33,395 nucleotides of DNA from Candidatus Rokuibacteriota bacterium (GTDB taxonomy: Bacteria > Methylomirabilota > Methylomirabilia > Rokubacteriales > CSP1-6), in assembly GCA_003220495.1 (NCBI GenBank), contig QHSP01000105.1, forward strand, positions 1 to 33,395, read 5' to 3'. The translations under genes and the position numbers were made by a program. A model generated the notes under the pieces. The model saw nothing but the letters and a program-made list of their open reading frames with translations, did no database searches and had not been told where the DNA came from. This document shows positions 1 to 33,395 of this stretch, piece by piece. Each line of letters opens with the position of its first letter. The first letter of the stretch is position 1.

Positions 1-1
1 T

Positions 2-52
2 GCTGCCGATCGTGCCGCCCACGACGTGGCCGCCGCTCTGGTGAGAGCCTAG
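2..52 (+). CDS. possible 3' end of a truncated gene
   Basis: Frame 2 from the window edge is open and ends at a TAG at 50-52, giving the tail AADRAAHDVAAALVRA. The Ala/Arg/Val-rich helical composition resembles many C-termini of high-GC proteins. Nothing about function can be said. Another plus frame is also open over this short distance, so the call is weak. Confidence 0.25.
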   Translation, partial: AADRAAHDVAAALVRA

Positions 53-367
53 CTCTCCGGTGCGATGTGGTGGGCGCGCGGATGTTGGCGCGCGAAGAAG
101 GGCGAGCGCCAAGAGGTCTCGCGGACGGAGATCGCGGATCAAGACTCCGTCTCATAGTCGTGGTGTCCTCGGTAGACTTCGCAGGCAGCGATGAGCAATT
201 CGAGTTCGTCGCCGGCGCTATCGATCGCGCCCCCGGCGGTGGGAGTCAAGCGCCTCCGGGAGGGCGAGCGAGGCGGCTACGTTCCCCGTCGCGGCAGCGA
301 GCGCGAGGGCTCTGCCGAGGACGACGCAAGTGTCGGATGATCCAGAGCTATAAATGTGGGAAGAAGT
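53..367. other. intergenic stretch, no convincing gene
   Basis: About 315 bases lie between the possible gene tail and tRNA-Asn. The 112-residue plus-strand frame across it is Arg/Gly-rich and runs antisense into the tRNA, so it is unlikely to be real. On the minus strand a 36-residue frame (139-249) begins with TTG just after a GGAGG and has normal-looking composition (AGDELELLIAACEVYRG). It could be a tiny gene or a degraded fragment, but I cannot support it further. Confidence 0.5.
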
Positions 368-443
368 TGGCTCCCCGGGCTGGGCTCGAACCAGCGACTT
401 CCTGATTAACAGTCAGGCGCTCTACCAACTGAGCTACCGGGGA
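368..443 (-). tRNA. tRNA-Asn (anticodon GTT)
   Basis: On the minus strand the sequence folds as a complete cloverleaf. The acceptor stem TCCCCGG pairs with CCGGGGA, the anticodon loop is CTGTTAA within a CCTGA/TCAGG stem, and the T arm carries GGTTCGAGCC. The discriminator is G and the CCA end is encoded (plus-strand 368-370). Anticodon GTT decodes AAC/AAU (Asn). Confidence 0.97.
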
Positions 444-558
444 ACGATCAAATCTTACCGCAGTTTCGCCGCAACTCGCGATTCGGCGTGGACGCTACGG
501 CACAGGGGGCCCGACGGGCTCGACAGAGCCCAGAGCGGAAATCTTCGGCGGCCCGCGC

Positions 559-593
559 TTGACTCTTTAGCACTCATCGTCTACAAGTGCTAG
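559..593 (+). promoter_or_regulatory. groESL promoter with overlapping CIRCE operator
   Basis: A CIRCE inverted repeat lies at 567-593: left arm TTAGCACTC, a 9-base spacer, right arm AAGTGCTAG. Against the consensus TTAGCACTC-N9-GAGTGCTAA the left arm is perfect and the right arm matches 7 of 9. A -35 box TTGACT (559-564) and a -10 box TACAAG (582-587) are spaced by 17 bases, so the operator covers the spacer and the -10. Repression by HrcA, relieved on heat or unfolded-protein stress, is the known logic for this element. HrcA itself is not in the window. Confidence 0.9.
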
Positions 594-630
594 CGCGAAT
601 CTCATCACCCCAACGGGAGGGAGCAGGCAG

Positions 631-918
631 ATGAAGGTGCGTCCGCTGCACGATCGCATCATGGTCGAGCGTCTAGAGGAGCAGGAGGTCAAGCGAGGCG
701 GGATCATCATCCCGGACACGGCTAAGGAGAAGCCGCAAGAGGGCAAAGTCATCGCGGTCGGGACGGGCAAGGTCGGCGACGACGGCAAGAAGATCCCCCT
801 GGACGTGAAGGCCGGCAACAAGATCCTGTTCGGGAAGTACTCGGGCTCCGAGGTCAAGATCGACGACAAGGAATATCTCATCATGCGCGAGGAAGACGTC
901 CTCGCCATTCTCGAGTAA
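631..918 (+). CDS. groES: co-chaperonin GroES
   Basis: GroES is the 10-kDa heptameric lid of the GroEL chaperonin in the cytoplasm. The 95-residue product has the family's usual length and hallmarks: the N-terminal [14 protein letters not shown] start, the mobile-loop region with [18 protein letters not shown] (about residues 22-40), and the C-terminal half with [15 protein letters not shown]. The start follows a strong GGGAGGGAG ribosome site. Only 15 bases separate it from groEL, so the two are one operon under the CIRCE promoter just upstream. No abnormality was seen. Confidence 0.98.
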
Positions 919-2550
<1,632 letters not shown>

Positions 2551-2649
2551 TGTAGATGAGTGGGGAGACCCCCCTCATACTCCCCCAGCTGTCGGGAGTT
2601 TGAGGCAGCTTCCAGGGTAGTTCGTTCGAGCCCGCGCGATGCGCGGGCG

Positions 2650-2688
2650 CCGGCCCGGGGCCCAGATGGCTCGGGCCGGTTATTTTTT
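2650..2688 (+). terminator. intrinsic terminator of groESL
   Basis: An 8-bp GC stem (CCGGCCCG at 2650-2657 with CGGGCCGG at 2672-2679) is followed directly by TTATTTTTT. The orientation suits termination of groESL. The T run abuts the recR stop codon, and the minus strand lacks a matching U tract after this hairpin. A second GC hairpin (GCCCGCGC/GCGCGGGC) sits just before it. Confidence 0.85.
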
Positions 2689-3290
2689 CAGCCGATCTCG
2701 CGGCGGCCTTCGAGCGCCTTCGAGAGCGTCACCTGGTCGGCGTACTCGAGATCGCCGCCGACGGGCAGCCCGCGCGCGATCCGCGTCAGACGCACGCCGA
2801 GCGGGCGCAGGAGCTTGGCGAGATAGAGCGCCGTCGCCTCGCCCTCCACGTTGGGGTTCGTCGCCAGGATGACCTCGGCGATCGAGCTCCCTTCCAGCCG
2901 CGCCAGCAGCTCGCGCACCTTCAGATCGTCGGGGCCGATGCCGTCGAGTGGCGAGAGCGCGCCGAGGAGCACGTGATAACGGCCGCGGTATTCGCCGGTG
3001 CGCTCCATCGCCATCAGGTCGTTCGGCTCCTCGACGACGCAGAGCAAGCGCCCGTCGCGGGCGGGGTCGGAGCAGAGGCGGCACGGGTTCTGGTCCGTCA
3101 CGTTGAAACAGGTCCCGCAGTAGACGATGCGATCCTTGACCGCCACGAGCGCCTCGGACAGCTCGCGGACTTCGGCGACCGGACGCTTGAGCAGAAAGAA
3201 CGTGAGCCGCTGGGCCGTCTTGGGCCCGATACCGGGGAGCCGCTGGAGGGCTTCGATCAGGCGGGCGACGGGCTCGGGGTAATACGCCAA
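2688..3290 (-). CDS. recR: recombination mediator RecR
   Basis: RecR works with RecO (and RecF) to load RecA onto SSB-coated single-stranded DNA at gaps. The 200-residue protein has the normal length: an N-terminal helix-hairpin-helix (LQRLPGIGPKTAQRL, about 14-28), a four-Cys zinc module (CGTC...CRLC, about 58-73) and a Toprim domain starting VVEEPNDLMAMERTGEYRGRY-like around 85-105. It starts at TTG, with GGAG a few bases upstream and only 10 bases after the ebfC stop. It is the last gene of the dnaX-ebfC-recR operon, a conserved bacterial arrangement. Confidence 0.96.
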   Translation of the reverse strand: MAYYPEPVARLIEALQRLPGIGPKTAQRLTFFLLKRPVAEVRELSEALVAVKDRIVYCGTCFNVTDQNPCRLCSDPARDGRLLCVVEEPNDLMAMERTGEYRGRYHVLLGALSPLDGIGPDDLKVRELLARLEGSSIAEVILATNPNVEGEATALYLAKLLRPLGVRLTRIARGLPVGGDLEYADQVTLSKALEGRREIG

Positions 3291-3300
3291 CCGGCTCCGC

Positions 3301-3615
3301 CTACATGCCGAGACCGGGGATCTTGAGACCGCCGGTCAGCTTGCCGAGCTCCTGCTGCACGAGCTCGCGCGATTTCCTGAGCGCCTCGTTGGCCGCCGCG
3401 AGCACCAGATCTTCGAGCATCTGGACGTCGTCCTTGTTGACGACCTCGGGATCGATCTTGACGGCGGTGAGCTCTTGCTTGCCGTTCGCCTCGACCGTCA
3501 CCATGCCGCCGCCGGCGGTGGCGTCGACTTTTCGCTTGCCGACTTCCTCCTGCATCGCCGCCATCTGGGCCTGCAGCTTCTGCGCTTCCTTCATGATGTT
3601 GCCGAAGCCCTTCAC
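3301..3615 (-). CDS. ebfC: YbaB/EbfC family nucleoid-associated protein
   Basis: This 104-residue protein is the small dimeric DNA-binding factor normally encoded between dnaX and recR. Family hallmarks are visible: the N-terminal helix MKGFGNIMKEAQKLQAQM, the beta segment VTVEANGKQELTAVKIDPEV and the C-terminal helix ending KLTGGLKIPGLGM. The GTG start overlaps the dnaX stop (GTGA), and an AAGGAGAAGG ribosome site sits inside the dnaX 3' end, so the two are translationally coupled. A role in nucleoid organisation or gene regulation is known for relatives; the exact role here is inferred. Confidence 0.95.
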   Translation of the reverse strand: MKGFGNIMKEAQKLQAQMAAMQEEVGKRKVDATAGGGMVTVEANGKQELTAVKIDPEVVNKDDVQMLEDLVLAAANEALRKSRELVQQELGKLTGGLKIPGLGM

Positions 3616-5354
3616 TGACCTTCTCCTTCCGGCAGGCGCGGCCGCACCGCGACCACCTCGCCCTGAAATTCGGCGATCGCCGCCTGGACCGCCGGGTGCG
3701 TCGCGACGGTGCCGGCAGCCTCGCCGCCCGACACCACGTTGACGCGCTCGACGCCGGCTACGCAGCGCCGCACCGCCTGCACGATCAGCTCGCGGTTCGT
3801 GACGTCCGCGAGCATCTCTCGATGGAAATGATTTCCCTGGAGCACGATCGTCAGCTCCCGATCAGTGACGCCGCTCGGCCGGGCCTGCGTCAGTACGCCG
3901 CCAAGCGTCGGCTTCCTCTTCATGACTTCTTCCACGACACGCTCCCACGCCGTGACCAGCTCCTGAGCGGGCGGCGCCGCGACCGCGGTGGGCGCTGCCG
4001 GCGGCGCCGAGGGGGCCGGGCGCTGCGAGGGCGCGGGCGCCGGGGCTGCGGCTCGCGGCGCTGGCGGCGCTGAGCTCGGCGTCGATGCGGCGCTGGGGGC
4101 CGGCGTCGCGGGCCGGCGCGCGTCGGCGCGGCCAGGCGCGGGCTCCGAGCCCGTCGGGAGACTCGCCTGCGTCGACGGGGCCGGAGCGGACGGCGTCGCG
4201 AGCGCGTGCTGACGGATCTCGCGCTGCGCCTCGTCGACTCGACGCAGCACGTCGTCGAGCGCCTGGGGCACCGGGCGGCGTGTCGAGCGCACGGTCGCGA
4301 TCTCGAGCTCGACCCGCGGATGCGGCGACTCGCGCATCAGCTCATCGGCCTCGAGGAACGCGCGGAGCACGTAGAGGACCTCGTCGAGGCTGGCGCTCTC
4401 GCCGAGCTTGCGCAGCTCGTTGCCCTCGGTGTGCGTGAGATCGGCGGGCTTCGCGTTCGGCGCGGCCTTGAGCACGAGCGTGAGCCGCAGGAGCTCGATG
4501 ACGTCGCGCGTGAACGCCAGGAGGTCTTCCCCGTCGCGCGCCGCGCGGTCGACGGCCTCGAGCGCCGCGCCGGTGTCGTGCCCGACCACCGCCGTCGCGA
4601 ACGCGCGCACCGTCACCGGAGCCGTCGCGCCGAGCAGCTTCGCGGTCGTCTCCGCCTCGAGCCGGCCTTCGCCGTAGGCGATCGCCGTGTCGAGCAATGA
4701 GAGCGCGTCGCGCAGCGAGCCCTCGGCCGCGCGCACGATGACCGGCAGTGCCGCCGGCTCGAACGCGACCTTTTCTTCGTTCAGGATGTGCTCGAGCGAC
4801 GCGCGCAGCGCGTCGGGAGCGATCGGGCGGAAATCGAAGCGCTGCACCCGCGAGAGGACCGTCGGCGGGATCTCGCGCGGATCCGTGGTCGCGAGCACGA
4901 AGACGATGTGCGGCGGCGGCTCCTCCAGCGTCTTCAGCAGGGCATTGAACGCGGCCTCGGTCAGCTGGTGGACCTCGTCGATGATGTAGACCTTGTACTT
5001 GCCGCGCGCCGGCGTGTACTTCACGTTCTCGCGGAGCGTCCGGATCTCTTCGATGCCCCGGTTCGAGGCGCCGTCGATCTCGATCACGTCGACGAGCGTG
5101 CCGGCCAGGCCCTCGACGCACACCGCGCACTTGCCGCAGGGCTCGGGGCCCGTGCGCGCGGTACAGAGCAGCGCGCGCGCCAGCAGGCGGGCCGTCGTGG
5201 TCTTGCCGATGCCCCGCGGGCCGGCGAACAGGTAGGCGTGCGCGATGCGACCCGAAGCGAGCGCGTTCCGCAGCGTGCGCGTGATCGCATCCTGACCGAC
5301 GACCGCATCGAACGTCTGCGGCCGCCACTTTCGGGCGAGAACTTGATAGCTCAT
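3612..5354 (-). CDS. dnaX: DNA polymerase III subunits gamma/tau
   Basis: DnaX is the clamp-loader ATPase of the replisome. From the ATG at 5354 the protein starts MSYQVLARKWRPQTFD, the invariant family N-terminus. It shows Walker A (GPRGIGKTTTARLLAR, about 42-57), a four-Cys zinc module including CGKCAVC, Walker B/DEVH (about 125) and the SRC-type sensor LSRVQRFDF. A long Ala/Pro-rich linker (about residues 390-470) leads to a C-terminal tau domain. An 11-codon upstream extension from GTG 5387 is possible but lacks a ribosome site. No A-rich slippery heptamer was seen, so frameshifting to gamma is not evident. It is the first gene of dnaX-ebfC-recR. Confidence 0.96.
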   Translation of the reverse strand: MSYQVLARKWRPQTFDAVVGQDAITRTLRNALASGRIAHAYLFAGPRGIGKTTTARLLARALLCTARTGPEPCGKCAVCVEGLAGTLVDVIEIDGASNRGIEEIRTLRENVKYTPARGKYKVYIIDEVHQLTEAAFNALLKTLEEPPPHIVFVLATTDPREIPPTVLSRVQRFDFRPIAPDALRASLEHILNEEKVAFEPAALPVIVRAAEGSLRDALSLLDTAIAYGEGRLEAETTAKLLGATAPVTVRAFATAVVGHDTGAALEAVDRAARDGEDLLAFTRDVIELLRLTLVLKAAPNAKPADLTHTEGNELRKLGESASLDEVLYVLRAFLEADELMRESPHPRVELEIATVRSTRRPVPQALDDVLRRVDEAQREIRQHALATPSAPAPSTQASLPTGSEPAPGRADARRPATPAPSAASTPSSAPPAPRAAAPAPAPSQRPAPSAPPAAPTAVAAPPAQELVTAWERVVEEVMKRKPTLGGVLTQARPSGVTDRELTIVLQGNHFHREMLADVTNRELIVQAVRRCVAGVERVNVVSGGEAAGTVATHPAVQAAIAEFQGEVVAVRPRLPEGEGQ

Positions 5355-5486
5355 GGGCTCACGGGCCGACTCGACGAGCGGAGCCACACGTACCCGTCAC
5401 TCGCCACCCTCGGTTCAAGCCGATCTCACGCTCCAATACAATGACCGTGCACCCTCCTTCGAACGGCCCGTACTGCGATCTCTCCC

Positions 5487-5502
5487 CGGAGCCTGCTCCG
5501 GC
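5487..5502 (-). terminator. GC hairpin just after the SRP RNA
   Basis: CCGGAGCCTGCTCCGG is a 7-bp perfect stem with a two-base turn, immediately 3' of the SRP RNA on the minus strand. No T run follows, so it may act as a 3'-end stabilising or processing structure rather than a classical terminator. dnaX lies 130 bases further on. Confidence 0.35.
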
Positions 5503-5503
5503 C

Positions 5504-5597
5504 AGGTACTCCCACGGCACACGAAAGGGTCGCCTTACCGTTGCTCCCTTCCGGGCCTGGCGGGGTTCGACGATTCCCGTTGCGTGGGGCCCAACCT
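5504..5597 (-). ncRNA. ffs: signal recognition particle RNA (4.5S type)
   Basis: The minus strand contains the diagnostic SRP domain IV tip CCAGGCCCGGAAGGGAGC, with the GGAA tetraloop and the A-rich asymmetric loop that binds Ffh. Flanking strands pair: CCCACGCA (plus 5581-5588) with TGCCGTGGG (plus 5511-5519), then ACGGGAA with TTTCGT, and outer AGGT with ACCT. About 94 bases fits the small bacterial form without an Alu domain. The position between tRNA-Ser and dnaX is common in bacteria. The ends are estimated from pairing and may shift by several bases. Confidence 0.92.
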
Positions 5598-5725
5598 TCA
5601 ACGCCGCCCCGTGAAGCTCACTCAACACGATCCGCCCTCGAGAGGGAATTCAACCCCGCTGAAGCGGATTGCGGGTTACAGGGCACCGCTAACTCCCCGT
5701 CTAGCACGGCCAAGCCGAAGACAAC

Positions 5726-5818
5726 TGGCGGAGGGGCCGGGATTCGAACCCGGGGCACAGGGGTTACCCGTGCACGGCATTTCCAGTGCCGCACCTTCGG
5801 CCGCTCGGTCACCCCTCC
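5726..5818 (-). tRNA. tRNA-Ser (anticodon GGA)
   Basis: The minus strand gives acceptor GGAGGGG/CCCCTCC, D arm, anticodon loop CTGGAAA (anticodon GGA, reads UCC/UCU), a long class-II variable arm typical of tRNA-Ser, T arm GGTTCGAATCC, discriminator G and an encoded CCA (plus 5726-5728). It lies about 130 bases upstream of the SRP RNA on the same strand. Confidence 0.97.
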
Positions 5819-5859
5819 TCGTTTCTGGCTCATCGGGACTGTCGACGATCTGAAAAAAT

Positions 5860-5954
5860 TGGCGGAGGGGAGAGGATTTGAACCCCCGAGGGACCTTCTG
5901 GGCCCCTATCCGATTTCGAGTCGGACGCCTTCGACCGGGCTCGGCCACCCCTCC
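5860..5954 (-). tRNA. tRNA-Ser (anticodon CGA)
   Basis: A second class-II serine tRNA on the minus strand, with acceptor GGAGGGG/CCCCTCC, anticodon stem TCCGA/TCGGA around loop CTCGAAA (anticodon CGA, reads UCG), a long variable arm, T-loop TTCAAAT and encoded CCA at plus 5860-5862. A run of six T follows the CCA on the transcribed strand. It shares its acceptor stem sequence with the tRNA-Ser(GGA) next door, 41 bases away. Confidence 0.97.
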
Positions 5955-5992
5955 GCACAGTTACGACGCTCGCGACGGTCCATCCTGCAGTC

Positions 5993-6013
5993 GAGTCAAG
6001 TTGGAGTCAAGTT
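5993..6013. repeat. short direct repeat, 10 bp x2
   Basis: GAGTCAAGTT occurs at 5993-6002 and again at 6004-6013, one base apart. It lies in the gap between tRNA-Ser(CGA) and the next gene. No function is apparent; it could be an upstream regulatory repeat for the tRNA genes or chance. Confidence 0.6.
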
Positions 6014-6193
6014 CAGGAATGGGATCCTCGTCGTGGTGCCCGGCCGCCCGAAGGGCTTCCTAAGAGTCTGGCTCACGGAAGCGCTGGGGGAAGACGCGCT
6101 CGTGCGGATCGCTGGGGCGGGTCCGCGGTGTGCCCATCTCAGACTACCGACGCGCAAAGGCGGAGATTCCCTCGCTGATGCGCCCGGAGGCCG

Positions 6194-6499
6194 TTACTTC
6201 TCCTTCATCCCGCGCGGGTCCACGGTGTCGGGGAGACAGATGATTGCGATGTACGCCTTCTCCCCGGAGGCAAACGCCATTTCGATTACCGCCCCCGTCC
6301 GCGTGACGACGGTTCCCGGGTCGTTCTGTGGGCGGAACTTGCTGGCAATATCACTCGCAGACGTCACCGCGGCCTGCTTGCACTCGTCCAGGGTCTCGGT
6401 TGCGCCTCCCGGCGTCCACTGGTCAATATCTTTGCTCGGAAACGTCGCATGCGTCCAAGCGACCCACGCGAGCATGAGAACAGCGCAGTTGCGCGTCAC
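6194..6499 (-). CDS. small secreted protein of unknown function
   Basis: The 101-residue product starts at GTG behind a strong GAGGAGG ribosome site (plus 6507-6513). The N-terminus has a short hydrophobic stretch (CAVLMLAWVAW) suggesting export. The mature part holds two Cys in the contexts ETLDECKQAA and IICLPDTVDPRG, compatible with one disulfide in the periplasm. It is not a named family I recognise. It resembles the protein at 12631-12873 in size, signal-like start, the F/E-T-x-x-x-C segment and almost identical ribosome-site context (GCCGAGGAGG). The next gene downstream on this strand is tRNA-Ser, 240 bases away. The coding call is fairly firm; function is unknown. Confidence 0.7.
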   Translation of the reverse strand: MTRNCAVLMLAWVAWTHATFPSKDIDQWTPGGATETLDECKQAAVTSASDIASKFRPQNDPGTVVTRTGAVIEMAFASGEKAYIAIICLPDTVDPRGMKEK

Positions 6500-6790
6500 C
6501 GCTTGCCCTCCTCGGCGCTCGCGCGCTTCACGCTGACTTCTCGCGCGTGCGAGCAGGCCGTCGGCTGCTGGGGCAGTCGCATCCCGAGGACCACCAGGAG
6601 GCCTGGAGGACGCTCAAGGCGGAACTAGACCGACGAAGGCTCCGTCCTGATGCCCGGCGGCGGCGTGGCGCAGCATCCTCGGATCGGGTACGCTCTGGTC
6701 GCCTTCCATCGGGCCCTCAAGGGTTACGCAAACAGGCGTCGGGCTCCTGGCATCTGGCGAAGACTTTTCTGCTAGACCCGGAGAGTTGTC

Positions 6791-7054
6791 ATGCCGAACG
6801 AGCCCATCCTCCGCGAGAAAGCCCGAGCAGCGATCCGGAGTGGGAAGTTGCCTGCGCGACGGTCTGACCGCATGTTCGGTGGACCTGGGAGCGGGCAGCG
6901 CTGCGCTGTCTGTGGCGAACCGCTGCCGCACGAGGAGGTGGAGATCGAGCTGGAGTTCAACCAGCGCAACGGATTGGACCAATATCATCTTCACCACCTA
7001 TGCTATGCCGCGTGGGAGTTCGAGCTTACGAGGGACGGGACAGCTCACAGTTAG
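6791..7054 (+). CDS. small zinc-ribbon-like protein (CxxC...HxxC)
   Basis: The 87-residue protein begins with a basic helix (LREKARAAIRSGKLPARR), then a Gly-rich hinge GGPGSGQ, then a likely metal site: C38xxC41, His66/68/69 and C71 (YHLHHLC), with W75 right after. This layout is shared residue for residue with the product at 9462 (C38, C41, H67, C70, W74), so the two are paralogues. A GGAGAG ribosome site precedes ATG. The family seems to be an uncharacterised small zinc protein; DNA/RNA binding or a regulatory partner role is only a guess. It is first in the run of five such proteins ending at 11102. Confidence 0.8.
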   Translation: MPNEPILREKARAAIRSGKLPARRSDRMFGGPGSGQRCAVCGEPLPHEEVEIELEFNQRNGLDQYHLHHLCYAAWEFELTRDGTAHS

Positions 7055-7194
7055 CTCTCGCGGCTTCCCCAGGCATCCGCGTCGTTGGGGTCGGTCGAGC
7101 GGCGGAGTGGTATCAACCTTCGATCCTGCGCAGCGCTCGATGATCGGCCAGGCTTGCCGATCGATGACACAGGAAGCGAGAGCGGGCCGCTCAG

Positions 7195-7323
7195 TCATGA
7201 CCGTCGCCGTTCGCTGCGGGGTGACTGACGAAGCTCCGACAGCGTCGAGGCGCAGCCGGCGAGAAGGGAGATCGCGACGGCTACTGTTGCGTGCGGAGCG
7301 ATCCTGGAAGGTAGGAGGTGCAT
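7195..7323 (-). CDS. doubtful mini-lipoprotein
   Basis: From ATG 7323 a 42-residue frame reads like a lipoprotein precursor: positive n-region, then AVAISLLAGC with a good lipobox (LAGC) and ASTLSEL after the Cys. However, it has no ribosome site, and its start lies on the antisense of the strong ribosome site of the DUF1059 gene at 7326. It may be a chance frame or a decayed gene; listed because the lipobox is unusually good. Confidence 0.25.
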   Translation of the reverse strand: MHLLPSRIAPHATVAVAISLLAGCASTLSELRQSPRSERRRS

Positions 7324-7325
7324 CA

Positions 7326-7520
7326 ATGCGTGAGTTCCACTGTAAGGACGTTGGGATGCCAGACTGTAGCTTCGTAGCAAAGGGGAAGGACGACGACGAG
7401 GTTATGCGGAAGGCTACTGAGCACGCGAAGCATGATCACCACATGCAGACGATACCGCCTGATCTCGAACGTAAGGCGAGAGGTGCGATCCGCGAGTCAT
7501 CTGGGCAGAGCAAGCGGTAA
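7326..7520 (+). CDS. DUF1059 family small protein
   Basis: The 64-residue product has the DUF1059 pattern: MREFHCKDVGMPDCSFVAKG at the start (two Cys), an acidic helix DDDEVMRKATEHAKHDHH and a C-terminal helix PPDLERKARGAIRES. The size matches the family. The start is set by a perfect AGGAGGTG ribosome site at 7313-7320; the frame is open upstream but those codons have no initiation signal. The biochemical function of DUF1059 is not established. His and Cys richness would allow metal binding, in keeping with the neighbouring CxxC/HxxC proteins. Confidence 0.88.
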   Translation: MREFHCKDVGMPDCSFVAKGKDDDEVMRKATEHAKHDHHMQTIPPDLERKARGAIRESSGQSKR

Positions 7521-7718
7521 GACGACCTGGGCCAGCACGCCCTGTGGCCTCAGGTCCCGGGGCGTTGCTGGCGTCCAGGCGGGTTATGACGCGATACACG
7601 CGCAACACCAGCCCCGGCACGCAAGGTCGCCCGCCCCTCCGCAGGTCTACCCCGGCAGCCACGAGACGGGAAGCGAAGGTGTGCCTGAGCAGCAGAGCGA
7701 GCCCGGCGCTTCTGGTGG

Positions 7719-8168
7719 TCAGGCGACGGCGGCGAGCTGGCCGATAATCGCCACGCACGCTTCCGCCAGCTCCTTGCCCTTCGTCTGCATGTGCTGCTTA
7801 AAGAACTCCTGGTGTACCGAGTGCTCGTGGAAATGATGCGGCGTGAGCACGGCCGAGAGCACCGGGACTTCCGTCTCCAGCGAGGTCTGCACGATCCCGT
7901 GCAGTACGGCTTGGGCAACGAAGTCGTGCCGGTAGATCCCCCCGTTCACGACGAGCCCGCTGGCGCATACGGCGGCGTAGCGGCCGGTCTGGGCCAGCTT
8001 CCTGGCCATCAGCGGGATCTCGAGGCTGCCGGGCACCGAGAAGAACTCGACGTTCTCAGCCCCGTACCCGTGCTTGACCATCTCGGCCATGAACGCCGTC
8101 CGGCAATGATCGGTGATATCGGTGTGCCACGCGGCCTGTACGTAGGCGATCGGCTTGAGCATCATCAT
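7719..8168 (-). CDS. ribH: 6,7-dimethyl-8-ribityllumazine synthase, type II (RibH2-like)
   Basis: Lumazine synthase condenses 5-amino-6-ribitylamino-uracil with 3,4-dihydroxy-2-butanone 4-phosphate, the penultimate step of riboflavin synthesis. The 149-residue protein matches the RibH2 subtype known from Brucella and Mesorhizobium: QAAWHTDITD near 11-20, VPGSLEIPLMARKLAQTGRYAA near 45-66, GGIYRHDFVAQAVLHG near 76-91, and the highly characteristic ETEVPVLSAVLTPHHFHEH near 97-115. Three ATG codons begin the frame; GGGAGGA sits 5 bases before the first. No other riboflavin gene is nearby. RibH2 enzymes are often secondary, low-affinity copies with flavin-storage or stress roles; which applies here is unknown. 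Confidence 0.93.
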   Translation of the reverse strand: MMMLKPIAYVQAAWHTDITDHCRTAFMAEMVKHGYGAENVEFFSVPGSLEIPLMARKLAQTGRYAAVCASGLVVNGGIYRHDFVAQAVLHGIVQTSLETEVPVLSAVLTPHHFHEHSVHQEFFKQHMQTKGKELAEACVAIIGQLAAVA

Positions 8169-8383
8169 GGGTTCCTCCCAGTCTGGCCAGCAGTGTAGCG
8201 CGAGACGACCGGGACCAGCTCAACGCACGACACCGCCCGCTGTCGGTGAGGCGGCCATCAGCGCGCCTCGCACGTGACGGGACGCGGACACCTCGGTTGG
8301 CGTGGCTGGCGGCCGTCGTACTGGTCTGACCGGGAATTGACGAGCGGCCGGGATGTGCTATGACGTTCTCGCTGGCACAAGAG

Positions 8384-8854
8384 ATGACTGAACCGAAGTG
8401 CCCACGATGCACGCAGGTGATTTCGCCCGACGATACCGTTCAGCTTAGGAGCGACCGTGTGGTGCATCTCGACTGCCAAAGACCCCGCGATCTGAGCCGT
8501 GAAGAACGTGTACTGCTCTTCAGGCACTGCAGGGGTCACGCCGTCGCGAAGTGTCCCGCGTGCGCTCAGAGCTTCCGGCAGCATCAACTAGGCGCAGATC
8601 TTCTCGGGCACCGATCGCATCTGTGTCCGCGCTGCCGGACGGACCTCACAGAAAGTCTGCGCGGCCATCTGTACGGCTGCGCGATGCTCCCTGAGGAAGT
8701 GCGGCTGAAAGCGCAGGAGGTGCGTGACGCGGCACGGAGGCTCGCTAAGCACAGCAGCGAATTGCGGGAACGTGCGGACGTCCTGATGCGGGAGGCCGAA
8801 GCCGCAGTCGCTGCGCTCCGCGAGACGATGCAGCGGACGGTTTGGCGCGACTGA
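8384..8854 (+). CDS. tandem-duplicated zinc-finger/coiled-coil protein, copy 1
   Basis: The 156-residue product has an N-terminal metal-binding half: C6xxC9 with H28xxC31 (CPRC...HLDC), then CPAC, CPRC and HLYGC, making at least two zinc sites. The C-terminal half (about 105-150) is a continuous helix with coiled-coil character ending AEAAVAALRETMQRT. It is about 64% identical without gaps (my hand count, about 98 of 153 positions) to the next gene. An ATG 8 codons upstream (8360) is possible; I prefer 8384 because it aligns with the start of copy 2 (ACAAGA-ATG context in both). Family not recognised; likely cytosolic metal-binding protein. It is divergent from ribH. Confidence 0.8.
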   Translation: MTEPKCPRCTQVISPDDTVQLRSDRVVHLDCQRPRDLSREERVLLFRHCRGHAVAKCPACAQSFRQHQLGADLLGHRSHLCPRCRTDLTESLRGHLYGCAMLPEEVRLKAQEVRDAARRLAKHSSELRERADVLMREAEAAVAALRETMQRTVWRD

Positions 8855-8869
8855 CGAGGCGGACAAGAA

Positions 8870-9331
8870 ATGGCTGAACCGAAGTGCCCGCGGTGCATGC
8901 AGTGGATCACGCCTGATGACACGCTCGCCTTCGAAGGGAACCAGGTCTTTCACCTCGACTGCAACAGACCCCGCGATCTGAGCCCCGAAGAGCGCGTCCT
9001 CCTCTCCAAGTACTGCGGGGGGCACGCGGTGGCAGTGTGCCGCGGCTGCGTGCAAGATTTCAGACAATTCGAACTCGGCTCCGACTCGCTGGGCAATCGC
9101 TCTCATTTCTGCCCGCGCTGTCGCGCGGATTTGACCGCGCACCTGCGCGAGCATCTCTACAGCTGCGTGATCGTTCCCAGCCAGATTCGCGTAAGGGCAC
9201 GTGCGGCGCGTGAGGCCGCGAAAAGACTCGTCAAGAAGAGCAGCCAGCTGCGCGATCTGGCGGACGTGCTGATGCGCGAGGCCGAAGCGTCCGTAGCCGC
9301 GCTACGCGAGACGATGCGGCGGACCGCCTGA
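8870..9331 (+). CDS. tandem-duplicated zinc-finger/coiled-coil protein, copy 2
   Basis: This 153-residue paralogue lies 15 bases after copy 1. All Cys/His ligands are kept: C6xxC9, H28xxC31 (CPRC...HLDC), CRGC, CPRC, and HLYSC. The helical tail from about 105 is also kept, ending EASVAALRETMRRTA. The most conserved blocks are RPRDLS-EERVLL, GHAVA and LADVLMREAE. Conservation of every metal ligand after divergence to about 64% identity suggests both copies are functional, perhaps as a heterodimer through the tails. The molecular role is unknown. Confidence 0.8.
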   Translation: MAEPKCPRCMQWITPDDTLAFEGNQVFHLDCNRPRDLSPEERVLLSKYCGGHAVAVCRGCVQDFRQFELGSDSLGNRSHFCPRCRADLTAHLREHLYSCVIVPSQIRVRARAAREAAKRLVKKSSQLRDLADVLMREAEASVAALRETMRRTA

Positions 9332-9461
9332 CTCAGCTCACCCGAGAAAGACCGGGACAGGCCTCGCCACTGGGTTGACAACCCCACGGTGGACGCGGAT
9401 GATGTCGCCTCGATGGTCTAAGACGGTCGCGTAGCCTGTCCCAGGATTTTAGGAGGTCGAC

Positions 9462-9722
9462 TTGCTGGATCTGGACGTTGTTCGCTTCGTCGTCCGGCGC
9501 AGACTCGAGGGCGGTCTCCTGCCGCATGGCGGGATGATGAGGGTGCAGGACACTCCTGGCGGCGGACAAATGTGCGACGCCTGCGGGGCAAACATCACGT
9601 CCGATCAGATCGCGATGGTGGGCGCTACCTCAGAGGGCGGCAGGAGGACCCGTCATTTCCACGCCCTCTGCTTCCGGATCTGGGATCACGAGAGGCACCT
9701 ACTCTACGGGCGATCGGCATAA
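9462..9722 (+). CDS. small zinc-ribbon-like protein, paralogue of 6791-7054
   Basis: The 86-residue protein starts at TTG, justified by a perfect AGGAGGT (9451-9457) four bases upstream. It has an N-terminal helix (VVRFVVRRRLEGGLLP), the hinge TPGGGQ, C38xxC41, H65/H67, C70 and W74 (RHFHALCFRIWDHER). The ligand positions coincide with those of the 87-residue product at 6791, so they are ancient paralogues flanking the tandem pair. It stands 130 bases after copy 2 of that pair. Function unknown; the basic N-terminal helix plus zinc knuckle could suit nucleic acid or protein docking. Confidence 0.78.
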   Translation: MLDLDVVRFVVRRRLEGGLLPHGGMMRVQDTPGGGQMCDACGANITSDQIAMVGATSEGGRRTRHFHALCFRIWDHERHLLYGRSA

Positions 9723-9744
9723 GGCCGCGTCAACCGGGCGGCGA

Positions 9745-10914
9745 TCAGTTCAGGATCTCGTCGTAGACCTGGGCGAGCCGTTCGGCGCACTGCCGAATGT
9801 CGAAGTGTTCCCGCATCCGCCGGCGGACTAGCGCCCCCTCGGTCACCAGCGCCTCAGGATCCTTCCAGAATCGCTGGATTCGGTCGGCGATCGCGCAGGC
9901 GTCACGCTCCGGCACCAGCATTGGACTGAGGTCACCGAGGAGGAACGGAATGTCGGAGTGCTCGGTCGCGATGACCGGCATCCCGGTGGCCATCATCTGT
10001 TGAAGCACGAAGGGAGTCCCTTCGGCGTCGCCGTCTGCCGCCGTCACGCTCGGCGCCACGAAGACGTGCGCGCGCATGGCCCGCTCGATGAGCTCGGTGA
10101 ACGGAAGGAACGCGTGACGGCTCACGACGTCGCCGATGCCGAGCTGGCCGATGAGCCGTGAGACCCCTTCCTCGGTTTCCCGATCCCTCGCTTTTCCCAA
10201 TGGATTGCCCACGAGTTGCAGCTCCAGTCGAACTCCCGATCTTCGGGCGCGGGCCGCCCCCTCGACCACGTATTCGATGCCCTTCTTCTCGCGGAACGTT
10301 CCGGCAAACAAGAGCCGAAGCGGCTCGCCGGTCCGCAACTTGCGCGGCGCGGACGGGAGCTCCTCGACGTCGACGCCCAAAGGATGGATCCGGATCTTCG
10401 GCCGGGGACACCCGAGCTTCTCGAGTGTCGCGGCCATCGCCGGACCCAACGCCAGGACCTTCGTCACGCTTCGAAACAGGGCCGCATAGGGCTCTCGCCA
10501 CTCGTCCCGCCGCCCGAGTTGATAGACATCGGCGCCGTAGAAGCTCGCGACCCACGGCACGCCCAGCGCCTGCGCCAGCTGGATATCTCCCGCCGCCAAG
10601 TCGCCGAAGTGCGAGTGCAGGACCCGCGGCGCGCTCCGCTTGATCCGGATTCGATCCGGCGGATAGAGGCGCGTTCCGCCGAGCCGGCTCCAGATCCGAC
10701 TGCCGATGCTTCGCGGGTAGATGGCCCGTGCGTCGAGTTCCGGGAATTCGCCCCGGTTCATCAGGGTGTCGCACAGGACCGTCGGGGTGTAACGCGGGAG
10801 GAAGCGCAGGTGGTCGTAGAGCCAGTTCATGGTGCGGCCGACGAATTCGGGGCATCGCTGCAGCGTGTTCACCGGGCTGGCCAGCGGGCGCTGCCCGCGT
10901 TCCGGCCGCCTCAC
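9745..10914 (-). CDS. glycosyltransferase family 4-like protein
   Basis: A GT-B fold glycosyltransferase that probably builds a surface polysaccharide. The N-terminal acceptor half has SHFGDLAAGD and VPWVASFYGADVY. The C-terminal nucleotide-sugar half has LLFAGTFREKKGIEYVVEG and APSVTAADGDAEGTPFVLQ-QMMATGMPVIATEHSDIP. The second Glu of the usual EX7E motif is Gln here (EGTPFVLQQ), a change I recall from some related subfamilies. I place the start at GTG 10914, which overlaps the stop of the small zinc protein upstream (GTGA) and has AGGTGAG before it. A longer frame to 11091 would run through that gene. It works naturally with the flippase at 11193-12569. Confidence 0.88.
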   Translation of the reverse strand: MRRPERGQRPLASPVNTLQRCPEFVGRTMNWLYDHLRFLPRYTPTVLCDTLMNRGEFPELDARAIYPRSIGSRIWSRLGGTRLYPPDRIRIKRSAPRVLHSHFGDLAAGDIQLAQALGVPWVASFYGADVYQLGRRDEWREPYAALFRSVTKVLALGPAMAATLEKLGCPRPKIRIHPLGVDVEELPSAPRKLRTGEPLRLLFAGTFREKKGIEYVVEGAARARRSGVRLELQLVGNPLGKARDRETEEGVSRLIGQLGIGDVVSRHAFLPFTELIERAMRAHVFVAPSVTAADGDAEGTPFVLQQMMATGMPVIATEHSDIPFLLGDLSPMLVPERDACAIADRIQRFWKDPEALVTEGALVRRRMREHFDIRQCAERLAQVYDEILN

Positions 10915-11102
10915 GACTTGCTCACCTGCGAGGCCACACGGTCGAGGGCGCTTGCACGGGCCTTTTTCCGTTCCGCTCTGGCCCTCAGGGCGTCGAGGTG
11001 TTCGGCGCAGATGCCATGCGAGACGGCCCCGTTCCCGTCTTCCTTCCCGCCGAGCAGCACGACTCTTCCAGCCTGCTCGCACCACGCGCACACGACCTTC
11101 AT
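10911..11102 (-). CDS. mini-protein with CAWC...SHGIC zinc motif
   Basis: The 63-residue product starts at ATG 11102 behind GGAGGT (5-base spacing). Likely metal ligands are C5xxC8 (VCAWC), H29, C32 and H35 (SHGICAEH), followed by a basic helix (LRARAERKKARASALDRVASQVSKS). The CAWC-x-n-SHGIC pattern also occurs as a small module attached to PAS-type sensory proteins in some Deltaproteobacteria (recollection), usually with a final Cys instead of His35. Here it stands alone between flippase and glycosyltransferase and is stop-start coupled to the latter, so it may tune that pathway. Function unknown. Confidence 0.78.
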   Translation of the reverse strand: MKVVCAWCEQAGRVVLLGGKEDGNGAVSHGICAEHLDALRARAERKKARASALDRVASQVSKS

Positions 11103-11192
11103 GGGGTACCTCCAGGCGAGATGGCTCACTTTAGGGCCTGGCAAGCGGCTGCCTCGATCCGGGCTTTCCCGGAAGCGAGCTTGGGGGAAACC

Positions 11193-12569
11193 CTAGCCTG
11201 GAGGGCTTGCCGGGGCTGCCCGGCCGCGAATCATCCGGCGCCACAGGGCTCGGTAGGCGGAGAGATCCGCGGCGCGCGGGATGAGCACGGTCCACGGCAA
11301 TCGCGTAACACGGAGGTAATACCAGATCAATAGGCTCGACATAATTGTGTACGACACCGAGGACGCGAGTGCCGCTCCCGAGATTCCCATCCGGGGCACG
11401 AGCAGGAGATTTCCGATGATGTTGGCGGCCACCGCCGCGCCGGAGGCCCACACCGTGTACCGGGGTTTCTCTCGAGCGAGGAGCTCGGCCACCAGGACCT
11501 TCCCGATGCTCAGGGTGAAGATACCGGGCAGGAGCCAGCGCAGCGGTGGCACGGCCCCGGCGAAAGACGATGAAAAGAGAATCGTCACGACCGGGTCCGC
11601 CACGACGAACAGGACGACGCACGCCGCTCCGGTCCACATCGCCACGTGCCGGCAGATCGCGGCGGAGACCGCGGCATCGACGTCGCGACGATTCGTCAAG
11701 TGTGGCAGTAAGACATTCGCCACCGATCCCGGAATGATCCAGATCCGTTCGACCAGGCCGACGGCCATGGTATAGAGACCGAGCTGCTCAACCGGGAGCA
11801 ACGCCGCAACGATGAATTCGTCGACGCGGTAGTTCAGATAGGCCGCGACGGTGGCGGCGTGCACGGCCAGCGCGAAGACCGCGACGCGTCGCCACAGGGT
11901 CGAATCCCATGTCGGCATGCACCACGCTTTGACCGAACCAAGCACGATGCCCAGGACGACCGCCGTGCCGATGCATGCGACCGCATCGGTCCAGGCCGCT
12001 CCGGTGACGCCGAGGTCGAGCCCCCAGACGAAGACGACCAGGCCGAGGAGCAAGATCACTCTCGTTCCGAGCTCGACCACGTTCACGAGCTGGATTCGAT
12101 TCATTCCGCGGATGATGGCGCCCCAGTACTCGACCACGAGACGTGCGGGGATCGTCGCGAGTAGGAGCAGCACGAGCGCCGGCGGGGCCGTTGTCAGCGC
12201 CTCGAACCCCGGCGCGCCGGCGAGGACATACGCCATCCCGACCGCCGCGACGGTTCCGCCAATCCCTAGCGCGACCGCCACCGATTGCCATACGAGAACC
12301 CCTCGGCTGCGAGGCGCCAGGCCGGCATAGACCGCGTTCGCCTGCTCGAAACCCAGGAGCCCGACGCTCGTGGCGAGGCTCGGCAAGAGGAGGATCAGCG
12401 CGAACACACCGCGTCCCTCGGGACCCAGCATGCGGGCCAGTAGCACGGACGACAGCAAGGCGATGAGCATGACCGCCACGCGCGTCCCGAAGGTCGAGCC
12501 GATATTCCGAATGAGCTGGCTGGTGCCGTGCGCCGTGTCCCGCGGTTCGTCGCGATCGACTGCGGTCAT
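11193..12569 (-). CDS. oligosaccharide flippase family protein (Wzx/MATE-like)
   Basis: The 458-residue protein is strongly hydrophobic, with roughly 12-14 membrane segments. It has the family's N-terminal entry (SQLIRNIGSTFGTRVAVMLIAL, then VLLARMLGPEGRGVFALILLLP, about 20-65), a conserved YLNYRVDEFIVAALLPVEQLGLYTMA region near the middle, and the C-terminal LPGIFTLSIGKVLVAELLA. Such proteins flip undecaprenyl-linked oligosaccharides across the inner membrane for O-antigen, exopolysaccharide or S-layer glycan assembly. The start ATG lacks a clear ribosome site. It is followed 90 bases later by the mini zinc protein and the glycosyltransferase, so they form a small surface-glycan operon. No polymerase or other transferase is nearby. 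Confidence 0.9.
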   Translation of the reverse strand: MTAVDRDEPRDTAHGTSQLIRNIGSTFGTRVAVMLIALLSSVLLARMLGPEGRGVFALILLLPSLATSVGLLGFEQANAVYAGLAPRSRGVLVWQSVAVALGIGGTVAAVGMAYVLAGAPGFEALTTAPPALVLLLLATIPARLVVEYWGAIIRGMNRIQLVNVVELGTRVILLLGLVVFVWGLDLGVTGAAWTDAVACIGTAVVLGIVLGSVKAWCMPTWDSTLWRRVAVFALAVHAATVAAYLNYRVDEFIVAALLPVEQLGLYTMAVGLVERIWIIPGSVANVLLPHLTNRRDVDAAVSAAICRHVAMWTGAACVVLFVVADPVVTILFSSSFAGAVPPLRWLLPGIFTLSIGKVLVAELLAREKPRYTVWASGAAVAANIIGNLLLVPRMGISGAALASSVSYTIMSSLLIWYYLRVTRLPWTVLIPRAADLSAYRALWRRMIRGRAAPASPPG

Positions 12570-12630
12570 CGGGCGACAGCGTACCGTACGATTCTACGCG
12601 GCACACTGACCGGCTCTCCGTCGGCTTTCT

Positions 12631-12873
12631 TCACTCTGAGCGCCCGTCGTTCCAACACGTGGTCAAGCCCCAGCCGACTCCCTGTCCTCCCCGAAGGCCG
12701 GTGGTCACTCCAACTTGCTGCCGGCCCCATTCACACTGCGCCTGGGTCCCGAACGGTCCCTGGGTGGCGGCCGTCAGCGTGCCGCCCGGGTGCTGGGAGA
12801 CGATCATGAACCACCAGAACGTTACGATCGCGGTGCGCTTCACGACCACCTCGCGTGCGGTTGTCCTGCCCAT
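12631..12873 (-). CDS. small secreted protein, probable relative of 6194-6499
   Basis: The 80-residue protein has a basic N-terminus and hydrophobic segment (VVVKRTAIVTFWWFMIV) suited to export. The rest holds GPFGTQAQCEWGRQQV and LTTCWNDG, giving two Cys that could form a disulfide. It starts at ATG with GAGGAGG 5 bases upstream. The ribosome-site context (GCCGAGGAGGCAAG) nearly repeats that of the gene at 6194-6499, and both have the pattern F/E-T-x-x-x-C. I take them as members of one small periplasmic family, unnamed as far as I know. It ends 61 bases upstream of the flippase start on the same strand. Confidence 0.68.
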   Translation of the reverse strand: MGRTTAREVVVKRTAIVTFWWFMIVSQHPGGTLTAATQGPFGTQAQCEWGRQQVGVTTGLRGGQGVGWGLTTCWNDGRSE

Positions 12874-13105
12874 CTTGCCTCCTCGGCACGTCCGTTTTGG
12901 CTCAGGGGTCGACCGTCACGGTACCACTTGGTTCCACGAAGGTCCCTGCACCACGCTAGACATGCACGCACTGCGCTCGACGATGTGACGCGCGGCCGCG
13001 GACGTGTTCAGGCAGGTGGACGGACGTGAAGAGCTTCGCGCTCGTTTGACGCGGTGTCGGGACCGAGTTGGTCCTCGGCCCCGACACGCTGGCCGTTCGG
13101 GTGGC

Positions 13106-13255
13106 TTATCGGGTCGGAGCCGGCGTCACCGCGGCGGAGGGCGCCGGCGCAGGAGAGCCGCCGATCACCAGCGGCCGCTTCGCGCACGCCGAAAGCCCGG
13201 TGAGCAACGAGATCAACGCGAGTCCAAGAGCCACAGACTTCAGTTGCGTGTTCAT
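13106..13255 (-). CDS. mini-lipoprotein, 49 residues
   Basis: Reading from ATG 13255, which has AAGGAGGA 5 bases upstream, gives a classical lipoprotein precursor. It has the n-region MNTQLK, the hydrophobic core SVALGLALISLLTG, and the lipobox LSAC with Cys24 as the lipidated residue. The short mature part is rich in Pro and Ala (SPAPAPSAAVTPAPTR) and stops at TAA. The mature part is only 26 residues. It may be a genuine small outer-membrane lipoprotein or the N-terminal remnant of a longer one such as a Pal/OmpA-type protein, since Pro/Ala linkers after the lipobox are typical there. No downstream OmpA domain was recognised in other frames. Confidence 0.7.
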   Translation of the reverse strand: MNTQLKSVALGLALISLLTGLSACAKRPLVIGGSPAPAPSAAVTPAPTR

Positions 13256-13517
13256 AACCATCCTCCTTCTTTCCGGAACGCCTGGTAGTTGCTACGTGAT
13301 CGCTCTGTCTTTTCGCGCAATGCGCTTCTGCCGGTGTGAGGTTGCACGCGCGGTGCCAGCCCCCCAAACCATCTGCGAATCGATGGCTTATGCTCGTTTC
13401 AGCCGTGCCCCGCCTTCGGGGCGTGACAACCAGACGCGAGCAGCTGACGAGGGACGTCAGCGCGGTGGAGGGACGGACCTACATGAGGTAGCATCACGCT
13501 CTCGGGGGGCTCACATC

Positions 13518-14447
13518 ATGCGTATCGTCGTCCACGGGCAACAGGCATTCGGCAAGAGCGTGCTCGATGCTCTGCTGGAACGCGGAGAGAACGTCGTCGG
13601 CGTCTACAGTGCTCCCGACCCCGCGCAGGGGGGGCGGGTCGATCCGTTGAAGGAGGCCGCGCTCGCCCGTGGCCTCCCCGTCCACCAGCCGCGGTCCTTT
13701 CGCAACAAGCCGGAGGTGTGGGAGGAATTCGCGCGACTCAAGGCCGATCTGTGCGTGATGGCCTACGTCACGCTCATCGTCCCCGAAGCGGTGCTGAATC
13801 AGCCCGCCCGCGGCACCATCCAGTACCATCCTTCTCTGCTCCCTCGCCACCGCGGTCCCAGCTCGATCAACTGGCCGATCATCATGGGCGAGACGCGGAC
13901 GGGCCTGAGCATCTTCTGGCCCGATCAGGGTCTGGATACGGGGCCGATCCTGCTGCAGAAGGAAGTCGAGATCCGGGACAGCGACACCCTGGGCAGCCTC
14001 TACTTCGATCGGCTCTATCCGATGGGAGTCGCGGCGCTGCTCGAGGCCGTCGATCTGGTGCGCGCCGGCACCGCGCCGAAGATCGTGCAGGACGAATCCC
14101 AGGCGACCTACGAAGGCTGGTGCAAGAAGGAACACGTCCAGATCGACTGGCAGAAGCCCATCCAGACCGTCTGGAATCTCATTCGCGGCGCCGACCCGCA
14201 ACCGGGCGCGTGGACGATGTACGAGGGCACGACTCTGCTCCTTCACGACGCCAAGAAGCTCGTGGGTGCGACACAAGGCCGGCCCGGGGAAGTCGTCGCC
14301 GTCGATGAGACGGGCCTGACGATCGCCGCGAGCGACGGCCACGTCCAGGTCACTCGCGTGCGGCCGGAGGGTGGCCAGAAGGTCGCCGCCGCGGCATTCG
14401 CCAAGACCGCGGGGCTTCGCCCCGGAGCGCGGCTGGGGGCGTCGTGA
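13518..14447 (+). CDS. 10-formyl-THF hydrolase/formyltransferase-domain protein (ALDH1L1 N-domain-like)
   Basis: The 309-residue protein belongs to the Fmt/PurN/FDH formyltransferase superfamily. It resembles the N-terminal hydrolase domain of 10-formyltetrahydrofolate dehydrogenase more than true Met-tRNA formyltransferase: the active-site stretch reads YHPSLLPRHRGPSSINW with His104, and FWPDQGLDTGPILLQKE gives Asp140. FDH has the same pattern (His106, Asp142) with a hydrophobic residue where Fmt has Asn; here that position is Gln102. Domain 2 keeps ATYEGWCKKE and IRGADPQPGAWT. ATG 13518 follows GGGGGG; the longer upstream frame is non-coding. It is stop-start coupled (GTGA) to the dehydratase. 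Products could be formate plus THF, or transfer of formyl to an unknown acceptor. Confidence 0.88.
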   Translation: MRIVVHGQQAFGKSVLDALLERGENVVGVYSAPDPAQGGRVDPLKEAALARGLPVHQPRSFRNKPEVWEEFARLKADLCVMAYVTLIVPEAVLNQPARGTIQYHPSLLPRHRGPSSINWPIIMGETRTGLSIFWPDQGLDTGPILLQKEVEIRDSDTLGSLYFDRLYPMGVAALLEAVDLVRAGTAPKIVQDESQATYEGWCKKEHVQIDWQKPIQTVWNLIRGADPQPGAWTMYEGTTLLLHDAKKLVGATQGRPGEVVAVDETGLTIAASDGHVQVTRVRPEGGQKVAAAAFAKTAGLRPGARLGAS

Positions 14448-16144
14448 GCCAGGACGGTCCTCGCGGGCTTGCTCGCGGCCTCACCAACTACGGCGATGCC
14501 GACTTCGCGCTCTACCTGCGCCGGTCCTTCGCGACGTCGATGGGCTATTCGAAGGCGATGCTCGCGCGGCCGGTTGTCGGCATCGCGCAGTCCGCGAGCG
14601 GCTTCAACAACTGCCATCGACACTTCCCCGAGCTGATCGACGCCGTGAAACGCGGCGTGCTCGCCGCCGGCGGGCTGCCGATCGATTTCCCCACGATCTC
14701 GCTCGGCGAGGTGTTCCTCTCGCCCACCAGCATGATGTTCCGCAATCTCATGGCGATCGACGTGGAGGAGATGATCCGCGCTCAGCCGATGGATGCGGTG
14801 GTGCTGGTCGGCGGCTGCGACAAGACGGTGCCGGCGCAGCTCATGGGCGCCGCGTCGGCCGACGTTCCGGCGGTCCAGCTCCTGGCCGGGCCGATGATGC
14901 CGATGGCGTACCGCGGCGAACGCCTCGGCGCGTGCACGGATTGCCGGCGCTTCTGGGCGAAGTACCGCGCCGGCGGCGTCACATCCGAGGAGATCGAGCG
15001 TATCGAGGAGAACCTGGCGACGACGGCGGGCACCTGCGCCGTGATGGGCACGGCCAGCACGATGGCCTCGATCGCCGAGGCGCTCGGCATGGCGTTGCCG
15101 GGCACCGCCGCGATTCCGGCCGTCCACGCCGATCGGCTGCGCGCGGCCGAGGCGAGCGGGCGAGAGGCCGTCGTCCTGGCGACGACGCGGCTCCGGCCGA
15201 GCCAGATCATCACGCAGCGCTCCGTCGAGAACGCGCTGCGCGTGCTGCTGGCGATCGGCGGCTCGACGAACGCCCTCATCCATCTCACCGCCGTGGCCGG
15301 ACGCGTCGGCGTCGAGGTGTCCCTGCGCCGCCTCAACACGCTGAGCGACGAGACGCCGGTGCTCGTCGACCTCAAGCCGACCGGTCAGCACTACATGTCA
15401 GATCTGAATGCCGCGGGCGGTCTCGGCGCGGTGCTGCGCGAGCTGGCGCCGATGCTCCACCTCGACTGCCCGACGGTGACGGGCCAGACGCTCGGGCAGC
15501 GCCTCGCGGCGGAGGGCACGTGGGTCGACCGCGACGTCGTGCGCCCGCTCGCGGAGCCGTATCAGAAGGTCGGTGGGCTCGTCGCGCTCTTCGGCAGCCT
15601 GGCGCCGGGCGGCGCGATCCTCAAGCGCTCGGCCGCCGACCCGGCGCTCTTCGAGCGGGAAGGCCGGGCGGTGGTGTTCTCCTCGCTCGACGATCTTTCG
15701 GCGCGGATCGACTCGCCGGATCTCGACGTGCGGCCCGACGACTTCCTCGTGCTCCAGAACGCCGGGCCGAAGAGCGGTTACGCCATGCCCGAAGCGGGAT
15801 ACCTGCCGATTCCCTCGAAGCTGGCGCGCTCGGGAGTCAAGGACATGGTGCGCATCTCCGATGCGCGCATGAGCGGCACGGCGTACGGCACGATCGTCCT
15901 GCACGTGTCGCCCGAGTCGGCGGTCGGCGGCCCGCTGGCGCTCGTGGAGAACGGCGATCGCATCCACTTGAGCGTCAACGACCGCCGGATCGATCTGGCC
16001 GTCGGCGACGCCGAGCTCGCGCGCCGCCGCGCCGCCCTACCGCGGCCCGCCACGCCCCCGGCGCGCGGCTACGCCAAGCTCTACATGGACCACGTGCTCC
16101 AGGCCGAACACGGCTGCGACTTCGACTTCCTGCGAAAGGCGTGA
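14444..16144 (+). CDS. IlvD/Edd family dehydratase
   Basis: IlvD/Edd enzymes remove water from 2,3-dihydroxy acids using an Fe-S cluster and Mg. The 566-residue protein shows the three cluster cysteines: C57 (FNNCHRHFPEL), C125 (GGCDKTVPAQLMG) and C198 (GTCAVMGTASTM). It also has the C-terminal catalytic block RISDARMSGTAYGTIVLHVSPE. The family covers dihydroxyacid dehydratase (valine/isoleucine) and sugar-acid dehydratases such as L-arabinonate or D-xylonate dehydratase. With no ilv genes nearby and oxidoreductase and lactonase neighbours, I lean to a sugar-acid substrate, but this cannot be settled from sequence alone. The GTG start overlaps the stop of the formyltransferase-like gene by four bases. 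Confidence 0.9.
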   Translation: MSQDGPRGLARGLTNYGDADFALYLRRSFATSMGYSKAMLARPVVGIAQSASGFNNCHRHFPELIDAVKRGVLAAGGLPIDFPTISLGEVFLSPTSMMFRNLMAIDVEEMIRAQPMDAVVLVGGCDKTVPAQLMGAASADVPAVQLLAGPMMPMAYRGERLGACTDCRRFWAKYRAGGVTSEEIERIEENLATTAGTCAVMGTASTMASIAEALGMALPGTAAIPAVHADRLRAAEASGREAVVLATTRLRPSQIITQRSVENALRVLLAIGGSTNALIHLTAVAGRVGVEVSLRRLNTLSDETPVLVDLKPTGQHYMSDLNAAGGLGAVLRELAPMLHLDCPTVTGQTLGQRLAAEGTWVDRDVVRPLAEPYQKVGGLVALFGSLAPGGAILKRSAADPALFEREGRAVVFSSLDDLSARIDSPDLDVRPDDFLVLQNAGPKSGYAMPEAGYLPIPSKLARSGVKDMVRISDARMSGTAYGTIVLHVSPESAVGGPLALVENGDRIHLSVNDRRIDLAVGDAELARRRAALPRPATPPARGYAKLYMDHVLQAEHGCDFDFLRKA

Positions 16145-16171
16145 CACCGGCCCAACACCGGGGAATATCTC

Positions 16172-16639
16172 ATGGCGACCCTGAAGATCACCGTGAACGC
16201 GACGGCCAGGACCGTCGAGCTCGACGACCCGGAGACGCCGCTCCTCTATGTTCTCCGCAACGACCTCGGACTGACCGGGACGCACTTCGGCTGCGGCCTT
16301 TCGCAGTGCGGCGCCTGCACCGTCCTGATCGACGGGCGCGCCACCCGATCGTGCGTCACGCCGACGAGCTCCGTCCAGACCCGCGCCGTGACGACGATCG
16401 AAGGCCTGGGATCTCCCGAACGCCCTGACCCGATCCAGGCGGCGTTCATCGCCGAGCAGGCCGCGCAGTGCGGCTATTGCACGTCCGGGATGGTCGTCGC
16501 CGCGCGCGCCCTGCTGCAGCAGAACCGGCGCCCGAACGAGGCCCAGGTGCGCGAGGCGCTGGCGGGCAATCTCTGTCGTTGCGGCAGTCACGCACGCGTC
16601 ATCCGCGCGGTGCTCCGCGCCGCGGCGGGAGGGCGTTGA
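16172..16639 (+). CDS. (2Fe-2S) small subunit of molybdenum hydroxylase (IorA-like)
   Basis: The 155-residue protein is the electron-transfer subunit of a xanthine-oxidase family enzyme. The N-terminal plant-ferredoxin-like cluster ligands are C41, C46, C49 and C61 (GCGLSQCGACTVLIDG...SC). The C-terminal cluster ligands are C100, C103, C135 and C137 (CGYCTSGM, NLCRCGSH). Its length matches IorA of isoquinoline 1-oxidoreductase and the small subunits of periplasmic aldehyde dehydrogenases. It is followed after one base by the catalytic subunit. It lacks its own signal, so it would be co-exported folded with the Tat-carrying partner. Confidence 0.95.
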   Translation: MATLKITVNATARTVELDDPETPLLYVLRNDLGLTGTHFGCGLSQCGACTVLIDGRATRSCVTPTSSVQTRAVTTIEGLGSPERPDPIQAAFIAEQAAQCGYCTSGMVVAARALLQQNRRPNEAQVREALAGNLCRCGSHARVIRAVLRAAAGGR

Positions 16640-16640
16640 G

Positions 16641-18869
16641 ATGACCTTCTCCCGCCGCGATTTCCTCAAGGCCGGCGGTGTCCTCGTCGTGGGCGCGAGC
16701 CTGGCGCCATCGCTCGCCCGCGCCCAGACGATTCCGAACGCGGACAGATTTCTCGGCAAGCCGCTGGAAGCGGACCGCGTCGACGCATTCCTCGCGATTC
16801 ACGCCGACGGGTCCGTGACCTTGTTCTCGGGCAAGGTCGACATGGGCACCGGCGGGCGCATCGCGATGCGCCAGATCGTCGCCGAGGAGCTCGACGTCAG
16901 GCCCGAGCGCATCACCATGATCGAGGGCGACACCGCGCTCACGCCGGATCAGGGCAGCACCGCCGGAAGCTACGGTATCGCCCGCGGCGGCTCGCAGCTC
17001 CGTCAGGCGGCGGCCACGGGACGGCAAGCGCTGCTGGCGCTCGGCGCGGCGCGCCTCGGGCGCGGCGTCGAGGACCTCGAGACCGCCGACGGCGTCGTGC
17101 GTACGAAGGATGGCGGCGCGTCCGCCTCGTATGCCGACTTGATCGGCGACAAGGCGTTCGGGGTCGCCCTCGACCCGAAGGCGCCGCTCCGGGACCCGCA
17201 GCGGTTCCGGTTCATCGGCAAGTCGCTTCCGCGGCCCGACGTGCCGGCGAAGGTCACCGGGCGGCACAAGTATCTCCACGACCTGACGCTGCCCGGCATG
17301 CTTCACGCGCGCGTGATCCGGCCGCCGGCGCACGGCGCCACCTTGAAGGCGGTCGACGAGTCGTCGATCGCGAGCGTCGCGGGCGCGAAGGTGGTCCGCA
17401 TCGAGAGCTTCCTCGCCGTCGTCGCCGAGCGCGAATGGAATGCGGTGCGCGCCGCGCGACAACTGCGCGCGGAGTGGACGGGTGGCACGCCGCTCGGCGA
17501 TCACGCCACGCTCTTCGATTCGATGCGCGCGAGCACGATCGTCCGCGAGCAGCCGATCACCCGCCGCGGCGACGTCTCGGCGCTCGACTCGCCGGGTCCG
17601 GGTGTACGCACGCTCTCGTCCACCTACCGCTGGCCGGTTCATTCGCACGGGTCGATCGGGCCCTCGTGCGGCGTGGCCGACGTGAGCGGCGATCGCGCGA
17701 CCATCTGGTCCTCGTCGCAGGGCACGCATCGATACCGGGCCGCGTTCGCGCGAGTCCTGGGCTTGGCCCCCGAGCGCGTGCGCGTCATCTATCTCGACGG
17801 CGCCGGCTCGTACGGCCAGAACGGCGCCGAGGACGCGGCCTGCGACGCGGCGCTGCTCTCGAAGGCGCTCGGACGTCCGGTGCGGGTGCAGTGGAGCCGA
17901 CAGGACGAGCACGGGTGGGACCCCAAGGGACCGCCGCAGCTCCTGTCGCTGCGGGCCGCGGTCGACGAGCGCGGCGAGGTCGCGGCGTGGGAGACCCGCG
18001 CGTGGCTGCCGGTCTCGACCGCCAACCTGCCGCACCTGCCATTTCTGGCGGCGGACGCGGCGCGGATCCCGCAGGCGCAGGGCCGCGCGACCGGGCTGAT
18101 CTACCAGAACATCGATCCGCCGTATCAGTACCCGAACGTCGACGCCGTCGTTCGCTGGATTCCCGACGCGCCGCTGCGGACCTCACCCATTCGAGCACCC
18201 GGCAAGATCGCGAACAGCTTCGCCGTCGAGTCGTTCGTGGACGAGATCGCCGCCCTCGCGGGCGCCGATGCGCTGGCGTTTCGTCTGAAGCACCTGACGA
18301 ATCCACGGGGGGTCGAGGTGCTCCGCAAGGTGGCCGCCCGCATGGGCTGGCAGGCTCGGCCGTCGCCGAAGCCGGCCGATCCCAACGCAGCGATCGCCAG
18401 CGGACGTGGTATCGCGTACGTGCACTACAAGCACGACGAGACCCTGGTCGCGATGGGGATGGAAGTCGAGGTCGAGCGCGCGTCCGGGCGCATTCGCGTG
18501 ACACGCGTCGTGTGCGCCCACGACTGCGGCCTGATGATCAACCCGGATTGCGTCCAGGCTCAGGTCGAGGGCAACGTGCTCCAGACCTTGAGCCGCGCCC
18601 TGCACGAGGAGATCGTCTACGACCGCGAGCGGGTCACCACGGTCGACTGGCAGGCGTATCCGATCCTGACGTTCCCCGAGGTCCCCCCGATCGAGGTCGA
18701 GCTGATCCAGCGGCTCGACGCTCCGCCGCTCGGCGCCGGCGAGGCAGCATCGGCGCCGGTGGCCGCGGCGCTGAGCAACGCGGTGTTCGACGCGACCGGC
18801 GTGCGCCTGCGTACGGTCCCGTTCCGCCCGGAACGAGTCCGCGCGGCGCTCGCCGGCCGCCCCGCGTAG
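16641..18869 (+). CDS. Tat-exported molybdopterin-binding large subunit (IorB-like)
   Basis: The 742-residue catalytic subunit of a two-subunit molybdenum hydroxylase. A twin-arginine signal opens it (SRRDFLKAGG at 4-13, cleavage probably after ARAQ), placing the complex in the periplasm. Domain order is like IorB: substrate/cofactor repeats beginning VTLFSGKVDMGTGGR (about 54-68), the linker SLPRPDVPAKVTGRHKY (about 194-210), the molybdopterin-dinucleotide region near SSSQGTHRY, and the C-terminal GAGEAASAP carrying the catalytic Glu. There is no FAD subunit and no cytochrome c gene beside it, so the electron acceptor is unclear. Isoquinoline, nicotinate-type heterocycles or aldehydes are possible substrates. 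Convergent gene ends 4 bases away. Confidence 0.92.
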   Translation: MTFSRRDFLKAGGVLVVGASLAPSLARAQTIPNADRFLGKPLEADRVDAFLAIHADGSVTLFSGKVDMGTGGRIAMRQIVAEELDVRPERITMIEGDTALTPDQGSTAGSYGIARGGSQLRQAAATGRQALLALGAARLGRGVEDLETADGVVRTKDGGASASYADLIGDKAFGVALDPKAPLRDPQRFRFIGKSLPRPDVPAKVTGRHKYLHDLTLPGMLHARVIRPPAHGATLKAVDESSIASVAGAKVVRIESFLAVVAEREWNAVRAARQLRAEWTGGTPLGDHATLFDSMRASTIVREQPITRRGDVSALDSPGPGVRTLSSTYRWPVHSHGSIGPSCGVADVSGDRATIWSSSQGTHRYRAAFARVLGLAPERVRVIYLDGAGSYGQNGAEDAACDAALLSKALGRPVRVQWSRQDEHGWDPKGPPQLLSLRAAVDERGEVAAWETRAWLPVSTANLPHLPFLAADAARIPQAQGRATGLIYQNIDPPYQYPNVDAVVRWIPDAPLRTSPIRAPGKIANSFAVESFVDEIAALAGADALAFRLKHLTNPRGVEVLRKVAARMGWQARPSPKPADPNAAIASGRGIAYVHYKHDETLVAMGMEVEVERASGRIRVTRVVCAHDCGLMINPDCVQAQVEGNVLQTLSRALHEEIVYDRERVTTVDWQAYPILTFPEVPPIEVELIQRLDAPPLGAGEAASAPVAAALSNAVFDATGVRLRTVPFRPERVRAALAGRPA

Positions 18870-18873
18870 TCGC

Positions 18874-20103
18874 TTAGCCCGGCGAGGCGCCCTGCGTGGC
18901 GACGTAGAGGGCGTACAGTGACTGGCTCGCGGCCATGAAGAGGCGGTTCCGCTTCGGACCGCCGAAGCAGATGTTGCCGCACACCTCCGGCAGGCGGATG
19001 CGGCCGATCAGCTTGCCCTCGCGAGTCCACACCGTCACGCCGCTGTAGCCGACGGCGCGGCCGGCGTTGCTCGAGCACCAGAGATTGCCGTCGACGTCGC
19101 AGCGCACGCCGTCCGGCCCGCACTTCACACCGTCGATCATGAAGTCGCTGAAGAGCTTCCGATTCGACACCTTGTTGTTGCTGCCGACGTCGAAGGAGTA
19201 CATCTCGCCTTTGCCGCCCGGGCCGGTGTCGCCGGGGCCCTTGCCGGTGCTGATGACGTAGAGCTTCTTGTAGTCCGGCGACAGCGCCAGCCCATTCGGG
19301 TCCGGTACCTGATCCTCGCCGACGACCAGCTCGACCTTGCCGCTTGGATCGACGCGGTAGACGTTGGTCGACAGCTCGCGCTTGTTGTCACCTATCCCGA
19401 CCGCCTGGCCTAGCCGCGACTTGAGGCGGCCGGCCGCGTTGCTCGGACCGCCGGCCACGTCGGGCGCGCCCTCGTAGAGCTGGCCGCCGTACGGCGGATC
19501 GGTGAACCAGTACGAGCCGTCGGGGTGCGGCACGACGTCGTTGGGCGAGTTGAGCCGCTTGCCGTCGAAGCGATCGGCGATCACGGTGATCGAGCCGTCG
19601 TGCTCGTAGCGGACCACCCGGCGGGTCAGATGCTCGCACGAGAGCTGGCGGCCCTGGAAGTCGAACGTGTTGCCGTTGCTGTTGTTCGACGGCATGCGGA
19701 AGACCGTCACTCGGCCGTTGTCCTCGAGCCAGCGCATCTGACGGTTGTTCGGGATGTCGCTCCACACGAGAAACCGGCCGACGCCGCTCCACGCCGGCCC
19801 CTCGGACCAGAGCGCGCCCGTCCACAAGCGCTGGATCGGCGCGTTCGGCTGGCGCAAGCCGTCGAACATCGGATCGATCGTGAGCACGTCGGGATCGGTG
19901 AAGTAGACGTTCGGCGGGGCGTTCGGACCGAAATCGCGCGGCGGCGTGGTGATCGTGCTCGGCGGAGCCATCGGAGCCGGTGTCTGCGCGGCGATGAGGT
20001 GCGGCGCCAGCGCGATCGTGCCGGCCGCGATGCCCGCCGTCTTGATCAGCACGCGTCTCGATATCAGGTTCGCATCCTCTCGCTCGCGTGCTTGGCTCGC
20101 CAT
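18874..20103 (-). CDS. Tat-exported SMP-30/gluconolactonase-like beta-propeller protein
   Basis: The 409-residue protein starts with a twin-arginine-type signal (ISRRVLIKTAGIAAGTIAL, about 14-32, then APHLIAAQ), so it acts in the periplasm. The mature part is an SMP-30/gluconolactonase six-blade propeller: WSEGPAW (metal-ligand Glu), FLVWSDIPNNRQMRW, SPNDVVPHPDGSYWFTDPPYG, DPNGLALSPDYKKLYV and DGVRCDVDGNLWCSS. Asn/Asp ligands for a divalent metal are kept. Relatives hydrolyse sugar lactones to aldonic acids. ATG follows AAGGGGG. It lies tail to tail with the Mo-hydroxylase, whose product (if a lactone) it could hydrolyse. Substrate is inferred only. Confidence 0.9.
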   Translation of the reverse strand: MASQAREREDANLISRRVLIKTAGIAAGTIALAPHLIAAQTPAPMAPPSTITTPPRDFGPNAPPNVYFTDPDVLTIDPMFDGLRQPNAPIQRLWTGALWSEGPAWSGVGRFLVWSDIPNNRQMRWLEDNGRVTVFRMPSNNSNGNTFDFQGRQLSCEHLTRRVVRYEHDGSITVIADRFDGKRLNSPNDVVPHPDGSYWFTDPPYGGQLYEGAPDVAGGPSNAAGRLKSRLGQAVGIGDNKRELSTNVYRVDPSGKVELVVGEDQVPDPNGLALSPDYKKLYVISTGKGPGDTGPGGKGEMYSFDVGSNNKVSNRKLFSDFMIDGVKCGPDGVRCDVDGNLWCSSNAGRAVGYSGVTVWTREGKLIGRIRLPEVCGNICFGGPKRNRLFMAASQSLYALYVATQGASPG

Positions 20104-20154
20104 GACTGACCCCCTTAATTTTGAGGCGACGGTAGCAGACGCGAACCGCGACCG

Positions 20155-22473
20155 TCAACCGCGCGCCGAGCAAATCCGCCGCCAGAGTCGCTCGCGCGTC
20201 AGCGGCATCTCGGTCACCGCGACGCGCAGCGGGCGCAGCGCGTCGGCCACGGCATTGGCGATCGCGGCTGGCGCCGGCAAGGTCCCGCCCTCGCCCGCGC
20301 CCTTCACGCCGAGCGGGTTCAGCGGTGAGGGCGTGATCACGTGGTGCACCTCGAGCGGCGGCACGTCGGCGGCGCGCGGCAGCGCGTAGTCCATCAAGGT
20401 GCCGGTCACGAGCTGGCCGGTCGCGTCGTAGACGATCTCCTCCCTCAACGCGTTGCCGATCCCGTGGGCGATGCCGCCGTGGATCTGTCCCTCGACGACC
20501 AGCGGATTGATCATCGTGCCGCAGTCGTCGACGGCGACGTATTTGAGAACCCGCACGGTGCCGGTCTCGGGCTCGACCTCGACGATCGCCGCGTGGGCGC
20601 CGTTCGAGTAAGTCGACTGCGGGACGTGGACGTAGCTCGAGGCCTCGAGCCCGGGATCCATCGCGCCGGGCAGCGCGTAGCCGGGCCGCGGCGCGGTCGC
20701 GATGGCCGCGATGTCGCCGAGCGCCAGACCTCGCCCGGGCGCCCCGCGCACGGTGATGCGACCGTCCTCGAGAGCGAGATCCTCGGGCGCCGCCTCCAGA
20801 TGGTCGGCCGCGACCGCGAGAGCCTTCTTGCGAACCGCCGCGGCCGCGTGGGCCGCCGAGGTGCTCGCGAGCACGCCCACGCGGCTGGCGAACGTCCCGA
20901 CGCCGTACGGGATGCCCGCCGTGTCGCCCGGAACCACCGTGATCTGCTCGAGCGGCACCGAGAGCCCGTCCGCGACGATCTGGGCCAGGGTGGTCTCGTG
21001 CGCCTGCCCCTGGCTCGATGTACCGGAGAACACGAACACCCGTCCGAGCGGATCGACCCGAACCCGGATGCCCTCGTAGGGACCGAGACCGGTGTCCTCG
21101 ACGAAGAGCGCGAATCCCAGGCCGATCGTCCGGCCGGCCGCGCGGGCACGCTCACGCTCGGCGGAGAAGTCGGCGGCGCCGACGGCCTCGGCCACCCGTC
21201 GAAGGCATTCCGGGTAGTTCCCGCTGTCGTAACGGCGCGGGCTGTTGTCGCGTGAGATCAGACCGACGTCGTACGGAAACTCGTCGGGCTGGATGAGGTT
21301 GCGCGTGCGGAGCATGACCCGGTCGATGCCGAGGCGCTCGGCGGCGAGATCGAGCATCCGCTCCATCACGAAGACCGCCTGCGGCCGGCCCGCGCCGCGA
21401 ACGGGTGTGACGGGCACCCGGTTGGTGTAGACGGCGGTCAACGTCACCTCGTAGTTCGGCACCCGATACGGCCCGGGCACGCTGACCGAGGTGAGGATGG
21501 GCACGATGATGCCCCACGAGACGAAGGCGCCGCAGTCGTGCGCGAACGTGTCGCGGACGGCGACGATCCGCCCCTCGAGCGTGAGCGCCACCTCGACGTC
21601 GTGCCACTGGTCGCGCTCCTGCGTGACCGCCAGGAGGTGCTCGCGTCGCGTCTCGACGAAGCGCACCGGCCGGCCGAGCGCCCGCGCCAGGAACGGCACC
21701 AGGATGTCCTCGGCGTAGATGATCGCCTTCGGGCCGAAGCCGCCGCCGATGTCCTGCGTGACGACCCGCACCGAATGCTCGGGCATCGCGAGATAGCGCG
21801 CCAGGAGCCGGCGCAAGATCTGCGGCGCCTGCGTCGTCGACCACACGGTGACCTGGCCCAGATCGCCGTCCCATCGCGCCGCGATCGCGCGCGTCTCCAG
21901 GGCCATGCCGGCGCCCCGATGCAGATGAAACCGCTCGCGCAGCACGACCGGCGCCCGCGCGAGCTCGCCCGCCGCGTCGCCGACCCGCTGGGTGAATCGT
22001 GCGGCGACGTTCCCGCCGGGATGCACGCGCGCCCCGTCGGGCCGCAGCGCGTCGTCGAGCGAGGCGACCGCGGGCAAGGGCTCGTACTCGACCCGGAGCG
22101 CGTCGAGGGCGTCTTCGGCCTGGGCGGCGCTCTCGGCGACCACGAGCGCCACTGCCTGACCCGCGTACGAGACAATCTGCTGGGGCAGGATCTCGGGACA
22201 GGCCGGCGACACCAGGCTCGCGTGCGGCACGAGCAGCGGCAGCCGCCCGAGCGCGGCGACGTCGGCGGGCGCCAGCACGTGGACCACGCCCGGCCGGCGA
22301 CGCGCCGGCTCTGGATCGACGCGGACGATGCGCGCGTGGGCGTGCGGGCTCCGGTGGACCGCGACGTGGAGCAGATCCGGGTGCGTCACGTCGGCGACGT
22401 AGCGTCCGCGGCCCGTGACCAGTCGCGCGTCTTCGCGTCGCCGCACGCGCGCGCCGAACAAGCGTTCGCCCAC
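20155..22473 (-). CDS. xanthine dehydrogenase family large subunit (CoxL form-II-like)
   Basis: A 772-residue molybdopterin-binding catalytic subunit. It begins GERLFGARVRRREDARLVTGRGRYVAD, the classical start of CoxL-type subunits. It shows DIGGGFGPKAIIYAED (about 240), the motif PVRGAGRPQAVFVMERMLD (about 330), and the C-terminal GVKGAGEGGTLPAPAAIANAV with the catalytic Glu. The RGAGRP loop is the form-II type, not the Cys-bearing CO dehydrogenase loop (AYRCSFR), so CO oxidation is unlikely. I set the start at GTG 22473, 10 bases past the methyltransferase stop with GAGG upstream; an earlier start would overlap that gene. No FeS or FAD partner is adjacent and no signal is present, so it is cytoplasmic. 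Confidence 0.9.
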   Translation of the reverse strand: MGERLFGARVRRREDARLVTGRGRYVADVTHPDLLHVAVHRSPHAHARIVRVDPEPARRRPGVVHVLAPADVAALGRLPLLVPHASLVSPACPEILPQQIVSYAGQAVALVVAESAAQAEDALDALRVEYEPLPAVASLDDALRPDGARVHPGGNVAARFTQRVGDAAGELARAPVVLRERFHLHRGAGMALETRAIAARWDGDLGQVTVWSTTQAPQILRRLLARYLAMPEHSVRVVTQDIGGGFGPKAIIYAEDILVPFLARALGRPVRFVETRREHLLAVTQERDQWHDVEVALTLEGRIVAVRDTFAHDCGAFVSWGIIVPILTSVSVPGPYRVPNYEVTLTAVYTNRVPVTPVRGAGRPQAVFVMERMLDLAAERLGIDRVMLRTRNLIQPDEFPYDVGLISRDNSPRRYDSGNYPECLRRVAEAVGAADFSAERERARAAGRTIGLGFALFVEDTGLGPYEGIRVRVDPLGRVFVFSGTSSQGQAHETTLAQIVADGLSVPLEQITVVPGDTAGIPYGVGTFASRVGVLASTSAAHAAAAVRKKALAVAADHLEAAPEDLALEDGRITVRGAPGRGLALGDIAAIATAPRPGYALPGAMDPGLEASSYVHVPQSTYSNGAHAAIVEVEPETGTVRVLKYVAVDDCGTMINPLVVEGQIHGGIAHGIGNALREEIVYDATGQLVTGTLMDYALPRAADVPPLEVHHVITPSPLNPLGVKGAGEGGTLPAPAAIANAVADALRPLRVAVTEMPLTRERLWRRICSARG

Positions 22474-22483
22474 CGCGGAGGCC

Positions 22484-23551
22484 TCAGCGATCGCCGCGAG
22501 CGACGTAGAGCGAGTTCGCGGGATCGACCCGCTCGAACAGCTGCACCTCGGCGAAGCCGGCCTCGCGCAGCATCCGGGTGGCGAGCTGGTGGCCCCACGC
22601 GGTACCGAGGCCGGGACCACCGGCCGCGAGCGACACGCTCATGCAGTGCATCGTGCTCATCGTGTAGAGGTACGCCGCCATCGGGAGACCCACGTTGTCG
22701 GCCAGCTCGCTCGATGCGCAGACGTCGAGCATGAGGAAGGTGCCGCCCGGGGCGAGCGCGGCACGCACCTGGCGCAGCACGCCGGCCGGATCGGCCTGAT
22801 CGTGGATCGCGTCGAAGGCGGTGATGAGGTCGAACGGGGCGGATACCTCGAGCTTCGCGACGTCCTGCACGACGAACGAGGCGTTGGCAAGGCCGCTGGC
22901 CGCCGCGCGAGCGCTCGCGATCCCGGCATCGGAGATGTCGTATCCGACGAACGTGCTCTTCGGAAACCGGCGCGCCATCAGCGTGATGCAGTGTCCCGTG
23001 CCGCAGCCGACGTCGGCGACGCGGATGCCGGCCTCGAGGCGAGGGAGGAGCCCCTCGGGCTTCCCGAGGTAGGCGCTGAACAGGAGCTCGTCGTAGCGTG
23101 GGCGGCTCCGCCGGTCCATGAGGCCGGTGAAATCGGGCTGGAAGGCGCTGTACGGCACGCCGCCGCCCGTTCGGAACGCCTCGGCGACGTCGGGGATGAC
23201 TCGAGTCATGAGCGGGAACATCTCCACCATGCTCGTGAGATTTCGGGTCGACGCGCCGGTGAGGCCGGCGGCGTGCTCCCGCGGAAGCCGGTACGTGCGC
23301 TCACGCGACGCGTACTCGACGATGCCGCCGCAGACCATGGCGGCGAGCCACTCCCGCACGTATCGCTCGCTGAGGCCGCTCTTCTCGGCGATCTCGACGC
23401 TGGTCGCCGCGCCGATCTTCGCCATCGCTTCGAAGAGGCCGACGCGCCGGCCGACCTCCAGCATGACGGAGACGGCGGCGCCCTCGAGGTGGCGAACCAT
23501 GAGCTGGGTGAACGCCTTGGCCTTCGCCCGGTCGAATTCGACCTCGGGCAT
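22484..23551 (-). CDS. class I SAM-dependent methyltransferase with winged-helix N-terminus
   Basis: The 355-residue protein resembles the dimeric methyltransferases that carry an N-terminal winged-helix/dimerisation region: VGRRVGLFEAMAKIGAATSVEIAEKSGLSERYVREWL at about 33-69 (seen as a continuous helix-turn-helix-like block). The SAM site motif I is VADVGCGTGHC (about 178-188), followed by the acidic end FVGYDIS, then ITAFDAIHDQADP and LAPGGTFLMLD. The product class (small molecule, O- or N-methylation) cannot be read from sequence. It sits between SDR (23 bases upstream) and the CoxL-like gene (10 bases downstream) as the middle gene of an operon. Confidence 0.9.
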   Translation of the reverse strand: MPEVEFDRAKAKAFTQLMVRHLEGAAVSVMLEVGRRVGLFEAMAKIGAATSVEIAEKSGLSERYVREWLAAMVCGGIVEYASRERTYRLPREHAAGLTGASTRNLTSMVEMFPLMTRVIPDVAEAFRTGGGVPYSAFQPDFTGLMDRRSRPRYDELLFSAYLGKPEGLLPRLEAGIRVADVGCGTGHCITLMARRFPKSTFVGYDISDAGIASARAAASGLANASFVVQDVAKLEVSAPFDLITAFDAIHDQADPAGVLRQVRAALAPGGTFLMLDVCASSELADNVGLPMAAYLYTMSTMHCMSVSLAAGGPGLGTAWGHQLATRMLREAGFAEVQLFERVDPANSLYVARGDR

Positions 23552-23574
23552 CGCCGGCTCCCGTTACCGCGCGC

Positions 23575-24327
23575 TCATACCGCCAGGTAGCCGCCGTCCA
23601 CGGGTAGCTCGATCCCGGTGATGTAGGACGCCTCGTCCGACGCCAGGAACAGCACCGCGTGGGCGACCTCTTCCACCCGGCCTTCGCGCTTGAGCGGCAC
23701 CGCACGAAGCGACTTCTCGCGCCACGCCGGATCGGCCGACGCCTTGGACGTGCGCATCGGAGGGAGGATGCCCGGATGGACGGAGTTCACGCGAATCCCG
23801 TGCTGCGCGAACTGCACGGCCGCGGACTTCGTCATGATCCGCACCGCGCCCTTCGAGGCGTTGTAGCCCATGTGAATGCGGTCCTGGCCGACGAAGCCCG
23901 AGATCGACGAGATGTTGACGATGGAGCCGCCGCCGGCGGCGCGCATGGCGGGCGCCGCGTGCTTCATGCCGAGGAACACGCCCTTCGCATTCACGTTCAA
24001 GAGGGTGTCCCACGCCGACGTGCTCAGTGTGTCCGGGTCGAACGTGCCGCTGATCCCCGCGTTGTTCACGAGGAGGTCGAGCTTTCCGAACGCAGTCACG
24101 GTCGCCTTGATCGCCGCCTCCCAGTCCGTCTCGCTCGTCACGTCGAGCTTCACGAAGCGCGCCTGGCCGCCGGCCGCGGCGATCTTCTCGACGACCTGGC
24201 GCGCCTCGAATTCGAGGACGTCGGCGACGGCGACCTTCGCGCCTTCCCGCGCAAAGATCATGGCTTCGCTCTGACCCATGCCGCTCGCCCCGCCGGTGAT
24301 GAGCGCGACCTTTCCTGCCAGCCTCAT
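23575..24327 (-). CDS. SDR family NAD(P)-dependent oxidoreductase
   Basis: A 250-residue classical short-chain dehydrogenase. It has the TGGASGMG cofactor loop (11-18), Asp36 at the end of beta-2 (favours NAD over NADP), NNAG (88-91), the catalytic Ser at 140/141 (NISSISG), Y155xxxK159 (YNASK) and the C-terminal PVDGGY. It reduces or oxidises an alcohol/ketone pair; the substrate is unknown. Start ATG 24327 has AAGGAGAG 5 bases upstream; the frame is open much further back but without signals. It is the first gene of a minus-strand operon with the methyltransferase and the CoxL-like molybdoenzyme, divergent from the hydrolase at 24598. Confidence 0.95.
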   Translation of the reverse strand: MRLAGKVALITGGASGMGQSEAMIFAREGAKVAVADVLEFEARQVVEKIAAAGGQARFVKLDVTSETDWEAAIKATVTAFGKLDLLVNNAGISGTFDPDTLSTSAWDTLLNVNAKGVFLGMKHAAPAMRAAGGGSIVNISSISGFVGQDRIHMGYNASKGAVRIMTKSAAVQFAQHGIRVNSVHPGILPPMRTSKASADPAWREKSLRAVPLKREGRVEEVAHAVLFLASDEASYITGIELPVDGGYLAV

Positions 24328-24597
24328 AGCACTCTCCTTGGGTGACGCTGTCGCCTGTTCTCGCGGAGCATGACGCGGGGTCGACGCTCCGCGCCCGCCG
24401 AGTATCGCAGAGAGCCCCCACCGTGTACACTGCGGGTCGCCGCGTCGGGGCTGCCCCGGGACCTCATATACAGCGGGCGCTGCAGGTCGTCGTGGGGCCG
24501 CCGTGCGAGCCGCAGGGCGGCCGCGGGCGGGGCCCCAGGCCCGAGGCGAGCGAGACGAAGGCCCCGCCGGCGAGAGGCAACTCGAACAGGAGCGATC
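24328..24597. other. divergent intergenic region with a short palindrome
   Basis: 270 bases separate the divergently transcribed SDR operon and the hydrolase/nitrile hydratase cluster. It contains a perfect 8-base palindrome GTGTACAC at 24423-24430 that could be an operator half, and TATACA at 24468-24473 as a weak -10-like box toward the plus strand with no good -35. Long frames across it are Arg/Pro-rich and non-coding. Promoters for both directions must lie here, but I cannot place them firmly. Confidence 0.4.
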
Positions 24598-25296
24598 ATG
24601 GCGACGTATGTGCTCGTTCACGGCGCGTACCAGGGAGGGTGGATCTGGAAGCCCGTCATCGAACGCCTTCGGGCGGCCGGGCACCAGGTGTACGCGCCGA
24701 CGCTCGACGGCTGCGCCGAGCGCCACCATCTCGTCCGCTCAGGGATCACCGTGGGCACCCATGCGCAGGAGATCGCGCAGCTCATGTTCTACGAGGACCT
24801 CGAGCGCGTCGTCCTCGCGGGGACGAGCTCGGGCGGCATGGTCATCTGCAAGGCGGCCGAGCTGGCTCGCGATCGAATCGCGCGTCTCGCCTTCGTCGAC
24901 GCGCTGGCGCTGATGCCCGGCGAGCGCGTCGGCGACATCGTGAAGCGCGCGTCGGCCAACGAGACGACTTCGATCACGACCGGGCCCACGCGCAGCGACG
25001 TCGAGAAGCGGCTCTTCGCCGACCTCGATCCCGATCTACGCGCCTGGGCCCTCGCCCGGTACACGCCGCACCCGGTCGCGGCGCTCGAGGCGCCCGTCGA
25101 GCTCGGCAGCTTCTGGACGCAGACCTGGCCTACGACCGTCATCCGCTGCCGCCGCGCGGCGAACCCCCCGGAGGCGCACCAGCGCCGGACGGCCGAGCGC
25201 TTGAAGGCCGCCTGGCACGAGCTCGACACCGGCCACTACCCGATGCTGAGTCAGCCCGAAGAGCTGACGCGCCTGCTGCTGGCGCCGGTTTCTTGA
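24598..25296 (+). CDS. alpha/beta fold hydrolase, plant-methylesterase-like
   Basis: The 232-residue protein has the compact hydrolase layout of the HNL/methylesterase type. VLVHGAYQGGWIWKPV (6-20) carries the oxyanion HGA motif, GTSSGGMV (75-82) has nucleophile Ser77, and DTGHYPMLSQPEEL near the C-terminus supplies the catalytic His. Relatives cleave small carboxylic esters or hydroxynitriles. ATG 24598 is preceded by AGGAGC; the upstream open frame is not coding. It is the first gene of a plus-strand run leading into nitrile hydratase 45 bases later, so it may act on nitrile-derived or cyanohydrin-type substrates, which is inference only. Confidence 0.9.
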   Translation: MATYVLVHGAYQGGWIWKPVIERLRAAGHQVYAPTLDGCAERHHLVRSGITVGTHAQEIAQLMFYEDLERVVLAGTSSGGMVICKAAELARDRIARLAFVDALALMPGERVGDIVKRASANETTSITTGPTRSDVEKRLFADLDPDLRAWALARYTPHPVAALEAPVELGSFWTQTWPTTVIRCRRAANPPEAHQRRTAERLKAAWHELDTGHYPMLSQPEELTRLLLAPVS

Positions 25297-25341
25297 CAGG
25301 ATCAGCGCTGCGTTGCACAGTGCGACGCGAGGCCTCGTGAC

Positions 25342-26034
25342 GTGAACGGCATCCACGACATGGGCGGCATGCACGGCTTCGGGCGCGTCGAGCGCGAGGA
25401 GAACGAACCCGTCTTCCACGCGCCGTGGGAAGGGCGCGTGCTCGGGATCACCCGCGCGTGCGGGGTGCAGGGGATCTTCAACATCGACGAGAGCCGTCAC
25501 GCGATCGAGCGGATGGCGCCTGTCGACTACCTGGGCTCGAGCTACTACGAGCGCTGGCTCGATCGCAACGTCCGCCTGCTCGTCGAGAAGGGCGTGATCA
25601 CGCGCGAGGAGCTGGAGCGGCGGATGGCCCAGCTGGCCGGCGGGACCGATCCGGCGACGCCGCACTCGGACCCCAAGCTGCTCGATCGCATGCTGCGGGT
25701 GACAAAAGAGCGGACGCCGTACCGACAGCCCGGGCCGCCGCCGCGGTTCGCGCTCGGCGATCGCGTCCTGACGCGCCACGACGCGCCGGTCGGGCACACG
25801 CGCCTGCCGCGCTACGCGCGCGGCAAGCCCGGCGCCATCGCCCGCGTGCACGGGACCTTCATCTTCCCGGACACCAACGCCCACGGGCGGGGAGAGCAGC
25901 CTCACGCGCTCTACAGCGTGCGCTTCGACGCCGCCGGTCTGTGGGGCGAGTCGGCCGAGCCCCGCGCGCCCGTCCACATCGACCTCTGGGAGCGCTATCT
26001 CGAGCCGGCCGCTCCCGCAAGGAGCACGTCATGA
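25342..26034 (+). CDS. nthB: nitrile hydratase subunit beta
   Basis: Nitrile hydratase converts nitriles to amides. The 230-residue protein starts [14 protein letters not shown], the canonical beta-subunit N-terminus, followed by [14 protein letters not shown] and the helical YYERWLDRN stretch. The C-terminal half is the SH3-like barrel starting [29 protein letters not shown] and ending [12 protein letters not shown]. The start codon is GTG. The stop overlaps the alpha-subunit start (ATGA), implying equimolar coupled synthesis. Gene order beta-alpha-accessory is typical for cobalt-type enzymes. Confidence 0.97.
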
Positions 26035-26654
26035 GCGCCGCCCACGACGAGCACGGACATCACCACCGCGAGCCGGAGTCCGTCCTCTCGCTGCGCGTCC
26101 GCGCGCTCGAGTCGCTGCTGGTGGAAAAGAAGCTCGTGTCGAGTGAGGCGGTCGACCGCCTCGTCAGCGCCTACGAGCAGGACATCGGCCCGCACCACGG
26201 CGCCAAGGTCGTGGCGCGCGCCTGGGTCGATCCCGCGTATCGCGCGCGCCTCCTCGCCGACGGCACCGCGGCCATCGAGGAGCTCGGCTTCGGCGGCGTC
26301 GACCTCCAGGTGGTCGAGAACACGCCCGGCGTCCACAATCTCGTGGTCTGCACGCTCTGCTCGTGCTATCCGCACGCGCTCATCGGGTTGCCGCCCGTCT
26401 GGTACAAGTCCTTCGAGTACCGCTCGCGCGCGGTGCGTGAGCCGCGTGTGGTCCTGCGCGAGTTCGGGGTCGATCTGCCGGCGAGCACCGAGATTCGCAT
26501 CTGGGACTCGAGCGCCGAGCTTCGCTATCTCGTGCTTCCTGAGCGTCCGGCCGGCACCGAGCGCCTGAGCGAGGCCGAGCTGGCCAAGCTGGTCACGCGC
26601 GACTCGATGATCGGCGTGGCGGTGGCCCAGCCGCCGGCCGCCGCGGCACGCTGA
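26031..26654 (+). CDS. nthA: nitrile hydratase subunit alpha, cobalt type
   Basis: The 207-residue catalytic subunit. The metal-binding claw is VCTLCSC at 106-112, with C107, C110 and C112. Thr at the second position marks the cobalt type, whereas iron enzymes have Ser (CSLCSC). C110 and C112 are the ones oxidised to sulfinate/sulfenate in studied enzymes. The motif continues into [27 protein letters not shown] as in the family. The N-terminus is His-rich (HDEHGHHH, 5-12), possibly helping metal delivery. It overlaps the beta gene by four bases and is followed after 12 bases by the accessory gene. Confidence 0.97.
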
Positions 26655-26666
26655 GCGGGGGCGCCG

Positions 26667-27005
26667 ATGGAGCCGCTCCCGAGCCGAGAGATCGCCGACA
26701 TGACGGGTGTCGAGGCGCTGCCGAGAAAAAACGGCGAGCTGGTCTTCGACGAAGCGTGGCAGGGCCGCATCTTCGGCATGACCGTCGCGATGAGCCACGA
26801 GGCCTGCTTCGCGTGGCGCGAGTTCCAGGCGCACCTCATCGAGGAGATCGCGCACGCCGAGCGTGAGGGCGAACCGTCGAGCTACTACGAACGCTGGCTC
26901 CACGCGTTCGAGCAGCTCCTCGCCGACAAGGGCCTGCTCGACGCCGCCGCGCTCGCCGAGCGCACGCGCGATTTCGAGAGCGGCCGCCGCGACGACGTGT
27001 TCTAG
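26667..27005 (+). CDS. nitrile hydratase accessory protein (P14K-like)
   Basis: The 112-residue protein resembles the N-terminal part of nitrile hydratase beta. FDEAWQGRIFGMTVAMSHE corresponds to the [17 protein letters not shown] region of the beta subunit here, and [21 protein letters not shown] matches the beta helix [11 protein letters not shown]. Such accessory proteins (P14K, NhlE) deliver cobalt or exchange the alpha subunit during maturation, consistent with the cobalt-type alpha subunit upstream. It closes the three-gene nitrile hydratase unit. Name by similarity of position and pattern; mechanism not shown here. Confidence 0.92.
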   Translation: MEPLPSREIADMTGVEALPRKNGELVFDEAWQGRIFGMTVAMSHEACFAWREFQAHLIEEIAHAEREGEPSSYYERWLHAFEQLLADKGLLDAAALAERTRDFESGRRDDVF

Positions 27006-27029
27006 AATTCGTTCGAACAGGAGAGCGCC

Positions 27030-27971
27030 ATGGCCCTCGATCCCCAGGCCCAGGACGTGATCAACCTCGTCATCAAGTCGGGGCGTCCCGCGTACAACAC
27101 GCTGTCGCCCAAGGACGCCCGGCAACTCTTTCGCGAAACGCGACCGGCCTCGACGCCGACGCCCGCGGAGATCGGGGCGGTCCGAGATCTCACCGCCGAC
27201 GGCCCGGGCGGGCCGATCCCGCTGCGGGTCTACCGGCCCGCGGGCGTGGCGGCGGGCGCGCCGCTGCCGGTGCTCGTCTACTACCACGGCGGCGGCTGGG
27301 TGATCGGCGATCTCGACACGCACGACGTGCAGTGCCGGCAGATCACGGCCGAGGCGGGCATCACGGTGGTCGCCGTGGACTATCGCCTGGCGCCCGAGCA
27401 CAAATTCCCCGCCGCCGTGGACGACGCGTGGGCGGCGACGCGCTGGGTCGTCGCGCACGCGAGCGAGCTCGGCGTCGACGGCCGGAAGCTCGCCGTCGGC
27501 GGGGACAGCGCCGGCGGGAACCTCGCCGCGGTCGTGGCGCTCATGGCGCGCGACGCGGGCGGGCCGGCGGTCGCGCTCCAGGTGCTCATCTATCCCGTGA
27601 CCGACGTCGGCGCCGAGTCGAAGTCCTATCGCGACTTCGCCGAAGGCTACATGCTCACCCGCGACGGCATGCGGTGGTTCACGAATCACTATGTGAAGTC
27701 GCCGAGCGAGGCGCAGGACTGGCGCGTCTCGCCGCTGCGCGCGGCGTCGCTCGGCGGGCTCTCCCCGGCGCTCGTCATCACCGCGGGGTTCGACCCGCTC
27801 CGCGACGAGGGCGCGGCCTACGCCGGGAGGCTCTCGGACGCGGGCGTGCGCGTCGACTACATCAACTACGGCGGCATGATCCACGGCTTCATGCCGATGG
27901 GGCGACTCATCGACACCGGCAACCGCGCCACCTCTCACGTCGCGGCGTCGCTTCGCCAGGCGCTGCGCTGA
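27030..27971 (+). CDS. alpha/beta hydrolase, hormone-sensitive-lipase family esterase
   Basis: The 313-residue protein has the HSL/GDXG family signature: YYHGGGWVIGDLDTHD (85-100, oxyanion HGGG), DYRLAPEHKFPAAVDDAW (117-134), nucleophile Ser160 in GGDSAGGNLA, acid in TAGFDPLRDEG and catalytic His in MIHGFMPM. Length is typical. These are cytoplasmic carboxylesterases for short acyl or aryl esters. ATG follows AGGAGAG. It starts 24 bases after the nitrile hydratase accessory gene, so likely the same transcript. It is not an amidase by motif, so the amide produced by nitrile hydratase needs another enzyme. Confidence 0.94.
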   Translation: MALDPQAQDVINLVIKSGRPAYNTLSPKDARQLFRETRPASTPTPAEIGAVRDLTADGPGGPIPLRVYRPAGVAAGAPLPVLVYYHGGGWVIGDLDTHDVQCRQITAEAGITVVAVDYRLAPEHKFPAAVDDAWAATRWVVAHASELGVDGRKLAVGGDSAGGNLAAVVALMARDAGGPAVALQVLIYPVTDVGAESKSYRDFAEGYMLTRDGMRWFTNHYVKSPSEAQDWRVSPLRAASLGGLSPALVITAGFDPLRDEGAAYAGRLSDAGVRVDYINYGGMIHGFMPMGRLIDTGNRATSHVAASLRQALR

Positions 27972-27991
27972 CGCCCGCAGGAGCCGCGACC

Positions 27992-28840
27992 GTGAACATC
28001 GGCATCTCCGTGCCGCTGCCCGCGTATCACGTCGACGTCGGCTTCATGGCCAGGAAGGCCGAGGAGCTCGGCTTCGAGTCATTCTGGTGCGCCGAGCACC
28101 CGTTCATTCCGGTGAATTCGGCGAGCCGGTTCCCGGGCTCGGCGGACGGGGTCATTCCCGAGAGCTACTCGCACTTCGTCGACCCGTTCGTCGCGCTGGC
28201 CCGCGCCTCGGGCACGACCAAGTCGATCAAGCTCGGAACCGGGATCGTGCTCGTTCCCGAGCGCCACCCCTTGCTGCTGGCCAAGGAGATCTCGACGCTC
28301 GACCTGTTCAGCGGGGGGCGATTCCTCTTCGGCATCGGCGCCGGCTGGCTGCGCGAAGAGACCCAGATCATGGGCGGCGACTTCGACCATCGCTGGACGC
28401 AGACGCGCGAGTCGATCCTCGCCATGAAGGAGCTGTGGACGAAGCCGGCGGCCGAGTTCCACGGCAAGTACTACGATTTCCCGCCGGTGAAGTCGTTCCC
28501 CAAGCCGCTGCAGAAGCCCCATCCGCCGGTGCTGCTCGGCGGCGGCGCGAAGAACGTGCTGCAGCGGGTCGTCGCGTGGGGCGACGGCTGGCTGCCGAAT
28601 CGCATCACGCCCGAGCAACTGCGGGAGAGCCGCGCGACGCTCGATCGGCTGGCGAAGGACGCCGGCCGCGACCCGTCGAAGATCACCATCTCGGTGCACG
28701 GACAGCCCGCCGACCGCGATCTGCTGCGGCGGTTGCACGAGGCCGGCGCCACGCGGGTGATCGTGCGGCCGCCCGTGGCCAGGACCGAGTCCGAGATGGG
28801 CGCGGAGATGTCGCGAATCGCCGACGCGGTGCTGACGTAG
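27992..28840 (+). CDS. LLM class (F420/FMN-dependent) oxidoreductase
   Basis: The 282-residue protein is a luciferase-like TIM-barrel oxidoreductase of the F420-type branch: MNIGISVPLPAYHVD at the start, ARKAEELGFESFWCAEHPF, then IKLGTGIVLVPERHPLLLAKEISTLDLFSGGRFLFGIGAGW, and KPLQKPHPPVLLGGGAKNVLQRVVAWGDGWLP. These blocks match LLM family substrate- and flavin-binding loops. The GTG start has AGGAG 8 bases upstream; the very long upstream frame is antisense-like noise from the esterase gene. The cofactor (F420 or FMN) and substrate are not determined. It is the last gene of the plus-strand cluster. Confidence 0.92.
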   Translation: MNIGISVPLPAYHVDVGFMARKAEELGFESFWCAEHPFIPVNSASRFPGSADGVIPESYSHFVDPFVALARASGTTKSIKLGTGIVLVPERHPLLLAKEISTLDLFSGGRFLFGIGAGWLREETQIMGGDFDHRWTQTRESILAMKELWTKPAAEFHGKYYDFPPVKSFPKPLQKPHPPVLLGGGAKNVLQRVVAWGDGWLPNRITPEQLRESRATLDRLAKDAGRDPSKITISVHGQPADRDLLRRLHEAGATRVIVRPPVARTESEMGAEMSRIADAVLT

Positions 28841-28864
28841 CCGCGGCCGACGCTCGGGCGCGGG

Positions 28865-30310
28865 CTAGTCGGGCAACGTGAGTCGGACGATCTCGTCGAC
28901 CGACGGTGCCTTGTCGAGGCCCGCGACGGCGGCCGCAAAGCGCTCGTAGCGTTCCGGCGAGATCGGGAGCCCGGGCACGAAACGCCGGAGCTCCTTGGCG
29001 TCCCGCGCGAAATCCCACATCAGCTCGCGACCGTGATATTCGCCGGCGATGCGCCGGCCGTCCCGCAACGTGACCGTCAGCCGCGGCGCGAAGCACTCGC
29101 GGCCGACGGCGCCGACGATCTCGACCTTGCGCTGGAGCGCGGCGACACGGGCGGCGATCTCCGCGCCGCTCGACGCGCCGGCGTCGCGCGGATCTTCGAC
29201 GTTCGCTTCCAGCACCGGATAGTCGCCGGCGATCAGGGTGTACGCGAGCATGTAAGCCGTCCGGCCGAAGCCGCTGCCGTCCGGAGCCGGCGGGCGCGGA
29301 AACCTCGGCGAGGGATAGAGCGTCTCGAGATAGTTCATCTCGAGCGTGACGTGCTCGATCTCGTCGGCCACGAGCTTGTGCCGCGCCGTCACCTCGCTCG
29401 CCAGCCAGACAACGGGCTGATTGAAGCCGGGCGTGGGATAGATCTTGAACTTGACGTCGAGGACCTCCCAGCGGCGGCCGAGGTCCGCGACAATCTCGCC
29501 GAGATCGGCCTTGGGCGGTCCCGTGAATGTGTACGCCAGGTCGCCTGTGTGGCTGCCGGTGAACGCATGGTAGAACCCGCCTTCACCCTCCAGCGCCGTC
29601 GGCGCGCCCTGAAATCCCTGCGCCGCGAGACTCGCCGCCCACATGCCGCTTCGGGCCGCCTGCGCCTCCGCGAAGTCCGCGTCGCGCGCCCCGGTGCGCT
29701 GGCCTTCGATCAGGCTTCCCGCGAAGCTCGCGGCCAGCGCGATCGCGTGGCCGACGCCGCGCGCGTCGAGGCCGAGCAGCTTCGCGGTCGTCGCGGCGCA
29801 GCCGAGAATGCCGTAGACCGGGCTCGCGCGAAAGCCGTGCGCCGGAGTCGACGGGATGAAGTCGCGCGCGCAGCGGCACTGCACCTCGTAGCCGGCGACC
29901 AGCGCGGTCAGGAGCGCGCCGCCCGACTTCCCCTCGCCCTCCGCCGTCGCGAGACCCGCCGGCACGATGAGGACGCCCGGATGCGTGAGCATGTGGTACG
30001 AGTCGCACTGGTTGTTCACCGCCACCGCCACACCGTTGGCGAACGCCGCGCCCGGACGCGTCGCGCGCGCGCCGTCGACCCACACCGTCGCGCCCTGGCC
30101 GGCCCCGATCCGCCGCGGTCCGAGGCGCTCGTGCTCGAGCACGGCGCGGCGCGCCGCGACCGAGCGCGGGTGAGCCGAGCCCGCCAGGCCGACGGTCACG
30201 GCGTGATTCACGAGCGCCTTCGCCTTGTCGACGACGGCCACGGGAAGCTCCTCGAAGCGAAGCCCCGCGGCGAACTCTCCGAGCCGAACCGCGAGCGGCG
30301 TCGTTTGCAT
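28865..30310 (-). CDS. MmgE/PrpD family protein
   Basis: The 481-residue protein belongs to the 2-methylcitrate dehydratase/cis-aconitate decarboxylase family. It has the N-terminal helical domain LGEFAAGLRFEELP...AKALVNHAVTVGLAG, the conserved VNNQCDSYHMLTHPGVLIVPAGLATAE segment with its DxxHxxxHPG-like core (about 112-125), GFRASPVYGILGCAATTAKLLGLD, and KIYPTPGFNQPVVWLA matching the K-P-x-C/F-H loop. Catalysis in this lineage-wide subgroup is uncertain and need not be methylcitrate metabolism. The ATG at 30310 has no ribosome site but a -10 box TATTAT ends 9 bases upstream, so the mRNA may be leaderless. Convergent with the LLM gene (24-base gap). Confidence 0.92.
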   Translation of the reverse strand: MQTTPLAVRLGEFAAGLRFEELPVAVVDKAKALVNHAVTVGLAGSAHPRSVAARRAVLEHERLGPRRIGAGQGATVWVDGARATRPGAAFANGVAVAVNNQCDSYHMLTHPGVLIVPAGLATAEGEGKSGGALLTALVAGYEVQCRCARDFIPSTPAHGFRASPVYGILGCAATTAKLLGLDARGVGHAIALAASFAGSLIEGQRTGARDADFAEAQAARSGMWAASLAAQGFQGAPTALEGEGGFYHAFTGSHTGDLAYTFTGPPKADLGEIVADLGRRWEVLDVKFKIYPTPGFNQPVVWLASEVTARHKLVADEIEHVTLEMNYLETLYPSPRFPRPPAPDGSGFGRTAYMLAYTLIAGDYPVLEANVEDPRDAGASSGAEIAARVAALQRKVEIVGAVGRECFAPRLTVTLRDGRRIAGEYHGRELMWDFARDAKELRRFVPGLPISPERYERFAAAVAGLDKAPSVDEIVRLTLPD

Positions 30311-30331
30311 GGCTGGAGCATAATACGGCCC
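30311..30331. promoter_or_regulatory. back-to-back promoters giving leaderless mRNAs
   Basis: Only 21 bases separate two divergent ATG codons. The shared AT-rich core holds CATAAT (30319-30324) for the plus strand, with 7 bases to ATG 30332, and TATTAT (30325-30320) for the minus strand, with 9 bases to ATG 30310. Each matches TATAAT at 5 of 6. No Shine-Dalgarno sequence precedes either start. At normal -10 to start-site distance, transcription would begin at or within 2-3 bases of each ATG. The -35 regions (about 30296-30301 and 30343-30348) are poor. Confidence 0.6.
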
Positions 30332-31122
30332 ATGCGACCTCGTGAGGAGACGATCTCGGTCGGCGGCATCGGCGTCCATACCTGGGTTGGCGGGCAGGGC
30401 GAGCCCTTGCTGGTGCTCCACGGCGCTGGCGGCAATCGCGGCTGGACGCGCTGGCTCGACCAGGTCTCGGCGCGCTTCACCGTGTGGGCGCCCACGCATC
30501 CAGGCTTCGGGCGCTCGGACGATGCAGACTGGATGGAAAGCATCGACGATCTCGCCCGGTTCTACCTCTGGTTCATCGAGGCGGCGAAGCTCGGCCAGCC
30601 GCACCTCCTGGGTCATTCGATCGGCGGCTGGACCGCGGCCGAGATGGCCACGATGAGCGCCGGCGCGCTCGCCCGGCTCGTCCTGGTCGCGCCGGTCGGT
30701 CTCAAGCCCGAGACCGGCGAGATCCTCGACGTCTTCTATTATTCGCCGGCGCAGCTCCTCACTATGACGGTTCACGACGCGAAGACGGTCCCGGAATGGC
30801 AGGAGCTCTATGGCCGGCCGCCGACGCCTCAGGACATCGAGATCGCGACGCGCAACCGGGAGATGGCCGCGCGCTTGACCTGGAAGCCGTACATGCACAA
30901 CCCCCGGCTGGCGCGCTTCCTGCCGCGCGTGACGAATCCCACGCTGATCATCTGGGGTCGTGAGGACCGCGTCGTGCCGGTCGAGTGCGGCGAGCAGTAC
31001 CGTCGAGGGCTACCGAATTCGACGCTCACCGTGCTCGAGCGGTGCGGTCACCTGCCCCCGATCGAGCAGCCCGATGCCTTCGCGCGCCTGGTCCTGGATT
31101 TCCTCGGAGGAGATTCGCGGCG

Positions 31123-31126
<4 letters not shown>
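30332..31126 (+). CDS. alpha/beta fold hydrolase (C-C hydrolase/epoxide-hydrolase-like)
   Basis: The 264-residue protein has VLHGAGGNRGWTRWLDQVSA (28-47), FGRSD after strand 4, GHSIGGWTAAE (94-104, nucleophile Ser96), the acid in IIWGREDRVVP and the catalytic His in RCGHLPPIEQPDAF. This is the MhpC/BphD-like pattern of enzymes in aromatic ring-cleavage pathways, but also of many esterases. ATG at 30332 has no ribosome site and sits right after a -10 box, so translation is probably leaderless. Its stop overlaps the start of the LLM gene (ATGA), so the two are coupled. Confidence 0.93.
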
Positions 31127-32708
<1,582 letters not shown>

Positions 32709-32966
32709 TCAGGGGCTCTCGATGGCCGTTGTCTGGAACACCACCACCGTGGAGGCCCCGGCGGCGGTCGACGCCGCGGCGCTCCGGCGCCGGCCCTCCG
32801 ATGCGTTGGCGATGATGACGACCGCGATCACCGCGATCACCGCGATCCCGACGCCGACGATGATCAGAATCAGCTGCGGATCCATCGCCTCGGCGCGGGC
32901 CGGCCGCGCCACGACCGCGGTCAGGGCTGCCAGCAGCACGATGCACACAAACCGCTTGAACGTCAC
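32709..32966 (-). CDS. small membrane protein with IAV repeat helix
   Basis: The 85-residue product starts at GTG with GGGAGG 5 bases upstream. It has a signal peptide (FVCIVLLAALTAVVARPARAEA) then a second hydrophobic helix LILIIVGVGIAVIAVIAVVIIA, and a short Arg/Ala/Ser-rich, Thr/Val tail. So it is a probable single-helix inner-membrane protein. The helix includes IAVIAVIAV encoded by a 9-bp triplicated repeat. The ribosome site begins only about 11 bases after the 3' end of tRNA-Arg, so the message probably starts from the tRNA processing site. Family not recognised. Confidence 0.75.
   Translation of the reverse strand: MTFKRFVCIVLLAALTAVVARPARAEAMDPQLILIIVGVGIAVIAVIAVVIIANASEGRRRSAAASTAAGASTVVVFQTTAIESP
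32821..32847. repeat. tandem repeat, 9 bp x3, in frame
   Basis: ACCGCGATC is repeated exactly three times. On the minus strand it encodes IAV-IAV-IAV in the membrane helix of the small protein at 32709-32966. Copy number change would alter the helix by three residues without shifting frame. Confidence 0.95.
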
Positions 32967-32987
32967 GAAGGCCTCCCTGGTTAGTGG

Positions 32988-33064
32988 TGGTGCGCCCTAG
33001 AGGATTCGAACCTCTGGCCTTCGGATTCGTAGTCCGACGCTCTGTCCACCTGAGCTAAGGGCGC
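32988..33064 (-). tRNA. tRNA-Arg (anticodon ACG)
   Basis: The minus strand forms a full cloverleaf: acceptor GCGCCCT/AGGGCGC, anticodon stem TCGGA/TCCGA with loop CTACGAA (anticodon ACG), T arm AGAGGTTCGAATCCTCT, discriminator A and encoded CCA (plus 32988-32990). A34 must be deaminated to inosine by TadA, encoded two genes downstream on this strand. Confidence 0.98.
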
Positions 33065-33151
33065 AACGGGCACTTACGATACACTACGCTGCGCCCGGGT
33101 GCGAGCGCGCTCGTTACGGCGCGCGCCCGCCCGCGGCAACTGCGTCGCGTC

Positions 33152-33180
33152 TTGACATCGCGCCCGATCGCCACGATCAT
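33152..33180 (+). promoter_or_regulatory. sigma-70-like promoter of the secreted-protein gene
   Basis: A perfect -35 box TTGACA (33152-33157) is followed after 17 bases by GATCAT (33175-33180), which matches TATAAT at 4 of 6 positions. It lies 45 bases upstream of the ATG at 33225. Confidence 0.6.
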
Positions 33181-33224
33181 CCCCGGCGACTGATCCGTCC
33201 GATTGACCCCCAAGGAGGAGTGAG

Positions 33225-33395
33225 ATGAAGAGTTTCGTCACCGCCCTCGTCCTGGTCGCTGCGGCCGCTGCGCCCGCGCTGGCAAATCAGTGCCCACTGC
33301 TGCAGGCCCAGATCGACAGGGCAATCGGGACCCGCTTCGATCCAGGCGCGGCCAACGCCCGGTCGCTCGCGTCGCAGGCCAATTCTCTGCACCTT
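33225..33395 (+). CDS. secreted protein, 3' end outside window
   Basis: 57 codons are visible before the window ends. ATG follows AAGGAGG (33212-33218) with 6-base spacing. A clear signal peptide (MKSFVTALVLVAAAAAPALA, cleavage probably after ALA) precedes mature NQCPLLQAQIDRAIG and RFDPGAANARSLASQA, a helical segment. It is probably a small periplasmic protein with a His/Ala-rich helical pattern. No known family is assigned from the visible part. Confidence 0.75.
   Translation, partial: MKSFVTALVLVAAAAAPALANQCPLLQAQIDRAIGTRFDPGAANARSLASQANSLHL

Follow-up and report, generated by a model that had tools for sequence, protein, structure and literature searches.

Five small proteins with a CxxC...HxxC motif (A to E), found in the window (the whole 33,395-nucleotide stretch of Candidatus Rokuibacteriota DNA that was analysed), are best explained, in our tentative view, as mobile, lineage-expanded zinc adaptors at a tRNA-Ser hotspot. 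By sequence comparison, the five fall into three independent families, AD (A and D), BC (B and C) and E, and AD and BC may act together as a nucleic-acid-binding adaptor. AD and BC are absent from the family libraries we searched, and several genomes of one genus contain about ten copies of each, or more. Selection acts on both, they tend to occur side by side and form fusions with each other, and we did not find them in the literature searched. The features of the locus are listed below by coordinates and strand. They include the DUF1059 and RibH2 (lumazine synthase) genes that an earlier, sequence-only reading had placed among the five; the two tRNA-Ser genes at the start of the island, the integrase remnant and eight extra invariant Cys/His of BC had been overlooked there.

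5726..5818, minus strand: tRNA-Ser(GGA), left flank (ARAGORN)
5860..5954, minus strand: tRNA-Ser(CGA), conserved left boundary (ARAGORN), in 9 of 9 genus members
6791..7054, plus strand: A, AD family, 87 aa, predicted single zinc site, CAVC-x26-HHLC (CAVC38-41, HHLC68-71)
7326..7520, plus strand: DUF1059 protein (PF06348, E 4.9e-20)
7635..7690, minus strand: tyrosine-recombinase remnant, LRHTFASRLVAAGVDLR, matches the PF00589 remnant in genome G050 at 17/17 aa
7719..8168, minus strand: lumazine synthase family protein (RibH-like), cargo (PF00885, E 2.4e-36)
8384..8854, plus strand: B, BC family, 156 aa, CPRC-x18-HLDC, 12 conserved Cys/His, C-terminal helix
8870..9331, plus strand: C, 153 aa, CPRC-x18-HLDC, tandem copy of B, folded as the BC representative
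9462..9722, plus strand: D, AD family, 86 aa, TTG start, CDAC-x25-HALC
9745..10872, minus strand: GT4-family glycosyltransferase, cargo (PF00534, E 2.1e-17)
10911..11102, minus strand: E, 63 aa, CAWC-x20-HGIC (CAWC...SHGIC)
11193..12569, minus strand: polysaccharide flippase-like protein, cargo (PF13440, E 8.8e-12)
13518..14447, plus strand: formyltransferase-family gene, conserved right boundary (PF00551, PF02911)

All five ORFs are present with the motifs described earlier, and they encode real proteins rather than arising by chance (E being the least certain), as follows from the excess of motifs over shuffling and from constrained codon substitution. Among the 292 ORFs of the window (stop-to-stop, at least 60 aa), six contain CxxC-x15-27-HxxC: A to E and one separate ORF that apparently matches by chance. 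Shuffling the residues of the window ORFs gave 0.14 motif matches on average (maximum 2), as compared to the five ORFs A to E that carry CxxC-x18-26-HxxC. According to dN/dS (Nei-Gojobori, window genes against their relatives), the AD and BC families together range from 0.12 to 0.40, showing purifying selection. A has an orthologue in G050 that is 87% identical (dN/dS 0.20), D gives 0.29–0.36 against its relatives, and B and C give 0.12–0.25 (0.12 for B against C). For E and its nearest paralogue (L042, 44% identity) the value is 0.43.

The five proteins had been taken for one expanded, uncharacterised family; they are expanded and uncharacterised, as the copy numbers below and the library searches show, but the single family gives way to three. 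AD and BC have no detectable sequence relation (hhalign probability 9.6%) and our searches aligned E with neither of them, so one common family was ruled out. The tandem copies B and C are indeed paralogues (64% identical), and A and D, proposed as paralogues flanking them, do form one family, though at just 22–24% identity. Searches of Pfam, NCBIfam, PHROG and PADLOC gave nothing above cut-off or convincing for AD, BC or E. In paralogues of E, the CAWC/HGIC-type finger often precedes another domain, which contains a DRR motif and which we named DRR. Our literature search, which had most subscription journals outside its range, returned neither a paper joining Rokubacteria to such fingers nor PARP-type zinc fingers in bacteria under that name.

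AD is a domain of about 85 aa with a single site. In 69 AD sequences, the four CxxC/HxxC ligands are 97–100% conserved, a conserved Trp directly follows the last ligand Cys, and the spacing between CxxC and HxxC is mostly 24–25 (range 21–37). A was modelled by AlphaFold2 (using 53 AD sequences) at pLDDT 90.9, in the order helix, strand, CxxC turn, hairpin, and HxxC opening the last helix; on this confident model the predicted fold of AD is a treble clef, in line with the metal site that had been suggested. Each of the 26 best PDB matches that Foldseek found for A is a finger of PARP1 (Zn1/Zn2) or of DNA ligase III (best E 0.007, TM mostly 0.40–0.52, probability 0.82–1.00), and the fold search also brought up viral proteins with a zf-PARP or PARP-type annotation. 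PARP1 also ranked first when the AD profile was searched against PDB sequences. In a profile comparison with PARP and LIM reference sequences, LIM scores as well as PARP and the two are not separated; the sequence profile was therefore ruled out as proof of AD-PARP homology.

Like zf-PARP (PF00645, which covers PARP1 Zn1/Zn2 and DNA ligase III), AD has CxxC...HxxC ligands and a predicted treble-clef shape, and AD-AD tandems found in other genera add to the likeness. The two differ in ligand spacing (28 in PARP1, mostly 24–25 in AD), and AD is small and stands alone, without an attached PARP or ligase. PF00645 has no match above 39.3 bits (the Pfam cut-off) in the whole genome, and zf-PARP is absent from the families listed for the 53 AD members. 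At the positions of PARP1 R18 and R34, which we take to be DNA-contact residues, AD has G and mostly E/A/M. AD has a basic N-terminal helix and a finger half whose net charge is acidic (-2.2). We did not assign AD to zf-PARP because it scores below the Pfam cut-off, the fold E-values are modest, LIM does equally well, and R18/R34 are not conserved. The PARP1 finger is a DNA-break sensor in human, and AD could be a bacterial, stand-alone, multi-copy form of the PARP/ligase-III break-sensing finger, making up with BC a lineage-specific, island-borne system that binds DNA ends or nicks and recruits various small effectors by fusion; we regard this as quite unlikely. If AD does bind DNA breaks like a PARP finger, it would be a free-standing bacterial module of such a sensor (bacterial PARPs are described as consisting mostly of WGR and catalytic domains, PMC4245714).

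BC proteins are about 155 aa long, carry 12 conserved Cys/His and finish with a long helix at the C terminus. The ligands of its finger 1 (CxxC-x18-HxxC) are 94–100% conserved in 36 sequences, and eight further Cys/His, in the arrangement CxxH-x4-CxxC-x20-CxxC-x10-HxxxC, are invariant in the same set. Twelve potential ligands would be enough for three metal ions, so that BC has three potential metal sites, and the earlier assignment of one zinc to each protein does not fit this family. The model of C, the BC representative, has a pLDDT of 83.8 and places a helix at residues 104 to 152, in which one heptad register is hydrophobic at 0.71 as compared to 0.45 overall; in this model, the C-terminal helix is probably a coiled coil. 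Comparison of BC with solved structures gave no clear PDB match. Finger 1 resembles the first half of LIM (PF00412), with alignments to half LIM domains. A LIM module has two contiguous fingers, whereas the contiguous second finger is missing in BC (its next Cys/His pair comes 18 residues on, C31 to C49) and AD has one finger; both families score below the Pfam cut-off for PF00412.

Homologues with conserved ligands do exist in other genomes, as had been expected. A scan of named genomes with BC gave three hits, all in Ca. Rokuibacteriota MAGs. Out of 95 genomes of the phylum, 25 contain BC-related sequences and 29 contain AD, all within one taxonomic family, and near-full-length BC is restricted to the genus of the window. 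With at most 40 or 56 candidates scored per genome, this genome has at least 12 AD and at least 13 BC hits, and the per-genome maximum in the genus is at least 17 BC and at least 20 AD hits (several of them fragments); AD and BC have thus multiplied in one genus of Rokubacteria, where they number about ten to twenty per genome. An AD gene lies within 1 kb of 11 of the 38 BC clusters, as compared to 0.23 expected for random placement (a Poisson estimate, which takes no account of ancestry that the species share). Single ORFs that fuse BC with AD occur in two species, namely this genome (L031:5191-5985) and G050 (L108:10513-11256). In other genera, two CxxC-HxxC fingers can precede AD, and a DRR-type domain shares an open frame with AD (with a putative start codon). 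One AD protein, in L035, carries a GIY-YIG-like domain as well (PF01541, E 5e-4, 20.8 bits against a cut-off of 22.6). Frameshifted or truncated AD/BC copies occur, and other copies adjoin unrelated genes. Integrases are found within 10 kb of 12 of the 81 AD/BC clusters (3.9 expected), and this genome has five integrase hits.

The island consists of variable cargo between the conserved tRNA-Ser(CGA) and formyltransferase genes. The tRNA-Ser pair region is present in all nine genus members, and the formyltransferase gene adjoins the tRNA-Ser site in 8 of 8 genomes examined (the order is altered in G049, which is rearranged). Across seven species, the interval between the two boundaries spans 0.8–11.8 kb: 7.6 kb here, 11.8 kb in G050, 3.9 kb in G053, 2.7 kb in G054, and 0.96, 0.92 and 0.78 kb in G051, G055 and G048, respectively. 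Remnants of the integrase are found at the site in three species (the window, G050 and G053): the PF00589 copy in G050 lies beside the same tRNA-Ser, and the G053 copy has 94.6% DNA identity to the one in the window. The interval holds only AD and a DRR-type gene in G051, and a BC gene without glycan genes in G053. Several island genes have their nearest relatives at other sites in related genomes; relatives of the lumazine synthase gene, for example, lie elsewhere in the G053 and G051 genomes. A pair like C-D stays together in G050. Direct repeats of the tRNA end were not found at the flanks (only chance matches of 11–12 nt), and we found no cassette-like repeats within the island other than the B-C duplication. 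The tRNA border, integrase remnant, species-specific cargo and conserved flanks are as in tRNA-linked genomic islands; the island differs from them in lacking direct repeats, in the degenerate integrase copies at the site, and in the position of its cargo, 5' of the tRNA gene. Relatives of BC (A4, P0003) and of P0004 were absent from viral contigs, those of P0004 from phages, and those of P0001 and P0003 from plasmids; the absences from viral contigs and phages led us to rule out a viral origin. Whatever AD binds, the tRNA-Ser hotspot lends itself well to studying how tiny genes spread in Rokubacteria.

AD and BC probably bind nucleic acids. AD, as a one-zinc treble clef of PARP-type shape with a basic N-terminal helix, would make the contact, and BC, with its CCHC finger, its CxxH-x4-CxxC-x20-CxxC-x10-HxxxC module and its long helix, would add a zinc-stabilised surface and might self-associate through the helix. 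Most likely the two would work jointly as a small adaptor, with fusions tethering partners such as the GIY-YIG-like nuclease domain, while E would be a separate short finger. The families, ligand conservation, expansion, purifying selection, linkage, fusions and variable locus are computed results; metal binding, nucleic-acid binding, contact of AD with BC and any regulatory or DNA-processing role are inferred. The predicted PARP-type fold and the GIY-YIG partner place the nucleic-acid reading slightly ahead of a somewhat doubtful one, in which AD and BC are zinc-stabilised protein-protein adaptors, used in the manner of LIM domains without contacting nucleic acid, which would tether or regulate enzymes and whose copies diversify for different partners. 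The half-LIM alignment of BC finger 1, an AD profile that fits LIM as well as PARP, and the many fusions with varied domains are consistent with protein adaptors, as are the acidic finger half of AD and its missing PARP1 DNA-contact residues, the two features that also keep our preference for nucleic-acid binding tentative. Foldseek, however, puts AD closer to PARP-type fingers, and a nuclease-like partner suggests nucleic acid.

The variable hotspot, the single genes at other places in relatives, the frameshifted or truncated copies and the excess of nearby integrases would all fit selfish or near-neutral cargo of integrative elements, which duplication and transfer would maintain while the host gains little. 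We consider this unlikely, since the dN/dS values and invariant ligands argue for sustained selection on the proteins and integrases are few in this genome. Small genes at such a hotspot could also be part of an anti-phage or counter-defence system, and A weakly matches the type IV Csf1 profile (PADLOC, E 0.0015); however, PADLOC gave no other match, the island has no effector-like toxin or nuclease, and the phage (P0004) and plasmid (P0001, P0003) searches came back empty, making such a role very unlikely. It is highly improbable that A to E regulate the adjacent glycan genes, as the sequence-only reading had supposed from the neighbouring glycosyltransferase and flippase genes: AD or BC occupies the same site in G051 and G053 without glycan genes, and other copies sit beside unrelated genes.

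A conceptual comparator for AD and BC is a set of haloarchaeal zinc-finger micro-proteins (PMC6562870, PMC11241148), which are likewise tiny, marked by Cys motifs, expanded across the genome and without known partners. Some of the haloarchaeal small proteins that carry such motifs contained no zinc, and AlphaFold2 did not distinguish them from the others (PMC11241148), a caution for the predicted metal binding here. AD and BC belong to other families: the haloarchaeal proteins have two C(P)XCG motifs in fewer than 70 aa (PMC11241148), whereas AD (86–87 aa) and BC (153–156 aa) combine CxxC with HxxC.

Besides tRNA-Ser, a second tRNA-linked site of the AD genes (encoding the ~85-aa single-site CxxC...HxxC family, putative zinc fingers) is tRNA-Arg(CCT), which adjoins them in three species, at L032, L109 and L141. 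Truncated ABC_sub_bind (PF04392) genes repeatedly lie (16 of 17 cluster members; e.g. at L033, L034 and L120, among others) within 1.5 kb of AD genes or of BC genes, whose ~155-aa products have 12 conserved Cys/His.

Two small protein families, both without a match in Pfam, accompany these genes: DRR-motif proteins (VDRRxGERR, ~60–80 aa), which are frequent neighbours of AD or BC genes, and a ~67-aa family (MQLQVGDRFADETGEWEV...), which is over-represented close to them. Examples (locus-internal positions) are:

L034:7293-7469, DRR-motif protein
L118:8253-8486, DRR-motif protein
L139:9715-9948, DRR-motif protein
L112:4573-5891, ~67-aa family
L116:4774-4977, ~67-aa family

Contig C105 of the window's genome (G000; L031) is rich in both AD and BC copies, and joined frames were found there and at L037:

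L031:4267-5985, three tandem BC copies, the final one fused to AD
L037:5198-6472, minus strand, AD continuing in one stop-free frame into an OmpA-like lipoprotein

The latter may be a true fusion or else two neighbouring genes.

The window also encodes a small, apparently secreted protein:

6194-6499, minus strand, C-terminal end CLPDTVDPRG

Short DNA matches (about 80–100% identical) to the 3' end of its gene (about 6195-6240), and likewise to a stretch around its start (6491-6554), are found at many loci of the genus.
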